The notes beneath the pieces were generated by a model that saw nothing but the letters and a program-made list of their open reading frames with translations, was not told where the DNA came from and did not search any database. From NCBI GenBank assembly GCA_020974905.1, contig CP087563.1, forward strand, positions 6,882,001-6,946,000: a DNA stretch of 64,000 nucleotides, given 5' to 3'. Shown here one piece after another: positions 1-64,000 of this stretch (the stretch's first letter is position 1; every line of letters starts with the position of its first letter). Made by a program: the position numbers and the translations under genes. Source of the stretch: Planctomycetes bacterium syqfu. Lineage in GTDB: Bacteria > Planctomycetota > Phycisphaerae > Phycisphaerales > Phycisphaeraceae.

Positions 1-971
1 TCCATGTCATCAAAGTCGTCGGAGAGGAACTTGATTTCGTCACGCGTGCGGTCACCCACAGCGATGATGCCATCGAGTAAGTGCGTGCGTTTGACCAGGG
101 CATGACGCATCATGTCATCGAGATTGCCGAACACGTCTTCAACGTAGAGACCTTGTGCCTGGGCGGTGTCGAGCACACTGTAGAACATGGTGTCATTGCC
201 CGGATGATCTTCACAGAGACGACGAGCGGTGGGGCATTCGTGAGCGTGGTAAATGGTGCGGAACTTGTCGCCCCCATCCATGATGCATTTGAGTGCAGCA
301 GGCATGCCCATGAACTCATGCGAGAAGAGAATGCAGGGGAAGTCGTCATCCTTGAGCAGGGCGTGCAATGCGTAATACGCAGGTTCTGCCAGGCGGACAT
401 ATTCTTCGTAATCCCAGCCGGATTGGTAACGGGCGCTGTCCAAACCGAACTCTTCCCAAAGGCGAGCTTTGAAGGCATTGGAGCGTGCTTCATTGACATG
501 CGAGACATCAATGAGCAGCACTTCGGCTTCACCGTTGCGGTGTTGAGAGGGTTGGTCGTACTGGCGGGTACCGTAGGCGATGGAGACGTTAAAGGCCCAT
601 TCGATCGGTTGGAACTTTGCTGCCAATCCCAGTTCGTCAATGCTGTCGATGCTTGAGTAAAGCACCTTGCCCATATCACCGAGTCGGAGATTGGGATTGG
701 GGACGTGAACGTGACCGCCCATGGGACCGATGAGAATGGATCGGTCCACGCGGGACTTGTATTCAGGGCTGGTCATCAAACCTTCGAGCACGGTCCCGAT
801 GCCACCGATCTGTTCGACAGCTTCGTGGGTGACGTGTGCGAGTGTGTAACCTTTGCCTTTGGGGGCAGTGGTTTGGGCAGCGGATTTTTTCGGTGCCGCC
901 TTGGGTTTGGAAGCTGATTTTTTAGGAGTTGTCGTCGTGACAGTTTTTCTGGCAGCTTTTGACTTGGCCAT
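1..971 (-). CDS. Glycogen/starch synthase-like glycosyltransferase (C-terminus outside window)
   Basis: Minus-strand frame open from an ATG at 969-971 to the window edge, 323 codons seen. After about 43 residues rich in Lys, Ala, Ser and Thr (MAKSKAARKTVTTTTPKKSA...) comes a GT5-like N-terminal lobe: a HVTHEAVEQIGGIGTVLEGL stretch, which fits the glycine-rich ADP-sugar-binding loop of glycogen synthases (KxGGLGDV, here QIGGIGTV), then LFSHEFMGMPAALK, the place where these enzymes carry the H-(D/E)-W helix. The likely role is alpha-glucan synthesis or a related GT-B transfer in the cytoplasm. The basic tail is not typical of GlgA and resembles a histone-H1-like extension. It lies 27 nt downstream of ilvN on the same strand. 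The acceptor domain is beyond the edge, so the exact family is open. Confidence 0.7.
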   Translation of the reverse strand, partial: MAKSKAARKTVTTTTPKKSASKPKAAPKKSAAQTTAPKGKGYTLAHVTHEAVEQIGGIGTVLEGLMTSPEYKSRVDRSILIGPMGGHVHVPNPNLRLGDMGKVLYSSIDSIDELGLAAKFQPIEWAFNVSIAYGTRQYDQPSQHRNGEAEVLLIDVSHVNEARSNAFKARLWEEFGLDSARYQSGWDYEEYVRLAEPAYYALHALLKDDDFPCILFSHEFMGMPAALKCIMDGGDKFRTIYHAHECPTARRLCEDHPGNDTMFYSVLDTAQAQGLYVEDVFGNLDDMMRHALVKRTHLLDGIIAVGDRTRDEIKFLSDDFDDM

Positions 972-998
972 GTTCGAGTCCATTCTTTTTTATTGGGT

Positions 999-1613
999 TT
1001 AGCCCGGGGGTAGATCTCCCGGATCGATTGCAGGAGGATTGGCTTGGGGCGAGACGGCAACCTTGGCTTTGGCCTTGCGTGCCGTCGTTGCATTACCGCG
1101 GGACATGGCGATGACGCCGGTGCGTGCCATTTCGATGATGCCGTAGGGCTTGATCATGTCGATGAACGCTTCAATTTTTTCTTCGGTGCCTGACATCTTG
1201 ATCATCAACTGGTCGTTACTCACGTCCACAATCTGGGCGCGGAAGATGTTGGCCAGTTCGATGAGTTCCGTGCGGTGTTCGATGGGGCTTGATTCACCCG
1301 CGGTACTCACCTGCACAAGCATCAGGTCACGTTCGACAAAGGCAGCGTCGAGATAGTCGACGATGCGGACCACGGCCACGAGTTTGGCCAGTTGCTTGCG
1401 GACCTGCTCAAGCGTCGAGTCATCGCCGTTGACGACGATGGTCATGCGTGAGAGTTCTGGATTTTCCGTGCGACCGACAACCAGTGAGTCAATATTAAAC
1501 CCACGGGCGGCAAACATGGAAGCAACTTGTGCCAACACACCTGGTTCATTGGTGACCAGGGCGGCAATCACGTGACGGTAGAGATGTTTTTCTTCTGTGG
1601 TCATAGTCGGCAT
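999..1613 (-). CDS. ilvN: Acetolactate synthase small (regulatory) subunit
   Basis: 204 residues. The N-terminal ACT domain is clear (residues about 9-85: HVIAALVTNEPGVLAQVASM, FNIDSLVVGRTE, then LAKLVAVVRIVDYL), followed by the usual C-terminal domain (ERDLMLVQVS ... ISRG-like end IAMSRG). In the known family this subunit binds the IlvB/IlvI catalytic subunit and gives valine feedback control in branched-chain amino-acid synthesis. It is longer than the usual 160-175 residues because of an Ala/Lys/Pro-rich C-terminal tail of about 30 residues. No catalytic subunit is in the window. The start could also be the Met at 1604; neither has a strong Shine-Dalgarno (SD). The glycosyltransferase follows on the same strand. 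Confidence 0.93.
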   Translation of the reverse strand: MPTMTTEEKHLYRHVIAALVTNEPGVLAQVASMFAARGFNIDSLVVGRTENPELSRMTIVVNGDDSTLEQVRKQLAKLVAVVRIVDYLDAAFVERDLMLVQVSTAGESSPIEHRTELIELANIFRAQIVDVSNDQLMIKMSGTEEKIEAFIDMIKPYGIIEMARTGVIAMSRGNATTARKAKAKVAVSPQANPPAIDPGDLPPG

Positions 1614-1845
1614 AGGATAACCGGAGTAAGGGGCGATATCGAATTCTGAGTACCGAAATTTTTGTTTTTCACATCACCCGCTGCCAGCGATCTTCCATCC
1701 CATCAAACATCCGAACTTGTCGAAAGTGATATCGGCTAAGCGGTGAGATTGGATATAAAGCTGAAGTTTGAATTCGATATCTCGGTCCCCGCGCGTTATC
1801 ATCCGACTTTTAGACCGACTCCCGCAACTGTACAGGAATTCAAGC

Positions 1846-2430
1846 ATGCCGGCCGACAGCCCCGCACAAGCCTATTTCCGTAACATTTATGAGACCGTCA
1901 AGAGCCTTGCCATCGGCATGCGCATCACACTCAAATACTGCTTCTCCAAGCATGTGACGGTGCAGTATCCCTACGAGAAAATCGCCTTTGCCCCGCGGTA
2001 TCGTGGTATCCACGAGTTTGAAGCCGACAAGTGCATTGCCTGCGACGCCTGCGCCAAGGCCTGCCCGGTGGACTGTATCTACATTGAAAAGTCCGCTCCG
2101 CGTAAGGTTGATAAAGAGACCGGCAAGGCGACCGGCGGTGAACTGCTTCGCTATGCCATCGACTATCAGAAGTGCATGTTCTGCGGACTCTGCACCGAAC
2201 CCTGTCCCACCGACTGTATCCACATGGGTAAGAACCATGACCTGTCCAGCTACAGCCGTGAGGAGATGGTTGTTGAGTTTGCAGAGCTTCATAAGAAGAC
2301 CGGCCAGTTGACACCGCTGCCCCTTTGGGCCGAGCGCAACGCAGACAAAATTCCGTGGGTTAAGGCTGAGAAAGAACGCATCGAACGCGGCGAATCGGCG
2401 ACCCACGAAGCGGATATCCCCTCTGTTTAA
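1846..2430 (+). CDS. nuoI: NADH-quinone oxidoreductase subunit I-like 2x[4Fe-4S] ferredoxin
   Basis: 194 residues from the ATG at 1846, chosen because AGGAA (1834-1838) lies a good distance upstream; the frame is open further up to 1768. Two 4Fe-4S motifs are intact, CIACDACAKACP and CMFCGLCTEPCP, each followed by D-C, separated by about 40 residues, and preceded by the NuoI-type segment YETVKSLAIGMRITLKY and YPYEK.(10).RGIHEFE. In complex I this subunit carries clusters N6a and N6b on the membrane-arm junction and passes electrons to quinone. No other nuo gene is within the window, so it stands alone between ilvN (divergent) and tRNA-Phe. It might serve complex I encoded elsewhere or another oxidoreductase. 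Confidence 0.88.
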   Translation: MPADSPAQAYFRNIYETVKSLAIGMRITLKYCFSKHVTVQYPYEKIAFAPRYRGIHEFEADKCIACDACAKACPVDCIYIEKSAPRKVDKETGKATGGELLRYAIDYQKCMFCGLCTEPCPTDCIHMGKNHDLSSYSREEMVVEFAELHKKTGQLTPLPLWAERNADKIPWVKAEKERIERGESATHEADIPSV

Positions 2431-2470
2431 ACAACATTGATATTTCATTGCCAAATCGTCACCAATCGGT

Positions 2471-2498
2471 TTGACAAACGAATCGGAGATGTTAAATT
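2471..2498 (+). promoter_or_regulatory. Sigma70-type promoter of tRNA-Phe
   Basis: TTGACA at 2471-2476, a 16-nt spacer, then TAAATT at 2493-2498. The first base of the tRNA is 35 nt beyond the -10 box. The -35 box is a perfect consensus match, as expected of a stable-RNA promoter. Confidence 0.65.
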
Positions 2499-2532
2499 AC
2501 TCAACTCGCTGGCCATGAGCCAGTAAGCCAAC

Positions 2533-2605
2533 GGCTAGATAGCTCAGTTGGTAGAGCACGGCATTGAAAATGCCGGTGTCCCCGGTTCAAGTCCGGGTCT
2601 AGCCA
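2533..2605 (+). tRNA. tRNA-Phe (anticodon GAA)
   Basis: 73-nt cloverleaf. The acceptor stem GGCTAGA/TCTAGCC is perfect, the D arm is GCTC-AGTTGGTAG-AGC, the anticodon stem CGGCA/TGCCG closes the loop TTGAAAA (anticodon GAA), and the T arm holds GGTTCAAGTCC. The discriminator is A at 2605 and CCA is not encoded. Confidence 0.97.
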
Positions 2606-2608
2606 TTC

Positions 2609-2643
2609 ACGCTTCACCATCACGGTGGAGCGTTTTTTTTTTT
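2609..2643 (+). terminator. Rho-independent terminator of tRNA-Phe
   Basis: Stem ACGCTTCACC / GGTGGAGCGT (10 bp, one G-T pair), loop ATCAC, followed by a run of 11 T. It starts four bases after the tRNA. Confidence 0.92.
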
Positions 2644-2730
2644 GCCCAGACAACGCAGTCACTACAGTCGTTCGTCAAGGGCAGTCACCAGTGCACTGTT
2701 AGAGCATTTCCAGGAACGAATCTCCACCCT

Positions 2731-2824
2731 CCGTCACTCCCGCGCAGGCGGGAGTGACGGAGGTATCTGCAAGCGTCTACTCAATGCCACTTGATTCCAG
2801 ACTTCCGGGGGCGCGGGAATGACG
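2731..2824. repeat. Composite REP-like palindrome, copy 1
   Basis: A perfect 13-bp hairpin (CCGTCACTCCCGC / GCGGGAGTGACGG, 2731-2760) is paired head to head with a longer half ending CGGGGGCGCGGGAATGACG. The same composite occurs at 9885, 35077 and 55338. In every copy one half is short (GCGCAGGCGGG) and one is long (carrying a CCCCGGAA-type insert). A TAGAGCATTTC tip lies just upstream at 2700-2710. Confidence 0.85.
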
Positions 2825-3211
2825 AATCAAGATAATGATGGCATGGAGATTAATTTTTTGATCTTCTATAACCTGATCCCCTGAAAAAACGTGAAATTCT
2901 TTTGAGATTAACCTGCTGACACTTATCAGAAGAAAGTGGATGTTCCTGTTCCATTATTGCGATGAATATCGGGCGGCAGGTTATTTTTTGCCTGATCCTA
3001 TTTTTTGACCTTTTTGACTGAATATTTACCGGTCTTAAGCCGTGCATAGAATTTTGCGATGGAAGTAACACATGGACGCAGTCATGTCTTTTTTTCATGT
3101 GTTCACGTTCTTTTTGATCATTCGATTGTGGATGTGTCCGTACTCTCGCATCACGTTTGGGGTCCATAAAATGAATTGGTTGCGTTTTGCCAAGGAGAAA
3201 GGTCTATCGAC
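2825..3211. other. Intergenic stretch without a supported gene
   Basis: AT-rich spacer between repeat copy 1 and the STAS gene. The first 40 bases (GATGGCATGGAGATTAAT) match, inverted, the left flank of the repeat at 55298-55337. I see no credible gene: the open frames on either strand lack start signals and family features. Confidence 0.5.
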
Positions 3212-3748
3212 ATGTCGTTTAAGCCCCTCATTGATGTGCATTACTCTGAGCACATGACACGATGTGAATTCCTCGATGAAATGCTTTCGTCACAAACCGA
3301 GTTGTCCGTGGCGTTTCGTTATCTCATCGGTCGTGTCAAAATGCACCCGGAAGTTGAATTGGTTTTGGACTTCCGCAACGTCAACTATGTTTCAGCCTAT
3401 TTTGTCGGGCAATTGATGGAGCTTCGACATCACATCATCACGCACAAAGGCAGTCTCCGCCTCATCCAGATGAATCGACAGGTTTTTGAGATCCTGTTGG
3501 TCTCCCGCGTCAATCACTGTTTTGATATCGACTTCAAAGAAGACTTCGGGATGCAGTATGTCCAGTTCGCTCACCATGTCAGTCATGAAGCGCATCGGAC
3601 CCCAGAAGGTTGGGCGACACGATTACGGACCATGATCACCGAGTCGAACCTGTTTGATCTCTCCTCACCTGGCAAGATTGCTCAACTTCAAAAACAGATA
3701 TCAAAAAAGCGCAGCGACGACCACGAGTCTGAACGAAGAGTGGGGTGA
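3212..3748 (+). CDS. STAS-domain protein (anti-sigma antagonist-like)
   Basis: 178 residues from the ATG at 3212, which has AAGGAG and AAAGG just upstream (3192-3202); an upstream TTG at 3176 is less likely. The STAS fold is visible at residues 25-115: VELVLDFRNVNYVSAYFVGQ, then GSLRLIQMNRQVFEILLVSRV. The segment YVSAYFVG sits where SpoIIAA/RsbV proteins have their D-S-S-G phospho-acceptor, so a serine is present but the motif is not classical. About 55 C-terminal residues are basic and outside the fold. No kinase or sigma factor is adjacent. A second protein of the same kind is at 8385. The partner is unknown. Confidence 0.75.
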   Translation: MSFKPLIDVHYSEHMTRCEFLDEMLSSQTELSVAFRYLIGRVKMHPEVELVLDFRNVNYVSAYFVGQLMELRHHIITHKGSLRLIQMNRQVFEILLVSRVNHCFDIDFKEDFGMQYVQFAHHVSHEAHRTPEGWATRLRTMITESNLFDLSSPGKIAQLQKQISKKRSDDHESERRVG

Positions 3749-3832
3749 TTGCCGCTGTCTGTGACTTGTGTGATTGAATATAAAACATTGAATTTAAATA
3801 TCTTGAATATGATTTGATGGCAAGTGTGATAA

Positions 3833-3846
3833 AATTTGTACAAATT
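3833..3846. promoter_or_regulatory. Perfect 14-bp palindrome, probable GntR-type operator
   Basis: AATTTGTACAAATT reads the same on both strands and lies about 55 bp before the regulator start. TTGAAT (3803-3808) and TGTGAT, 16 nt apart, precede it, so the palindrome would cover the transcription start. The TTTGTAC half resembles AraR-type GntR operators (established for AraR). Autorepression is inferred. Confidence 0.55.
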
Positions 3847-3900
3847 GATTGATTTGTTCAAAAACTGTCCTTATGATTGAACGTTGGCAATTTCCTTTCA

Positions 3901-5163
3901 ATGTTCAAGAGATATCGCGTGTCCCAGACAGCACCCACCCATCAACGTCGAGTGATCTCCAAAGCTCAGCTCAAGAGTCGGATGACGGCTGATCTCATTA
4001 CGGAGATGAGTTGGATTCTTTCACAGCCACCGACTTGCGTGGGGGCGCGACTCCGACCTGAGGAAGAGTTGGCAAACGCGTTGGGACTCACCCGACGTCA
4101 GGTTCGCGAGGCGATCAAGGTCTACACCGACAAGGGCGTTCTCGTCCGCCGTCAGGGCAGTGGCACGTATGTCCGTCGTGTGCATTCGCATCCTGCAGAC
4201 GCGCCTGAGTCCACCACCTTTGGCTTGACCCATGAGCATATGTTCATGGACATGCAAACCAGTGACATCCGCAACCTGCCGCTCAACCAGGGACTCGTGG
4301 GTAAGACCACGCAGAGTCTGCGCATCGGCTTATGGTCAGATTGGCAACTCTCCCCGCCACACACCACCACCCATGTCGTGCTCTCGATGTTCATGCGTCA
4401 TGCCCAGTTGGCGGGTCACACCATGACCCTTCATTCACAGGTTGCCTCATCGCAACAAGCGCTTCCTGTCGAGGAGATGGCTAAACAACTCGAACATGCC
4501 AGCGATGACGGCTTTCTTGTCGGCGCCCAGTATGCAGACACGTTTTTAGCAGCACGCGAGATGGCCAAGTCCGACTGCCCGTACCTGTTTCACATCATGG
4601 GCAGCAGTGACTTTGACCTGCATCCGTCGGTGTATGTGGACACCGAACGCGCCTGCCAGCGAGCTTTGCAGCATCTGGTTGATCTGGATTACCAACGCAT
4701 CGGCACGATCGCGCTGCACACCACCAAGCAATGTGACATTGAGCATCACACCCATCGCAGTGTCATGCTCCGCGCCAATCTTTGTCAGGACTACCATGCC
4801 TACGCACAGGACATGGGCGTGGCCTCAGGCATGCAGGCGATGCGCGAATTACTTGTCAAAGCCGACGGGAAGCTCGATGCGATTTATGTTGCCAACGACA
4901 TGGTCCTCGTCGGCGTGGTCGAAGCCTTGAAGCTTGAGAACCTCACGCCCGGCAAGGACATCGCAGTCATTTCGCTGGCAAACCGCGGTTACCCATTACC
5001 CCGAGGCTACGACTGGACCACCATGCAGTTTGATCCTGAAAGCTTTGCTGCAACCACCATCCGCCAGATCAGTCACCACATCGAATACCCCCACATGCCT
5101 GCCACCACACTGGCCATTCAAGCCCAGTTCTGCACCGGGCAGACCCATCTGCTGGATCGCTAA
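3901..5163 (+). CDS. GntR/LacI hybrid transcriptional regulator (AraR-like architecture)
   Basis: 420 residues from the ATG at 3901; a TTG at 3877 is also open. A GntR winged helix occupies about residues 20-90 (RLRPEEELANALGLTRRQVREAI, then LVRRQGSGTYVRRV). A LacI/periplasmic-binding sensor domain follows (about 140-420): IGLWSDW, DGFLVGAQYADTF, YVDTERACQRALQHLVDLDYQRIGTIAL, LDAIYVANDMVLVGVVEAL. Such hybrids (AraR type) release DNA on binding a sugar. It precedes a pseudopilin and a GH71-like gene on the same strand and probably controls them. A perfect palindrome upstream of it suggests autoregulation. A second hybrid is at 27733. Confidence 0.85.
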   Translation: MFKRYRVSQTAPTHQRRVISKAQLKSRMTADLITEMSWILSQPPTCVGARLRPEEELANALGLTRRQVREAIKVYTDKGVLVRRQGSGTYVRRVHSHPADAPESTTFGLTHEHMFMDMQTSDIRNLPLNQGLVGKTTQSLRIGLWSDWQLSPPHTTTHVVLSMFMRHAQLAGHTMTLHSQVASSQQALPVEEMAKQLEHASDDGFLVGAQYADTFLAAREMAKSDCPYLFHIMGSSDFDLHPSVYVDTERACQRALQHLVDLDYQRIGTIALHTTKQCDIEHHTHRSVMLRANLCQDYHAYAQDMGVASGMQAMRELLVKADGKLDAIYVANDMVLVGVVEALKLENLTPGKDIAVISLANRGYPLPRGYDWTTMQFDPESFAATTIRQISHHIEYPHMPATTLAIQAQFCTGQTHLLDR

Positions 5164-5197
5164 GTCCACGTGAAGATCAATCATCAGGAGACCCAAG

Positions 5198-5956
5198 ATG
5201 ACACACATTAATCATGAATCAAGACGGGAGGCCAAGGCCTTTACGCTCATTGAGTTACTCGTTGTGATTTCCATCATTGCTTTACTGGTCGGCATTCTCT
5301 TGCCCGCGTTGGCGTCCGCCAGAGAGCAGGCCAAGGCCACGCAATGTCAATCACAACTTCGTCAAATCGGCTTGACGCAGTCGATGTATATCCAGGACAA
5401 CAAGGACTATTTCAGTGTCGTGCAAATCTCAGGTGGGGGAGCCAATGCGACCTGGGTGGCCAAGATCATCCCGTACCTGTCCAACGATGGTGAAGGTCAG
5501 ACCTGGGCGGACTTGGGGGGACACATGCAGTTGGTCTGCCCATCTCATCCCGCGATGGATGTACTGAGCAGTAAGACATGGCCCAACTACGGCATGAACT
5601 TTCGGCTCGGTCCCGCGCCTTATCCCTATGCTGCCAACTGGACACGCATCGACGAGATGCCCATGCATAGCAAGACGCTGATGTACACCGAAGCCGGATT
5701 CAATAATTCCAGCACACTGTTTAACGCAGCACCATGGGAGACGCATAAATCCAGCTATGTCGGTGGGGCTTACGGTTATGGTGGTGTCTACAAGCCCGGT
5801 ATTCATCAACGCAAGTTCAACAACATCGTCTATGTCGACGGCCACGTTCAGACCTTTACCGACATTGCTCGCGTCAATGAAGAACCGTTCAAACTCCTTG
5901 ACGGCAGTGCCGAAAGTCTCTGGTCGCCGGGCATCAAGGCCAACCCCATTTGGTAA
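5198..5956 (+). CDS. Pseudopilin-type protein (prepilin N-terminus, D-G-H motif), cassette 1
   Basis: 252 residues; SD AGGAG 8 nt before the ATG. A short basic leader (RREAKA) is followed by [20 protein letters not shown], the prepilin peptidase processing site with Glu5 (F-T-L-I-E) and the hydrophobic helix. A soluble domain with [20 protein letters not shown] follows and near the end [12 protein letters not shown], the H-X9-D-G type signature of a large planctomycete/verrucomicrobial family. It would be cleaved and methylated by a prepilin peptidase and anchored in, or assembled on, a type II secretion-like machine. The gene sits 34 nt after the hybrid regulator and 41 nt before a secreted GH71-like enzyme. 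Function beyond the fold is not known. Confidence 0.92.
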
Positions 5957-5997
5957 GCCAACCCGAACCATCACATCTTTTCAGGATTCAGATAACC

Positions 5998-8052
5998 ATG
6001 AAACATTGTTTGACGTATGCTTTGACACTCACGCTGCTTTTTGCAGTCACTGCTTTGGCCCAGACCCCGCAGTGGCCGTTTGATCGGGCGCCGATCTCCG
6101 AGTTGCAGCAGTCGCAAAAGAAAGTCTTTGCCCATTACTTCTCACCGTTCCCGATCTCCATTGACAATAAGCCGCCGGATCAGGATTACTATCAGCGTGG
6201 TTTTCTCAATGATGATGGTGAACGCAATAAACACCTCAAATATGGGGGCTATATCCGTCAGCGTCCTTTGCCTCGACTGCCACGCCCCGAACAGGATTGG
6301 CGTGCGTCGGACATGCGCGAAGAAGTACGCATGGCAGCAGCGTTGGGCATCGACGGCTTTAGCTTTGACATCCTTTCGACACCCAGCCAGGGCGGACATT
6401 GGAATAAGCTGTTGATGATGCTTGATGTCGTCAAGGAGATGGACAACGGGTTTAAGATTCTGCTTATGCCCGACATGATGGCCGGTTTCAGACGAAATCC
6501 CGAGGAGTTGGTGCCTGCCATCGTGCAGCTTGCCAATCACCCCGCGGTCTTCCGTAACGACAAAGGCCATGTCGTGGTCGCACCCTACAACGGTCAGCAG
6601 CAAAAGCCCGAGTATTGGGCGGACGTCCGTAAGCAACTCAAAGCCCAGGGCATCGAGATTGAACTGTGGCTGACTTTCCAGGCATGGTGGAAGTATCTTG
6701 ATGACTACGGTCCGGTGATCGATGGCTTTGCGGATTGGGGAACAAGTACGTACAGCGAACAACGCAACTGGCGCCGTGAAGCATTGGAAAAGCATGACCG
6801 CAAAGGTCTGCCGTTCATGGCACCGGTTCGCCCGCAGGACTTCAGACCCAAGAATTTCCATGGCTCAGAATCCAAAAACTCAGCGTTGTTCCGTGAGATG
6901 TGGCATACCGCGATGGATCATGCCCAGTGGGTTCAACTTGTCACCTGGAGTGACTACTCCGAAGGTTCGGAAATCGCGCCTTCGACTGCAACCCGTCATG
7001 CGTTCTATGACCTGACCGCGTATTACACCAGTTGGTTTAAGACCGGCAAGCAGCCCGAGATTGTCCGCGATGCGATTTACTATTTCCATCGTGTCCAGCC
7101 AACCACAGCCAGTGCGTCATCCCCCAACCAGACCAAGCCGTTTAAGGTTATTGGCAAGGCTTCCAACGAAATTGAACTGCTCGGATTCCTGACCCAACCC
7201 GGCACGCTGGAGATCACCATTGATGGGCAAACACACCGTAAACAGGTCGAAGCCGGCATACAGAGCTTCACCATCCCGTTGACGTTGGGTACGCCGACGT
7301 TCCGTTTGGTGCGTGATGGCAAGACGGTTGTCGAACGTGATGGCGCATGGCAAATCACCGATCAAATTGAATACAGCAACCTGCTGGTCCATGCGGACGG
7401 CGGGACGGCAGACGTGGTGCGTGACTACTCCGCACCCAAGGCATTTAAACTCGAACTCAAATTCGGCAAGATGATCAAGCCGGTGACCACTTACGATAAG
7501 ACATCCTTTAATGTCGTTACTGGTGACCCGTCTGCCGTGACCTTACCCACCGAAGAATCCGACAAGGCTTCTCAGGTCGAAGATGGCAAAGGTGGTTTCA
7601 CCTTCACCATGGGACCGGGCAACAGTCACAAGGGCGGACGCCTGGAATTTGGTGATCATCTCAAGCTTGAAGATGGGCAGGAAGTGGTCTTCCACGTCAA
7701 GCGTTTGGAAGTGGATAACGGTGGGGGATGGGTCGCATTTTTCTTCACCCTCAAGGGAGAGCGTGGCTCACTGAACATCACGCCCCGGACCCCGGAGCAG
7801 ACGTATGTCTCTTCAACGCTCCCCAAGTTCAAGGTCGAGCGGGGCAACTTCTCCGTTGAGTATCCGGCGGTGTACCGCATCCGCAAGACCGGCGATACGA
7901 TTGAGTTCCTGTACAACAACGAAGTGTTTTTCACCGCTGATGCTCAGAAGGCAGAAGGGCTTGATGAGATTCAGATTTTCCTGGGCTCACAGAAACCTGC
8001 TGCCAGGGCATTGATGGAAATCTCTGCCATCGAGTTGCGCAGCGTCAAATAA
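5998..8052 (+). CDS. Secreted GH71-like glycoside hydrolase
   Basis: 684 residues from the ATG at 5998, where a signal peptide begins (MKHCLTYALTLTLLFAVTALAQ, cut after A-L-A). The catalytic part (about 40-370) has the GH71 look: KKVFAHYFSPFPI, DMREEVRMAAALGIDGFSFD, GFKILLMPDM, VVAPYN, FADWGTSTY. Known GH71 enzymes are alpha-1,3-glucanases, but bacterial members are hardly characterised, so the substrate is inferred. The C-terminal 300 residues form beta-rich domains of carbohydrate-binding or laminin-G-like type (GGWVAFFFTLKGERG, then VYRIRKTGDTIEFLYNN). Third gene of the regulator-pseudopilin-hydrolase cassette; a strong terminator follows. Confidence 0.78.
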   Translation: MKHCLTYALTLTLLFAVTALAQTPQWPFDRAPISELQQSQKKVFAHYFSPFPISIDNKPPDQDYYQRGFLNDDGERNKHLKYGGYIRQRPLPRLPRPEQDWRASDMREEVRMAAALGIDGFSFDILSTPSQGGHWNKLLMMLDVVKEMDNGFKILLMPDMMAGFRRNPEELVPAIVQLANHPAVFRNDKGHVVVAPYNGQQQKPEYWADVRKQLKAQGIEIELWLTFQAWWKYLDDYGPVIDGFADWGTSTYSEQRNWRREALEKHDRKGLPFMAPVRPQDFRPKNFHGSESKNSALFREMWHTAMDHAQWVQLVTWSDYSEGSEIAPSTATRHAFYDLTAYYTSWFKTGKQPEIVRDAIYYFHRVQPTTASASSPNQTKPFKVIGKASNEIELLGFLTQPGTLEITIDGQTHRKQVEAGIQSFTIPLTLGTPTFRLVRDGKTVVERDGAWQITDQIEYSNLLVHADGGTADVVRDYSAPKAFKLELKFGKMIKPVTTYDKTSFNVVTGDPSAVTLPTEESDKASQVEDGKGGFTFTMGPGNSHKGGRLEFGDHLKLEDGQEVVFHVKRLEVDNGGGWVAFFFTLKGERGSLNITPRTPEQTYVSSTLPKFKVERGNFSVEYPAVYRIRKTGDTIEFLYNNEVFFTADAQKAEGLDEIQIFLGSQKPAARALMEISAIELRSVK

Positions 8053-8077
8053 AAAATGTCACGGGGTGACTCATTTA

Positions 8078-8114
8078 AGCTGCACTCGGACTGACCGGGT
8101 GCAGCTTTTTTTTA
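8078..8114 (+). terminator. Rho-independent terminator after the GH71-like gene
   Basis: 12-bp stem AGCTGCACTCGG / CCGGGTGCAGCT followed by eight T. It closes the 3901-8052 transcription unit. Confidence 0.92.
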
Positions 8115-8384
8115 TGTCTGTTTCTGATGTCTGGCAGGTTGTCGCAGGGCTTGTTTGATGGCGATTGAACGCGTATTCAAAAACGCTTAATCTTGTGTGA
8201 TTTTATCGATTATTGAAGCGTTCGTTCAGGCTGTGTGCCGAAAGTCATCCCCTCAAACCTCGTTCTGTCAGTGAGTTCTGAAAAACAGATAAAATAGTGG
8301 GATTATGACAATTGTTAATGAATTTTAGTCTGAAACTTTACAAAAGAGGATTAATCTGAATAGAATGAGTCATCTGTGGATTGT

Positions 8385-8969
8385 ATGAATAGATTCATGC
8401 AACACAGCAACCTCCCTGCCGCGAGCAAACCGGTTTCGTGGTCAGTGGCTAGAGAGAGAACCGGTACCAAAAAACAAAGGATTGTTGACCATCATCCATG
8501 CGATGGTGGCGGGGGCTTTAGTATTGTGGATCCGAAACGCATATTTGAACTAAAACACGAGGGCCAGCAGGTCCATTGTCAATTTCTCATCGAGCACTTG
8601 GTAGCCCGGTATGATCTTGACACGTTATTTAATTATCTCAACCAACTCGTCCAGGAGCAGGATGGTGTCCAGCTGGTCTTGGATTTTGCCCATGTGAGCA
8701 ATATCTCATCGGTCTTCATCGGTGAGTTGATGGCATTGGCCAGCCGCGTGAGTACTGCCAAGGGCAAGCTGGAGTTGGTGAACGTCAATGACCAGGTCTA
8801 CGAGATTCTGGTTCTGACTTACATCGACAAACACATCCCCATCAAGCGCAGCGAAAATCGGCATCAGAATCCGGTGAGTAAGCTTGCTGCCAAACGCGCC
8901 AAGGCCAATGCACAAGGTAACGTTCTCAAGAAGATCAAATCGCTGGCACTCAAACCCTTCGGGCAGTGA
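8385..8969 (+). CDS. STAS-domain protein, paralogue of the one at 3212
   Basis: 194 residues from the ATG at 8385; a GTG at 8376 and an ATG at 8397 are alternatives. The STAS core is at about residues 50-140: VQLVLDFAHVSNISSVFIGELMAL, then GKLELVNVNDQVYEILVLTYID. It aligns segment by segment with the protein at 3212 (VELVLDF, FVGQLMEL, GSLRLIQMNRQVFEILL). ISS occupies the region of the phospho-acceptor serine of SpoIIAA-type antagonists. N- and C-terminal extensions are basic. No kinase partner is nearby. The two copies flank the first hydrolase cassette. Confidence 0.72.
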   Translation: MNRFMQHSNLPAASKPVSWSVARERTGTKKQRIVDHHPCDGGGGFSIVDPKRIFELKHEGQQVHCQFLIEHLVARYDLDTLFNYLNQLVQEQDGVQLVLDFAHVSNISSVFIGELMALASRVSTAKGKLELVNVNDQVYEILVLTYIDKHIPIKRSENRHQNPVSKLAAKRAKANAQGNVLKKIKSLALKPFGQ

Positions 8970-9022
8970 ATTTGTCTTTTGAGGCTACTCGCAACAACAG
9001 TTTAATCCTCTACAATGCTCCA

Positions 9023-9865
9023 ATGAGTTTAGGGATGACATTTCTTGGAACCGGCACCAGCAGCGGTGTGCCGATGATTGGTTGCCAATGTGAGGTCTGC
9101 ACCAGTGATGACCCGCGCGATAACCGTTCGCGTCCCAGTGTTTTGATTCACGTTGATGATCCGACAGCACCTGATGGTCAGCGACGTTGGGTGATCGACA
9201 CCGGACCGGACCTGCGAACGCAGATGATTCGCGCTGACATCCACCGGATTGATGGCGTGCTTTACACGCATGAACATGCAGACCACGTCTTTGGGCTTGA
9301 TGACCTGCGACGGTTTAACGCGGTGATGGATCAGGCGATTGATATCCATGCGGAACCGGCCACCATGGCGGTGCTCCAGACCACGTTCCAATACATTTTC
9401 CAGAAGCATAACAATCCCAACAAGACCTTCGTTGCAGACTTGATCCCGTGGACACTTGAAGCCTACAAACCCATTGAGCTTCATGGTGTGACCTTTACGC
9501 CACTGCGACTCATGCACGGGCGGCATCCGATCCTGGGGTTCCGTGTGGACTACACCACACCTGAGGGCCATGCCCAGAAGCTTGCCTACTGCACCGATGT
9601 CTCGACCATTCCCCCTGAGACATATCCCTATCTGCAGGACCTGGACATCCTGGTGCTTGATGGTTTACGCTTCCGACATCACCCCACGCACATGACCATT
9701 GACCAGGCGTTGGAACAGTTTGATCGCATCGGCCCCAGGCAGGGTTATCTGACGCATATGGCACACGAAGTCAAACACAGCGTCGTTGATCCGCAGTTAC
9801 CTGACGGTGTACACTTGGCGTATGATCAACTGACGGTATACTGCGATCAGGGGATGGAGACGTAA
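9023..9865 (+). CDS. MBL-fold metallo-hydrolase, PhnP/cyclic-phosphodiesterase-like
   Basis: 280 residues from the ATG at 9023 (frame open from 8966, overlapping the STAS gene by 4 nt). It has FLGTGTSSGVPMIGCQCEVC, then the metal-binding motif THEHADH (HxHxDH) at about residue 75, MHGRHPILGFR supplying a further histidine, a YCTDVSTIP aspartate and YLTHMAHEV. The C-x-C-x-x-C near the N-terminus followed by this MBL core is the pattern of PhnP-like phosphodiesterases (phosphoribosyl cyclic phosphate in the phosphonate pathway); no phn genes are nearby, so the substrate is uncertain. Confidence 0.85.
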   Translation: MSLGMTFLGTGTSSGVPMIGCQCEVCTSDDPRDNRSRPSVLIHVDDPTAPDGQRRWVIDTGPDLRTQMIRADIHRIDGVLYTHEHADHVFGLDDLRRFNAVMDQAIDIHAEPATMAVLQTTFQYIFQKHNNPNKTFVADLIPWTLEAYKPIELHGVTFTPLRLMHGRHPILGFRVDYTTPEGHAQKLAYCTDVSTIPPETYPYLQDLDILVLDGLRFRHHPTHMTIDQALEQFDRIGPRQGYLTHMAHEVKHSVVDPQLPDGVHLAYDQLTVYCDQGMET

Positions 9866-9884
9866 GCAGCAAAATTGCCATCGT

Positions 9885-9978
9885 CCGTCACTCCCGCGCC
9901 CCCGGAATGGCGGGAGTCCAGTGGAACTTGCAAGCGTCAACAGAATGCCACTGGATTCCCGCCTGCGCGGGAATGACG
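9885..9978. repeat. Composite REP-like palindrome, copy 2
   Basis: Left half is the long form (CTCCCGCGCCCCCGGAATGG), right half the short form (CCCGCCTGCGCGGGAATGACG), with GTCCAGTGG and CCACTGGAT inside. The order of long and short halves is opposite to copies 1 and 4. Confidence 0.88.
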
Positions 9979-10060
9979 AAGCGAGTTGCATGGGCAATAG
10001 CTCTGTGAGGGTGTTTAAACAAGGTCTTGTTCATGGCCTTGGGGAAAGAAAGTTCGACGT

Positions 10061-11191
10061 ATGTTTAACCTGCACATCCAGCGATTAAATCGGCTCCCTC
10101 TGCAGCGACTGGCTGTCTGGCAGGGCGGTGTGATGCCTGTTGGGATGTTTAATGGCGAGGATATTCCCGACCCGATTGCAGCGTTTAAAGTCAGCCCGTA
10201 CCAGGGGCCATATGTCGGCTATTGGCTGAGTCTCCAATCCGCTCACAGCTACACGTCCAATCCTGAAGCGCCGCATGTTGATCCGTGCATTGCTGCACTC
10301 AACGCGCTGGTTCAGTTTGCCTGTGATACGGAAATCGCAGGCTACCGCCCGGGCAAGATCGTGGTCAGTAACAAAAGCATCGCTGATTATCTCCAACCGC
10401 TTTTGATCGATGCAGAGATCCAAGTGGAGTTGGCTGATGAGATGCAGATGGTCGAAGCGCTCTTGCCGTTGATGGGCATGAACACGCTTGATGAAGTCCT
10501 TGAGTCCATGGCATCGCAGATGCAGGACGTGGTGGACATGCAGACGCTCGTGCCGCCTGCGGTGACGGGATACAAGGTGACGCATCAGCATCTGGCACGT
10601 TTTGCCGAAGCCGCCGAAGCGTTTTACCAGTCCAAGCCGTGGGAGAAGATCGACTCGCTGGTTTTGATACAGATTCACGAGCCACGTGCCCCCAGACGCC
10701 TCAAGTATGCAGCGGTGGTGTTGGATGAAAACAACGAACCGGGATTGACGCTCTTTAGCAGTCGCAAGCAATACCAGTCTTACCTGCTTTACGATGACAT
10801 CGAAAACTGGGCGTCCAACGCAGACTGTTGGCAGATGACCTTCGAACCGCAGCAGCGGATTCCTGCTGGTGATCAAACGGCATGGCAACTCCACGGTTGG
10901 CCGCTACCTCACGCCAATGCCTACCCGTTTGTCATCAAGCTCGATCCCACGGGGACCTTCACGCGCCCGCCCGAGTCGATCCTCGTTTATCTGGAAGGTC
11001 TGCTCCGCGCTTTGGCCGTTGCGGACATTGATGCTTTGCAGGACGCACCGGGAACCGTCAAGGTCAACACCTTTGCAGGCTCAGCAGAATATCGGTTAAG
11101 TCTGATCGACCAATCCGAAAACATGCCCGCACCTGAATCTCGCAACGATGTTCTTCGCATGGCAGACTATCTGCCGGGCAATGACGGCTGA
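10061..11191 (+). CDS. Uncharacterised protein, 376 residues
   Basis: No signal peptide or membrane segment. The second half has a recognisable rhythm: FAEAAEAFYQSKPWEKIDSL, IHEPRAPRRLKYAAVVLDEN, EPGLTLFSSRKQYQSYLL, then WPLPHANAYPFVIKLDP. A pattern of 'helix with FY..kPW, then a beta hairpin, then G-l-x-L-F-s-s' occurs in uncharacterised planctomycete proteins (I recall it as a DUF6930/DUF7309-like arrangement, not verified). The N-terminal 130 residues (IAALNALVQFA, PGKIVVSNKSIADYLQPLL) look like another alpha/beta domain. The ATG at 10061 is the first in frame; the SD is weak. It stands alone between repeat copy 2 and a convergent pseudopilin. Function unknown. Confidence 0.7.
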   Translation: MFNLHIQRLNRLPLQRLAVWQGGVMPVGMFNGEDIPDPIAAFKVSPYQGPYVGYWLSLQSAHSYTSNPEAPHVDPCIAALNALVQFACDTEIAGYRPGKIVVSNKSIADYLQPLLIDAEIQVELADEMQMVEALLPLMGMNTLDEVLESMASQMQDVVDMQTLVPPAVTGYKVTHQHLARFAEAAEAFYQSKPWEKIDSLVLIQIHEPRAPRRLKYAAVVLDENNEPGLTLFSSRKQYQSYLLYDDIENWASNADCWQMTFEPQQRIPAGDQTAWQLHGWPLPHANAYPFVIKLDPTGTFTRPPESILVYLEGLLRALAVADIDALQDAPGTVKVNTFAGSAEYRLSLIDQSENMPAPESRNDVLRMADYLPGNDG

Positions 11192-11219
11192 TCGGTTGCC
11201 AGGTTTGTTTGAACCTTGA

Positions 11220-12065
11220 TTAATACGGTGAATCCCATCCCACGCCAAAGCGATCGCGATACCACAGCTGGCCTCGTGTGGTACTGTTTTTAATCTGCCC
11301 GTTACTGAGACTGCGAAGCGCCTCGGGTTTGATGGCTGCGCAGTGACCGTCGCTGTAGGCAATGTTGGCAGCGTCGTTGTGAATCATCCACGGTTGGGCA
11401 TGATCCTTGTTGGTGACGGCATTGAACCGGTTGTTCCAGGTTCGATTGCCCCAGCCAGCGGAAGTTTCTTTGCCTTTTGAGACACAGGCCAAAAGTCCGT
11501 ACTTAGACGGTTCGGGCATTTTCTCCAGCCAGAGATATTGCCAACTGAATGTCTTACCGCTGTCTGGATCATAGTCCGGCACGGTGACGCGCATGGCCTT
11601 GTCATCCAGCGCGTTGTATTTATCGGTGTCATACATTCCATAGCAGGTTTCCATCGCCCCCCAATGATCACCGGAGAAGGGGCCCTTGCTCGCCGCTTGC
11701 AACCCACGATCCATTTCAGGACACATGAAGGTATAACGATCATTGATATAGCCACCGGGGTGTTTTTGCCACTTGTTGATGGGGATTTTCGGCGGATGAT
11801 ACAGCGCATGTCCCCAGGTGATCCCAAGTTGTTTGCCTTGATACCAGACGTAGGAAATCGAGACGGGGTAATACTGATTGTAGTCGGTTGCATACATGTT
11901 GATACCGATGAGCAACTGACGTTGATTACTCAGACATTGACTGGCATAGGCCGCTTCACGCGCTTTTTGCAATGCTGGCAGGAGAATGGCAATGAGCAGA
12001 GCGACGATTGAGATCACCACCAATAACTCAATGAGTGTGAAAGCCGAGCGGTTAGGCGAGGACAT
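11220..12065 (-). CDS. Pseudopilin-type protein, lone copy
   Basis: 281 residues from the ATG at 12063-12065 with SD AGGAG upstream; the frame is open further back to 12320 but without signals. SSPNRSA precedes [20 protein letters not shown], then [20 protein letters not shown]. The soluble part is longer than in the other three copies and ends with [12 protein letters not shown] (D-G-H). Unlike the others it has no hydrolase or regulator beside it, but it has its own promoter with a dyad on the -10 box. It is transcribed towards the uncharacterised gene at 10061. Confidence 0.9.
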
Positions 12066-12179
12066 GTCCGGTCTCCTATTTTGAGGCTGTGCCATGATTG
12101 CGGAGAACCAATCCGAGATGGCACGATTGTCACTGGCACATCTGGAAATGAAGAGCTGCGATATACCGGTTTGAATATG

Positions 12180-12214
12180 TACAATTATTGTATACTGCCG
12201 ACACGGCACGTCAA
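12180..12214 (-). promoter_or_regulatory. Promoter with overlapping dyad for the lone pseudopilin
   Basis: On the minus strand TTGACG (12209-12214), a 16-nt spacer and TACAAT (12187-12192). The -10 box lies inside the dyad TACAA-TTA-TTGTA (12180-12192, plus-strand reading), as in a repressor-controlled promoter. The plus-strand string ATTGTATAC here also occurs at 37587-37595 upstream of the sialidase-like gene. Confidence 0.5.
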
Positions 12215-12304
12215 TACCAAACTTTCGTTTCAGAATGATTGCGTCAATTGCTTCCGATGTTCGTAATAGTGGCCGGTTGCAGTTTACTTGTTGCGTGTTG
12301 CCGC

Positions 12305-12336
12305 TCAGAAACCGAGTCAAAATGACTCGGCTATAT
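12305..12336 (-). repeat. Small dispersed hairpin, copy A
   Basis: Core CCGAGTCA-AAA-TGACTCGG (12312-12330). On the minus strand it reads ATAGCCGAGTCATTTTGACT, matching the hairpin at 25607-25637 including the flanking ATATAGC and the following GGTT. Confidence 0.6.
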
Positions 12337-12438
12337 TCACGTGGCCCGGTTACCTTGATCGGGATGGATTACCTGTAAATCAACGGTGTAATGGATCAAT
12401 TGCTGCGTCGATACCGGCCTGACCGGTTAACGCGCATT

Positions 12439-12477
12439 AAAAAACCGTCGGCCTCAAACTGACTGCCAACGGTTTTT
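12439..12477 (-). terminator. Terminator of the chemoreceptor gene
   Basis: Stem AAAACCGTCGGC (12441-12452) / GCCAACGGTTTT (12465-12476) with one mismatch; on the minus strand the stem runs into six T. It lies 25 nt beyond the chemoreceptor stop. Confidence 0.82.
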
Positions 12478-12501
12478 GATTGTGTTTCTTCTGAAGATGT
12501 A

Positions 12502-14460
12502 TTACAGCTTGAACTGGCCGACGAGTGATTGAAGATGCTCGGATTTACGGGACAGTTCGTCTGCTGCCATGGCGGCCTGCTTGGCGCCTTCGGCACTCTG
12601 ACGGGTGACGGCGTTGATGCTGTCGACGTTCTGGCTGATCAGGTGGCTGGTGCTTGACTGTTCATCACTGGCAGCGGCGATGGACTGAATCAACTGGGCG
12701 ACCTTCTCTGAACCTTCGACGATGTCCTTAAGCGACATACCTGCTTTCTCAGCCAGGTGAACACCTTCTTCGACGCGCTGCGTGCCTTCGTTCATGCGGT
12801 TGACCGCGGTGTCGGTTTCGGTCTGAATCGCTTCAATGGATTGGGCGACTTCTTTGGTCGCGGTGGTTGTCCGTTCAGCGAGCTTGCGCACTTCATCTGC
12901 CACAACGGCAAACCCACGGCCATGTTCACCGGCGCGGGCGGCTTCGATGGCGGCATTGAGTGCAAGCAGATTCGTCTGGTCAGCAATATCGTTAATCACG
13001 TTGATGATCTGACCGATCTGTTCACCACGTTTACCCAACTCGAAAATTGCCGATGCCGATTCGTTGACCACCGTGGAGATGGCGTTAATGCCGTCAACGG
13101 TCTGAGCAACGATGTCTCCTCCTTGCTGAGCCTGTGTGCCTGCCTTGGAAGCAGTGTCGGCTGCACCGGATGACATCTGCGCGACTTGCGCCACAGTGGA
13201 AGACATCTCTTCAACTGCCGAGGCCACTTCTGTTGCGCGGCGAGACTGTTCGTCCATGCCCTGGGCCATTTCATTGGAGGTCGCAGCCATTTCGGTTGCT
13301 GCTGCAGCAACGTCGTTGGCCACGTTGGAGACATCTCGAATGATGCCCTGAATCTTGCTGATGAACGTATTGAATGCAACACCCAGAAGCCCCAGTTCGT
13401 CCTTGCGCGATACATCCACACGCTGGGTCAGATCACCTTCACCTGATGCAATGTCATTGAGTCGATCAACCACGTTACGGATCGGCTTGACGATGGTATG
13501 GACGATCAGCATGATCACCAGAATCAAGGTAATGATCACAACCGCAGCCACACCGGTTTGGATGTAACCCACTTCCAACGCGCTGGCATAAATGGCATCC
13601 ATATCACAGGTCTCTGCGAGCATCCAACCCGTTGTCTTGCTGGTGCCTGAGATCGCCATTTTGTTAATGGCGCCAAGCGTGTATTCAAAGGCCTGATTCT
13701 GTACTTCGTAAAAGGCTGGTCCGCAGTCCAGGTCTTTGAGATTGCCCACCCCGCGTTGTTCTTTATCGGGATGGCAGACATAGATGCCGTTCTGATCCGT
13801 CATCAAAGCATATTGCTTTTTGTTTGCTTCGTCTTCGCCCATCAGCTTGTTGATTTCATTGATGTCGACAGAGCCTACGAGCACGCCGATGATTTTGTCA
13901 TCCTGTTTGACAGGCGATGCGAGCATGATGCATTTTTTACCGGTGGATTTGCTGGTGAGCACATTGGAGATCACCGGCTTGCCGGTTTGCATGACCTGCT
14001 GGAAATAGTCCCGGCTTCCGATGTTGACATTTTTAACCACATCCGATTCAGCATAGGTCGGTGCGTCGTAGGCCGCGACCAGCTTGCCAGTGGTGTCAGC
14101 CATGATCAGGACCACGTAGTAGTCATAGCTCTTTTTCAGTCGCATCAACTGTGAGCAGGCGCCGTCACGCGCAGACTCAGCCAGAAAGCCTTCACCCAAT
14201 GCTTCCTGAAAGACATCTGAGCCACCCCAGTGTTCCATGTCGCGTTGGCGGTTTTCAAACCATGCATCAAGCTGCGTGATAGCGACATTCAGGTCACTTT
14301 TCATGGCAACCAATGCATTGTCAATGATGGTTTGCGATGAACTGTGGTAAGACGTGGTGACCACAATCCCCATCCCCAGAATCACCAGCGCGATGATGGG
14401 TAAGAGGAGTTTGTTTTGGATGCTCGTGCGTAGCGATGGGAGTTTGAATTGGAGTTTCAT
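12502..14460 (-). CDS. Methyl-accepting chemotaxis protein (Cache sensor, HAMP)
   Basis: 652 residues from the ATG at 14458-14460; an upstream in-frame ATG at 14502 is less likely. Order: short basic start, TM1 (about 18-38, [20 protein letters not shown]), a dCache-type sensor (about 40-290: [49 protein letters not shown]), TM2 (about 300-325), HAMP ([25 protein letters not shown]), then the signalling coiled coil with the conserved tip [19 protein letters not shown] and [15 protein letters not shown]. No C-terminal CheR pentapeptide. It shares a transcription unit with the binding protein 60 nt upstream, suggesting that protein presents the ligand. No che genes are in the window. Confidence 0.94.
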
Positions 14461-14520
14461 GATGATGACCTGCCCGAAAAAAGTTGATGTCAATGAGTAC
14501 AAATGGCAAACGAGAGAGCT

Positions 14521-15516
14521 TTACTTGATCACGACCTTGGCTGCCTTGATCATGGCGTAAGGCACCTTGATTTTGAGCATCTCAGCGGTCTTGAGGTTGA
14601 TCATGACCAGGCCGCGCTGCGTACGTGTGATGGGGAATTCGCCGGCCTTTTTGCTTGATCCGATGATTTCTTTGGCAAGGTTGCCTGCCAGGTAGCCGTG
14701 TTCGCGTCCGTCTTCGGCAATACCGCATAACGCACCGTCCTGAACACCGAACGTCAACAGCGAAATGACAGGTACCTTGCTGTTGCTGATCGTCCAGTCC
14801 ATCACTTGCTTGGGCGCCATGCTCTGGGCATCATCCGCAGATTGCTTGACCGTGTGATAGTTGAACAACACGATGGCATCGGCGTTTTTACCGGCATCGG
14901 CAACGGCTTTCTGCCACTGCTCCCAGGTGGTCGGATGCTGATAGCTGGCAACGGGGACTGGTGTGTCCTGCATCTTGCAGAACTTGATCGTGTTTTCGGA
15001 TGTGATCGAGTCATCAGAGATCATGACCAGCTTTTTGGCAGCCGGGTTGATTTTCTGATACATGCCGATGGTCTGGGCAAAGTGAGGACGCTCGATGATG
15101 CCGGTGACATTGGCAGCGGGAAAACCGTAGTCCGCCGGATCTGCATTGACGCCGCAAAAGACAACCTGTGGCGCACCCGGTTTGCCTGCCAAACTCTGGG
15201 CGAAGTATTTCTGTGCATTGTCATCCGCCGTGATCACCACGTCCGGCTTGAAGCTTTCCACCATGGCCATGGCATCTTGACCGGACTGAACTTTCCATTC
15301 TTCACCGGTCTTGCGTTTGGTGTCCATGTAAAAAGTTTTGACTTCGTAACCCGCACTTGCCAAGGCCCTGTTAATGCCGGTGTCAATGTCATCGACCCAT
15401 GCATAACCTTGATGATAACTCTGGACAACGAGGACCTTGCCTGCTGCCATGGCGGATGAAGTGAGTGCCCCCAGAAACAAGGCGACGAGAACGATAGACA
15501 TGAAACGGTGAGACAT
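14521..15516 (-). CDS. ABC_sub_bind-type periplasmic binding protein
   Basis: 331 residues with a signal peptide (SIVLVALFLGALTSSAMA|AGKVLVV). The fold fits the ABC_sub_bind (PF04392) family: VLVVQSYHQGYAWVDDIDTGINRAL, PDVVITADDNAQKYFAQSL, PQVVFCGVNADP, NVTGIIERPHFAQTI, then NADAIVLFNYHTVKQS and PVISLLTFGVQDGALCGIAEDGREHG. SD AAGGAG before the ATG. No permease or ATPase is near; the downstream neighbour on the same strand is a chemoreceptor. Ligand unknown. A role as a sensing partner rather than a transporter subunit is inferred. Confidence 0.85.
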   Translation of the reverse strand: MSHRFMSIVLVALFLGALTSSAMAAGKVLVVQSYHQGYAWVDDIDTGINRALASAGYEVKTFYMDTKRKTGEEWKVQSGQDAMAMVESFKPDVVITADDNAQKYFAQSLAGKPGAPQVVFCGVNADPADYGFPAANVTGIIERPHFAQTIGMYQKINPAAKKLVMISDDSITSENTIKFCKMQDTPVPVASYQHPTTWEQWQKAVADAGKNADAIVLFNYHTVKQSADDAQSMAPKQVMDWTISNSKVPVISLLTFGVQDGALCGIAEDGREHGYLAGNLAKEIIGSSKKAGEFPITRTQRGLVMINLKTAEMLKIKVPYAMIKAAKVVIK

Positions 15517-15799
15517 GAAGCTGACTCCTTGGCGAATAAATAGATTTACCTACTCAGGGATTTCCATGAGGGCTAATTCGGTCAGGGTAGCTTGAAGCTT
15601 AATTTTTAAATGCTTGAAAATGCAGAATTTTTATGGCTAGGATAGCTGTAAATGAAATAAACAGACATTTTGGTGTTTAATTGTGTCGAAATCGATAGTT
15701 CGCCAGGTATCACCTAATGCCTATGTGAAAAAGCGCACAGACGTCTCTTGGGGGATTAGCTGTGATTGATCAAATGATATCCGCGGTGAATTATCGGCA

Positions 15800-16612
15800 T
15801 CAGATTGATGCGTCGGCGATCAATTGGGAAAGTGCAGCGCCCGGATCAGGCTGTCGCATGAGGTGTTCGCCGATGAGTATCCGATGGACACCCGCCTGGC
15901 GGAGTTTGCGGACGTCATCGCCGGTCTTGATGCCGGACTCGCTGACGAGGATGCCGAGGTTGGTGATATGGGGGACCAGGTCCAGCGTGTGATCCAGATG
16001 CGTGACCATGGCTTTGAGATCACGGTTGTTGATCCCAAGCAGGGTGGGGGTGTCCGGCTGATCAGCAATCACCTTCTGGGCCCGAGCGAGATTGGCCGGA
16101 TCGAAAATCTCCAACAGGCATCCCATGCCCAAATCACCTGTGAGTTGGTGCAGGGCATAGAGCTTCTCATCATCCAGACACTCAGCAATCAACAGCAGGG
16201 CATCAGCGCCAGCGACACGGGCTTCGACCACCTGATACGGATCAATAATAAAGTCCTTACGCATCACCGGCAGGGACACGTTCTGGCGGATTGCCTTGAG
16301 ATAGTCCAGTGATCCCTGAAAGAACGGCTCGTCCGTTAAGCAACTGATTGCTGAGGCGCCATTGGCTTCATACGCCCTGGCAATGGCAACCGCATCAAAG
16401 TCCGGCCGAATGAGTCCGGCAGAGGGGCTTGCTTTTTTGACTTCCGAGAGCACACACAGTTCACCGACCGGCTGGGTCATGGCTGCAAAAAAGTCACGCG
16501 TCGGTCCACAACCAGAAATTTGGGCCTCTAACTGCTTAAAAGTCACCTTTTTTTGCAGGTCCAATAAATCACGTTGCTTGCGGACAATAATGTTTGCTAA
16601 GATGTCTGTCAT
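15800..16612 (-). CDS. trpC: Indole-3-glycerol phosphate synthase
   Basis: 270 residues from the ATG at 16610-16612. Family landmarks in order: ILANIIVRKQRDL, SEVKKASPSAGLI (the E-x-K-x-A-S-P-S catalytic and phosphate motif), FFQGSLDYLKAIR, PVMRKDFIIDPYQVVEARVAGADALLLI, LLEIFD, LLGINNRDL, LVSESGIKTGDDV, ILIGEHLMR. It converts CdRP to indole glycerol phosphate in tryptophan synthesis. It is a single gene here, divergent from the phosphoesterase at 16756, with no other trp gene. Confidence 0.96.
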   Translation of the reverse strand: MTDILANIIVRKQRDLLDLQKKVTFKQLEAQISGCGPTRDFFAAMTQPVGELCVLSEVKKASPSAGLIRPDFDAVAIARAYEANGASAISCLTDEPFFQGSLDYLKAIRQNVSLPVMRKDFIIDPYQVVEARVAGADALLLIAECLDDEKLYALHQLTGDLGMGCLLEIFDPANLARAQKVIADQPDTPTLLGINNRDLKAMVTHLDHTLDLVPHITNLGILVSESGIKTGDDVRKLRQAGVHRILIGEHLMRQPDPGAALSQLIADASI

Positions 16613-16755
16613 GTGACTGAATCCAGAGTCCAATGGAAGAAAGTTCACATCTTAACAGTTTGATTGAGCGGGTGTCAGATGTGAGAGGTTTGACAGATTG
16701 CCATACGCTCAACGGGTCCGGCTACAGGCGTTACAAAAAATGACAGGGAAGTAAC

Positions 16756-17280
16756 TTGGCAAAGATTGGTCTGCTATCAGACGCCCACGGAAGGGGCCAG
16801 ATTACGGCAAAAGCCGCTGAATTGCTCGTCGCCGAAGGTGCACGACGCCTGATCTATCTCGGTGATGTCGGCAGCCCCGAAGTCATTGACGCCTTGCTGG
16901 TCAAACACCCCGCCAAACCGGAGCAAATGGTCCCGGTGAACCTGGTCTTTGGTAACGTCGATTGGGATGTGGCGGATTTAACCCGTTATGCCAACGAATT
17001 GGGGGTTCAGGTTGACCATCCAGTTGGTAGAATGGAATTTGATGATGGCAGCGTCATGGTTTATTTCCATGGCGATCAGTCATCTGCTTTTGACGGTCCA
17101 CTGCACGAACAAGTCCGTTATCTCTGTCATGGGCATACACATATGGTCAAAGACGATCGCGTGGGCAAAACCCGGATTATCAATCCTGGTGCGCTTTATC
17201 GCGCGGGTTCCTACACCGTGGCGTTACTCGACACGCAGACAGATCAACTGACGTTTTTCCCCATTGAGAAAAGCTGCTAA
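16756..17280 (+). CDS. YfcE/MJ0936-type metallophosphoesterase
   Basis: 174 residues. The TTG start at 16756 is supported by AGGGAAG 5 nt upstream and by the protein beginning directly with the family start AKIGLLSDAHG. Metal ligands follow family order: D-A-H near the N-terminus, LIYLGDVG, LVFGNVDWD (G-N-x-D), VYFHGDQ, and CHGHTHMVKD, ending with IINPGAL. Family members are small phosphodiesterases of unclear natural substrate. It is followed after 60 nt by a GNAT gene. Confidence 0.9.
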   Translation: MAKIGLLSDAHGRGQITAKAAELLVAEGARRLIYLGDVGSPEVIDALLVKHPAKPEQMVPVNLVFGNVDWDVADLTRYANELGVQVDHPVGRMEFDDGSVMVYFHGDQSSAFDGPLHEQVRYLCHGHTHMVKDDRVGKTRIINPGALYRAGSYTVALLDTQTDQLTFFPIEKSC

Positions 17281-17340
17281 AATGCCCTGATGGCGGGGTA
17301 AGCCGGGCAAGCTTGACCAAGCAACGATGTTAGGATTTTC

Positions 17341-17856
17341 ATGCAGTCAATGCAGGACCAGACCGAACAACTCGATAACCTCACAGTAAGGACGTATCAC
17401 ACCAACGACCAGGCGGCGGTGTCACGTCTCTATACCGATGGGTTACTCGCCGGCCAGATTGCTGCCAACGATACCGGGGCAGATATCGACAATATTCACG
17501 AAGCCTATTTCAGTGAAGATGCCAATCATTTCTGGGTCGCCGAACATAACGGGCAAATCCTGGGTATGATCGGTTGCTTCCATGAACAGGATGGACACGT
17601 CGGCGAAATCCGACGCCTCCGCGTGGACAGGGATTGGCAACATACCAATATCGGCGCCCGCTTACTCGAACATGCCCTGGAACACTGCAAGGTACACAAA
17701 TTCCTCAAGGTGGTTCTGGATACCCGCTTTGACACCGAAGCCGTCATCGGCCTCTTCGACCGCTTCGGCTTCCAGCACACCCGCAGCAAAAACATCCATG
17801 GCAAGGAACTCCTGGAGTTCTACCTGGACCTCTACCGCCAGATGAAAGACGAGTAA
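17341..17856 (+). CDS. GNAT-family N-acetyltransferase
   Basis: 171 residues. The GNAT core is visible at about 55-150: HFWVAEHNGQILGMIGCF, EIRRLRVDRDWQHTNIGARLLEHALEH (motif A, with QHTNIGA in place of the usual R-G-x-G-x-G/A loop) and VIGLFDRFGFQHT. The acetyl-CoA loop is atypical. Substrate unknown. Start ATG with TAGGA before it. Confidence 0.82.
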   Translation: MQSMQDQTEQLDNLTVRTYHTNDQAAVSRLYTDGLLAGQIAANDTGADIDNIHEAYFSEDANHFWVAEHNGQILGMIGCFHEQDGHVGEIRRLRVDRDWQHTNIGARLLEHALEHCKVHKFLKVVLDTRFDTEAVIGLFDRFGFQHTRSKNIHGKELLEFYLDLYRQMKDE

Positions 17857-17932
17857 ATCAACTCACGGCAACGTTGCTGGTATCCGGTGGTATCAGTTTG
17901 CTTGCCGAATCGATATCTCAATGGTGCATGCC

Positions 17933-18223
17933 ATGTCACAGTTGCACGCAGCGCGTTTTTCAGAGAAAAAACAAAACAAATTGCTCAGACACGAAGCACG
18001 TTTGCTGCGTAGGGAAAATTACATTCGTCGTACGCGTCATGTCGCGTTCTGGTTGGCAATCCTGATGTTCGGGATTTTTTTTGTCCACCCTATGTTGGAC
18101 ATTTGTACCATGGAACAAGCGATGGACATGATGGTGTTACCAGCATGTCTGATGCTTTGTGTCTATACCACGACATTACAGATTCGGCATATCGATTCGA
18201 TCAAGTATCACCAATCACGATAG
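17933..18223 (+). CDS. Small two-TM membrane protein, uncharacterised
   Basis: 96 residues from the ATG at 17933 (another ATG at 17921). A very basic N-terminal half (KKQNKLLRHEARLLRRENYIRRTRH) precedes two hydrophobic segments (VAFWLAILMFGIFFVHPML and MMVLPACLMLCVYTTTL) joined by a short loop. No family recognised. It lies between GNAT and DUF309 genes on the same strand. Confidence 0.5.
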   Translation: MSQLHAARFSEKKQNKLLRHEARLLRRENYIRRTRHVAFWLAILMFGIFFVHPMLDICTMEQAMDMMVLPACLMLCVYTTTLQIRHIDSIKYHQSR

Positions 18224-18267
18224 TGCGTTTGTCTGAATGATGTTTTCATATCCATTATGATGCATGC

Positions 18268-18705
18268 ATGACTGCCACTGACTTTGACGAAGCTGCCATT
18301 TTTCACGAAGGCCTTCGCCTGTTCAACGAACAGGAATGGTTTGATGCGCATGAGACATGGGAAGACATCTGGGTGATGGCATCAGGCCCCCGGAAGCTTT
18401 TTTACCAGGGTTTGATTCAGTGTGCCGTGGTGCTTGAACATGTCAGGCGTGGCAATCCGCGTGGCGTGCGATCCGTTTGGAAAACCGCACAAAGCAAATT
18501 TGTCGGCCTGCCCGATCCGTACATGGGCATCGAGATTTCCAAACTACTCGCTGATGAGTATCGCGCCATCAAGCGCATTCTTGAATTACCGGACGAGCGA
18601 TTTAATCCGCAATTGGGGCGGGGGCAGGATTTGCCTTACGACGCAACAGAGGCGCCGCGGATTACGTTGCTTACGGATCCATTTGCCGATGCACACGAGC
18701 AGTGA
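18268..18705 (+). CDS. DUF309-family protein
   Basis: 145 residues. It shows the DUF309 signature: EGLRLFNEQEWFDAHETWEDIWVMA.GPRKLFYQGLIQCAVVLEHVRRGNPRGVRSVW. The conserved H-E-x-x-E/W helix is complete. The family is helical with no established function. Start ATG at 18268. Confidence 0.88.
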   Translation: MTATDFDEAAIFHEGLRLFNEQEWFDAHETWEDIWVMASGPRKLFYQGLIQCAVVLEHVRRGNPRGVRSVWKTAQSKFVGLPDPYMGIEISKLLADEYRAIKRILELPDERFNPQLGRGQDLPYDATEAPRITLLTDPFADAHEQ

Positions 18706-18918
18706 TTGAAGGTTAACACAACACCATTGATTGGTTGTTGTGCGCCAATTCAAGTTGTTTTTTTTACGTATTGTTTTGCTTCATAATGCTTCATGCACTG
18801 GACGGATTGCTGAATCGCGCGTTTTTGCAATCTTTTTGCAAAATAGAGCATTTTTCATTCAGGTCTAGCGCCACGGGTATGTTTGCTATACCCTATCCTC
18901 CAGCAAGGAGGCTACTGG

Positions 18919-19305
18919 ATGAAAGCTTATTCGATTGATTTGCGCAAGCGTGTGCTATCGATGTGCGATCAAGGCCATGGCACGACCGAAGTGGCACGGG
19001 TGTTTGCAGTCAGTCCGGCGTGGGTCAGGCGACTCAAACAACGCCGACGTGAAGACGGGCAGATCGCTGCGCAACCCGGTGGCGGAGCACGTTACTGCCG
19101 ATTGACCGACCAGGGACGCAAGCAGTTGCGTCGCCTCATTGAGCAACGCCCCGACAGCACACTGGCTCAACTTCAGGAACAACTCATCAAGCAAGGCCAC
19201 GTGCGTTGTGGCCTGACGACGATTTATCGCGCGTTGAGCAACATGGGATGGTCTTTTAAAAAAGACGCTTCGAGCCAGCGAACAGGATCGACCGGACATC
19301 GTTGA
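18919..19305 (+). CDS. IS630 transposase, first frame (HTH part)
   Basis: 128 residues from the ATG at 18919, with AAGGAG 8 nt upstream. N-terminal helix-turn-helix DNA-binding part: AYSIDLRKRVLSMCDQGHGTTEVARVF, SPAWVRRLKQRR, then a second helix region LAQLQEQL ... CGLTTIYRALSNMGWSFKK. After the A6G stretch (19259-19265) this frame stops within about 14 codons, whereas the +1 frame continues with TLRASEQDRPDIVERR, the expected family sequence. The complete transposase therefore needs a +1 ribosomal shift or RNA-polymerase slippage on the A run. Confidence 0.9.
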   Translation: MKAYSIDLRKRVLSMCDQGHGTTEVARVFAVSPAWVRRLKQRRREDGQIAAQPGGGARYCRLTDQGRKQLRRLIEQRPDSTLAQLQEQLIKQGHVRCGLTTIYRALSNMGWSFKKDASSQRTGSTGHR

Positions 19306-19312
19306 GCGTCGA

Positions 19313-19873
19313 ATGAATTTTCGCATCGCTCGACAATTCGTCGATGCTAAACAATTCGTTTTTCTCGATGAATCCGGTGCACAAACCAACATGACGCGCC
19401 GTTATGGCTGGGCACTTTCTGCGCAACGATGTCACGATGCGGCACCGCATGGCCACTGGAAAACCAGCACGCTCATCAGTGCCATCGGCTATCAAGGCGT
19501 GTTGCCGTCTGCCACCTTGCTGTTGGACGGGACGATAAACGCTGCGACGTTTGACGGCTATGTTCGGCGTTGTTTGTGTCCAGCATTGCGTCCCGGTCAA
19601 ATCGTTGTGATGGACAACCTGGCAGCTCACAAGGTCACAGGCATTCGACAGGCCATTGAATCTGCAGGTTGTGATCTATGGTACTTGCCGGCCTATTCGC
19701 CGGACCTCAATCCCATTGAAAAGATGTGGTCAAAGATCAAAGCATGGCTGCGTCGAGCGGCCGCCCGATCCATTGAGCAACTCCACCAAGCGGTCGCAGA
19801 AGCATTTGGCCGTGTCACAGTGGATGAATGCCATGCCTACTTCAAAAGCTGTGGATACGCTACACTTGAATGA
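19313..19873 (+). CDS. IS630 transposase, second frame (DDE catalytic part)
   Basis: 186 residues in the +1 frame. The catalytic triad is intact: FLDESGAQTNMTRRYGWA (first Asp), IVVMDNLAAHKV (second Asp) and YLPAYSPDLNPIEKMWSKIK (Glu). The ATG at 19313 may be only an internal Met of the fused product. Residues of the joining segment (TLRASEQDRPDI) are coded upstream in this frame from about 19266. Confidence 0.9.
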   Translation: MNFRIARQFVDAKQFVFLDESGAQTNMTRRYGWALSAQRCHDAAPHGHWKTSTLISAIGYQGVLPSATLLLDGTINAATFDGYVRRCLCPALRPGQIVVMDNLAAHKVTGIRQAIESAGCDLWYLPAYSPDLNPIEKMWSKIKAWLRRAAARSIEQLHQAVAEAFGRVTVDECHAYFKSCGYATLE

Positions 19874-19955
19874 AAAATGCTCTAAAGCATAAATACCGAA
19901 TACAGTCGCTTGCATCATCGGACAAAAACCTTCATAATCCAGTGCTCACATTTTC

Positions 19956-19980
19956 GACAGACACGGGAACATCGTCTGTC
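19956..19980. promoter_or_regulatory. Inverted repeat upstream of the sugar ABC operon
   Basis: GACAGAC (19956-19962) and GTCTGTC (19974-19980), perfect 7-bp arms 11 nt apart, 151 nt before the lipoprotein start. It may be an operator or a 5' UTR hairpin; no regulator gene is adjacent. Confidence 0.3.
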
Positions 19981-20131
19981 ACGAGCTCCAACATCCCAAA
20001 TTTGATTCAACGGAATTTGTGCAGACAAGGTCCTGCGTTATCGATCTGAGGATGTGGCTGATTCGAGATGTCAGTTGAGTCAGTTTGAGATTTGCAACAC
20101 AGTGTGCCACACACCGATTGAGAACAATTCG

Positions 20132-21043
20132 ATGAGCCCAAAGCACGGTATCGTTTGTCTTCTTTGCCTACTCTTAACCAGTCTTGTTGCGTGTCAGCGA
20201 CAATCCGAATTAACCAATGGTGATTATGCCGGTTACTTTGACAAAGCCACCGAGGAACTGGTTTGTTTTAACTTTCAGGTCAGTTACGACATGTTCGCTG
20301 ATTTGCTGGAAGTGATGCCAGCCGAGCATGAGCTGTATTACAAATCGCTTTATGCCAAGGCGACCTGCGCTCAGCACATCACACCCCCAACGCAGATTTT
20401 GCTTGATGAAGCAACCGCCTTGTTTGATCAGGTTGCCAACGATTGTCCTGACAAGGCGTTGGCAGGGCAGGCGTTGATCAATCTCGGTCGCATTGCAGAG
20501 CTGCGCGACTATCCGGGTGACAACATTGATTTGGTCAAGGCGCGTGAGTACTACGATGCCGTGATCGCCAAGTATCCGGATCAGGAGTTGGCGGATCAAG
20601 CAGCGATCTGGAAAGCAGGTACTTACATCCTGGTCGTCGGTGACAAGGAAAGTAAACTTCAAGGTGTCAAGCTCCTGGAGGATTGGTTAGCCAGGCGCCC
20701 GGACAATGCTTACGCCTCACCGATGTGGACGTATCTTGGTGAGACTTATGAACTGGATTTAAAAGACAACCATCGCGCATTGGATTGCTTTGTCAAAGCC
20801 GACGCGATTGGTTTGCCTGCCGAGTCTCAGGTCAGCAGCTATTATTGGCGGATGGCCTTGCTTGCAGAGAGTCTGCCCACGGGTTTGGATACCAGTATCA
20901 CGTATTACCAGAAGATCATTCAGATCACCCCGACGTCCGGCCGGGCCTTTGAGGCGCAGTTGGCCTTGGAACGCCTTTCCAAAGCGCATCCTGACAAGAA
21001 CATTAACGTGCCCAAGATCGATCTCTATCAGATTGGACAATAA
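20132..21043 (+). CDS. TPR-containing lipoprotein
   Basis: 303 residues from the ATG at 20132, where a lipoprotein signal starts (VCLLCLLLTSLVAC, lipobox L-V-A-C). The mature part consists of helical tetratricopeptide-like repeats (ALINLGRIAELRDY, KAREYYDAVIAKYPDQELADQAAIWKAGT, PMWTYLGETYELDLKDNHRALDCF, TSITYYQKIIQITP). It lies 5 nt before the solute-binding protein gene, so it is very likely part of the ABC system, perhaps as a membrane-anchored organiser of the binding protein. TPR lipoproteins are usually scaffolds; the specific role here is inferred. Confidence 0.82.
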   Translation: MSPKHGIVCLLCLLLTSLVACQRQSELTNGDYAGYFDKATEELVCFNFQVSYDMFADLLEVMPAEHELYYKSLYAKATCAQHITPPTQILLDEATALFDQVANDCPDKALAGQALINLGRIAELRDYPGDNIDLVKAREYYDAVIAKYPDQELADQAAIWKAGTYILVVGDKESKLQGVKLLEDWLARRPDNAYASPMWTYLGETYELDLKDNHRALDCFVKADAIGLPAESQVSSYYWRMALLAESLPTGLDTSITYYQKIIQITPTSGRAFEAQLALERLSKAHPDKNINVPKIDLYQIGQ

Positions 21044-21048
21044 GAGAC

Positions 21049-22878
21049 GTGAAGAAACTCCCATTGAATTATATTGGTGTCTTCCTGTTGCTGGTGGTCT
21101 TTGGCTTAAGCCTCGCACAGGTTCTATCCAACAGCTTTAATGCAGGTGAAATCACCGCGTTTGGCAAAGGTGGCAAGAAGATCATTCGCATTGCTCACTG
21201 GCAGCTCGAACCGGGCTACCGTGATGCGATGGATCAGATGATCGCCAACTACAACGCATTACCCAAAGTCAAGGAAGCGAACATTGAAGTCCAGCAGGTG
21301 CCGGTGACCGAGAAGGTTTACGGCCAGTGGCTCAATGTACATTTGATGTCAGGCACCGCGCCGGACATCTGCGAAAAGGGCTTTGCCAAGATGACCAGTG
21401 GTGACTACGTCGCCCGGTTCTTTGAGCCGTTGGGGGACTATGTTGCCAAGCCCAATCCGTACAATCAGCCGGAATATCTGCCTGCAGAACTCAAGCAAAA
21501 ATACACGGGATTGGTCAAGCAGCTTACGGAGAGTCCCTGGCGTGAAACATTCAATGACGGGATGCGTGGCGGCTGGGATGACAAGCTTCAGAACCACTAT
21601 GCCGTACCGACAAGTTTCTTTGGTGCGATTCGACTTTACTACAACGTGACGTTGATCAACGAAGCCAAGAAACTCATCCGTGAGGAGTTGGCCAAGCCTG
21701 CCTACGATGACTGGATGGCGTACCGCATTGACGGTGGATTTGTCAAAGCGGATGCCAAACTCAAAGAATGGGCTTCGACGAATGAACCCCCTCAGACTTT
21801 GGGCCAGCTTCTGCTGAGTTGTTCAGCGATTCGTCACATTGCCAAACTCAAAGGCCAGGACAAACTCGTCCCCATCGCTGGCAGCAGTTACAGCCAGAAC
21901 ATGTTTGCTGACGCCTACAAGATTCCGTTTCTCAGTGCGTATGCACAGGAAGTGGACATGAACGTCAACTCCACCATTACACCGCTGGAGACCTATGCTG
22001 CATGGGAAGCGGGTGTCTGGAGTTTTGAGGACGATCGCGTCAAGGCGTATTACAAGTGTATTGAAGAAGTCTGCAAGGAATTTCCTCCCGGATTCCTTGC
22101 TTTGGGACGTGATCAGGCGATCAACCGTTTCGTACTTGGGCAGGCTGCCATGGTGGCTTCGGGTGCATGGGATGCCAACGGCATCATGAAAGGTGCATCA
22201 GGTCACAGCGATCCGTCCAAGGACTTTGAAGTTGGCATCATGCCGTTCCCGCTGCCTGCCCAAGGTGAGAAGTGGGGCGAGTATATCAGCTACCCCGCCA
22301 ACGAAGCGCAGGCAACCGCCGGTGCACCCTATGCCGTAACACAGCGGTCTCCGAATGTGGAATGGGCGATCGACTTTTTGCAGTATATGAGCAGTTACTC
22401 GGTCAATCAGCAATTCAACCGTGACGCCGGCTGGATTCCCGTGATCATGGGCACGTCGCCGACGGAACTGATGCAGCCGTTCTCACCGACGCCTTTTGGT
22501 TTGTCCAAGGGCGCTGGCGTGAACTTCTACCCCGGTTCAACCAATATCCGCACGATCTACGAAGGCCAACTCTGGTTGTACATGTCCGGCGACATCAGCT
22601 ACGACGACTTTGCAGCACGTGTGGTCGAAGGCTTGGAGAATCCGCAGAACGGTATCCGCCGACTTTGGTATGCCGAATGGGAAAAATCGCGCAGTTACCA
22701 TCGCAATAACGAACGCATGCTGGCAACGCAGAAAATTCGCCAGTTGTTTAAAAACGATCCAACCGCTTCGGATAAGTACATTCGAGGTACCTTCAGTGTT
22801 GTTGCTGGCAATCACGGCAACGATATCCGTTCGGACTGGAAACAGATTCATCCTGACAAAGAATTTCCCGAGTATTAA
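21049..22878 (+). CDS. Extracellular solute-binding protein, family 1 (sugar ABC importer)
   Basis: 609 residues from a GTG at 21049, far longer than the usual 400-450. An N-terminal hydrophobic segment (NYIGVFLLLVVFGLSLAQVL) lacks a clear cleavage site and may be an uncleaved anchor. SBP_bac_1 features: IIRIAHWQLEPGYRDAMDQMIANYN, GQWLNVHLMSGTAPDICEKG, TSFFGAIRLYYNVTLIN, FVLGQAAMVASGAWDANGI and VTQRSPNVEWAIDFLQYM. The ligand is probably an oligosaccharide, judged by the hydrolases downstream. Operon: lipoprotein, this gene, permease, permease. Confidence 0.88.
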   Translation: MKKLPLNYIGVFLLLVVFGLSLAQVLSNSFNAGEITAFGKGGKKIIRIAHWQLEPGYRDAMDQMIANYNALPKVKEANIEVQQVPVTEKVYGQWLNVHLMSGTAPDICEKGFAKMTSGDYVARFFEPLGDYVAKPNPYNQPEYLPAELKQKYTGLVKQLTESPWRETFNDGMRGGWDDKLQNHYAVPTSFFGAIRLYYNVTLINEAKKLIREELAKPAYDDWMAYRIDGGFVKADAKLKEWASTNEPPQTLGQLLLSCSAIRHIAKLKGQDKLVPIAGSSYSQNMFADAYKIPFLSAYAQEVDMNVNSTITPLETYAAWEAGVWSFEDDRVKAYYKCIEEVCKEFPPGFLALGRDQAINRFVLGQAAMVASGAWDANGIMKGASGHSDPSKDFEVGIMPFPLPAQGEKWGEYISYPANEAQATAGAPYAVTQRSPNVEWAIDFLQYMSSYSVNQQFNRDAGWIPVIMGTSPTELMQPFSPTPFGLSKGAGVNFYPGSTNIRTIYEGQLWLYMSGDISYDDFAARVVEGLENPQNGIRRLWYAEWEKSRSYHRNNERMLATQKIRQLFKNDPTASDKYIRGTFSVVAGNHGNDIRSDWKQIHPDKEFPEY

Positions 22879-22890
22879 AAAGTCCACGTT

Positions 22891-24411
22891 ATGACACAGA
22901 CTGCACTGAATAATGCCGAGGTGGCGCCCAGTCGCGTTAACAGCAAATATACACCCGCTCGTATATTGGCCCGACTGCGTACCGTCTCATTACTTTACCT
23001 GTTGATGCTGCCGACGATTTTGAGCATGCTCATCTTCAGCTACTATCCCAAGCTCGACGTCGTGATCAAGGCGTTTTACCGCTGGGAACCGGGGCAGATT
23101 GAAGAGTTCATCGGGCTCAAGAACTTCCAGGACGCCTTGTCGGATCCACTGTTCTGGAACTCGTTCCAGTTGGTGATCATCCTGCTGGTGGCCAACCTGG
23201 TGAAGATGTGGCCGGGCATTATCACCGCGATCGCGCTGCATCGTCTGGCCTCCAATCGTTGGCGTTACATTTTCCAGGTTGCCTTCGTGATTCCGATGGT
23301 GATTCCCGGTCTGGTGTGGCTGCTGATCTGGAAGAGTTTTTACGAGCCGGACTTTGGGATTCTCAATCGCTTTTTGAATCTGACCGGCGGGATGCATCTA
23401 TTGAGTTGGCTTGACGGGACCAAGGATGTGCCGGGTGTGATGCCCAACATTGCAGAGGCGATTACGCCGATCATCAACGGGCCGGTGACATGGCTGTTTG
23501 CCAGTGTCTGGGGCATGTTGACGTTTGGTGCCGTGGCCATGACCTGTGCGGCACGCAACGTCAACCCGATCGGCAACATTAAACGTGCAGGTCTGACGGT
23601 CGGTCTGGCGTTCTGCACTTTCATGGTGGTCCAATTGGCCGGGCAGGATAATACCACCGGTTCTGCAATCGCTTTGATTGGTTGCATTCTTTTCCTCATC
23701 GGGATTGCCCGAACGGACGGCCCAGCATGGTTGCTTTGGACGATGTGGATGCTTGCCGGTTCATGGACCTGCCAGGGACGGTTGTACATGCTGCCGATCC
23801 TGGTTGCGGTTGCCGAAGTCATTAACTTTGCGGTTCGCAACATGACCCACACGATTGCTGCCAAGGACATCGTCAAGTGGATTGGTCTTGCCGTCCTTGT
23901 CGTCGGTTGTCTGTTGATCGGCTTTGGCAAAATCTGGACGGTGCCCACGGGACAGTTCGAATTCGGCTCGCCCGCGTGGTTAGGCAACAAAGACCTGGTC
24001 TTACCCGCGGTGATCTTCTGGGGCTTCCCATGGGTCGGCACGGTCGGCGTGCTGATTTACCTTGCCGGTTTGCAGCAAATTTCCAATGACGTGTACGAAG
24101 CGGCTGAACTCGATGGCGTGGGACCGATTCGTCGTGTCTTTTCCATCGAACTGCCTCTGATCATGACGCAGGTACGTATCAACCTGATCTTCATGACCAT
24201 CGGCACGTTGACTGCCTACGAATTCTTCCTCATCCTGCTTGGCCCCGCTGGTGGTCCGGGCAACAAGGGGATGGTTCCCGGTTTGTACATGTATCAAAAA
24301 GCCTTCCTCTCCGGCCGCTTCGGTTATGCCTGTGCGTTGGGGATGGTGCTGTTCATGCTGGTGTTGTTACTCACCATCATTTACCAGCGCTATGTGAAGG
24401 TTGAGAAGTAG
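22891..24411 (+). CDS. Sugar ABC transporter permease, MalF type, enlarged
   Basis: 506 residues, about 200 more than ordinary MalF-like permeases. The first part has TM segments and the opening typical of the family (LLYLLMLPTILSMLIFSYYPKLDVVIKAF, FIGLKNFQDALSDPLFWNSF). Instead of running straight on, it carries an insert at about residues 200-345 with extra hydrophobic helices (FASVWGMLTFGAVAMTC, GSAIALIGCILFLIGIA, IGLAVLVVGCLLIGFGKIW) before the usual end with the EAA loop EAAELDGVGPIRRVFSIELPL and LTAYEFFLILLGPAGGPG. The insert splits the membrane core and is unusual. Next gene is the second permease. Confidence 0.86.
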   Translation: MTQTALNNAEVAPSRVNSKYTPARILARLRTVSLLYLLMLPTILSMLIFSYYPKLDVVIKAFYRWEPGQIEEFIGLKNFQDALSDPLFWNSFQLVIILLVANLVKMWPGIITAIALHRLASNRWRYIFQVAFVIPMVIPGLVWLLIWKSFYEPDFGILNRFLNLTGGMHLLSWLDGTKDVPGVMPNIAEAITPIINGPVTWLFASVWGMLTFGAVAMTCAARNVNPIGNIKRAGLTVGLAFCTFMVVQLAGQDNTTGSAIALIGCILFLIGIARTDGPAWLLWTMWMLAGSWTCQGRLYMLPILVAVAEVINFAVRNMTHTIAAKDIVKWIGLAVLVVGCLLIGFGKIWTVPTGQFEFGSPAWLGNKDLVLPAVIFWGFPWVGTVGVLIYLAGLQQISNDVYEAAELDGVGPIRRVFSIELPLIMTQVRINLIFMTIGTLTAYEFFLILLGPAGGPGNKGMVPGLYMYQKAFLSGRFGYACALGMVLFMLVLLLTIIYQRYVKVEK

Positions 24412-24461
24412 AACCGCTTGCGGTTTAGCGCGATTTAAAAATTCAAAATCCGAAATCAGAG
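24412..24461. repeat. AAACCGC palindrome repeat, copy 1
   Basis: Perfect dyad AACCGCTTGCGGTT (2-nt centre) directly at the permease stop, then TTAGCGCGATT and AAAATCCGAAATC. Read inverted, the parts (GATTTCGGATTT.GAAT, CGCTAAACCGCAAGCGGTT) match the pieces at 59297-59424. Confidence 0.65.
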
Positions 24462-24467
24462 ATAATC

Positions 24468-25307
24468 ATGAGTACTGCCCGGCCTACAAAACTCGGTGAA
24501 GCCCCCAAATACGCCATTGTGCTGTTTGTGTTGTTCTTCGCCTTTTACCCGTTGTTCGTGATGTTCTGCATCAGTTTCAAATCCAATGAACAATTCCAGG
24601 CCAACCCATGGTTCTTCGACGCACCCAGCGAGTGGCATTGGGAAAACTGGGCCGTGGCCTGGGGCATCGTCAAGAACTACATCGCCAACTCCATCGTCAC
24701 CGCCGTCATCTCCGTGGCCATCGGCATGGTCATGGTCGTGCTCACCAGTTACGTCCTGGCCCGCTATCGGTTCAAAGGTCGCAACATCATTTACTACGGC
24801 ATTATCGCGTCGATGTTCCTCCCCGGCACGGCTGCAACCTTGGTCACCTTGTTCTGGCTGATCCGATCGATGGGCCTGGTCAACAGCTTATGGGCCATCA
24901 TCATCGTCAGTTCCGCAGGCGGACAGGTAGCGGGCATTTTCATTCTCAAGCAGTTCATCGAAGACATCCCCAAGGAACTCTTCGAGTCTGCACAGATCGA
25001 CGGCGCAACGCACCTTCGCCAAATCACCACCGTGGTCCTGCCGTTATCCGGTTCGATTTTGGCAACGGTCGCCATCATGAAATTCCTGGGTGTGTGGAAC
25101 AACGTGATGCTGCCCCTGGTGGTGTTGCGTGATGATGAGAAACTCACGATCCCGGTCGGACTCTTACGACTGGAGGGTGAGTACGTCAAACAGTGGGGCG
25201 AGATGATGGCCGGCTACGCCATCGCTTCAATCCCACTGGTGATCATGTTCCTCTTCACCATGCGCTGGTTCGTCAAGGGGCTTGCTGCCGGTGCCATTAA
25301 GGGCTAA
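24468..25307 (+). CDS. Sugar ABC transporter permease, MalG type
   Basis: 279 residues, normal length, six membrane segments (YAIVLFVLFFAFYPLFVMFCI at the start). Landmarks: WENWAVAWGIVKNYIANSIVTAVISVA, IIIVSSAGGQVAGIFILKQF and the EAA loop ELFESAQIDGATHLRQITTVVLPLS. It ends the operon; a terminator follows. No ATP-binding subunit is encoded in the operon, so a shared MsmK/UgpC-type ATPase elsewhere is probably used (known for such importers in other bacteria). Confidence 0.92.
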   Translation: MSTARPTKLGEAPKYAIVLFVLFFAFYPLFVMFCISFKSNEQFQANPWFFDAPSEWHWENWAVAWGIVKNYIANSIVTAVISVAIGMVMVVLTSYVLARYRFKGRNIIYYGIIASMFLPGTAATLVTLFWLIRSMGLVNSLWAIIIVSSAGGQVAGIFILKQFIEDIPKELFESAQIDGATHLRQITTVVLPLSGSILATVAIMKFLGVWNNVMLPLVVLRDDEKLTIPVGLLRLEGEYVKQWGEMMAGYAIASIPLVIMFLFTMRWFVKGLAAGAIKG

Positions 25308-25334
25308 GCGGTCACCACCATCCCAACAATCATC

Positions 25335-25366
25335 AACTGCACGCCGCAACTCGGCGTGCAGTTTTT
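25335..25366 (+). terminator. Terminator of the sugar ABC operon
   Basis: Stem AACTGCACGCCG / CGGCGTGCAGTT, loop CAACT, followed by T5. It lies 28 nt after the permease stop. Confidence 0.92.
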
Positions 25367-25461
25367 ATTTGGTGATGAAACTATGTTGGCGTGCGATGCC
25401 TTGCAAATGAACGGTCATGTGTGAGACCCAGCTGAGTGGTCGGACGATGACTTGTTATATA

Positions 25462-25578
25462 TTGCATTTTTCACTCAAGTGTCGCGTGGACGTGTGACGC
25501 GCGAGCTGTCAGTTCACGGCTTTGAAGACGCACGCAGACATGAGCGCGCCAGACGCTACATTTGAGTGAAAATTGCAA
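25462..25578. mobile_element. MITE related to the resident IS630
   Basis: 117 bp between two TA dinucleotides (25460-25461 and 25579-25580). Ends: TTGCATTTTTCACTCAAGTG and, inverted, TTGCAATTTTCACTCAAATG, each followed by T(C/A)GCG. They match the IS630 tips (GAGCATTTTTCATTCAAGTGTAGCG) at most positions. The interior is non-coding. IS630 transposase could mobilise it in trans. Confidence 0.78.
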
Positions 25579-25606
25579 TAAGACTCGGTCAAGATAACCG
25601 GGCGAT

Positions 25607-25637
25607 GTGTATATAGCCGAGCCATCTTGGCTCGGTT
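25607..25637 (+). repeat. Small dispersed hairpin, copy B
   Basis: Core CCGAGCCA-TCT-TGGCTCGG (25617-25635) preceded by TATATAG. Same layout as the minus-strand hairpin at 12305-12336, with compensatory differences in the stem (GCC/GGC against GTC/GAC). Confidence 0.6.
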
Positions 25638-25751
25638 GCCTCGAAACAAAGTCACCCAATTCACTGCAACAGACCACGCATTTTATGAGCATCAATCACG
25701 ATTTCTGGTTTTGCCTGTCGCACGGATCATCGAGTTTTTAAAACAAGATCA

Positions 25752-25804
25752 TTGACTTGTACGGCAATCAGAATAGAATCACTAGTCAGCAGTACTGATG
25801 TACT
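25752..25804 (+). promoter_or_regulatory. Promoter with dyad for pseudopilin-GH5 cassette
   Basis: TTGACT (25752-25757), 16-nt spacer, TAGAAT (25774-25779), then AGTAC-TGAT-GTACT (25791-25804) over or just after the expected start of transcription; CAGTACTG (25790-25797) is also a perfect 8-bp palindrome. Likely repressor site, perhaps of the GntR/LacI hybrid at 27733. Confidence 0.5.
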
Positions 25805-25820
25805 AAAAAATGGAGAAGTC

Positions 25821-26501
25821 ATGCGATCAACCCGTGGATTTACCCTCATTGAATTGCTGGTTGTGATTTCGATTATCTCGCTTCTCATTGCCATTTTGTT
25901 GCCAGCTTTGGGCAATGCGCGCAAGGCGTCGCAGTCGGTTGCCTGCCTGAGTCAGTTGCATCAGATGGGGATTGCTGCTGCGATGTATGCCGGGGATTTT
26001 CAGGACACGGTGTTACCTGCATTCCCAAGGTATTCCAAGCGGGCGCTGAGTCACAATCCACCGGGTAGTGGCAGTTGGGCTTTTGCGCTTTGTCGTTACA
26101 TGGGGCGCGATGAGATCAAGGGGTTTTACAACTTGGAAGATGCCAAGCCGTTTATTTGTCCGACCATGCCCACGCGTATTGGCTATGGGCATAATCTGCA
26201 GGGCATGGGTTGGGGGACAACCAAGAATGATGTGGTGGTCGGTTACGTACGAACCGCAGACATTCTCCAGCCGGGGTTGATGGTCCATTTGATTGATAGT
26301 TACAGCTACACATCTGCGGACCCGACCGCCTGGGGGGCATGGCTGCCGCATGTCCGTTGGCCGGGTCTGGTGCTTGATACCTTGCCTGACATTCGACATC
26401 CCAGCGACTCAGCCAACATGCTTTTTGCTGATGCGCATGCTGCCAATAACCCTGAAATCCCCGTGGATATCAGCAGTGTTTCACCTCATTGGCAACAGTG
26501 A
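25821..26501 (+). CDS. Pseudopilin-type protein, cassette 2
   Basis: 226 residues from the ATG at 25821 with GGAGAAG upstream. RSTRG precedes [20 protein letters not shown], then NARKASQSVACLSQLHQMGI. The C-terminal signature is NMLFADAHAANN, so the usual D-G-H is D-A-H. Shorter than its paralogues. It is followed after 45 nt by a secreted GH5-like enzyme and preceded by its own promoter. Confidence 0.92.
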   Translation: MRSTRGFTLIELLVVISIISLLIAILLPALGNARKASQSVACLSQLHQMGIAAAMYAGDFQDTVLPAFPRYSKRALSHNPPGSGSWAFALCRYMGRDEIKGFYNLEDAKPFICPTMPTRIGYGHNLQGMGWGTTKNDVVVGYVRTADILQPGLMVHLIDSYSYTSADPTAWGAWLPHVRWPGLVLDTLPDIRHPSDSANMLFADAHAANNPEIPVDISSVSPHWQQ

Positions 26502-26546
26502 TTTTTCCACTTGTTTTTCACCATGAACCGTTACTCGGAGAGTTTT

Positions 26547-27686
26547 ATGTTTCGACGTTGTCTCTTGTTGGTCTTACTGTGTTTGTCATTTGTCTGGCCT
26601 GTCATGGCTCAGGATGGCAAGCCGGCGTTTAACCAATCGCTTGAAGGTTCGACTGCGCGCAAGCAACTGCTCCGCGGGTTCACCGTCGGTAGAATGCGTG
26701 AAAGCTCGATCGACAAAGCTGCCAACAAGTGGCATGCCAACCATGTCCGTTACATGATCCGAACGCAGTTTCAGGCACGTGTCCAGAAACTCACCTATCA
26801 ACAGAGTTGGGAAAAAATCATCAACGATCTGCCCGGTGAATTGGATCAATGCAAGAAGCTTGGGATGACCGCGGTACTTTGTCTCTTTGAGTTACCCAAT
26901 GACAATGCGCTGAACTATCCCAGGGGACGCGAGAAACTCACCGCATTCTGGAACGATGATTCCAATCGCAAGTTACTCATCAAGTGTTGGCAGCAAATCG
27001 CTCAAATCTGTCAAGACCGTGATCAGGACATCTGGTTTGAAATACTCAATGAACCCCTGGATTGGCAGGACTTCCCCAAGCCTCCCAAACACTGGCGTTC
27101 CTGGGCACAGCAGGCCATCAATGCCATCCGTCAAATCGACAAGAAGCATCCGGTCGTCATCGAAGTCGGCCCCGGCGGTTTATGCTGGGCGTTTAAGGAT
27201 TTTGAGCCATTGGAAGATGATTACATCATCTACGCAACACACCAATACCAGCCGCATCAATACACTCATCAGGGGATCAAAAACATCAAGCAGACGGATC
27301 TCAAACAAGCCTATCTTGACATGCACCAACCCTGGCCTGGTGAATATTCAGATACCGGCGGGGGGTGGTGGGATAAGAGTCGGTTGCGCACCGAACTCAA
27401 GCCGTTGATTGACTTTCAACAAAGACACAAGGTGCGTATTTACATCAGTGAATTCAGTGCGATCAAGTGGGCGCCGGATGCTGAAAAATACCTGCGCGAC
27501 AGCATCGAACTCTACGAGGAACTGGGTTGGGATTGGTCCTACCATGCCCTGGATGAATGGCCGGGTTGGAGTCTGGAACACACGGATGCCTTTGACACAC
27601 CCCAGCAAGCCAAACGTTCTGAAACACCAACCGAACGTGCCAAGGTCGTCAAGCATTTTATGGATCGAAATCTGAGGGACGAGTAA
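26547..27686 (+). CDS. Secreted GH5-like glycoside hydrolase
   Basis: 379 residues from the ATG at 26547 (GGAGAG upstream). Signal peptide RCLLLVLLCLSFVWPVMAQ. A single TIM-barrel domain: LLRGFTVGRM, ANHVRYMIR, CKKLGMTAVLCLFELP, IWFEILNEPLDW (acid/base Glu at about 168 in N-E-P), YATHQYQPHQYTHQG and RIYISEFSAIKW (nucleophile Glu at about 302). Both catalytic glutamates of GH5 are present. The substrate cannot be told; family members act on cellulose, mannan, xylan or beta-glucans. It is second in the pseudopilin cassette and convergent with a GntR/LacI hybrid regulator. Confidence 0.88.
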   Translation: MFRRCLLLVLLCLSFVWPVMAQDGKPAFNQSLEGSTARKQLLRGFTVGRMRESSIDKAANKWHANHVRYMIRTQFQARVQKLTYQQSWEKIINDLPGELDQCKKLGMTAVLCLFELPNDNALNYPRGREKLTAFWNDDSNRKLLIKCWQQIAQICQDRDQDIWFEILNEPLDWQDFPKPPKHWRSWAQQAINAIRQIDKKHPVVIEVGPGGLCWAFKDFEPLEDDYIIYATHQYQPHQYTHQGIKNIKQTDLKQAYLDMHQPWPGEYSDTGGGWWDKSRLRTELKPLIDFQQRHKVRIYISEFSAIKWAPDAEKYLRDSIELYEELGWDWSYHALDEWPGWSLEHTDAFDTPQQAKRSETPTERAKVVKHFMDRNLRDE

Positions 27687-27732
27687 ACGAACTTACCATC
27701 TCAAGTTCGTTGAGAACGTGTCGGTATGATGT

Positions 27733-28857
27733 TTACGGAGTTAGACGCCTGGATTCCTGGCGTACCACGCGATGCCGCATATTGCCTTTGATCATGCCTT
27801 CGTCAAGCAGGGTGATCGCTTTGTGGAACAACCCCAACTGATCCATCATCCAATTGGTGATGTTGGCTCGGTGCATCAGCTTCAGATCGCGTGACGCATG
27901 GATATGTCTGAAAGAGACGATGGGCATGTCCCCGAGCATATCCAGCCAATCATGCTGGGCAAGGACATAATTCAGATACTGATCCTGCGGGCAGATCACC
28001 GCGTCATACTTCCCGCTGGTGAGCATCGGCCCAATCACCTGTGCCCGTTGGGCAGCCAGTGTGAAATCACCATCCTGACATTGGTTGATAATTTGTAATA
28101 CCGGTTCCCCAGCGATAGCAAGTCCCTTGATCACAGCATGTTTCTTGCACTGATCCGAGATCGCATTTTTCAATTCATCAAACGTCGGGATCGCAACCGG
28201 ATCACAGATCACCATGATGTTCTTGCATTGTTTGCTTGCCAGAAAATCCACCATTTCACGCCCGGCTTTGTCATAGTCATGCACCACCGCAGGTGCGTTG
28301 ACACCGGGAATCAAACGATCAACGAGTACCGTCGGGATACGCTTGACGACCTGGCTCAAGTAATCCGTATTGTCATCATTATCCACTGGCCAAAGTAGCA
28401 GGCCGTTGATGCCGTTGTCGATCAGATGGTCAATGATCTGTTGTTCACGCCGCGAATCGTTGTCTGATGTTTTGACCACGCAGAAGTTCGAGCGATCTTC
28501 CATCGCCTGTTCCAGACCACGTTGCAGCGTCACCGACGCCAGGCTGTGATACGGCTGAACCAAGGCGATCCAATGGGCGGTAGTCGCACAATCATCAGGC
28601 GTTAGAACCTTGACGCCGATGCCGTGTTGGGATTCGACAATCCGCTCAGTTTCCAACTGCTGGATAGCACGTTGGACGGCATTATGGCTTAAACCAAGGG
28701 ATTTTGAGAGCTGGCGAATCGAAGGCAGCAGCGAATTGGCCGGATACTCACCATGTTTGATCCGCTGCTTGATGAGTCGGGCAGCTTCCAGATACAACGG
28801 GGATCGGCCCGTGGCGATCGTGGGCATTGGTGATTCGGGTTGTTCTGTCGGTTTCAC
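27733..28857 (-). CDS. GntR/LacI hybrid transcriptional regulator, second copy
   Basis: 374 residues with a GTG start at 28857 (an internal Met at 28827 is the alternative). GntR winged helix at about 18-85: LYLEAARLIKQRIKHGEYPANSLLPSIRQLSKSLGLSHNAVQRAIQQLE. LacI-type sensor after residue 95: IALVQPYHSLAS, INGLLLWPV, PTVLVDRLIPGVNAPAVVHDYDKAGREMVDFL, YDAVICPQDQYLNYVLAQ. It is convergent with the GH5-like gene and 59 nt downstream of a GNAT gene on the same strand. It probably governs the 25821-27686 cassette or the importer. Confidence 0.85.
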   Translation of the reverse strand: MKPTEQPESPMPTIATGRSPLYLEAARLIKQRIKHGEYPANSLLPSIRQLSKSLGLSHNAVQRAIQQLETERIVESQHGIGVKVLTPDDCATTAHWIALVQPYHSLASVTLQRGLEQAMEDRSNFCVVKTSDNDSRREQQIIDHLIDNGINGLLLWPVDNDDNTDYLSQVVKRIPTVLVDRLIPGVNAPAVVHDYDKAGREMVDFLASKQCKNIMVICDPVAIPTFDELKNAISDQCKKHAVIKGLAIAGEPVLQIINQCQDGDFTLAAQRAQVIGPMLTSGKYDAVICPQDQYLNYVLAQHDWLDMLGDMPIVSFRHIHASRDLKLMHRANITNWMMDQLGLFHKAITLLDEGMIKGNMRHRVVRQESRRLTP

Positions 28858-28916
28858 GCGTTGGACTCGTCAGACGGATCGAATGAATGCAAAACATCAT
28901 TTTATCAATTACCCGA

Positions 28917-29519
28917 TCACGTGCATGATTTGAGCCAGAACATCAGCGATTGAATCGTCTCTGTCTTGTTGCCAATCTCTTTCCACGGCAGCTTCATGAT
29001 CATCTCCGGCTGTGGTGTAAAGCCACGTTTGTTCCAGAAGACATCATGTGGGCGATACCCCACAGGTCGTCTGGGATCTTGCTCCTCCCGGATCACCGCA
29101 GCAAAAGCGAGATAGTCAAAGTTCTGTTTCAGTGACTGAGCATGCGCTTCACGCTCATCAAAAAAGCGATGACCGATTCCCTGCCCCCGGTAGGCTGGCA
29201 ACAAGACCGACTCCCCAAAGTAGAACACCTTGGCGGGATCGATTTTTAGTTCAATGAAAGGTTGCTTAAAGGCGTCGGTTTCATCGGCAAGCGGTAGGGC
29301 GGTTGAGGCACCGACAATCGCATCGCCGTCCATCGCAAGCACGATGACGCTTCCCGGTGATCGAACATATTGCTTGATGTATTGCTGCTCGTAGGCCATG
29401 TCTCCGTCATACAGATACGGGAACTCACGAAACACCGCGATGCGCAGTTTTGCCAGATCCGCAGCATGTGATTCTGCTTCCTTGCCAAACACACACTTGA
29501 CCTGATCGACTTGCGGCAT
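28917..29519 (-). CDS. GNAT-family N-acetyltransferase
   Basis: 200 residues from the ATG at 29517-29519, which has a strong SD (GGAGG, 5 nt upstream). GNAT core: LRIAVFREFPYLYDGD, SVIVLAMDGDAIVGASTALPL, YFGESVLLPAYRGQGIGHRFFDEREAHAQ (acetyl-CoA loop R-G-Q-G-I-G intact), and VGYRPHDVFWNKRGF. It resembles GNATs acting on small molecules; substrate unknown. The hybrid regulator follows. Confidence 0.88.
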   Translation of the reverse strand: MPQVDQVKCVFGKEAESHAADLAKLRIAVFREFPYLYDGDMAYEQQYIKQYVRSPGSVIVLAMDGDAIVGASTALPLADETDAFKQPFIELKIDPAKVFYFGESVLLPAYRGQGIGHRFFDEREAHAQSLKQNFDYLAFAAVIREEQDPRRPVGYRPHDVFWNKRGFTPQPEMIMKLPWKEIGNKTETIQSLMFWLKSCT

Positions 29520-29679
29520 TGAAACCTCCGTATGGCTAGCATGTTCGTCCGGGCAGTTTAGCACAGTCAGGTAAGCCACTCACCTGTGAAATGCACACTT
29601 ACCCCAACTCAGACAATGCAAAAACAATCTTTTGTAGCTATCATTTGGTATTCATGTCCGATTTTAAAAGGCGGCGAAG

Positions 29680-30696
29680 GTGAGTAAACGGTCCACAGGC
29701 TCCAAAAAAACGGGTTCAACCAAGTCATCAAACAAGAAGTTGTCCTCCATCTATGACTTGGCCAAACAGACTGGCTTATCCACCAGTACCATCAGTCGCG
29801 TGCTCAATCAACGCGGTCGCATCAGTGAGAAAACCCGACTCCAGGTTTTGGCGGCTGCCCGTGCTGCCGGATTCAAGCCCCGCGCTGCCGTCCGTCGGAG
29901 TACTGTCGCGCTGGTTGTCGACCGCATGCGTTATGCCATCTACGGCGGATTCGTGCCCATTGCCCTATCCCAACTCATCTGTGAGATGGCGCACTATGAC
30001 ATCACCGCAGAGATCTATACCGAAGATAATGTCGATCAACTGGGAACGCGCTTTGTCGATGGTGTGATTGCTTTGACATGGGATCAGCAGACGCTGGAGA
30101 AACTCCAAAGCCTGGAGTCCGTGCCGGTGGTTCTGGTTAACCGACAAGGCGTGGACGCGTTTAGCAGTGTTGCAACGGATCATGCGCTGGGTGGTCGCCT
30201 GGCAGGTGAACACTTCATTGAAAATGGCCACAAGAAAATCGCCTTCATCGCTGAAGAGGATGACTGGGGATTTGAACAGCGTGTTGCGGGTTTGCGTGCT
30301 GCCATGTCGGATGCAAATATTCCCCATGAGAACCTGCTCATCGGCGTGACCAACCACCAACCATTGCATCAGACACTCACCGAGTTGCTGGATAACCAAC
30401 CCACGGCATTGGTTATCGGTGGCGAAGACCTGACCATTCAGGCAATGCACGAGTTGACCACGCTCATGCATATCAAAATCCCAGGGGAGCTTTCTGTCAT
30501 CGGCATGGAAGTTTCCTGCGTCTCGGAATTCGTCAATCCACCACTGACAACCCTGGCGCAACCTTTGGATCAACTGGCTTCGGAAGTACTCGCGCTGCTG
30601 CATGAAAGTATCAACAGCAACGATACGGCTCCGCGTCAGGTTATGATCGGCACAACGCTCATTCAGCGAAAGTCCGTCGCCCAGCCACACCAGTAA
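29680..30696 (+). CDS. LacI-family transcriptional regulator
   Basis: 338 residues from a GTG at 29680 (AAAGG 8-10 nt upstream). A Lys/Ser-rich start is followed by the LacI HTH (SIYDLAKQTGLSTSTISRVLNQRGRISEKTRLQVLAAARAAGFKP) at about 24-70, then the sensor domain (VDGVIALTWDQQT, DHALGGRLAGEHFIENGHKKIAFIAEEDD, TALVIGGEDLTIQAMHEL). It precedes the heparinase-like gene on the same strand and probably regulates the 30-38.7 kb glycan genes. Confidence 0.93.
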   Translation: MSKRSTGSKKTGSTKSSNKKLSSIYDLAKQTGLSTSTISRVLNQRGRISEKTRLQVLAAARAAGFKPRAAVRRSTVALVVDRMRYAIYGGFVPIALSQLICEMAHYDITAEIYTEDNVDQLGTRFVDGVIALTWDQQTLEKLQSLESVPVVLVNRQGVDAFSSVATDHALGGRLAGEHFIENGHKKIAFIAEEDDWGFEQRVAGLRAAMSDANIPHENLLIGVTNHQPLHQTLTELLDNQPTALVIGGEDLTIQAMHELTTLMHIKIPGELSVIGMEVSCVSEFVNPPLTTLAQPLDQLASEVLALLHESINSNDTAPRQVMIGTTLIQRKSVAQPHQ

Positions 30697-30825
30697 AGCA
30701 AACTGCCATCGCAATCATCGATCACGCTCTAACTCTCAGTGACACTGATACTGCTGCATGAATTTCTGGGTAACTATCAGTTCAAGCAGGATTGCTTTTG
30801 TTTTCTCACATGCAATGATTGCGAT

Positions 30826-33800
30826 ATGAGTATTGCACCATCTACATCGTCATCCAACCAGCACCTTGATTTCATTGAGCAAGCCATTGCCGATATGCGT
30901 TATGAAACTGCACGTCGGCATTGTGAGTTGACACATCACTCAGGGCAGATCAGTGATTTGGACTATCACCGTTTGCTTTTTGAAGTGGGGATTGGTTTGG
31001 CAGATATGCCGATTTCGCTTGCTGCCATCGAGCAGTCGGATGCCAGTGCGTTTGAACATGCCCTGATGCAGATGCGCTACTTCGGTCGGTTTAATAACAC
31101 CGGCGCTTACCGCACATCCATCGAAAAGTCGCAGGGCTATACGCAGTTTGAATACGTCAAAATGATGTCGGAGAAAATGTTTGAGTGGTATGAAAAAGCA
31201 CACGCATTGGCACCGACTCAGGATGATCATGATCGCATTGATGACTACGCGGTGATGTATGTTGATGCGGACTTGCCGTCATCCATCAAGCAGCGTTTAC
31301 TCTCCCGCAAGAAACAAAAACATGAAGTCACAAAGCCTGTCACTATTGTGAAACAAACCGGCCAGATCACAGGCAGGATTTTACTTGAAGACAATCAACC
31401 CGCAGCCCATGTCCGCGTGGTCCTGGGGTTGGAGATGGATTATAAGCCCATCGATGCGCTGTCCTACTTTTCGTCAGACATGCATTACGCCCCCAGGATC
31501 GGCAAGCTTGAAAGTCTGCAAACCCAGACCGATGCGGATGGTCACTTTGCGCTTCAACAGGTTCCCGTCGGATGTCATGCATTTTTAGCTGTTTGCCTGG
31601 ACCCCAATGTTCATGCCAATTGCACACGGTTTGTTGCCAGAGATATCACGGTGCATGCGGACCGTGCAACACATCTGGATCGACAGATCAAGCCCTGGGA
31701 AAGTGCGCCGCCCAAGGCTTTGCCGGTGGATTTGCCGACACTACCCAAGCTCTGGAAAGCGCGTTCGAGTATCTGGGAGCGAATTGGTCATGCGACTTTG
31801 CGCAACGATTTTGCTTATGACTTCCCGCGTCAGTTGGTGACACTGGATTGTCCATCGGAACTCCAGGAAGAGCAGGTTGATCCGGAGTCGATCTTCGTTG
31901 TGGATACCCAATCACCGGATCGCCCGCAGCTTTGTCAGTTGGCCGATGGCAAGGTGCTTTGCATGACCAGTCTCAATGCCTACGCTGTCAAACGTCTGGT
32001 GATCTACCGACGCATCAGCGGGGAACAACCTGCTTCCAATATTGCACGCCCGACGCATCTGTCGCTGGAGATCGAACCAAACCAGCATCGCCTTGTCATC
32101 GACACACAGACCGCTGCCTTTGCCATTCCCTATGATTCACAACAAATCACCGGCCCACTATTGGCCATCCAGGGACAGGACGGCAAGTGGCGTGGGCAAG
32201 GTCGATTCAATCTCGATGCCGGATTGGAAGTGGTTCACCAACAGACACAAATCATCGAGCAGGGCTTTGTTCGTGCGCAGGTTCACGTGACCTATCAACT
32301 CAGTGATCAATCACAATTCATCTACACGTTCACAGCCTATGACGGTGAACCGACCTTGCTTGCTCACGAAGTGATTCAAACCAACGCAGTCTCGGAGAGC
32401 GGTTTTGAACTGACCATGCCCGACTGTCTTGGCGGACGCGGTTACCTGCATTGGATCGGCGGGAATCGTGGCAGGAGTTGGGAAAACCTCAATGGTGATC
32501 AGGATCGACTTTTAGCCCGTCTGCAGGAACAGACCCCATGGTGGATTCCGCCCCAGGGCTTTGCCTATGCCATGACGCCCAAGTGTCTGGAGGAGGATGA
32601 TTTTATTGCGGTCTTTACCATTCGACGTGGTGAATGGAAGGATGAAGATTTCGATAAGATTTCACACGGCCCGGTGGATGGCAACCGTGAACTGGATTGG
32701 CCGTATCCCGAAATGGTGGGTTCGACGATCTCCATGATCACCGCCAATTACACTGCTCCGACGAATGAGTCTGATGCAAAGGTCGCGTTCCGTTTCCCCA
32801 TGTTCAAGGGCGAACGCTACTGGGGCATTGCAGTCTCTGAGCGTGATTTAAACGATGGTGTCCACAAACATCTCTCCGAGTTGCAACACAAGAACTCCTC
32901 GCCGCGACTGGATGACTTTTATCGTTGGCAACTGGATGTCCCGGATCAGCATCAGCGGCCGATGGTCTGGGGGCTGGACAAACGTATTCTGGAGATGCGA
33001 AAAACCCGTGATTTGCCCGCATTCAAGCATGCATGGGACTACGTTGAGAAACATCCTGGTAAACCCGGTTATGGTGGTTTGTCATTCCTGCTTGAGGCTG
33101 ATCCCCTGATCGCCTGGCAGACGAAAATGCAATTGCTCGCCCAGGCTCCCATTCGATCGCGAATGGCATTGCTCGGTAGAGAATACGCGGACATGTATTC
33201 ACCAGTGGGGGCACGCAATCTTACACCATGGTGTGAGGAGTATGACGCATTGGTTGGCAGTGGCGTCTTTACCGATGATGAAGAACGCCAACTCCGCCAA
33301 TTCTACATGCTCATGGGACACCTTCACCGCACACGCGATTTTATGAACTGGAACTACGGTTCACGCAATGCCAATTTCGAAGCTGACCGCGTTGATGTGG
33401 TTGGCACGGTGGGGCTTGTCTTTCGTGGCAATCCGGATGCCGATGACTTTGTCGAACATGCTATCGAACAAACGCAGCGTGGGATGAAAGCCTACTGCAC
33501 ACCTGCCAGTGGCCGATGGTATGAAAATCCTGCGTGTTACTATCTCCATGCCATGAAGTGTCGCCTGCATGTTCTGATTCGCCTGGCGCAGCATGGCTTG
33601 ATTGAACCCTCCCAAATCGAGTTGCTCAAAGAACTGCTGGGCTGGGGCATTCTCTTGCTCACACCGCCAATCCCGCAAACCTACCCGCAGATGGCTTTGC
33701 CTTGCGACGATCAGACATTTCAAGAGTTGCAAAAAGTTCGACGTGTGGCTCCGATTGGTGACCATGCATCGCTTGGCAGCGAAATCCCCGAACACTGGGC

Positions 33801-35061
33801 GATCATGGCGGACTACTTTGACCAAAGTGATCCTGAATTTGCAAACCAGTTGCGCTGGGCATTTGTCAATGCCTCAAGCCCCGGAGATAACCACGGCGAT
33901 ATCCCGTTATACCTGTCTCATCCGCATGTGGCAGATACAGGTGTGGACCATCTGCCGACGTTAAACAGTCGCGTACTCGAAGGCTTTGGCAGTGTCTTTC
34001 GCGATCACTTCAATACGCCCAACGAGTTTTACCTGCTCTTTAAACTCGGACCCGGCGGGTATCGCTATCACCGCACCGAAGGCAGCATCATTCTCTTTGT
34101 CGATGGCAAGCCGCTGATTTATGACGGCGGGGAAGACGGCGAAGCCTGGCGTCATTCGACGTTGTCATTCTTTGATACACACATGCCGTTGGCACCGGGA
34201 CACATTACTGAATTTGCAACACTGCCCAATTTGCAATTCTCCAAGGGCGTCAATCCCAAGGCGATCCACCCAGGAGAGCCGGACTTTCTTAATGATGATT
34301 GTCGGCATGAGTTGGTCGACGTTGCCTTTGAGCGCTTTAACTGCAAAGACCCGGTCAACGCACGCAGTGTCTGGTGGATCAAGGATCAGTACGTGTTGAT
34401 GCATGACGATCTGCATCTTGATCCGACCATCCCATCGCATTGGCATCTGCAGGTGGTCGGCCAATCCGAAACGCGCATTGCAGACGGTGATTACCGCTTC
34501 GTCGGACGCTTCGGCACGGACTTGCAGGTGCTCTTGCCCGACCAGAGCTTTGTCGATGAACAGGTGATGGACAACACCTTGAACCTGGGGACCGCTGAGA
34601 AAAACCGTGTCCCATTTTCCATGCGACACTTGCAGGTCTCAGCGGAGAAGGCACAACATTACACCGCCATTCTCCGACCGTTAGGTTCACGTCAACCGGT
34701 TAACGCATCGCTGATCAAACATGGTGAACAAGTCGTTGGCACGCACGTTGTCGGTGACGGCATTGATGATTACCTGTTACACAACCGTGAGACAGCCACG
34801 GTCGATTGGGATGGATTGCATTTCGTCGGAACCGATGGGGCGATGCTCAAGCGGGGGGACGTGACACACCTGATGCTCATGGCTGTGGGCGAGATCACCG
34901 CAAGCAATGTCACGATGATATCCGACGGACCTACAGTTGAGTTGACGGTCGGTCCGACCTTACAGATCAGTGTTATGGGGCCGGGGCAAGTTACGGTGAC
35001 ACTGGATGGGAAAACACATCAGGTTACTGGTGGCGATCAACTCAAGACGTTGGAGCTGTAA
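30826..35061 (+). CDS. Large heparinase II/III-like protein with CarboxypepD_reg domain
   Basis: 1411 residues from the ATG at 30826. There is no signal peptide. An N-terminal helical region (about 1-165) comes first. A CarboxypepD_reg-type beta domain at about 178-285 follows (ITGRILLEDNQPAAHVRVVLGL, TQTDADGHFALQQVPVGCHAFLAV), then beta-rich segments (ETIQTN-like HEVIQTNAVSESGFEL). A helical toroid region runs from about 720 to 1000 (NYGSRNANFEADRVD, GRWYENPACYYLHAMK). The heparinase II/III-like beta-sandwich is at about 1050-1300, with FGSVFRDHFNTPNEFYLLFKLGPGGYRYHRTEGSIILFVDGKPLIYDGGED; the Y-x-x-Y-H cluster is where such lyases hold their catalytic His. Substrate unknown. LacI gene upstream, GH95-like gene convergent. 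Confidence 0.75.
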   Translation: MSIAPSTSSSNQHLDFIEQAIADMRYETARRHCELTHHSGQISDLDYHRLLFEVGIGLADMPISLAAIEQSDASAFEHALMQMRYFGRFNNTGAYRTSIEKSQGYTQFEYVKMMSEKMFEWYEKAHALAPTQDDHDRIDDYAVMYVDADLPSSIKQRLLSRKKQKHEVTKPVTIVKQTGQITGRILLEDNQPAAHVRVVLGLEMDYKPIDALSYFSSDMHYAPRIGKLESLQTQTDADGHFALQQVPVGCHAFLAVCLDPNVHANCTRFVARDITVHADRATHLDRQIKPWESAPPKALPVDLPTLPKLWKARSSIWERIGHATLRNDFAYDFPRQLVTLDCPSELQEEQVDPESIFVVDTQSPDRPQLCQLADGKVLCMTSLNAYAVKRLVIYRRISGEQPASNIARPTHLSLEIEPNQHRLVIDTQTAAFAIPYDSQQITGPLLAIQGQDGKWRGQGRFNLDAGLEVVHQQTQIIEQGFVRAQVHVTYQLSDQSQFIYTFTAYDGEPTLLAHEVIQTNAVSESGFELTMPDCLGGRGYLHWIGGNRGRSWENLNGDQDRLLARLQEQTPWWIPPQGFAYAMTPKCLEEDDFIAVFTIRRGEWKDEDFDKISHGPVDGNRELDWPYPEMVGSTISMITANYTAPTNESDAKVAFRFPMFKGERYWGIAVSERDLNDGVHKHLSELQHKNSSPRLDDFYRWQLDVPDQHQRPMVWGLDKRILEMRKTRDLPAFKHAWDYVEKHPGKPGYGGLSFLLEADPLIAWQTKMQLLAQAPIRSRMALLGREYADMYSPVGARNLTPWCEEYDALVGSGVFTDDEERQLRQFYMLMGHLHRTRDFMNWNYGSRNANFEADRVDVVGTVGLVFRGNPDADDFVEHAIEQTQRGMKAYCTPASGRWYENPACYYLHAMKCRLHVLIRLAQHGLIEPSQIELLKELLGWGILLLTPPIPQTYPQMALPCDDQTFQELQKVRRVAPIGDHASLGSEIPEHWAIMADYFDQSDPEFANQLRWAFVNASSPGDNHGDIPLYLSHPHVADTGVDHLPTLNSRVLEGFGSVFRDHFNTPNEFYLLFKLGPGGYRYHRTEGSIILFVDGKPLIYDGGEDGEAWRHSTLSFFDTHMPLAPGHITEFATLPNLQFSKGVNPKAIHPGEPDFLNDDCRHELVDVAFERFNCKDPVNARSVWWIKDQYVLMHDDLHLDPTIPSHWHLQVVGQSETRIADGDYRFVGRFGTDLQVLLPDQSFVDEQVMDNTLNLGTAEKNRVPFSMRHLQVSAEKAQHYTAILRPLGSRQPVNASLIKHGEQVVGTHVVGDGIDDYLLHNRETATVDWDGLHFVGTDGAMLKRGDVTHLMLMAVGEITASNVTMISDGPTVELTVGPTLQISVMGPGQVTVTLDGKTHQVTGGDQLKTLEL

Positions 35062-35076
35062 TACAACTTGACACTT

Positions 35077-35168
35077 CGTTATTCCCGCGCCCCCGGAAGG
35101 CGGGAATCCAGTGGCATTCTGTGATCACTTGCAAGTCCCACTGGACTCCCGCCTGCGCGGGAGTGACG
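35077..35168. repeat. Composite REP-like palindrome, copy 3
   Basis: Left long half (CGTTATTCCCGCGCCCCCGG...GCGGGAATCCAGTGGCAT), right short half (CCACTGGACTCCCGCC-TGCGCGGGAGTGACG). It lies between two convergent genes, 15 nt after the heparinase-like stop. Confidence 0.88.
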
Positions 35169-35216
35169 GAAGATAAAGACTCATTCCTGGCTATGTTTTG
35201 ACTCAGATGCTTATTA

Positions 35217-37439
35217 TTACGACACGTTGGCGGTCAGTGTCCATTGATCACCTGTGACGAATTTCAGCTTCAGGACTTTACCCGTGAGCACCTGCGTGTT
35301 GCCTTGCGGGTCGGTGAGATTCACATCGGTGTCCCACGGGTTTGCCAGCGACATTTGCGTGTCGCGTAGGGCGCTGAGTTTGATTTCCTGCACGACATAG
35401 TCCTGACGGCTGGCGGTAACGGTGACACCAAACTCGGTGGGCATCGGCTGGAAACTGCATGTTTTCCAGTGTCGCGGGACGCCGGGCATGATCTGCACGA
35501 CACCTCGGCGGGTATGCAGAAGCATTTCCTGAATCGCAGCGACCGCACCGAAGCCGGCATCAAGTTGCATGATCTCTTTGCGGTCACCTTTGCCGTGATA
35601 GGAACCGCCCATGATGCTGATGCCACAGGCTTCGATGTCGTGAAGCGTGCCATGTCCCTGGTTGGTGAAGATGCGTTCCCAGATTTCAAGCAACAACTCC
35701 GCAGCGATGCCGTTGTGTATGCGACTTTGGATCATGCTTGCCCAGGGCACACACCAGCCACTCCAATATCCCATGCCCCTGGCGACCCATTTATCCAGTG
35801 AGTTGCGGACGACGTTTTGGTATTGCTCATCATCGACATCAATGGTGTCGAAGGGCGCGATGCTGCCCAGATGCGAGTGGTGGCGGTGACTTTCTTGAAG
35901 GTCTTGGTTTTCCCAGAGCGCAATGGTTTGAAAATTGTGGTTCTGCACAGTCGTGATGCGGGGCAGGTTCTGCTGGATGTCCGCCCATGCCGGATCGTGT
36001 GCGAGATTCAGTTGGTCCGCTGCCTGCTGGAGGTCTTCAATGAGTCGGTGGATGGCAGCAAGTTGGAAGCTGGCATCGCGTCCCCATGCATTCATTTCTG
36101 CACCGTTGTACTCGGGACTCACGGAGACGGGCAGGTGATATAGCCCATCGGTTTTTTCGAGCATGGCTTGATAGACTTTGAACGTGCCGACCATGAAGGG
36201 ATAGACTTTTTCGCGGAGATAGTCCCAATCTGCGGTGTAGCGCACGTAGTCGAACATCATCATGGCCATCCACGCGCTGCAGGCATGGTCGATGCAACCG
36301 GTCCAGAATCCGCCCATGCAGACACAACGGTCATCCACCGCGTGGGGCATCATGATCCCGTCGTCAATCCCAACAAACAGACGGGCGTTTTCTCGGAGTG
36401 TGTCTTCCCACGAGAAGATCAGATCGAAGATCGGCCGCAGATGCGAGAGTCGGTTCCCACGGTAGGCAGGCCAATAGCACATCTGCACGTTGATGTTAAA
36501 GTGATAATCGCTGGACCATGGGGGCAAAGTATAGTCTTCAATCCACGGGCCCTGGAGTGTGCAGGCAATGCCATCGGGTTGCGAGCTGCATGCGAATTTG
36601 TACATGCCATAGTCATAGAGAAACTGCAATGTCTCGTTGGGCAAATCGAGTTGGGGGATGTCCTGCCAATAGCTTTGCCACCAGGCTTGGTTGGCTTCTT
36701 CGAGTGCAGGTAAACCCTGGGCGATGGCTTTGAGCAGACCTGCCTGAACTTGTTGACGCATTTGGTCGACGGTCTCGCCTCGGCAGTTCGTTAACCAGAG
36801 TGTCTTGCCGGTGAACTGGTATCCGACGGCGATGCCAGGATCGTTGGGGAAGGGCTGAATGAATCCGCCGAAGGTTGGATCGTCGATGTGGGTCGGTTCG
36901 TCGAAGCTGATGTCTTTGAGCTGATCACCGGTGGTGACGTAGGCCGGTTGGTTGAGGCATTGGCTGTACATCGTCGGATCATCAAAGATGATGGCAGCGA
37001 GTTGTTGCTCCATACTCAGCGTGATCGTGATGTTTTTCTCGACACCTTGATGCGTGCAGGTGATGGTTGCGATGCCGTTTGCCAGATCAAGTTTACCTGC
37101 GATGAGTTGGCAGTCATCTGAAAGTTGAATGTCCACGCGGCCGACGGGGATAACGCTGGGGCGGTGAGGCTGACCGGGTTGGTTTTCGGTGTCAGTGACA
37201 AACAGGGCGCGGAGAGAGGCTTCATCGTTGGCTTCCAGATGTTTGCGGATGTCAGCAAAATTCTGACAGGCTTTCCATGTCATCCCGCCACGATGATCCC
37301 AGAGGTCCGCCCGACCAATGGTGATTTTCAGCAGGTTGTCCTGGCCCCAGATCATCAGACCGGTGGTCGCGTTACCCAGGAGAAGACCGGTGTGCGTGCG
37401 GGGGAGCGGGAACTCCCAGTGAGCGGTGGAAAGTTGCAT
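35217..37439 (-). CDS. GH95-like glycoside hydrolase (alpha-fucosidase/galactosidase type)
   Basis: 740 residues, no signal peptide. Start ATG at 37437-37439 with AGGA upstream. GH95 landmarks: LLLGNATTGLMIWGQDNLLKITIGRADLWD at the N-terminus, SSDYHFNINVQMCYWPAYRGNRLSHLRPIFDLI (N-I-N, equivalent to the catalytic Asn pair of AfcA), HLPVSVSPEYNGAE (S-P-E, general acid), ESHRHHSHLGSIAPF, and MQLDAGFGAVAAIQEMLLHTRRGVVQIMPGVP (the Asp that activates the base; the usual N-F-G is G-F-G). The catalytic set looks complete. GH95 contains alpha-1,2-fucosidases and alpha-galactosidases; specificity is open. Divergent from the sialidase-like gene. Confidence 0.85.
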   Translation of the reverse strand: MQLSTAHWEFPLPRTHTGLLLGNATTGLMIWGQDNLLKITIGRADLWDHRGGMTWKACQNFADIRKHLEANDEASLRALFVTDTENQPGQPHRPSVIPVGRVDIQLSDDCQLIAGKLDLANGIATITCTHQGVEKNITITLSMEQQLAAIIFDDPTMYSQCLNQPAYVTTGDQLKDISFDEPTHIDDPTFGGFIQPFPNDPGIAVGYQFTGKTLWLTNCRGETVDQMRQQVQAGLLKAIAQGLPALEEANQAWWQSYWQDIPQLDLPNETLQFLYDYGMYKFACSSQPDGIACTLQGPWIEDYTLPPWSSDYHFNINVQMCYWPAYRGNRLSHLRPIFDLIFSWEDTLRENARLFVGIDDGIMMPHAVDDRCVCMGGFWTGCIDHACSAWMAMMMFDYVRYTADWDYLREKVYPFMVGTFKVYQAMLEKTDGLYHLPVSVSPEYNGAEMNAWGRDASFQLAAIHRLIEDLQQAADQLNLAHDPAWADIQQNLPRITTVQNHNFQTIALWENQDLQESHRHHSHLGSIAPFDTIDVDDEQYQNVVRNSLDKWVARGMGYWSGWCVPWASMIQSRIHNGIAAELLLEIWERIFTNQGHGTLHDIEACGISIMGGSYHGKGDRKEIMQLDAGFGAVAAIQEMLLHTRRGVVQIMPGVPRHWKTCSFQPMPTEFGVTVTASRQDYVVQEIKLSALRDTQMSLANPWDTDVNLTDPQGNTQVLTGKVLKLKFVTGDQWTLTANVS

Positions 37440-37563
37440 ATGCGTTGTCCTAAAGGGAAGCTGGTTTAAGTGCAGGATCGCGTGACTGAAGCATCCTAGC
37501 AGAGACGGGCAAGGTGACTATCCATGAAAGACGTCAGGATGTTCAATATTCCGCGATCGAAGA

Positions 37564-37597
37564 TTGACTTTTATGAAAATGCCAATATTGTATACAA
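37564..37597 (+). promoter_or_regulatory. Promoter with TTGTATACAA palindrome
   Basis: TTGACT (37564-37569), 16 nt, TATTGT (37586-37591) overlapping the perfect 10-bp palindrome TTGTATACAA (37588-37597), 36 bp before the sialidase-like start and inside the divergent gap to the GH95 gene. The 9-mer ATTGTATAC also lies on the -10 region of the lone pseudopilin promoter (12187-12195). It resembles GntR-family operators of the GTATAC type. Confidence 0.45.
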
Positions 37598-37632
37598 AAT
37601 AAATCATTCATAACACGAGACAGGTTGGCAAG

Positions 37633-38706
37633 ATGATCGAGAAATTCATAGTCAGTCGGGATGACAGCATTTACCAGGCTTGGCCCGACGTGGCGTTGCT
37701 GGAGTCGGGGAAGATGGTCTGTGTGTTCAGCACGTGTACGCATCACTTCAATCGCGCGTTTACGCAGATCGTCTGTGTGGAGTCGGATGATCGTGGCAGG
37801 ACGTGGTCTGAAAAAAGAATGATCAGCGAGCCACTGACCAAGCGTGAGTCCAGTGAACCGCATTGGAATTGTGCCCGCATCACTGCGCTGAATGACGGGC
37901 GACTGGTCGTGGTCTGTGATCGCATTCGAGGCGGTCATGAAGGCGCGGACGGTGAGCAGAGTAACTGGCTATGGTTCAGTGATGACGAAGGTCAGACATG
38001 GAGCGAACCCGTTGCGACACCGGTGGAAGGGATCGTTCCCGATCAACTGATCGAACTCAAACTCAAGCCGCAGGCAGGGCGTTGGATGCTTGCTGCACAC
38101 AAGGCGGCGTTGCAGGACGATGGCAGTCGACTCTGGAAAGAGCGTGCCTGGTACAGTGACGATCAAGGCCAATCATGGGAAGGACCGTTTGTTGTTGCAG
38201 CACAGAAAGACCTGATGCTCTGTGAAGGCAGCATTGTCGAAATGACCACCGGCGAGTTGGTCTGCCTCATGCGGGAAAATTCTGCACGCGGGTTGGATGT
38301 CTACCGCGCGATCAGTCGCGATGGCGGTAAGACATGGGGCGATCTGGCAACACTGCCGTTATCCGGTTGTCATCGACCGGTTGCTGGTGTTCTCAAGAGT
38401 GGGCATATCCTGGTGACCTACCGTTATCTGCAAGGTGGGGCAGGCATGATCGGGTGGGGGGCTCAGAACATGTTTGCTGCCATCATGGATCGCGCGTCCT
38501 GCCTGGCACCAGATCGGCAGCAGGCCAAGTGTCGGATCATGCCCCTGGACTTTGATCGCAGTGAACATGCAGACCTGGGCTACACCGGCCACGTTCAATT
38601 TCCCGATGGCGAAATCTATGTCGTCAACTACATCAACGACGACGCCCCCAAGGGCCACATCCGTGGTTATAGCTTCCGGGAATCGGATGTGATTCTGCCG
38701 GGGTGA
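37633..38706 (+). CDS. BNR-repeat / sialidase-like protein
   Basis: 357 residues, no signal peptide. Four Asp-box repeats (SxDxGxTW): ESDDRGRTW, FSDDEGQTW, YSDDQGQSW, ISRDGGKTW, evenly spaced as blades of a six-bladed propeller. The opening SIYQAWPDVALLESGKMVCVFST occupies the place of the sialidase R-I-P motif, which I do not see; ENSARGLDVYRAISRD and TYRYLQ follow. It could be an exo-sialidase-like or another propeller hydrolase. Divergent from GH95 across a palindrome-bearing promoter. Confidence 0.78.
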   Translation: MIEKFIVSRDDSIYQAWPDVALLESGKMVCVFSTCTHHFNRAFTQIVCVESDDRGRTWSEKRMISEPLTKRESSEPHWNCARITALNDGRLVVVCDRIRGGHEGADGEQSNWLWFSDDEGQTWSEPVATPVEGIVPDQLIELKLKPQAGRWMLAAHKAALQDDGSRLWKERAWYSDDQGQSWEGPFVVAAQKDLMLCEGSIVEMTTGELVCLMRENSARGLDVYRAISRDGGKTWGDLATLPLSGCHRPVAGVLKSGHILVTYRYLQGGAGMIGWGAQNMFAAIMDRASCLAPDRQQAKCRIMPLDFDRSEHADLGYTGHVQFPDGEIYVVNYINDDAPKGHIRGYSFRESDVILPG

Positions 38707-38729
38707 GGGTTGGCATTGATATTTGAAAA

Positions 38730-40370
38730 TTAACGGATGCGTATGGCCCTTTCATACGACCAGTTGCATTTTTGACCGTCTTTTTGAATGACACGTACTG
38801 AATACTTGTACCGTCCTTTTTCTAGTGTGTTGGAACTTATCATATGCTCCATGACATCTGCATTAAGGATATCCTGTCCGACAATGATCGTTCCATTGCA
38901 TGAAATCTCAAAGCCTGCTAGCTCATCGGTAGCGACACCATTGGGGAGTAATCGCCAATAAAGCTTGTATGTTTTGCTGCCATCGTCATTCTTTGTTGTC
39001 TTGATTGAGAAGTACGGAGCAGTGAAGTGAATGCCCGGTTGTAGAACAGAGATGTAAGCACTACGTCCTTGTCGGTCATACTGATCGACACCCATGACAT
39101 GGACAACATGTTCTTGTTCAGGATCAAGTTTGAATATGTGTTGGGTTTCTTGTGTCGCGATGAGTTCTGATTTAATCGAGCCGTATCCATTTGTTTTAGG
39201 GCTGGTCGATTGAATCAGATAGTTCATAGCATCTTTGGTTTGCTCCCATTTGATCAGCACATGTTCTGGTTTATCTTCGAGCCATTGATAACTGAGGTTG
39301 TTGGGTTGCCTTGGGGGGCTTCCAGGTGGCGTGTCTCTGACATTGACTTGACCACCGCCAATACTTTCAAGCGAAATAAAGCCATATTTCGTGACAGCTT
39401 TGACATGGTATTGATGAAGTGAATTCAAGGGTACGTTTTTAAATACCCACTGTGTTTGAGTAGCAGGGCACTGTGTTTCATCAATTAGTCGTTTGTTACG
39501 ATCAAAAATCTGAAAGCCTTTGAGCCTGTCGATCTCAGGATGCTCCCATGTCAGTGTGACAATGCCAGGTTGGGTGTAATCGTGAACAGCTTTGAGATTT
39601 TGTACACGCTCCACATATGAGCCGGGGATGAAGACCTTGACTTTTTCGGTGGGTTTGGCATCGCGGACACTCCAGGTAAGTTGCTCTTTGGGGCGGGCGG
39701 TGATCCAGCAATACCATGTGTCATCGAAGGCTGAGTGAATCTTATGCTTTTCACTGGTGATATCACGGCCGACTTTTTTATGCGTTCGGGTATTTTTGCC
39801 ATTGTCCTCCGCAATGCTCAGCCAATATGAATCAGTGTATTGATCGTCGTCTTTGGCTTTGTCCCATGACCATTGCAGATAGCGGTTTTCACCTTCCGTG
39901 ATGAGTTGTACTTTCAGACCTGTAGGGGTTGGTGTAAAGGGTTTTATTTTTGGCTTGGGTATCTTGGTGATAAACGGATAAGAAAGTAGAACCTTGCCAT
40001 GGTTATCTTGAATTTGAATTTTGTACTCAATGCGCAGATCGACAACGATCTCACGTTTGTGAAAAAAATTGCACCAGTGATTGTCTTTATCACCGAGTTG
40101 GATTTCATCGGCCAACTTGTACTCAGTCATATCTGGATATTTGTAAAGCAGCACTGCTTTGGTCGCGATAGGGCGATCTTTTTCCGGAAGTTTGGATTTT
40201 CTGGCCCACCAGTTAACCCCGATACCATCGTCTTTAAAGTACATGGTGAGTTGGTCGGATTTCAGAACGATCTGAGCTTGAGTCGGTGATGATGTCATGG
40301 CGTACATCAATGTCATCACGGGAAGAATGAATACAAAGTGATAACACAGTCTTGGCTGATTGGACATCAT
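38730..40370 (-). CDS. Secreted fibronectin type III-like repeat protein
   Basis: 546 residues from the ATG at 40368-40370, with GGAGGG 4 nt upstream. Signal peptide HFVFILPVMTLMYAMTSSPTQAQ. The rest appears to be several Ig/FN3-like domains, visible as W-x-x-x(3)-D and Y-x-V-x-A patterns: YLQWSWDKAKDDDQYTDSYW, VTLTWEHPEIDRLKGFQIFD, HQYHVKAVTKYGF, VLIKWEQTKDAMNYLIQS, YKLYWRLLPNGVATDELAGFEI. No enzyme motif. By eye its composition is clearly lower in GC (about 42-47% in sampled lines) than the neighbours (about 53%), so it may have been acquired. Function unknown; probably a surface or matrix protein. Confidence 0.75.
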   Translation of the reverse strand: MMSNQPRLCYHFVFILPVMTLMYAMTSSPTQAQIVLKSDQLTMYFKDDGIGVNWWARKSKLPEKDRPIATKAVLLYKYPDMTEYKLADEIQLGDKDNHWCNFFHKREIVVDLRIEYKIQIQDNHGKVLLSYPFITKIPKPKIKPFTPTPTGLKVQLITEGENRYLQWSWDKAKDDDQYTDSYWLSIAEDNGKNTRTHKKVGRDITSEKHKIHSAFDDTWYCWITARPKEQLTWSVRDAKPTEKVKVFIPGSYVERVQNLKAVHDYTQPGIVTLTWEHPEIDRLKGFQIFDRNKRLIDETQCPATQTQWVFKNVPLNSLHQYHVKAVTKYGFISLESIGGGQVNVRDTPPGSPPRQPNNLSYQWLEDKPEHVLIKWEQTKDAMNYLIQSTSPKTNGYGSIKSELIATQETQHIFKLDPEQEHVVHVMGVDQYDRQGRSAYISVLQPGIHFTAPYFSIKTTKNDDGSKTYKLYWRLLPNGVATDELAGFEISCNGTIIVGQDILNADVMEHMISSNTLEKGRYKYSVRVIQKDGQKCNWSYERAIRIR

Positions 40371-40528
40371 TGATCCCTCCAGAGTATCAAACGATAGAAT
40401 GATCTGTTTGAGTACTGATCTTACTCGGTCTTCCAACTCGTATCCATGCGATGATCATGAAGAAAACATGGTGACATTTATGTCCTAGTTCGCAAGATAT
40501 GAAAATTAGGTAGTTTACACTAAATTTG

Positions 40529-40577
40529 GGTTAGACTGCCTAACCGACTTGCATCGCCAATTACTTCCTGTTATATT
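40529..40577 (+). promoter_or_regulatory. marR-type gene promoter with dyad
   Basis: TTGCAT (40549-40554), 17-nt spacer, TATATT (40572-40577). Directly upstream is the dyad GGTTAG-ACTGC-CTAACC (40529-40545), and further up ATTAG...CTAAT-type half sites (40506-40526). Such dyads are normal MarR targets; autoregulation is inferred. Confidence 0.5.
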
Positions 40578-40623
40578 CTTTCGTGTTGAAACAATTTCAT
40601 CACAAAGAAAAAAGGAGAGCGTT

Positions 40624-41196
40624 GTGACTTTGGCTCCAACGCCCCCCGACATCTCAATTGACAGTCTGTCGTTATCCGAGGAAACTCCACGGATGACGGA
40701 CGATTTTTTTGCCAAGTATGGTTTTCGGATTTTGCGTGCGATGCGCAAGATGATCCGGGCTGTCGACATTCACTCCCGCAAACTCAACACCGAATTCAAG
40801 ATCACGGCACCGCAGATGATCTGCCTGTATTCACTGATGCAGGATGGGCCGATGACCTTGTCGGCTTTGGCTGAGTCGGTGAGCCTGAGTGCTTCGACCA
40901 CCAACGGGATTGTGGATCGACTTGAGAAGAAAAGTTTACTTGTCCGTCAGCGCGATCATGTGGACCGCCGCAAGGTATACCTGCATATCACTGACACGGG
41001 CAGAGAACTCACGACCCAGGCGCCGGCACTGCTTCAGGATCAGTTGTCCGACGCCTTACAGCACCTGCCGGAGTTAGAGCAGGCTGCCATTGCCTTGTCA
41101 CTGGAACGGGTGGTGGAGTTGATGGGTGCAGGTCACCTGGATGCCTCGCCACATCTGGTCCCCAATGATTCGATTGAACCCCAAAAGGAGGCCTAG
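40624..41196 (+). CDS. MarR-family transcriptional regulator
   Basis: 190 residues from a GTG at 40624; AAAGGAG 6 nt upstream decides the start. Winged helix of the MarR type at about 60-130: ITAPQMICLYSLMQDGPMTLSALAESVSLSASTTNGIVDRLEKKSLLVRQRDHVDRRKVYLHITDTGREL (shown in part by the D-x-R-D/R-R wing motif HVDRRKVY). It lies 239 nt before ablA on the same strand, with a 15-bp dyad in between, and is the likely controller of the osmolyte operon. Confidence 0.92.
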   Translation: MTLAPTPPDISIDSLSLSEETPRMTDDFFAKYGFRILRAMRKMIRAVDIHSRKLNTEFKITAPQMICLYSLMQDGPMTLSALAESVSLSASTTNGIVDRLEKKSLLVRQRDHVDRRKVYLHITDTGRELTTQAPALLQDQLSDALQHLPELEQAAIALSLERVVELMGAGHLDASPHLVPNDSIEPQKEA

Positions 41197-41326
41197 CTTT
41201 TCAGACAACGGGTACATGTTCATCAAGAGAGCATCTTGATTGACATATGACTGACTAGCGACGCACTTTTATCTCAAAACCCCCTTAATTCGATTTGATA
41301 CACGTTGTATTGCAGCGCCAGAACGT

Positions 41327-41341
41327 TGCAGACTGTCTGCA
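41327..41341. promoter_or_regulatory. 15-bp dyad upstream of ablA
   Basis: TGCAGAC-T-GTCTGCA, perfect 7-bp arms, 95 nt before the ablA start. A candidate operator for the neighbouring MarR protein or an osmotic regulator. Confidence 0.4.
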
Positions 41342-41435
41342 CCGACTTGATTTTCAGGTCGAATGTGAATGACGGTTTTCCATCGAAATTTTTTTCTGAC
41401 CCCGTGTTGCCAACCTTTAAAGAGAGGAACCGGCC

Positions 41436-42902
41436 ATGCCAGACATTGAATCCAACTTTTTAGACACCACCACTGTTTCTGATGTGCTTGATAATGTGCA
41501 GGATAACGACCTGCTCCAGTCACTTGCCGATGTGACCGTCCCAAGAGCACTCAAGGAAGAAACCCCGCCGGAAGATTTAGCTCATCGTCAATTTGAAGAC
41601 GCAGAGTTCTGGCGTCGTTTTGCGCCCTATGCCGACGTGTCACGCGAAGAGTTTCTGGACTACCGTTTCCAGAACAAAAAGAGCGTGCAGAATGTGGATC
41701 AATTGGCTGATCTGCTTGACGGTGTTGCTGATCCCAAGTTCATCCAGGACGTGAAGACTGGTCTGGATCAGGCGCCGATGAACATGCGCATTTCGCCTTA
41801 CCTGCTGTCTCTGATTGACTGGGACGAGCCGTACCGCGATCCGATCCGCATTCAGTTTATCCCGGTTGCTTCCAGTCGCATGCCGGATCATCCCAAACTC
41901 GAGCTTGACTCGTTGCACGAACAGGATGACTCCCCGACACCGGGTTTGGTGCATCGTTACCCGGACAAGGCTTTGTTCCTGCCGCTGGATGTTTGCCCTG
42001 TGTACTGTCGTTTCTGCACGCGGTCTTATGCCATCGGTGGCGACACCGACATGGTTGACAAGGTGAGTTACTCACCCAAGAGTGATCGCTGGCGCAGCGC
42101 CTTTGCATACATCGCATCGCGTCCTGAACTCGAAGACATCGTCATCAGTGGCGGTGACATGTTCATGATGCCTGCCAACAAGCTTGAAGAGTTAGGCATG
42201 ACGTTGCTTGCCATCCCGCACATCCGCCGCATCCGTTTTGCCTCCAAGGGTCCAGCCGTGATGCCGATGAAGATTCTTTCGGATCAGAAGTGGTTTGATG
42301 CGCTTTGTCGTGTCGTGGACAAGGGCCGTGAGATGGCCAAGGAAGTCTGTCTGCACACGCACTTCAACTCCACCAACGAGATCACCGACATCAGCCGCAA
42401 GGCCATGGACAAGCTCTTTAGACGCGGTGTCCAGGTGCGTAACCAGGCGGTGCTCATGCGTCGTGTCAATGACTCGTCGACCGAGATGACCAACCTGGTC
42501 AAGCAGCTGTCTTACATGAATGTCCAGCCGTACTATGTCTATCAGCATGACATGGTCCAGGGCGTTGAAGACCTGCGGACCACCGTGCGTCATACCATCG
42601 AACTTGAACGCCATGTGCGTGGTTCGACAGCTGGTTTCAACACGCCGATCTTCGTCAATGACGTACCCGGCGGTGGTGGCAAGCGTGACGTACACAGCTT
42701 TGATCACTATGACCCGATCACCGGCATCAGTGTCTATCGCAGCCCCGCGGTCAGCGACAAGGTGTATCTGTACTTTGATCCCCTGCACTTGCTGCCCGAA
42801 GAAGGCCAGGACCGTTGGAGCCGCGAATACGAGCATGAAGCGATGATCCGTGAAGCACTGTGTGCTGCCGATGCGCTGAAGCTGCAACGTGCTGTGGGGT
42901 AA
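41436..42902 (+). CDS. ablA: L-lysine 2,3-aminomutase (radical SAM, PLP)
   Basis: 488 residues; SD AGAGAGGAA. The radical SAM cluster motif CPVYCRFCTR has Cys187, Cys191 and Cys194 (C-x3-C-x2-C). Other family landmarks: ISPYLLSLIDWDEPYRDPIRIQFIP, IVISGGDMFMM, RIRFASKGP, VCLHTHFNS, VRNQAVLMRRVND, PYYVYQHDMVQGVEDLRTTV and DVPGGGGKRDVHSF (PLP-Lys region). It turns lysine into beta-lysine. The identification as AblA rather than a general KamA rests on the downstream beta-lysine acetyltransferase and the ABC importer. It is longer than clostridial KamA (416) because of an N-terminal extension. Confidence 0.92.
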   Translation: MPDIESNFLDTTTVSDVLDNVQDNDLLQSLADVTVPRALKEETPPEDLAHRQFEDAEFWRRFAPYADVSREEFLDYRFQNKKSVQNVDQLADLLDGVADPKFIQDVKTGLDQAPMNMRISPYLLSLIDWDEPYRDPIRIQFIPVASSRMPDHPKLELDSLHEQDDSPTPGLVHRYPDKALFLPLDVCPVYCRFCTRSYAIGGDTDMVDKVSYSPKSDRWRSAFAYIASRPELEDIVISGGDMFMMPANKLEELGMTLLAIPHIRRIRFASKGPAVMPMKILSDQKWFDALCRVVDKGREMAKEVCLHTHFNSTNEITDISRKAMDKLFRRGVQVRNQAVLMRRVNDSSTEMTNLVKQLSYMNVQPYYVYQHDMVQGVEDLRTTVRHTIELERHVRGSTAGFNTPIFVNDVPGGGGKRDVHSFDHYDPITGISVYRSPAVSDKVYLYFDPLHLLPEEGQDRWSREYEHEAMIREALCAADALKLQRAVG

Positions 42903-42929
42903 CTTCCCGTTATCGGAGGATCTTATTTG

Positions 42930-43071
42930 AACCGCCAAGACGCCAAGGACGCCAAGTTTAGAAAGAGCAAATCGCTTTTTGATATGGCGTTTGGAAAACT
43001 GTTTGGCTGTTCATTGATTCAATAGCATTGTAACTCTCTCCGACCTTGGCGTCCTTGGCGTCTTGGCGGTT
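42930..43071. repeat. 27-bp perfect inverted repeats inside the abl operon
   Basis: AACCGCCAAGACGCCAAGGA followed by CGCCAAG (42930-42956) and its exact inverse (43045-43071), 88 nt apart. Each arm is itself three GCCAAG(A/G)AC-like units. In RNA it would form a long stem between ablA and the transporter. The same motif type is, to my knowledge, common in intergenic DNA of diverse bacteria. Confidence 0.88.
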
Positions 43072-43106
43072 AAAAAGTATGTCCCGCCAGGTCGTGAACC
43101 AGGACT

Positions 43107-44558
43107 ATGAATAGATTTTTTTTAAATTCCTACCTGCTGTGGCTGGTGTGCTGTGCAGGTTTGCTCGTTGCGATGATCAAACCTGCGCACGCGCAGCCGA
43201 CAGCAGACGAAAAACCGCTACGTGTCGCATTGACTGGCAAGTTTCCCCCGTTTAACTATTACAACGAGCAAGGGGAGTTGGCCGGCTTTGATGTCGATGT
43301 CGCCAATGCGATCGGAAAACGCATCGGCAGGGATATCGAATTTGTTGCTACCGAATGGGACGGCATTCTCGCTGGCCTGCTCGGTGGGAAGTTCGACACC
43401 ATCATCGGCTCAATGGCAATCACGCCCGTGCGTGCCAGGCAGGTCAATTTCTCCAAGCCGTATTATCACTCCGGTGCACAGCTATTTGTGCATCGTGATA
43501 ATCCTGCCCAGGTCTACAGCATCAATGAATGTGATGGCCTGAAAGTCGCAGCGGTGCTGGGTGAAACGTACCAGCAATATCTCGATCAAAATTATCCGAG
43601 TATCGAGGTGGTCACGCTCAAGAGTTCAGTGGAAATTTTCGAACTCCTCCAGCAACAACGTGTCACCGGTTTCGTCACCGATAAACTCGTCGGATCATGG
43701 CAGATCAAACAGGCGGATCGACCCTTCGTCCCTGTCGGTGGCATGCTCTACTCCGAAGACATCGGCATACCCGTCCGCAAGGATGACACCAAACTGCTCG
43801 AGCAGATCAATACCGCCCTGGATCAGATCAAGTCCGATGGCACGATGAAGAAAATTCATCAGAAGTACTTCGGCTTATCCGCGACGGTCAGCGGCTCAGG
43901 CAAGTCAACCATGTCCGACGCGGTGATCGCAAAGAAACTCATCAAGGGTTTTGCAGTCACCATTGCCATCGCGGTCGCGTCACTTGCCATCGGCTTTGTG
44001 CTGGCGATTCCTTGTGGTGTGATTCTCAATAAACCCAAAGGCAGCATGGTCATTCTCTATTGGCCGGTGCGAACCATCGTGGACTTTTTGCGTGGCACGC
44101 CGGTCCTCATCCAACTGCTTTTTGCATGGATGGGTTTGGGGCTCTCGCCTTTCACCGCTGCCATCGGCACACTGGGGATCAATGCCATGGCCTACATGGC
44201 TGAAGTCATCCGCAGTGGTCTGATGAGTGTGGATCAGGGGCAGGTCCTGGCTGCCAAAGCACTAGCCATGAATCGCATGCAGACCTTCCGACACGTGGTC
44301 TGGCCTCAGGCGTTTCGGGTTGCAATACCGCCATTGATGAACTGTGTCGTTGCATTGACCAAGGACACCGCATTGGTTGCGGTCATCAGTGTTTCAGAAG
44401 TCATTCGCGAAGCCCAGGCGATTATCAGCGTGACTTTTGAACCGACCAAGTATTACTTCATCGTGGCAGTGATGTTTTTTATCGTGACTTTCCCGCTGAT
44501 GAAATTTGCAAGCATGCTCGAACGTCGCATCGCGCAGAGGGGGTTTAGCCGTGATTGA
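43107..44558 (+). CDS. Amino-acid ABC transporter, fused binding protein and permease
   Basis: 483 residues. Signal/anchor SYLLWLVCCAGLLVAMIKPAHAQ, then an SBP_bac_3 domain (about 35-265: LRVALTGKFPPFNYYNEQGELAGFDVDVANAIGKRI, IIGSMAITPVRARQVNFSKPYYHSGAQLFV, GTMKKIHQKYFG). A HisM/GlnP-type permease follows (about 280-480: IVDFLRGTPVLIQLLFAWMGLGL, GINAMAYMAEVIRSGLMSVDQGQVLAAKALAMNRMQTFRHVVWPQAFR). Such fusions import polar amino acids. Lying between ablA and ablB, the expected cargo is lysine (or a betaine-like/beta-amino acid); this is inferred. The stop overlaps the ATPase start by 8 nt. Confidence 0.92.
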   Translation: MNRFFLNSYLLWLVCCAGLLVAMIKPAHAQPTADEKPLRVALTGKFPPFNYYNEQGELAGFDVDVANAIGKRIGRDIEFVATEWDGILAGLLGGKFDTIIGSMAITPVRARQVNFSKPYYHSGAQLFVHRDNPAQVYSINECDGLKVAAVLGETYQQYLDQNYPSIEVVTLKSSVEIFELLQQQRVTGFVTDKLVGSWQIKQADRPFVPVGGMLYSEDIGIPVRKDDTKLLEQINTALDQIKSDGTMKKIHQKYFGLSATVSGSGKSTMSDAVIAKKLIKGFAVTIAIAVASLAIGFVLAIPCGVILNKPKGSMVILYWPVRTIVDFLRGTPVLIQLLFAWMGLGLSPFTAAIGTLGINAMAYMAEVIRSGLMSVDQGQVLAAKALAMNRMQTFRHVVWPQAFRVAIPPLMNCVVALTKDTALVAVISVSEVIREAQAIISVTFEPTKYYFIVAVMFFIVTFPLMKFASMLERRIAQRGFSRD

Positions 44559-45246
44559 AATTCGTGATCTCATTTACACGTATCCCAATGCCGATGAGCC
44601 GGCACTCAAGCAGTTGTCCGTACAGTTCCCGCGGGAAAATGTCTTTGCAGTCCTTGGGCAAAGTGGCTCGGGTAAGACGACGTTGCTTAACTGCATCGCA
44701 CGTTTTCTCACGCCCACGTCCGGCTCGATTCACATTGATGACAGGAACATCGCGGACATGACCGAGTTGGAATTTCGCCACACCCTTGGCGTGGTCTTCC
44801 AGCGTCTGAATCTTTTCCCGCATCTCTCGGTGTTGCGCAATCTGACTTTGGCGCCGGAGAAAGTGTTTGGCACAACGCTCTCCGATGCACGCAAGCAAGC
44901 TAGAGAAATGCTCGATCGACTGGGGATCGGTGACCTGGCGGATCGTTACCCCGCGCAAATCTCCGGTGGGCAGGCGCAGCGTGTTGCCATCGCCCGCGGG
45001 TTGATGCTTCAACCCAGTTACATGTTGCTGGACGAGCCGACGTCGGCACTTGATGCCCAGACCACGCAGGACTTTGCTGCCTGGTTGACCGAGCTTTCCA
45101 GTGAAACCAGTTTTATCATTGTGACCCATGACTTGCCGTTTGCCGAGATGGTCGCCTCGCATGGCGTATACCTTTCCCAAGGCGAAATTCAAGCGACCGG
45201 CAATGTCGCAGACATACTCCAACAGGTTCAACAACCCACATCATGA
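44551..45246 (+). CDS. Amino-acid ABC transporter ATP-binding protein
   Basis: 231 residues from a GTG at 44551, decided by AGAGGGGG upstream and by 8-nt overlap with the permease. Walker A GQSGSGKT (about 36-43), Q-loop VVFQRLNLFPHLSVLRNLTLAP, signature ISGGQAQRVAIARGL, Walker B YMLLDEPTSALD, H-loop IIVTHD. GlnQ/HisP type, energising the fused permease. Its stop overlaps the ablB start (ATGA). Confidence 0.95.
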   Translation: MIEIRDLIYTYPNADEPALKQLSVQFPRENVFAVLGQSGSGKTTLLNCIARFLTPTSGSIHIDDRNIADMTELEFRHTLGVVFQRLNLFPHLSVLRNLTLAPEKVFGTTLSDARKQAREMLDRLGIGDLADRYPAQISGGQAQRVAIARGLMLQPSYMLLDEPTSALDAQTTQDFAAWLTELSSETSFIIVTHDLPFAEMVASHGVYLSQGEIQATGNVADILQQVQQPTS

Positions 45247-46109
45247 CTGATACCACAACAATCGATATGCAGACTGACACCATTGAAAATATTGGACATT
45301 CCACCATTCAACATGGCAAAATGAATGACCGGGTTTACCTCATGAAACTCGATCCGACTGATCGACATGCATTGCCCGAGCAATTGATCGGACTGGCCAA
45401 AGAGCAAGGCTACTCAAAGATCTTCACCAAGATTCCCGGCATTGCGCGACAGGATTTTGCCAAAGCCGGTTTCGCGCTCGAAGCCTCCATCCCCGGTTTC
45501 TATCAGGACAAGGGCGATGCGCTTTTCATGAGCCGCTTCCTGGCAGACAAACGACGTAAGTCATCATACCTGTCACGCAACTGCGAAGTTCTCGAAGCCT
45601 GTCGCAGTCGTCGGCAGGGGGGCGACAAACGCACCTTACCCGACGGCTATACCTTGCGACTGTGTACCGAAGCGGATGTGAATGTCATGGCTGAAGTTTA
45701 TGCTGAGGTCTTCCCGACCTATCCCTTCCCCATTGATGATCCGGCATATCTGCTCCAAACCATGAAGTCGCATGTGGCTTACTTTGGCGTCTGGAATCAG
45801 GATGGCAAACTCGTGGCGCTTGCTTCATCAGAAATGGATCGCAGCAGCGCCAGTGCCGAGATGACCGACTTTGCGACACTCCCCGAAGAACGTGGTAAAG
45901 CCCTGGCGACCGTCCTGCTTCACGAGATGGAAGATGCCATGCCCGGTTACGGCATCAAGACCGCCTACACCATCGCCCGCGCACCGAGCTTTGGTATGAA
46001 TATCACCTTCGCCCGCATGGGCTATGTCTTCGGTGGTCAACTCATCAACAACACCAATATCGCAGGTGGCTTTGAAGACATGAACGTCTGGTACAAGTCG
46101 CTGTCTTGA
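45243..46109 (+). CDS. ablB: Beta-lysine N-acetyltransferase
   Basis: 288 residues, start in the ATGA overlap with the ATPase gene (translational coupling). The whole sequence fits AblB: KIFTKIPGIARQDFAKAGFALEASIPGFYQDKGDALFMSRFL in the first half, then the GNAT part with VMAEVYAEVFPTYPFPIDDPAYL, AEMTDFATLPEERGKALATVLLHEME, and the typical end LINNTNIAGGFEDMNVWYKSL. With AblA it makes Nε-acetyl-beta-lysine, a compatible solute known from methanogens and some bacteria. The acetyl-CoA loop reads PEERGKALA. Confidence 0.93.
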   Translation: MTDTTTIDMQTDTIENIGHSTIQHGKMNDRVYLMKLDPTDRHALPEQLIGLAKEQGYSKIFTKIPGIARQDFAKAGFALEASIPGFYQDKGDALFMSRFLADKRRKSSYLSRNCEVLEACRSRRQGGDKRTLPDGYTLRLCTEADVNVMAEVYAEVFPTYPFPIDDPAYLLQTMKSHVAYFGVWNQDGKLVALASSEMDRSSASAEMTDFATLPEERGKALATVLLHEMEDAMPGYGIKTAYTIARAPSFGMNITFARMGYVFGGQLINNTNIAGGFEDMNVWYKSLS

Positions 46110-46215
46110 TGCCTGTTGATACAAATGACTCAAAAATCAGAATATCCACGGATTTCGCATTGACATTTGCGTCTCAGATGTTGGAATAGACCCCCAATTC
46201 TGGAGACCCTTTGTC

Positions 46216-48180
46216 ATGTCATCACATCCCAAACGCCTTAAGCGTTCCGAAAGTTTTGTCGGACTTCATTTTGACTTTCATGCCCGTACGGATTGCACGC
46301 AGGTTGGCAAGACGGTCACCTTGGACATGCTCCAACGCATGCTCGCGTTGACCAAGCCCGACTACGTGCAATGTGATTGCAAAGGGCATCCGGGCTATGC
46401 CTCTTATCCCACCCAAGTTGGCACACCTTCACCGGGATTCACACAGGACCCGCTCAAACTCTGGCGTCAGGCAACCGCTGAAGCAGGCGTGAGTCTGTAC
46501 ATGCATTATTCAGGCGTCATCGACGAGAAAGTAGCCAGCGATCACCCGGAATGGGCATCGCTCGATTCGGAGGGTAAACCACATAAAAATGGTTCGACGT
46601 CGGTCTTTGGTCCCTATGTCGACCAGGTCCTCATCCCCATGTTCCGCGAGTTGGCTGATGATTATCAAGTCGATGGCGTGTGGATTGATGGCGAGTGTTG
46701 GGGCCTGACGATGGATTACTCGGAGCATGCGCTTAAGGCCTGGCAAAAAGCGACCGGCAAAAAAACATTCCCTGTTGACAAGGACGACCCGGATTGGTTC
46801 GCCTGTCAGCAATTTCATCGCCAGGGTTTTCGCGATTACGTTTCGCATTACATCTCCGAAATGCGCAAGACCCATCCGGACTTTGAAATTGCAAGCAACT
46901 GGGCGTTCTCCGGACACATGCCTGAAAAGGCGACGTTGGATGTCGATTTTATTTCCGGCGATGTCACACCCACCAACGGCTTTAACCGCGCGTGTCTTGA
47001 AGCACGCATCATGGAAGGCCAACCCCGCCCGTGGGACCTGATGGCATGGGCTTTTAACGGACGCTGGGCCAAAGGCGATTCAAGTACCAAATCGGTGATC
47101 CAGCTTTGTCAGGAAGCCGCTGCCGTGTTAGCGATGGGGGGCGGATTTCAGGCTTATTTCACGCAGAAACGTGACGGATCGATCTACGAATGGCAGATGC
47201 AGGTATCCAAGGGGATGATCGACTTCTGTCGTCAACGTCAGGCGAGTTGTCATCGCGCAACACCCATCCCGCAAGTCGGTTTGATTCTCAGCAGTGAAAC
47301 CTATTACCGCCAACCCGATGCCTTGTTCTGCCCATGGGGGGGATTCTATGAACCGATGGAAGGACATCTTCGCAATATTCTGGATAACCAATACGCAGTG
47401 CAAATTCCCTTGCCCTGGCAGTTGGAAGAGGACATCGAGCGCTTCCCCTTGCTGGTGTATGGCGAGTGGAAACAAATCAGCCCGGAGATGAAAACGCGCT
47501 TGGTTGAGTATGTCCACAACGGCGGTAAGTTACTCCTCATCGGTCCCGACAGTGTTGTACATTTTGCAGAGGAACTTGGCGTCGCCGTTAACCGGGTTGA
47601 TGATCAGACGCGCTACGTCCAAACGCAGGCTGGCATCATGGGTAACTTCCAGACACCGATGATGGATGTCACAGTGGTTGAAGATGACGTTGAGGTGACG
47701 CATTGGTTTTACCCACGTAATGAACCGTTGGAGGCCCAAACACCAGCCTGCACCATCCGGCCGATGGGTAAGGGACTGATCGCTGCGATCCACATGGACC
47801 TTGGCAAACGTTATGCGACAGCCCGGACCACCGCCGCCCGTGATGTGATGGGAGACATGCTCAAGCGACTGTTCCCCGATCCGATGGTGAAGGTACAGGG
47901 GGCACACCATGTCGATGTGGCTGTGAATCAGCAGGGCGGTGATCTGATGATCAACCTGATCAATTCTGCTGGCAATCATGCGGATCAAAACTGCTACACA
48001 TTCGACGAACTACCACCACTGGGTCCGCTGGTCATGGATGTCACGCTAGAAAATCCACCCCAGCAAGTGCGTCTGCAGCCCGGTGATCGTGCGTTTGACG
48101 AGGTGTCATTTGAAGATGGCACTCTGCGTGTCCTCATCCCGCGTTTGGAACTCCATGAGATCATCCAGATCACGCCATGA
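46216..48180 (+). CDS. GHL6-type putative glycoside hydrolase
   Basis: 654 residues, no signal peptide; SD GGAGA. TIM-barrel part (about 15-350): FVGLHFDFHARTDCTQVG, MLALTKPDYVQCDCKGHPGYASYPTQVG, LYMHYSGVIDEKVASDHPEWA, YQVDGVWIDGECWG, EIASNWAFSGHMPE, AVLAMGGGFQAYFT. These match what I know of hypothetical glycosyl hydrolase 6 (PF14871), related to fucosidase-like barrels. A flavodoxin-like trimerisation domain (LVEYVHNGGKLLLIGP) and a beta domain follow. Likely a cytoplasmic exo-glycosidase; substrate unknown. The next gene is a LacI regulator. Confidence 0.8.
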   Translation: MSSHPKRLKRSESFVGLHFDFHARTDCTQVGKTVTLDMLQRMLALTKPDYVQCDCKGHPGYASYPTQVGTPSPGFTQDPLKLWRQATAEAGVSLYMHYSGVIDEKVASDHPEWASLDSEGKPHKNGSTSVFGPYVDQVLIPMFRELADDYQVDGVWIDGECWGLTMDYSEHALKAWQKATGKKTFPVDKDDPDWFACQQFHRQGFRDYVSHYISEMRKTHPDFEIASNWAFSGHMPEKATLDVDFISGDVTPTNGFNRACLEARIMEGQPRPWDLMAWAFNGRWAKGDSSTKSVIQLCQEAAAVLAMGGGFQAYFTQKRDGSIYEWQMQVSKGMIDFCRQRQASCHRATPIPQVGLILSSETYYRQPDALFCPWGGFYEPMEGHLRNILDNQYAVQIPLPWQLEEDIERFPLLVYGEWKQISPEMKTRLVEYVHNGGKLLLIGPDSVVHFAEELGVAVNRVDDQTRYVQTQAGIMGNFQTPMMDVTVVEDDVEVTHWFYPRNEPLEAQTPACTIRPMGKGLIAAIHMDLGKRYATARTTAARDVMGDMLKRLFPDPMVKVQGAHHVDVAVNQQGGDLMINLINSAGNHADQNCYTFDELPPLGPLVMDVTLENPPQQVRLQPGDRAFDEVSFEDGTLRVLIPRLELHEIIQITP

Positions 48181-48304
48181 TCCGACGGATGATACATCAT
48201 CTGCAATTTGTCAAGATTGGCTTAACACACTGAAACGGTGTTGGTTATCGATGGTGATCATGGCTGTGTTTTAAGCAAATACCAATAACCTGCGATTCAA
48301 ATCC

Positions 48305-48363
48305 TTGACTGGCCAATTTCGCTGCCTATGATTAGCGCAAATACTTGCGCAAGTATTTGCGCT
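48305..48363 (+). promoter_or_regulatory. LacI gene promoter with 30-bp perfect palindrome
   Basis: TTGACT (48305-48310), 16 nt, TATGAT (48327-48332), then a 30-bp palindrome at 48334-48363. Its left half is AGCGCAAATACTTGC and its right half the exact inverse. It contains two overlapping GCGCAA-N4-TTGCGC dyads plus the central TTGCGCAA. The palindrome covers the expected transcription start 15 bp before the ATG: a textbook autorepression site. Confidence 0.78.
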
Positions 48364-48377
48364 TCTTTGGAGACGAT

Positions 48378-49415
48378 ATGGCATCCGGTAACACGATCCA
48401 ACTCAAACGCATTGCCCAGGAAGCATCAGTGTCCATTGGCACGGTTTCCCGCGTGCTCTCAAACAAAGCGCAGGTCTCCGACAAGACGCGTAAGCGTGTG
48501 CTCAAGGTGGCCAAGGATCTGGATTACCGACCCAACCGTCTGGTCCACGCCATCCAGTCCGGCAAGACCCAGACCGTTGGCGTGCTTCTCAAATCATCAC
48601 AGGAAGTTCATTCCAAGATTCTCATGGGCATTCAGGAAGAACTCTTCGATCGCGATCATCTTGCCTTGACGGTTCATGGTCGCAAAATCGACCCCGAGCA
48701 TCCTGAAGTGACCAATGAGTTGCAACTGCTTCAACGCTTTGTCGAACACCGTGTCGATGGCATCATCATTTGCCCGATGGAAGACCGAACGCCTGATGAC
48801 GCGATTCGTGAGCCGTGGATGCCATCGCTGCCGATGGTCAGTGTCGACCGACGCCTGCCGGGGACGAATGTTGATTTCGTTGGCATTGATGACGTGGAAG
48901 GCGCGCGTCAGGTGATGGGCTATCTTTTTGAGTTGGGGCATCGTCGCATTGCCCACATCACCGGCCCGTCGAATTTCAGCACCTGGGCGCTGCGTCGACA
49001 GGGTTATGAACAGGCGATGCAGGAACGCGGTTTAACACCGAGGGTTGAAGTGGACCCGGATCATCTGTGTGGGCTGGATCAGGCCCGCCGTCTGTTGTCT
49101 GGTCATGACCGTCCGACCGCCATTTTTGTGTCGTCGGATCTTTTAGCCATGGCCGTCTATCAGGCTGCTGCGGAGAATGGACTGTCGATCCCCGGTGATC
49201 TGTCGGTGGTCGGATTTGCGGACATGCGTTTTGCTTCGCTGGTCACACCTGCCTTAACCAGTGTCAAGCAGTTTCCCGAAGAGGTTGGCAAACGAGCTGT
49301 CACCATGATGTTTGATCGCATGGAAGGCAAGTTCCCCGATGGCCAACCGCAGAGCATTTGCCTTAAGCCGGAATTGGTCGTGCGACAATCCTGTGCACCT
49401 TTTAAATCAAAATAA
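48378..49415 (+). CDS. LacI-family transcriptional regulator
   Basis: 345 residues from the ATG at 48378 (GGAGA upstream; an earlier in-frame ATG at 48345 lies in the operator). HTH at about 6-50: IQLKRIAQEASVSIGTVSRVLSNKAQVSDKTRKRVLKVAKDLDYRPNRL. Sensor: VDGIIICPMEDRTPDDA, PMVSVDRRLPGTNVDFVGIDDVEGARQVMGYLFELGHRRIAHITGP, PTAIFVSSDLLAMAVYQAA, DLSVVGFADMRFASLVTPALT. It sits between the GHL6-type gene and the pseudopilin cassette 3. Confidence 0.95.
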   Translation: MASGNTIQLKRIAQEASVSIGTVSRVLSNKAQVSDKTRKRVLKVAKDLDYRPNRLVHAIQSGKTQTVGVLLKSSQEVHSKILMGIQEELFDRDHLALTVHGRKIDPEHPEVTNELQLLQRFVEHRVDGIIICPMEDRTPDDAIREPWMPSLPMVSVDRRLPGTNVDFVGIDDVEGARQVMGYLFELGHRRIAHITGPSNFSTWALRRQGYEQAMQERGLTPRVEVDPDHLCGLDQARRLLSGHDRPTAIFVSSDLLAMAVYQAAAENGLSIPGDLSVVGFADMRFASLVTPALTSVKQFPEEVGKRAVTMMFDRMEGKFPDGQPQSICLKPELVVRQSCAPFKSK

Positions 49416-49435
49416 CCCTTAAAACAGGGGTTATT
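49411..49435 (+). terminator. Hairpin overlapping the lacI stop codon
   Basis: AATAACCC (49411-49418) / GGGTTATT (49428-49435) with a 9-nt loop. No T run follows, so it may be a weak terminator or mRNA-end hairpin rather than a full terminator; it precedes the pseudopilin gene by 36 nt. Confidence 0.45.
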
Positions 49436-49471
49436 CGTCATTGGGCTGGTCTTGATTGTTGGAGTTATCTC

Positions 49472-50194
49472 ATGAAGCACGACATGGATTCATCTCGACG
49501 CCGCAAGGGATTTACCTTGATCGAATTGCTGGTGGTCATCTCAATCGTCTCGTTGTTGATTTCGATTTTGTTACCTGCGCTCAAAAAAGCGCGCGATTCG
49601 GCACAGGCGATCAGTTGTCTGAACAATGAAAAACAAGTGTCTCTGTGCATGACGATGTATCTCAACGATCACAAGGGGCATTTCCCGATACATAAGATCA
49701 GTGTCAGCACACCCAGTGGTGGACGCTATTACTGGAACGATTTGCTCAAGCGATACATCAACGAAGAAGTGCCGGTCCCCGGTGTCAGCCCAGATTATTG
49801 GTTTAGTGATGCTTCGCCGTTACCCGAGTCATTCAAGTGCCCAACCCTGATTCCATTGGATGCGCCTTCGACCGCGTACAGTGGCATTGGCTACAACAAC
49901 TACGGACTCGGCCAGGACCTTTGGCCAGGGTGGCGGAAACTGACTGACGTGAAACATCCGAGCCAGATTCTGGTACTCGGTGACGGTCAGGCCAAACGGA
50001 CATGGAGTGATAACCGCATTATTGGTTCGGCCAGACTCACCACCGGCTCAATGGTTTCCTATCGCCATCCGGGGAAAGCTGCCAACATCTTCTTTGTCGA
50101 TGGTCACGGTCGAACGGCGCAGGTTCAAGAGCTGGGGACGACGTGGTCGACGTTTTATCACAAATTTCCTTGGATGGAATCGGATTGGAACTGA
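49472..50194 (+). CDS. Pseudopilin-type protein, cassette 3
   Basis: 240 residues, ATG with GGAG 8 nt upstream. DSSRRRKG precedes [20 protein letters not shown], then KKARDSAQAISCLNNEKQVSL. It ends with NIFFVDGHGRTAQV (D-G-H). The layout is as in the other two cassettes: LacI gene upstream, large secreted hydrolase 32 nt downstream. The soluble domain differs strongly between paralogues, hinting at different partners or ligands. Confidence 0.92.
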   Translation: MKHDMDSSRRRKGFTLIELLVVISIVSLLISILLPALKKARDSAQAISCLNNEKQVSLCMTMYLNDHKGHFPIHKISVSTPSGGRYYWNDLLKRYINEEVPVPGVSPDYWFSDASPLPESFKCPTLIPLDAPSTAYSGIGYNNYGLGQDLWPGWRKLTDVKHPSQILVLGDGQAKRTWSDNRIIGSARLTTGSMVSYRHPGKAANIFFVDGHGRTAQVQELGTTWSTFYHKFPWMESDWN

Positions 50195-50226
50195 TCCATT
50201 CACGCAACTTTCAGGAGCTTTGATCC

Positions 50227-53200
50227 ATGTTTCATTCACTGATACGGCATACGATCTTGCCGTTGCTTATTGTCTGTCTGCTTCATACCGGTGTTCATGC
50301 GCAACAGGCTACGAAGGTGGCAGACCTTCTTACCTTCAACGATTCTGCTCAGAAGTTGGTGACGATCAAGACGGGCAATGTTGTCAAACCCCATGCCGCT
50401 TTTGGTGTATCGCAAGGTGACCACAAAAATCTCTTGCAACTCATCTTTGACATCGCTGATCCGGAATCAAAGAAGGGCAAATGGTTTGGTTTGTATCTCA
50501 AGCAACCTCTCGATCCCAAGCAGTGTGCGCAGGCAGACGGCATTGTCATGGAAGCGATGGCAGACCCTGCAGGCGCTTGGTGGCTTCAGTTGGCGGTCCG
50601 TGGAACGGATGGCAAGTTTTACAAACATGTCCTCGTCCCACAACAACTCGAAGCGACAATGCGCAAACGCATGGTTGGGTTCGATCAGTTCAAGACCAAA
50701 GACGGGGAAGAACTGACGGTCGACAAAGTCGGCGTTCTTGAACTGACCGGTTCGGTTTATGAAAACCGCCAACTGTTGATCAAGTCATTTTATCTCTACT
50801 CAAACGACAAACGCACGGTTGATCACGGTGCTTATTTCCATACCAACAGTCCCATCAACAACATTTTCGAACCGGGCAAAACAGTGTCGTTACAGTTTGA
50901 TTGTCCTGATGGATTGCCTGCTGCAGATAGCGGTTTGCACTGTGAAGTACGGGACTTTTTTGATCAGGTCGTTTTTAAACATACATTCAAATCCGGTGAT
51001 TTGAAGGATAAAACGTTCTCTGTGGATTATGCGCCCCGGGACTCAGGCTACTTTGATATCCAAGTGTGGTGGGTGGATGGACAAGGTAAGAAATTCGAAG
51101 ACCGTTCGTGTTTACGTACCACGGGATCAATGCCTGATGGGCATGGCACCTTTGCCGTGATGCCAAAGACCATCGAGCAAAACAGGCAGCGTATGGCAAG
51201 CGTCGGCGATGATGCATTCCTGGGCCTGCACGGATCGCATGGCAATCTGGATCAACACATCGGTGTGTCATGGAAACTCAAAGCCACACGTCTGAAATGG
51301 GTCGAACCCAACAAACCCGATGATCGTCCTGATGGCTATGCAGCATGGGTCAAACCGATGATCGAAAAGTCCGAGCCGTTTGATCCATGGACGAAAAACT
51401 TTGTCAATCTCGGCATCAATCTCAACCGACCCAAATGGGCGATCTCCGATACGCCGAATGTCGCGCCGGGGATTAAGAGTTGGGATATCTACATGAACTT
51501 TTTCCGCGACTATATCCAGGTCAATAAGCACAACGCTCAACACATGAAGCAACGCATTTATGACCTGGCATGGGAGATTAATCTCAATCAACCCGGATCG
51601 GGCATTCACAAGCCGGTCTATCATGCGGAAGATGTTGTGGAGATTTACCGTCGTGCTCGGCCGATTCTCGAAAAGGAAGATCCGGGGGCGATCCTTGCTG
51701 GGCCATGCTGTTCCTCACCAATCAAGAACTTTGCATGGAACATCCCGCTGTTTGAAAAGGGATTGCTTGAGTTCATCGATGCGTACAACTGTCATGGCTA
51801 TCATGCTCCGCCGCCGGAGGAAGCAAAGATTCCGCAGACGTTTGATAACCTGCGTGCGATGATGAAAAAATACAATGATGGCAAGGTTATGGACATCTAC
51901 ATCACCGAACTGGGCTATCGTTCGATGTATGGTTCGGAAGATCGCCAGTCGGATCACGCACGTTGGCATGCGCGTGTTGCAGGGATGCTCAAGGGCGAAC
52001 GCATCAAGGCTTACTATCCGTTTTACAGCTATGACTACACCAAAGTCGTCGATGGCAGTTGGGGGATATGCTACAACCTCGATCCCAAACTCGAGTTCGG
52101 CCCGGAGAAGGTTTCGCCTAAAGCCGCTGTCCCTGCGTTAGCTGTGTTTGCAGATCAAACCGAAGGCTTCCTGCCGGTCACGCGGTTGGAGCCACTGAGT
52201 GATGATCAGTGGGGTTATGTCTATGCAACACCAGATCACAAGATGGTGATGGCCATGCTCTGGTCGGTGTATCGTGAGCATGCTTTCTTCCTGCCCGTCG
52301 GTGATGTGAAGCAGGTGACGGTGGTGGACATCATGGGACGCAAGAGCACATTGCCTGCCAGGAACGGTCTGGTGAAACTCAAGCTCACACCTTCGCCGGT
52401 GTATGTGCATGGTTTGTCCCCAGCGTTGTATCCGAAGGAGCAAGCGATTTCGCAGAGTCTGCTTGCTGAGGTTTACCCCGGTGATCAAAGCAAGTTGACT
52501 TTGCCAACGGAACTGAAAAACGCTGAGATTCAAGGCATTTTTGGCGATGTTCAAATCCAACGCACTGCGGACCAATTGGCCTTGCAGGTCTCAGGCAACT
52601 GTCCAGCTGGGTTGGTGGGGGTGTTGCTTAAGACCTCAGATCACAAGTCGGTCACGCGCTGGCTGGCCATTCATCAACCGTTGGAACTGATGTCATCCAA
52701 GTTGGTGGTCGAGAACGGCAAACTCACACAACACGTCAAACTCCACAACCATGCTCAGCAGCCGATTGCTGCCAATGTCCGATTGTTGCTTGATCAGAAA
52801 CTTCAAACGCAGCAGCAACTCACGTTGGCTGGTTCCCAGATCAAGCAGCTGACCTTGCCACTTTCGTTGCAGAGTAATGCCTCGCCGACTCGCACCTGGA
52901 ATACCCGGCTTGTCATTGATGGTCCGACCATTGAACCCATCGAACAATCCCAATCGTTTAACCTGCTCGCTGCCCATGAAGTCGGCACGACCACGCAAGG
53001 CAAGTTCAACAACACTGCTGCATGGTCGGGTAAAGGTGCCTCGGGCAAAACCGATAAGGCGACCGCCAGTTTCCAATGGCAGGACCAAGGCTTGCTCGTC
53101 GACATCGCAGTCAAGGATGACGTCTTTGACCAACGCAAAACCGATGGTGTGATCTGGCAGCAGGACAGCATCCAACTGAGTTTTGATACGCATCCTGATC

Positions 53201-53574
53201 TCAAGGAAATCTACGAACCCCTGGCAGGCATCTTCACCAAGAAACTCTCACGTCTTGCCTTTGCTTTGACACCCAACGGTGAACTGGCATGGCGTCACGA
53301 AACACACAACGAAGAGCAGTTGGCGACTGGAGACTTTACCCAGAGCGTGGAGATGAAAATCAAACGCGATGACCAGGCTGGTGTCACGCATTATCACCTG
53401 ATGATTCCCTGGCAGCAGATTGGTTTGGATGATGTGAATTCTGGCAAGAGCATTGGCATCTCGATCCTGGTCAATGACTCAGACGGACCTGCAACGCGCC
53501 GCGCGATGTATGAACTTTTTGGTGGTCTGACCACACGCCTGCCTCAGAATAATGGTCGTTTGACGTTGCAATGA
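50227..53574 (+). CDS. Large secreted GH-A clan-like hydrolase with CBM9-like C-terminus
   Basis: 1115 residues. Signal peptide HTILPLLIVCLLHTGVHAQ. N-terminal beta-rich region (about 25-300) of carbohydrate-binding type. The TIM barrel is at about 305-680, with RIYDLAWEINLNQPGSG (Glu about 449, acid/base position after beta-4) and KVMDIYITELGYRSMYGSED (Glu about 560, nucleophile position). A beta-sandwich region follows (SPVYVHGLSPALYP). The last 190 residues are CBM9/DOMON-like: IAVKDDVFDQ, IWQQDSIQLSFDTHPD, YHLMIPWQQIGL, SIGISILVNDSDG. Not assigned to one GH family; resembles GH39/GH5-like multidomain enzymes. Third gene of cassette 3. Confidence 0.75.
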   Translation: MFHSLIRHTILPLLIVCLLHTGVHAQQATKVADLLTFNDSAQKLVTIKTGNVVKPHAAFGVSQGDHKNLLQLIFDIADPESKKGKWFGLYLKQPLDPKQCAQADGIVMEAMADPAGAWWLQLAVRGTDGKFYKHVLVPQQLEATMRKRMVGFDQFKTKDGEELTVDKVGVLELTGSVYENRQLLIKSFYLYSNDKRTVDHGAYFHTNSPINNIFEPGKTVSLQFDCPDGLPAADSGLHCEVRDFFDQVVFKHTFKSGDLKDKTFSVDYAPRDSGYFDIQVWWVDGQGKKFEDRSCLRTTGSMPDGHGTFAVMPKTIEQNRQRMASVGDDAFLGLHGSHGNLDQHIGVSWKLKATRLKWVEPNKPDDRPDGYAAWVKPMIEKSEPFDPWTKNFVNLGINLNRPKWAISDTPNVAPGIKSWDIYMNFFRDYIQVNKHNAQHMKQRIYDLAWEINLNQPGSGIHKPVYHAEDVVEIYRRARPILEKEDPGAILAGPCCSSPIKNFAWNIPLFEKGLLEFIDAYNCHGYHAPPPEEAKIPQTFDNLRAMMKKYNDGKVMDIYITELGYRSMYGSEDRQSDHARWHARVAGMLKGERIKAYYPFYSYDYTKVVDGSWGICYNLDPKLEFGPEKVSPKAAVPALAVFADQTEGFLPVTRLEPLSDDQWGYVYATPDHKMVMAMLWSVYREHAFFLPVGDVKQVTVVDIMGRKSTLPARNGLVKLKLTPSPVYVHGLSPALYPKEQAISQSLLAEVYPGDQSKLTLPTELKNAEIQGIFGDVQIQRTADQLALQVSGNCPAGLVGVLLKTSDHKSVTRWLAIHQPLELMSSKLVVENGKLTQHVKLHNHAQQPIAANVRLLLDQKLQTQQQLTLAGSQIKQLTLPLSLQSNASPTRTWNTRLVIDGPTIEPIEQSQSFNLLAAHEVGTTTQGKFNNTAAWSGKGASGKTDKATASFQWQDQGLLVDIAVKDDVFDQRKTDGVIWQQDSIQLSFDTHPDLKEIYEPLAGIFTKKLSRLAFALTPNGELAWRHETHNEEQLATGDFTQSVEMKIKRDDQAGVTHYHLMIPWQQIGLDDVNSGKSIGISILVNDSDGPATRRAMYELFGGLTTRLPQNNGRLTLQ

Positions 53575-53701
53575 TTTGGAGAAACTGTCTTCATACGGTG
53601 TACACGGGGTTGCCTGTTCCTCTATAATCCATAACGAATCGTCCAGTTCGCGATAAGCCGATGGGGGCTTAAGATGGATTGTAGAGTGGGGGACAGACTT
53701 C

Positions 53702-55291
53702 ATGTCCGATTCTGATATGCCGTGCATTTACTGCCCGTCCTGTGGGCAGGAACATCCGTGGCTTGGCTACCTCAAGGGGCAGGAGTTTCAGTGCGCCTGT
53801 GGTCATGTCATGACCATGCCAGAAGAACCGCCTTCGGCTACTGATCAACCGCCTACCAAAGCCAATACCGAAACGGGGACCACGTATTCGTTGGATGCGC
53901 TGGTGGATTCGGGAGCAGCACGTTCTGTCCCAGCAGCATCAGAGTCGGATGATTCAGATGAATTGGAAGTCATTGAGGACGACGAACTGGAAGTCATCGA
54001 AGAAGACGATCAGAATCAGAGCGCTTCGGATGACAATCTCTACGAACTGTCGACCGATGATCAGACATCCGGTGGCAGAATGCAGATTCCGCCACCCTCC
54101 GCACCGCCGACAAAGCGTCAGTCGGACACATCATTGGATGATCTGGCATCCGTTGAGCCGTTGGCAACTGAGCAGGTTGATTCACGTCCAGCACCCAAGC
54201 CGGGCATGACAACCTGTCCCTACTGCAAAGCGCAGTATCCGTTCCGTGATCCGTTTTGCCCCAAGTGTGGGCGTGATGATCTGGGACACGTACATGACAC
54301 AGGCAAGAACAAGAAAAACGAAGAGACCGCTCGTCTGCGCATCATGGGGATTCCCTGCACACCGGTGAGTATGAGCATCACCGCAGTCATCATTCTGTTT
54401 TTCGGATACATGGGCTACTGGTTTATCACAGGTCCTGCAGCCAAGTTCCGTTATTACGACATGGCGTTGGTCGATGCCGAGGTTTTGATGACCACCACTG
54501 TCACGCGAAGGACAGGCCCGGTGATGCCGGGGCTCAGTGCCTTTGGTGGCGGAGGTTTTGGTGGTGGCGGTGGTGACGCGACCAGGGCTGGCAGCAGCAC
54601 ACTGGAAGACGACCCCGGTTTTCTTGCAGCCGGTTCTCGTGATCCACTTTATGCCTACAAACCCAACACCGCAGGACAGCACGTGGTTCTGGATGTTGCG
54701 ATCCGTCAATCCATGCTCGATAACAACAACTCACGCAGCGGTTATGACATGGTTCTCGTCTCAGGCAATTTCACCATTCGGCAAGGCGATAAGGTCATAC
54801 CAACCACGATTCTCATGGAGCCGTTGCCTAACAAGGTGGACATCGACCTGAGCACCGGTGCCAGTGATATCAAGGTGGCCTATCCACCGGGGATTATTCC
54901 TGAAGAGTTCGATTGGAAAGATTTCGATAAGCTTCCCATCGAAGGTTCTGCAACGTTCAAAGGCTCCAAAGGTTTGACGGGTAATATTTCGTTTTACATC
55001 TATGCGCTGCATCCCGATGCCATCAACGCACAGGGCATGACGCTTAACGGTCAACTCAGCTACGTTTCACCCAGTAAGATCAAAGCCAACTACACCTACA
55101 ATGGCGGAGGCATGAAGCTGGATGTTGATCCTGTCTGTGAAGTCTGGCGCGGCGTCCCCAGTGAGAAGTTCAAAGCCGATTGGTCGCCTTATCACCAGTT
55201 CCGCTTTCGGCTGATTTTCGATCGACCTGCCAGTGGGAAATACGGGCTCTATTTCCAGGACATTCACGTCAAGAACATCAGGATTCCCTAA
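53702..55291 (+). CDS. Zinc-ribbon membrane-anchored protein
   Basis: 529 residues. Two zinc-ribbon units: CIYCPSCGQEH.(11).CACGH at residues 8-37 and CPYCKAQYPFRDPFCPKCG at about 173-195. Between them is an acidic, low-complexity linker with a repeated D-E-L-E-V-I-E. One TM segment follows (about 222-242: SITAVIILFFGYMGYWFITG), then an outside-facing beta-rich part with a Gly-rich stretch (FGGGGFGGGGGD) and SNLTIRQGDK-like SGNFTIRQGDKVI. Such ribbon-linker-TM proteins are frequent in planctomycetes and uncharacterised. Single gene. Confidence 0.72.
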   Translation: MSDSDMPCIYCPSCGQEHPWLGYLKGQEFQCACGHVMTMPEEPPSATDQPPTKANTETGTTYSLDALVDSGAARSVPAASESDDSDELEVIEDDELEVIEEDDQNQSASDDNLYELSTDDQTSGGRMQIPPPSAPPTKRQSDTSLDDLASVEPLATEQVDSRPAPKPGMTTCPYCKAQYPFRDPFCPKCGRDDLGHVHDTGKNKKNEETARLRIMGIPCTPVSMSITAVIILFFGYMGYWFITGPAAKFRYYDMALVDAEVLMTTTVTRRTGPVMPGLSAFGGGGFGGGGGDATRAGSSTLEDDPGFLAAGSRDPLYAYKPNTAGQHVVLDVAIRQSMLDNNNSRSGYDMVLVSGNFTIRQGDKVIPTTILMEPLPNKVDIDLSTGASDIKVAYPPGIIPEEFDWKDFDKLPIEGSATFKGSKGLTGNISFYIYALHPDAINAQGMTLNGQLSYVSPSKIKANYTYNGGGMKLDVDPVCEVWRGVPSEKFKADWSPYHQFRFRLIFDRPASGKYGLYFQDIHVKNIRIP

Positions 55292-55297
55292 GCCTTA

Positions 55298-55458
55298 GAG
55301 CAGCTCCAGTCATTAATCTCCATACCATCTTAGATTTCGTCATTCCCGCGCAGGCGGGAATCCAGTGGCATGCAGTTGAAAATGACAAATTTCACTGGAC
55401 TCCCGCCTTTCGGGGCGCGGGAGTGACGGAAGATGACGATTAATTCGTTGAAATGCTC
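55298..55458. mobile_element. MITE-like element enclosing REP-like palindrome copy 4
   Basis: Ends GAGCA...TGCTC flanked by TA (55296-55297, 55459-55460), like the IS630 target and tips. Inside, at 55338-55428, is the fourth composite palindrome (short half left, long half CCCGCCTTTCGGGGCGCGGG right). The left flank TTAATCTCCATACCATC recurs, inverted, beside copy 1 (GATGGCATGGAGATTAA, about 2838-2855); the tip TAGAGCATTTC also recurs at 2700-2710. Confidence 0.6.
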
Positions 55459-55545
55459 TATCGTTGAGAGCTTGTTTCATGTTCGATGTCAATGGTGATT
55501 CGTGGGGAGGGAAATCCAAAGGCTGTACGCCAAAAATCGGCGCAT

Positions 55546-55643
55546 AAAAAAAGCCCGTGAAACTGCTCGCTTTTTCCATTCCGCTTAAGGGTAGTCACTG
55601 TATGTCGGACTCAGGTGCGATTATGTTGAGCTAGTCACGGGCT
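55546..55643 (-). ncRNA. Candidate structured small RNA with terminator-like end
   Basis: Read on the minus strand, AGCCCGTGA (55552-55560, plus-strand reading) pairs with TCACGGGCT (55635-55643), 9 perfect bp. The helix continues inward with CT-A-GCTC/GAGC-AG. The 3' side runs directly into seven T, like a terminator. The enclosed about 60 nt can form further short stems. No open frame. On the plus strand there is no T run. I see no strong promoter, and I do not recognise the RNA (not SRP RNA, 6S or a cobalamin riboswitch). Confidence 0.4.
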
Positions 55644-55932
55644 ACTTAATTTATCGGTTATCTTTGACTAAAAATCCAGTGTTTGGAAAGAAAAAAATGA
55701 AAATTCAATTATCTGGACCTTGGACTTCCACATTTGTTTTTGCCTATATTTGCAGTGTTTCCGTGCGCGAACGCGGGTCACAGAACATGCATTCAGTCAA
55801 CCAAACGGACGTTGAACACCAGATGTGCAACATGCTTGTCAGGTAAACCACAATGGACTGTTGCAGTTGTGTCAAAACCAGTTATTGTGATCATGTCGGG
55901 GATGGATTTTCGAACCCCAAAGCGAGTTCCTC

Positions 55933-56478
55933 ATGAAGCTTTACACACGACGCGGCGATCTTGGGCAAACAGATTTACTTGGCGGCCAACGCGTCTCCAA
56001 AATCGATATTCGCATCATTGCCTGTGGCACGATTGACGAATTAAACTGTCTTCTTGGCGTTGGCGTTGCCGACTGCAAGCATATTCAACTTAAGCGTCAG
56101 TTACTTCGGATTCAACACGAACTGTTTAATCTCGGCGCCGATTTGGCCATGCCGCATGAAGCTGGTGATGTCATCTGGCGGGTGGGGCAGGTGCATGTGG
56201 ATCGTCTGGAGCAGGAGATTGACGATGCCACCGCCCAGGTTCCCGAGTTAAAGTGTTTCATTCTCCCCGGTGGCAGTGAGTTGGCTGCCCGACTTCACCT
56301 TGGGCGTGCCGTCTGCCGACGTGCCGAGCGCTTTGCAGTGGAAGCGGCAGAGCATTGCGATGTGAACCCGATGGTCATCACGTATCTGAACCGACTCAGC
56401 GATTTGCTCTTTGCTTTTGCCCGTTGGGCCAATGTGCTTGAAGGTGTCGAAGATGTGCCCTGGGATCATGGGCTTTAA
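55933..56478 (+). CDS. Corrinoid adenosyltransferase, PduO/MMAB type
   Basis: 181 residues. KLYTRRGDLGQTDLLGGQRVSK is the N-terminal ATP-binding segment (usual T-G-D-x-G-x-T; here R-G-D-L-G-Q-T), then ACGTIDELNCLLGVGVAD, LRIQHELFNLGADLAMP, FILPGGSELAARLHLGRAVCRRAERF (R-x-x-x-R-R-A-E) and YLNRLSDLLFAFAR. It adenosylates cob(I)alamin. A frame upstream from 55688 (about 50 codons) is not supported. It overlaps the convergent VOC gene by 4 nt. Confidence 0.92.
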   Translation: MKLYTRRGDLGQTDLLGGQRVSKIDIRIIACGTIDELNCLLGVGVADCKHIQLKRQLLRIQHELFNLGADLAMPHEAGDVIWRVGQVHVDRLEQEIDDATAQVPELKCFILPGGSELAARLHLGRAVCRRAERFAVEAAEHCDVNPMVITYLNRLSDLLFAFARWANVLEGVEDVPWDHGL

Positions 56479-56867
56479 GCCTGCTCCATCTCGCATTCAA
56501 AACACAGATCATAACCATCAGGATCTTTGAGATAGAGTTGCTTCATGCCGTAGTAGGCAACGGTCGGATCATCCGTCTGCATGCCGTTGGCTTTGAGTTG
56601 GGCATGAACTGCATCGACGTCGTCACACAGCCAGTAAAGCGTCACACCTTGACCCGCATGTGAAATATCGTCTTCGCTGGGATCAGCCTGCTGGAGCATG
56701 ATCGCGATCTGATCTTTCTCCAGCCAACACCAGAAGACCTTGCCTTGGTTATCTGCCTGACGTGTCAGCGAAAAGCCGAGTTGATCGACATAAAACTTCA
56801 GCGAGCGTTGCAGATCACTGACCGTCAATAACGGCACGTTTTGTCGGACTTGTGGTTTTTCAGACAT
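56475..56867 (-). CDS. VOC-superfamily protein (glyoxalase/bleomycin-resistance type)
   Basis: 130 residues. Two beta-alpha-beta-beta-beta units: VPLLTVSDLQRSLKFYVDQLGFSLTR and VTLYWLCDDVDAVHAQLKANG, ending YYGMKQLYLKDPDGYDLCFECE (metal Glu position). Substrate unknown. Last gene of the minus-strand run after gmk. Confidence 0.88.
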   Translation of the reverse strand: MSEKPQVRQNVPLLTVSDLQRSLKFYVDQLGFSLTRQADNQGKVFWCWLEKDQIAIMLQQADPSEDDISHAGQGVTLYWLCDDVDAVHAQLKANGMQTDDPTVAYYGMKQLYLKDPDGYDLCFECEMEQA

Positions 56868-56890
56868 GACGGGTGTCCTTGATGTTCAAG

Positions 56891-57484
56891 TTAACGGTTG
56901 CGTTTGGCTAACGCCGCATTGACGGTGTCGACGATTTGTTTGATCGCATCTTCCAGCACATCATTGACCACGAACACGTTGTAGGCATCCGACTCCTTGG
57001 CCATGGTGATTTCGTCCTTGGCTTTCTGGAATCGCTTTTGGATGATCGATTCGTCTTCCCGGGCGCGGGCACGCAGACGCTTTAGCAGCACGTCTTCATG
57101 CGGCGGGAGAATGAACACGCCAAAGGCATCAGGCATGTTCTGCTTTACGTCAATCGCGCCTTGCACATCAATTTCCAGAATCATGATCTGGCCGGATGCC
57201 AGGGCAGTATCAACAGGCTTGCGGGGGGTACCGTAGTAATTGCCAAAGACATTGGCCCATTCCAGCAGGTCGTTGTTGGCGATGTGGGACTTGAATTCGT
57301 CTTCGGTAACAAACTGATAGTCCAGGCCGTTGGTGTCGCTGGCCGTTTGCGGGCGCGTGGTCATGGAGACGGAAAACTGTGCGTTAAGTTGCTTGATGAC
57401 TTCGCGTGTAATGGTGGTTTTCCCGACACCCGATGGGCCGGAGATAATCAGGAGCATGCCGATTTGGGATTGGGTGTTACTCAT
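56891..57484 (-). CDS. gmk: Guanylate kinase
   Basis: 197 residues. P-loop ISGPSGVGKTT, GMP-binding VSMTTRPQTASDTNGLDYQFV and LLEWANVFGNYYGTP, then ILEIDVQGAIDVKQ, FILPPHEDVLLKRLRAR and NVFVVND. It phosphorylates GMP. The start overlaps the end of the small membrane gene by 8 nt. Confidence 0.96.
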   Translation of the reverse strand: MSNTQSQIGMLLIISGPSGVGKTTITREVIKQLNAQFSVSMTTRPQTASDTNGLDYQFVTEDEFKSHIANNDLLEWANVFGNYYGTPRKPVDTALASGQIMILEIDVQGAIDVKQNMPDAFGVFILPPHEDVLLKRLRARAREDESIIQKRFQKAKDEITMAKESDAYNVFVVNDVLEDAIKQIVDTVNAALAKRNR

Positions 57485-57728
57485 TTTCGTGTGTCTGTTT
57501 TTCGTCTGACGGTGATTGCTTTTCCAACAGTGCTTCGAGTTGGTCTGTCACCTGCGTCAGTTGGTTTTCCAGATGGTTCATGCGTTTATTGAGCATGTCG
57601 ATCTGGTCGGATTGCTGATTGGGTTGGTCGACATACTTGGCGGAGATGACTTTATACAGGGCTAAAACCGCGATCAGGGCGACGATGCCGATGACATGCC
57701 ATGTTTTGAGAACCGCCAGCAGCAGCAT
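57477..57728 (-). CDS. Small single-TM coiled-coil protein, PspB-like layout
   Basis: 83 residues from the ATG at 57726-57728 (GAGGTG upstream). One TM segment (HVIGIVALIAVLALYKVI) followed by a coiled coil (IDMLNKRMNHLENQLTQVTDQLEALLEK) and a charged tail. The layout resembles phage-shock PspB, but no pspA/C is near, and short sequences like this are easily confused. It lies between pyrB and gmk with 8-nt overlap to gmk. Confidence 0.7.
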   Translation of the reverse strand: MLLLAVLKTWHVIGIVALIAVLALYKVISAKYVDQPNQQSDQIDMLNKRMNHLENQLTQVTDQLEALLEKQSPSDEKQTHENE

Positions 57729-57750
57729 GGTGTTCACCTCGATCTGCTTG

Positions 57751-58722
57751 TTAACTAGTTGGATTGCTTTGACGATTGAGGCAGAGGAACATGCCTGCCA
57801 TCCGCACCGCAAGTCCGTGGGTGACCTGTTCGAGGATCGTGCTCTGCGGACCATCCGCAACAGCAGCGTCCAGTTCGACACCACGGTTAATCGGGCCGGG
57901 GTGCATCACCAGCAATTCCGGTTTGGCTTTGGTGATCCGTTTACCAGTCAAGCCGAAAATCTTGGCATACTCACGCACCGATGGGAAGAACTGGCTGGTC
58001 ATCCGTTCAAACTGGATACGCAGCATGTTGATCGCATCAATCCGAGGCAGCACGTCATCAAGATTATGTGACACCTCACAACCCAGTGATTCAAACGTCC
58101 TGGGACAAAGCGTGGGTGGGCCGACCAGAATGACCTTGGCACCGAGTTTCAGCAGACCATGAATGTTGGATCGGGCAACGCGGCTGTGTGCAATGTCACC
58201 GACAATAGCAACGCTCTTGCCCGTCAGGTCCATTGTGTCCATCAGGTCCCAGCGTTTACAGAGTGTGTAAATGTCGAGTAAGCCCTGCGTGGGATGTTCA
58301 TGTTGTCCGTCACCTGCATTGATCACCGAGCAATTGACGGCATGCGCCAAGTGCTTGGCGGCGCCGGAGTGTGAATGGCGACAGACGATCAGGTCCACGC
58401 CCATGGCTTCGATGTTCCGCGCGGTGTCGGTGAGGGTTTCACCTTTGGAGACGCTCGAGCCTTTGCCGGTGAGTTCCAGCGTGTCGGCAGAAAGTCGACT
58501 TGCAGCGAGGGTGAAGCTTGAGCGTGTTCGCGTGGAGTCTTCGAAGAACAGGTTGACCACGACGCGACCACGCAATGCCGGGACTTTTTTGATGCTTCGC
58601 GTGCTGACATCTTCAAAGCCGTGGGCAGTGGTCAAAAGAAAACGGATGTCCTGGGCGCTGAGGTCTTCGAGCCCCAGCAGGTCACGATGCGGCCATGCAT
58701 AGTCCGAGCCAGCTTGGGTCAC
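57751..58722 (-). CDS. pyrB: Aspartate carbamoyltransferase, catalytic subunit
   Basis: 323 residues. A GTG at 58722 is chosen: it forms a GTGA overlap with the pyrR stop and has AGAAAGG 8 nt upstream; a TTG at 58761 would add 13 residues. Carbamoyl-phosphate loop [12 protein letters not shown], then [53 protein letters not shown] and [12 protein letters not shown] are complete. It catalyses the first committed step of pyrimidine synthesis. Confidence 0.96.
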
Positions 58723-59288
58723 TTGGTTGAACCTTTCTGCTTGGGATGGGTGGTGATGCAATCCTGATCATCCAGTGGCATCAGGTGCACATCGACGATC
58801 ATCTCGTCGCCAAGTTTTTCGTCTTTCAAATCAACGCCAACAAAGTCAGCACTGATGGGCAACTCACGTCCGCCACGATCGACCAAGACGGCAAGCCAGA
58901 TGCGACGCGGGCGGCCAAGGTCCATCAGCGACTGCAAGGCAGCCCGAATGGATCGGCCGGTCATCAGCACGTCGTCGACCAGGACGATGTTGGTGTTATC
59001 AATGTCAAAAGGAATTTCCGTCGTGCGAACCACCGGTTGGTGATTGATCTCAGACAGGTCATCGCGGTAAAGCGTGATGTCCAGAACACCGAGGCGTTTT
59101 TCGATGACCGCCGGATCGATTTTCTCAGCAAGTCGTGAAGCGAGCAGGTCACCCCGACTGCGAATCCCGACAATGGCCCACGGGTGAGAGGAACCACTGG
59201 CAGAGATGGCCTCATTGATCTGGCCGGCCAAGTCATCAACCAGGGACGCGATTTTGGAACTGTCAGCGAGCGTCGTCATGTGTGACAT
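58719..59288 (-). CDS. pyrR: PyrR, pyrimidine regulator / uracil phosphoribosyltransferase
   Basis: 189 residues (a second Met at 59279 is possible). PRPP loop [18 protein letters not shown], PyrR segments [21 protein letters not shown] and [10 protein letters not shown], end [19 protein letters not shown]. In known cases it controls pyr mRNA attenuation; I see no clear attenuator hairpin upstream here, only repeats. Coupled to pyrB by a 4-nt overlap. Confidence 0.95.
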
Positions 59289-59296
59289 GATACGAG

Positions 59297-59424
59297 ATTG
59301 GATTTCGGATTTCGAATCAAGGATCAGGAAAATCCAAACCGCATGCGGTTTAGCATGGTTTGGTTGTCTGATGAATTTTTTATCGAAAGATCGGAATGAG
59401 ATGCGCTAAACCGCAAGCGGTTTT
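59297..59424. repeat. AAACCGC palindrome repeat, copy 2
   Basis: GGATTTCGGATTTCGAATC, then the perfect palindrome AAACCGCATGCGGTTT (59336-59351), then TAGCATGG, and at 59408-59424 AAACCGC-AA-GCGGTTT. The parts recur (inverted) at 24412-24461. It lies between murD and pyrR. Confidence 0.65.
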
Positions 59425-59436
59425 ATCAGCGAGAAA

Positions 59437-60762
59437 TCACTTTAACGGTGCGGGGAAACCTTCGCCGGAGAAGTTGAGGACCAGAGAGACGAATGCGTTA
59501 CCACGCTGTTCAAAATTCGTGAACTGATCCCATGACGCACAGCCCGGACTTAAGAGCACGACATCACCACGGTGAATGCGCGTCGTGGTAGCCGAGACGG
59601 CTTTCTCCAACGTGTCACAGGCGACAACTTCGGCATTAGCGCCACGGGCGGCATGGGCGATGGCGGTGCCGGTCTGGCCGATGGTGTACACCGCACGGCA
59701 GACTTGTCCCGCATGCTTTGCCATCTCCGTGAGATCAGCATGCTTGTCATACCCGCCAAGGATCATGTGTAACGTCCCTGGCTCAAAGGCATCCATCGCT
59801 AACATCGCAGCGGACGGTGTCGTGCATTTGGAGTCGTTAAAGTAACGCACGGTCTCATGTTCGACCACCAATTGCATGCGGTGTGGCAAACCGGGGAATT
59901 CCCCCAAAGCAGTTGCTGCTTGTTGTCGGTCGATGCCTGTCTGTTCACAGACCAACATGGCAGCATGGGCGTTGAGTTGGTTGTGCTTGCCGGGGATCAA
60001 CAGGGCGATGTCCTGTGACGGTGTTTCCAACGGTTGATATCGGCTGAAGCTGGTGAAATAGTGATTCAAATCCGGCGGGAAGATCGCGACATCCTGGGAC
60101 TGCTGGTGATTGAAAATGGACTGCTTGGCGATGGCGTAGGCGTCGAGTGTGCCATGACGGTCAAGGTGGTTGTCGCTGAGATTTGTCAACAGGGCGATGT
60201 GCGGCGACCACTTGTCTTCGTCCAGACCTTCGAGCATGAAACTGGAGAGTTCCAGCACGATCCAGTCATCCGCGGAGATTTCGTGCAGGTGGGGCAGGAG
60301 TGAACCGCCGAGATTCCCGCCGACCCATGTTTTGCTGGTGGTCAGACATTCGGAGAGGATCGTGCCGATCATGGCCGTGGTGGTGGACTTACCTGCCGTG
60401 CCGGTGATACCGATGACACGTTCACGGTTGGGTAAGGCCTGGGTGAGGAGTCGGATCTCGCTGGTGAGTTTAGCACCGTGTGAGACGGCGGTTTGCAGGT
60501 ATTGGTTGGCACGCGGATCGACCGCCGGATTGACCACCACGATGTCCGCGCATTTAAAGTCATCATGATCATGCTCACCCAGGCGATAGGTCACCGGCAG
60601 GGATTTGATCCTGGCAAGACTTTGTGCGAGTTCTTTTTCTGAGAGTTGATCGGTGACCAGAACCTTGGCGCCCTGGCTGACGAGATATTGTGTGACACCA
60701 ATCCCGCCACCAAATCGGCCCAAACCCATGACAACGACTTTTTGATCACGAAGGTTGAGCAT
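59437..60762 (-). CDS. murD: UDP-N-acetylmuramoyl-L-alanine--D-glutamate ligase
   Basis: 441 residues, first ATG used. KVVVMGLGRFGGGIGVTQYL (UDP-binding Rossmann), ATP loop VIGITGTAGKSTTTAMIG (G-x-x-G-K-S/T), VGGNLGGSL, VLELSSFMLEG, LTNLSDNHLDRHG, YFNDSKCTTPSAAMLAMDAF, MILGGYDKHADL, and LLSPGCASWDQFTNFEQRGNAF. A full MurD signature set. It adds D-Glu in peptidoglycan synthesis; present although peptidoglycan was once thought absent from planctomycetes. Confidence 0.96.
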   Translation of the reverse strand: MLNLRDQKVVVMGLGRFGGGIGVTQYLVSQGAKVLVTDQLSEKELAQSLARIKSLPVTYRLGEHDHDDFKCADIVVVNPAVDPRANQYLQTAVSHGAKLTSEIRLLTQALPNRERVIGITGTAGKSTTTAMIGTILSECLTTSKTWVGGNLGGSLLPHLHEISADDWIVLELSSFMLEGLDEDKWSPHIALLTNLSDNHLDRHGTLDAYAIAKQSIFNHQQSQDVAIFPPDLNHYFTSFSRYQPLETPSQDIALLIPGKHNQLNAHAAMLVCEQTGIDRQQAATALGEFPGLPHRMQLVVEHETVRYFNDSKCTTPSAAMLAMDAFEPGTLHMILGGYDKHADLTEMAKHAGQVCRAVYTIGQTGTAIAHAARGANAEVVACDTLEKAVSATTTRIHRGDVVLLSPGCASWDQFTNFEQRGNAFVSLVLNFSGEGFPAPLK

Positions 60763-60768
60763 GGGAAA

Positions 60769-60904
60769 GGGAGTAGGGAGTGGTGATTAGGGAGTAGTCG
60801 GAAAGACAGGGGGTACGCAAAATATACAGGGGGGGACAGGTAAACAAATCATCAGTCAGTGATTGTCTTACTCTACTCCCTACTCCCTATTCACGACTCC
60901 CTGT
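60769..60904. repeat. GGGAGTAG inverted repeat between murD and the CvpA-like gene
   Basis: GGGAGTAGGGAGTGGTGATT AGGGAGTAG at 60769-60798 and its inverse, CTACTCCCTACTCCCTATT then CACGACTCCC (60873-60901). G-rich tandem units flank an AT-rich centre. A MITE-like or hairpin repeat. Confidence 0.65.
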
Positions 60905-60909
60905 CAACA

Positions 60910-62619
60910 TCATTTCGGCACGGTCAGGCGGACTTCCTGGATGGATTTACCCAATTCGTAACGGGTGATCACACAATCGCGGTCGACTTCGAAATACAGG
61001 TACAGCGATTCACCCTTGCGCATGTCGGCGATGGGCAACTGCTTGGCAACCTGTAAGGGTTTGTCCGGATCCTTGACCACACGAATGGCGCCGGGCTTCT
61101 GGTGTGCGTAGCCTGATGGGTACCACCGGTTGTCCTTGTTGTCAACGAGCGTCACCTGGCTGGTCACCATGGCAGCGGAGGCGTAACTGCGTCCCAGCAG
61201 TGAGTGGGCCTTGTCGACATCGACGTGTACGCGGACCATGGCTTTGTGCGAGGGGACATAAAATTCCTTGATCGCGTTGGCGTTGCTGATTGGATCGTTG
61301 CTGATGGTACCTTCAGCATCGATGGTCATGATTTCGTTGTCTTTGTTGACATTCATCGGACCGTTGTAACGGTTCTTGCTGAACTGGATCGGCAACTTGT
61401 TGGACAAGGTGATTTCCGTTGCCAGCATGCCACTGACAAAGCCTTCGCGGTTACCAACCGAACCCTCGGTGCCACCATCTTCCGATGATGCGACTGCCGT
61501 ATCGCTTTGCGACGGATCAAGCTTGCCCAGCAGGGCGGTGATCTGCGATTCTTCTTTGATGAAGCTCTTGTCAGCAATGTCAGGGACATGCAAACGCAGT
61601 CGGCGGATGAGCAGGTCACGCGGTGCTTTGGTTTCAGGGATCATGAACACAAACGCAATGAAGTCTTCCTTGGGATTGGTGGCTGCGACCATGGTCTGGG
61701 CATCTTTGAACGCCAGGAAAGATCGCTGTTCGCCTTCGAGCATCTTGGCGGCGCCGATGGGCTGAAAAAGTGTAGCTGGTGCCTCAGGATCGTTGACATC
61801 GTAGGTCACCAGCTGAACCTGCGACGGTGAGACGCGCAGGGTGCTGTCTATACCGTTGTAGGGTGGCTTGGTGAAGAGCCACTTGGTGTCGAAGATGACC
61901 AGGCGTTGGTTGGACTTGCCTACGTCATTACGCATGACCTTCATGATCGAATCATCCAAGGCGCCAAAGGGGGTCTTGGCGGTGTAGGAACCGTTGAGAA
62001 TGATACTGCCGGGTTTGGCCGAGAGGGTGGCATTGCCATCGACATGGATGCGATAGGCTGCTGCCTGCTGGACGAGGTTGGGCATGTAGGTTTTGAGCGG
62101 TGTCTTGCTGGAAAAGGCGCCGACAGACATCTTGGAAAAGAAGTTAGCAGCGGTGGTGTCCACTGGGATCCAAAGTCCGCCACCAGCCTGTTGGGAGACG
62201 CGACCGTCGGGCCCTAGCAGGTAGGGTTGGTAACCGAGAATGTTGGGGCCCAACGCCATGAAGCTGATGCCGATGACGAGAATTCCAGCGGTGAGCATCG
62301 CGGAGATAAAACCGAAGATGCCACCAAAGATCATGTTGACCATGGTTGAAAAATGGACATTGGACTTGATGAGCTTGTCATAACTGATGCGGAAAATCTG
62401 CAGGTAAATGACAAAGGGGATCAGCAGACTCACGCCCCATGCGTTGGCGGCATTGGCTTTCATGGCAAGTCCGACGGTGATCGGTTCCCATGTGGCAAAG
62501 GCTAATGCACCAGCGATGATGACAGCGGCAGTATGCAGGACGGCGGAGAACACGCCCTGGTTACCCCACCAGTAAGCCATGAACAGTACAAAACCGAGGA
62601 TAATGAAATTGATAATCAT
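60910..62619 (-). CDS. CvpA-like membrane protein with large extracytoplasmic domain
   Basis: 569 residues from the ATG at 62617-62619, 7 nt after the gspE-like stop. Four TM segments in the first 160 residues (IINFIILGFVLFMAYWWGN, VLHTAAVIIAGALAFATW, LIPFVIYLQIF, MIFGGIFGFISAMLTAGILVIGISF) match the CvpA layout. The remaining 400 residues are beta-rich with no recognised motif (LVIFDTKW, LHVPDIADKSFIKEESQI) and contain two domain-like blocks. Uncharacterised planctomycete family. It sits between a gspE-like gene and murD. Confidence 0.72.
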   Translation of the reverse strand: MIINFIILGFVLFMAYWWGNQGVFSAVLHTAAVIIAGALAFATWEPITVGLAMKANAANAWGVSLLIPFVIYLQIFRISYDKLIKSNVHFSTMVNMIFGGIFGFISAMLTAGILVIGISFMALGPNILGYQPYLLGPDGRVSQQAGGGLWIPVDTTAANFFSKMSVGAFSSKTPLKTYMPNLVQQAAAYRIHVDGNATLSAKPGSIILNGSYTAKTPFGALDDSIMKVMRNDVGKSNQRLVIFDTKWLFTKPPYNGIDSTLRVSPSQVQLVTYDVNDPEAPATLFQPIGAAKMLEGEQRSFLAFKDAQTMVAATNPKEDFIAFVFMIPETKAPRDLLIRRLRLHVPDIADKSFIKEESQITALLGKLDPSQSDTAVASSEDGGTEGSVGNREGFVSGMLATEITLSNKLPIQFSKNRYNGPMNVNKDNEIMTIDAEGTISNDPISNANAIKEFYVPSHKAMVRVHVDVDKAHSLLGRSYASAAMVTSQVTLVDNKDNRWYPSGYAHQKPGAIRVVKDPDKPLQVAKQLPIADMRKGESLYLYFEVDRDCVITRYELGKSIQEVRLTVPK

Positions 62620-62626
62620 GTCGTTC

Positions 62627-63991
62627 TTATTTTCCGTTGCTCTTGCTGCGGCTTTGTGATTTCTTGGGACTACTCGGATTGCTTGAGACAAGCACGCGTG
62701 TGATTTCGCTGATGCTCGTCACCCCTTCGACCACGCGGGTCAAAGCAGCTTCCTGAAGATAGTACATCTTGTTCTTACGCATGTGGCTGCGAAGCTTGTC
62801 GAGTTGACCTGCTGCAACCATCTCACGCGATTCGTCATCAAAGACCATCACTTCGAACACACCAATGCGGCCGAAGTAACCCAGGCCCATACAGTGCGGG
62901 CACGGCTGAGGTTCTTCCTTGACGATGACCTGGCCGGAGTGCTTGTAGAACTGCTGAATGTTCTCCGCGGAGAAGTTGAGCTTGCGGAGCATGTTTGCAT
63001 CAGGTTGATACGGTTCGCGACAGGTCTGACAAAGCTTACGCACCAGACGCTGGGCGACGATGGCATTAAGCGAGTTGGCTGCCTTGGTCTTGTCACCGAT
63101 CGCCTGAATCCACGCACGCAAGGCGGTGAAGGCGTCGGTCTGACGGATGCCGACGTAAAACCGCATGTCCATCACGTGTTCGGGGATGAGCTTGGCGGTA
63201 TCACCGTCGGTGAGATTGCCGATCATCACCACGCGCGGTTCACGCAGCAGGATGGTGCGCAGTTGCTGAGCGACCGGTGGGGCATCGGTCCCGAGTTTGA
63301 TCTCGTTATGCGTCACGCCTTCCATTTCATAGGCCACTTCGTGTTCCATGGTCATGATGTTCTGCGTGTACGGGTCATGACGTTCGACCATGCTGTAAAG
63401 CGTGCTGGTCATACCATGTCCGGGCGGGCAGACGACCAGAACACTGCGCAGGTTTTCATCCAGCGATGGGATGAGTTGTTTGTCCTGCGCTTCGAGGATA
63501 CCGATTTTGTTGTACTTGAATTGCGTGCGTCGGTGGGGGTTGATCTCAACGGTGAGATTCATATCCTTCGTCGAGCCGATACTGGTGAGTTCGAATTTCT
63601 GTTTGCCCAGTTCGCTGATGGTCAGCTCCAACGTGCCGGTCTGTTTCTTGCGGCGGTCTTCGACATCCATGCCAGCATGTTTTTTGAGGTAGTCGATCAA
63701 ACCAAGTCCGACACGCGGATCGAGTTTGGTCTGCGGATACTTCACGCCGTCGATGTGAACCGAGAGTGTGGTGTGATTGGCGTCGGCGACCATGTCGATG
63801 CGATCGGCACGGCGGGGGATGGCGAAGTCCAACAGGTTGGACAAGGCTTCATACACCGGGACCAACGGATCATCGCCCAAGGGGATATCCACCGGCTGGC
63901 CGTCCTGACCCTTGATGATGACGGTGGCCTTGGCGGCTTGACGCTGAGCCTGGGCATCATTCCATCGGGCGCGGAACGAATCGAGATTCAT
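62627..63991 (-). CDS. GspE/PilB-like type II secretion ATPase homologue with degenerate motifs
   Basis: 454 residues from the ATG at 63989-63991; the frame is open to the window edge, so the start may lie outside. The shape is that of GspE/PilT ATPases (TGTLELTISELGKQKFELTSIGSTKDMNLTVEI; NSLNAIVAQRLVRKLCQTC). The key motifs are altered. Walker A is CPPGHGMTST, with Met194 in place of Lys; Walker B reads REPRVVMIGNLTD, with Asn for the catalytic Glu of G-E-I-R-D; the H-T-N-D box is R-Q-T-D. The zinc tetracysteine (C321xxC324, C364xxC367) is kept. Probably a non-hydrolysing paralogue; it stands 7 nt before the CvpA-like gene. Confidence 0.85.
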   Translation of the reverse strand: MNLDSFRARWNDAQAQRQAAKATVIIKGQDGQPVDIPLGDDPLVPVYEALSNLLDFAIPRRADRIDMVADANHTTLSVHIDGVKYPQTKLDPRVGLGLIDYLKKHAGMDVEDRRKKQTGTLELTISELGKQKFELTSIGSTKDMNLTVEINPHRRTQFKYNKIGILEAQDKQLIPSLDENLRSVLVVCPPGHGMTSTLYSMVERHDPYTQNIMTMEHEVAYEMEGVTHNEIKLGTDAPPVAQQLRTILLREPRVVMIGNLTDGDTAKLIPEHVMDMRFYVGIRQTDAFTALRAWIQAIGDKTKAANSLNAIVAQRLVRKLCQTCREPYQPDANMLRKLNFSAENIQQFYKHSGQVIVKEEPQPCPHCMGLGYFGRIGVFEVMVFDDESREMVAAGQLDKLRSHMRKNKMYYLQEAALTRVVEGVTSISEITRVLVSSNPSSPKKSQSRSKSNGK

Positions 63992-64000
63992 CCGCCAACG

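Follow-up and report, generated by a model that had tools for sequence, protein, structure and literature searches.

The 64,000-nt stretch of Planctomycetes bacterium syqfu contig CP087563.1 analysed here (the window, to whose positions all coordinates refer) carries an amino-acid ABC importer between genes for an AblA-like aminomutase and the acetyltransferase AblB. We consider it probable that this is a two-enzyme abl pathway with a dedicated importer for a pathway compound between its genes and a MarR gene in front, lysine uptake being the likeliest role of the importer and recapture of the product the next. In this scheme a divergent mutase of the KamA family would convert lysine to beta-lysine, which AblB would then N-acetylate to Nε-acetyl-beta-lysine; the importer would feed synthesis by bringing in lysine or a lysine-like amino acid, and the MarR gene product would act as local regulator. 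The gene content, the overlaps, the recurrence of the arrangement, the clade and signature of the binding domain and the conserved lysine-binding residues of the mutase are observed; we infer the enzyme activities, the importer substrate, the osmolyte role and the control by MarR. Since a search of the organism's own genome turned up no beta-lysine catabolic module, accumulation as a compatible solute is the most likely fate of the product.

The locus offers one clade of binding domains that could be tested with few ligands. Its mutase represents a further type of presumed lysine 2,3-aminomutase in which the zinc site is missing. It suggests that a mutase–acetyltransferase pair can serve osmoprotection in one setting and lysine breakdown in another, a point of importance for the annotation of abl genes. 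As to the first-pass remark that the arrangement is little described in planctomycetes, one paper, a soil transcript study (PMC5368272), was found to mention both acetyl-beta-lysine and planctomycetes. Our literature search, whose coverage excluded most subscription journals, did not find aminomutase, planctomycetes and compatible solute together, and nothing that it returned hinted at an uptake system for Nε-acetyl-beta-lysine or at a dedicated lysine supply.

Organization of the locus

Sequence and domain searches place five genes on one strand (+) in the order MarR, ablA-like, binding protein–permease fusion, ATPase and ablB (Table 1). The MarR gene starts with a GTG behind a GGAG site; its longest frame begins at a TTG at 40549.

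Table 1. Features of the abl locus in window coordinates
Feature	Position	Strand	Evidence
MarR-family regulator, probable local regulator	40624-41196	+	PF01047 7.8e-16, 58.2 bits
Divergent ('type II') AblA-like KamA-family radical-SAM enzyme, probable lysine 2,3-aminomutase	41436-42902	+	TIGR00238, motifs, tree, model
Dispersed palindromic element in the ablA-importer spacer	42926-43075	.	two 42-nt arms, 66 nt apart and 88% complementary
Fused substrate-binding domain and permease, PAAT-type amino-acid ABC importer	43107-44558	+	PF00497 + PF00528
Importer ATPase	44551-45246	+	PF00005 4.9e-37, ABC_tran 128 bits
AblB, beta-lysine N(epsilon)-acetyltransferase	45243-46109	+	TIGR03827 347.1 bits (cut-off 205.1)

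Read directly from the sequence, the permease and ATPase genes overlap by 8 nt (44551-44558) and the ATPase and ablB genes share an ATGA overlap (45243-45246). The gene order, strand and overlaps given in the first-pass annotation are thus confirmed, as is its coupling of a beta-lysine acetyltransferase gene to an amino-acid importer, AblB scoring above the family cut-off. The same order recurs in eight other distinct genomes, and therefore we do not regard it as a product of chance. Of its reading as an osmolyte operon, the tie between ablB and the importer is supported by the overlaps; that all genes form one operon with a single transcript is weakened by a 204-nt hairpin-bearing spacer after ablA, and accumulation of the product as an osmolyte is presumed. 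Spacer and importer module together (42903-45242) separate ablA from ablB, which are adjacent in the canonical arrangement. The abl operon of methanogens such as Methanosarcina mazei, as described in PMC1224877, likewise clusters genes for a lysine 2,3-aminomutase-type enzyme and a beta-lysine acetyltransferase in the same order; unlike that operon, the window has an importer between them, a MarR gene in front and an ablA of another type.

The spacer has a predicted fold of -85.4 kcal/mol. The inverted repeat in it is a dispersed element: 42 arm-like matches were counted genome-wide, its own two arms included. Riboswitch control was considered and rejected. A scan of window positions 36000-50000 at E values up to 1 gave no riboswitch of the Na+, c-di-AMP or lysine classes; its two matches, one of the inverted repeat to a microRNA model and one to a snoRNA model, fell below their gathering scores. 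At gathering scores, nine related loci gave six matches, to tRNA, cobalamin and Acido-Lenti-1 families, and none to any of these three riboswitch classes. Promoter and terminator scans returned no more sites than shuffled sequences.

The mutase belongs to a divergent branch of the KamA family

The ablA product reached 247.5 bits against the KamA family model TIGR00238 (cut-off 199.2) but scored no more than 273 bits with TIGR03820, the equivalog model of lysine 2,3-aminomutase, whose cut-off is 525.4. Aligned to the Clostridium enzyme (2a5h) it retains the CxxxCxxC motif and the lysine-binding and PLP residues (C187, C191, C194, D372, D409 and K416); in 2a5h we take K337 to be the PLP lysine and D293 and D330 to be the lysine-binding aspartates. 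The same cluster, lysine-binding and PLP residues are invariant in two unlinked KamA rows as well, so they are not specific to lysine 2,3-aminomutase. C268 and the C-terminal cysteine cluster, presumably the zinc-binding cysteines, are both present in the canonical rows (5/5), whereas type II rows carry Ser or Thr at the C268 site and lack the cluster (7/7); the two unlinked KamA rows are likewise without C268. With the equivalog cut-off missed and these cysteines absent, the earlier view of ablA as the usual enzyme had to be given up.

The predicted structure of the mutase is nearest to 2a5h (Z 37.3; next entry Z 16.5). Judged from the alignment and a tree of 47 of the 110 collected KamA rows, the window mutase belongs to a separate, little-known branch. 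It probably converts lysine to beta-lysine. Among 392 genomes of the phylum, type II mutases were found elsewhere in one genus alone, g239 (63-64% identical).

The importer and its binding domain

The fusion protein of 483 aa combines an SBP_bac_3 domain (150.7 bits) with a BPD_transp_1 domain (71.5 bits). With matches to PF00497, PF00528 and PF00005 and to the HEQRo-type permease model TIGR01726 (58.8 bits, cut-off 42.2), the module is an importer of the PAAT type. As in GlnP-type importers, the binding domain is fused to the permease and the ATPase is separate; unlike these, the window fusion has one binding domain instead of two, a different signature and a link to abl genes. Fourteen examined abl-linked binding domains and one unlinked domain form a single clade (support 99/97), and its signature is missing from 9/9 unlinked homologues examined, which were taken from 24 unlinked matches and come from genomes without an AblB match. 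The importer therefore looks dedicated to the abl pathway. We further conclude that it probably handles a pathway compound, because relatives fill the slot between ablA and ablB with different transporters and the mutase is of a separate branch.

Family models assigned no ligand, the best equivalog being that of a cystine protein (164.6 bits, cut-off 312). Against the Lys/Arg/Orn-binding model TIGR01096 the domain scored 161.9 bits, short of the cut-off of 256.35. The sister of the abl-linked clade (98/98) is TTC0807 of Thermus thermophilus, whose structure (3vv5) was solved with the lysine analogue S-2-aminoethyl-L-cysteine; unlike the window domain, TTC0807 is without the GSMAIT and GAQ motifs and has Glu in place of Thr at position 43. 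The window protein thus lacks the acidic residue of this sister, an acid that is also expected of Lys/Arg/Orn-binding proteins. All clade members (15/15) have Thr or Ser at this site, whereas Glu or Asp occupies it in 8/9 unlinked homologues (Asn in one) and in 3/3 solved proteins. We take the acid to correspond to D11 of LAO and to meet a cationic side chain, a ligand contact assumed by analogy with LAO and HisJ.

The predicted structure of the fusion was of middling quality (pTM 0.49). The top match, at Z 27.4, was a glutamine-binding protein of engineered origin; a domain from pneumococcus (27.3) and those of GlnPQ (27.0) came next, with TTC0807 in 39th place (Z 23.1). Since the top matches are tied within 1 Z, the search does not discriminate between ligands and gives lysine binders no preference. 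Of the proposed uptake, 'probably lysine', the link of the importer clade to abl genes held; lysine as the ligand was not borne out, given the TIGR01096 score and Thr43. Lysine nevertheless appears the likeliest ligand, with recapture of Nε-acetyl-β-lysine as a real rival.

Several points were counted against the pathway-importer explanation: the missed TIGR01096 cut-off, Thr for the Glu of TTC0807, no lysine riboswitch in the stretches scanned, a catabolic-looking gene run around the same mutase type in g239, a structure search without lysine preference, and the weakness of the empty search for catabolic genes, which had no positive-control genome. The substrate may be some different amino acid.

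Other transporters in the same slot and possible recapture of the product

The arrangement in the window is not unique. An ABC module lies between ablA and ablB in nine distinct genomes (our own, L069, L070, L071, L078, L092=G029, L101=G007, L111=G510 and G111); G029 has binding domain and permease as separate frames, and the G111 contig begins inside ablA. In the survey of abl loci for linked ABC genes suggested in the first-pass annotation, the link between this importer clade and abl genes recurs in several arrangements. Nine of the 198 genomes searched in the class have AblB above the cut-off, and their slot contains an ABC module (4), a symporter-type gene (2) or nothing (3). Loci outside the phylum were taken from one scan, in which at least 506 relatives were ranked by their similarity to planctomycete AblB and the best 80 kept. 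In this sample, biased towards window-like AblB, adjacency of ablA and ablB is the commonest state (51/80), in agreement with the claim that the two are usually neighbours. A MarR homologue lies directly 5′ of ablA at 16 of these 80 loci, and also in G018, G056, G063, G069, G423 and four g239 genomes; control of the locus by MarR is presumed accordingly in the window.

Among the same 80 loci, Chlorobiota, Kiritimatiellota, Lentisphaerota and others carry a sodium-symporter-type gene in the slot, sometimes with an MscS-like gene; at one locus so counted (L108) no more than 225 bp of that gene is visible. These loci resemble the window in having a transporter in the same place and often a MarR gene 5′, and differ in the unrelated transporter family. 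Green sulfur bacteria have the symporter version (L079, L085, L094 and L127), and they are recorded to accumulate Nε-acetyl-beta-lysine, by the title of Triado-Margarit 2011 as cited in PMC9337991.

In a second, rather unlikely reading, the abl-linked binding proteins, and the symporter elsewhere, would recapture Nε-acetyl-beta-lysine that has leaked from the cell or left it by MscS-type channels, and so spare resynthesis. MscS-like genes do occur in the slot, at 4 of the 80 loci of this biased sample and in G018. A single symporter was scanned, and its best equivalog was PutP, which transports a zwitterion, at 160 bits, far below the cut-off of 515.5 (symporter superfamily model 180.1 against 184). 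Thr or Ser at the site that is acidic in others would be expected if the side chain of the ligand had no free ammonium, although the ligand contact there rests on the LAO/HisJ analogy. The acid is also found in homologues with other ligands, a glutamine transporter domain among them, so its loss points to no single ligand. The module also overlaps ablB while the spacer separates it from ablA, it follows ablB in L087 and g239, and neither window positions 36000-50000 nor the nine related loci yielded a lysine riboswitch. On the other hand, the structure closest in the tree, that of TTC0807, contains a lysine analogue, and Nε-acetyl-beta-lysine is a beta-amino acid, unlike the usual ligands of family-3 binding proteins, which normally read alpha-amino acids. 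Unlikely, too, is a wider version in which the private importer clade and PutP-like symporters would take up Nε-acetyl-beta-lysine, synthesis, MscS release and recapture would be co-encoded, and the clade would in g239 supply the solute, or the precursor of it, to be broken down as food.

Comparison with genus g239

In four g239 genomes the type II mutase gene stands alongside MarR and AblB2 genes, and in the three of the four where the contig continues there follow genes for a same-signature importer, an aminotransferase, a CoA-transferase and an ArgE/DapE-type deacylase. By its gene content this run looks like lysine catabolism. L112, L138 and L147 contain aminotransferase-like genes as well, at 26-35% identity.

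Among the 392 phylum genomes the window mutase has its only other relatives of this type in g239, beside catabolic-type genes, and the locus could accordingly serve catabolism, with lysine imported, isomerised and acetylated for breakdown as seems so in that genus. We regard this as improbable. None of the four aminotransferase, CoA-transferase and deacylase genes is present in the window; in the whole genome, searched without a positive-control genome, CoA-transferase subunit A gave 0 matches and the deacylase two weak ones (34% over about 104 aa, and 26%). The Bacillus lysine-degradation operon kamA-yodP...yodT shares mutase and acetyltransferase genes with the window; the window is without aminotransferase, CoA-transferase and deacylase genes, and g239 has all three kinds. 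Resolution is weak in the trees of AblB and MarR; the AblB and binding domain of the window group with canonical loci and not with g239, and the MarR tree does not decide.

Gain and loss of the module

The importer module comes and goes. A comparison of L083 with L037 suggests that one close relative deleted it cleanly while ablA and ablB stayed, and in G424 it lies on a contig without abl genes. That a general amino-acid importer merely landed by chance between ablA and ablB, as such mobility might imply, is nonetheless improbable, since one binding-domain clade with a private signature tracks the abl genes through several arrangements in three phyla and the slot is filled by transporters of two unrelated families. 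On the AblA tree of 49 chosen canonical rows the ABC-bearing loci are scattered (6 changes for 6 rows), as a chance landing would allow; the starred branches force no more than two ABC changes and one symporter change.

Genomic context of the importer

The arrangement in the window is genuine and wider-spread than the first-pass annotation knew: it is best viewed as one instance of a transporter slot between ablA and ablB in abl loci. The gene order and the short overlaps reported there (8 nt between fusion and ATPase genes, ATGA between ATPase gene and ablB) were borne out by the sequence and by domain searches.

Genes of the abl cluster (window positions)
Gene	Position	Strand	Basis
MarR-family gene	40624-41196	+	domain search
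ablA-like gene	41436-42902	+	domain search, KamA family model
Family-3 binding domain/permease fusion, 483 aa	43107-44558	+	domain search
Importer ATPase gene	44551-45246	+	domain search
ablB	45243-46109	+	domain search, equivalog model

Motifs read directly in the ATPase are GQSGSGKT (Walker A), SGGQ (ABC signature) and LLDEP (Walker B). AblB scores 347, over the equivalog cut-off of 205; the ablA product stays under its equivalog cut-off (273 versus 525) but scores above that of the KamA family model (247.5 versus 199.2). The host genome is a single contig of 7.38 Mb. Among named relatives, the closest cluster is that of a Phycisphaeraceae MAG (locus L069), all five products being 94–98% identical. 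Carbohydrate-utilisation genes seem to flank the cluster at 35217-38706 (by eye only) and 46216-49415, the latter side with a LacI regulator and, on weak Pfam hits, a glycoside-hydrolase-like gene (46216-48180). The ∼1.8 kb at 38708-40472, with one minus-strand gene, correspond to ∼0.2 kb in L069, between flanks 88–92% alike.

Across the class, 9 of 198 genomes encode an AblB over the cut-off, and across the phylum 12 of 392 do; the seven other family members listed within the class sample gave no AblB match. In these nine class genomes the slot holds an ABC module (binding-domain/permease gene plus ATPase gene) in four (the window genome, G007, G029 and G111) and a symporter-type gene in two (G056; G018, plus an MscS-like gene), while ablA directly adjoins ablB in three (G140, G063, G069). 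In G029 binding domain and permease are separate reading frames. The G056 symporter reaches 180.1 bits versus 184 for the superfamily model; the G018 MscS-like protein (E 2.4e-13) is below every equivalog cut-off. G028 carries abl remnants only: the ablA start runs almost straight into the ablB end (L040 8062-8520), as after an internal deletion.

A multi-phylum scan covered the best 80 of at least 506 relatives, a biased sample picked by likeness to planctomycete AblB. That ablA and ablB are usually adjacent, as the first-pass annotation stated, held in 51 of these 80 loci; six lack a resolvable upstream ablA. The slot contains a symporter-type gene in 12 (a fragment only in L108), MscS-like and symporter genes in three, an MscS-like gene alone in one and the ABC module in seven. 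A MarR gene immediately precedes ablA in 16. MscS-like genes occupy the slot in L033 (6482-8852), L081, L109, L112 and L123, together with a symporter-type gene except in L081. The survey for linked ABC genes proposed in that annotation thus yields nine distinct genomes with the module in the slot, because L092, L101 and L111, treated as G029, G007 and G510, were each counted once. In the literature searched, which includes few subscription journals, no record found pointed to an abl-linked importer, either on Nε-acetyl-beta-lysine in connection with planctomycetes, symporters, transporters or uptake, or on aminomutases and beta-lysine in planctomycetes and Kiritimatiellota.

Importer clade and ligand

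Judged by sequence relationships, the importer is associated with abl genes. Of 392 phylum genomes, three encode a protein more than 50% identical to the fusion: the window genome and G510, where its gene occupies the slot, and G424. All other matches reach at most 37%. In G424 (L156 6712-9177, L161 8922-10986) the module lies on a different contig from the abl genes, which are oppositely oriented; its ablA is canonical, its ablB divergent and under the cut-off. Three genomes of the genus g239 (G296, G379, G419) carry a second fused importer, 31–37% identical, after a divergent ablB; in the fourth, G451, the contig stops after ablB. Two Bacillota loci each have a separate binding protein, 45–47% identical: in L087 it follows ablB, and in L090 it lies upstream on the opposite strand.

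We compared these 15 binding domains (nine from the slot, three from g239, two from Bacillota, one from G424) with three solved proteins and with nine of the 24 unlinked homologues found in planctomycetes. The 15 form a single clade (99/97), with Thermus thermophilus TTC0807 (3vv5) as sister at 98/98; the solved TTC0807 structure contains S-2-aminoethyl-L-cysteine. Position 43 of the window protein, presumably a ligand contact by analogy to LAO/HisJ, is Thr or Ser in all 15 members versus Glu, Asp or once Asn in the unlinked homologues and Glu, Glu and Asp in the solved proteins. GSMAIT and a GAQ motif are present in 15/15 members and 0/12 others. Import of lysine is plausible; a serious rival is that the importer recaptures the osmolyte instead of feeding lysine.

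Mutase type and fate of the product

The window mutase is of a type distinct from canonical (TIGR03820-like) AblA, here called type II. In a 47-row tree the mutases of the window, L069, L070 and g239 form a separate long branch (100/100) that excludes all canonical AblA and unlinked planctomycete KamA rows. Type II rows retain the cluster cysteines and the equivalents of D293, D330 and K337 of Clostridium lysine 2,3-aminomutase (2a5h); C268 and the C-terminal cysteines are absent in 7/7, C268 being missing also from two unlinked KamA rows. An AlphaFold model of the window mutase (pTM 0.75) matches 2a5h with Z 37.3 and rmsd 2.6 over 334 residues. Type II mutases occur in 5 of 392 phylum genomes, all clustered with AblB. 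The mutase is of type II, yet AblB and the binding domain fall in canonical-locus groups, and the window cluster is therefore a mosaic.

Lysine can be degraded via acetylated beta-lysine. In g239 (L152 2325-11907, L153, L154) a single run comprises MarR, type II mutase, divergent AblB, fused importer and ATPase, then a class III aminotransferase, two CoA-transferase subunits and an ArgE/DapE-type deacylase. These last genes fit lysine breakdown by that route, and the run is apparently a lysine-catabolic operon. None of their type was found in the 64-kb window; whole-genome queries, run without positive control, gave no match for one CoA-transferase subunit and two weak hits for the deacylase. 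This favours accumulation of the abl product as an end product in the window organism.

Gain and loss of the module

The ABC module comes and goes among abl loci. Mapped on a tree built from 49 selected canonical AblA rows, six ABC loci require six changes, of which the starred branches force only two; fifteen symporter loci require eight, with only one forced. Two draft assemblies, L037 and L083, share 90–95% DNA identity across ablA, ablB and flanks. L083 lacks the stretch 675-2791 of L037, which has the module (junction L083 7143-7144), and keeps the 3′ end of the ATPase gene; these last bases point to a deletion, apparently a clean natural one as far as drafts can tell.

Spacer between ablA and the importer

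The coupled operon of the first-pass annotation stands for the tightly coupled importer and ablB genes; ablA is parted from them by a spacer of 204 nt, in which an inverted repeat (42926-43075) has arms of 42 nt, so that their cotranscription with ablA is assumed. The arm matches the genome 42 times at ≤2 mismatches versus 0 for the pattern read backwards. L070 holds a remnant of the same palindromic element in its spacer. In the sibling genome the same spacer bears an unrelated palindromic type (L069 5689-5812), with similar stretches (76–91%) in the window near 2724, 9875, 35072 and 55334.
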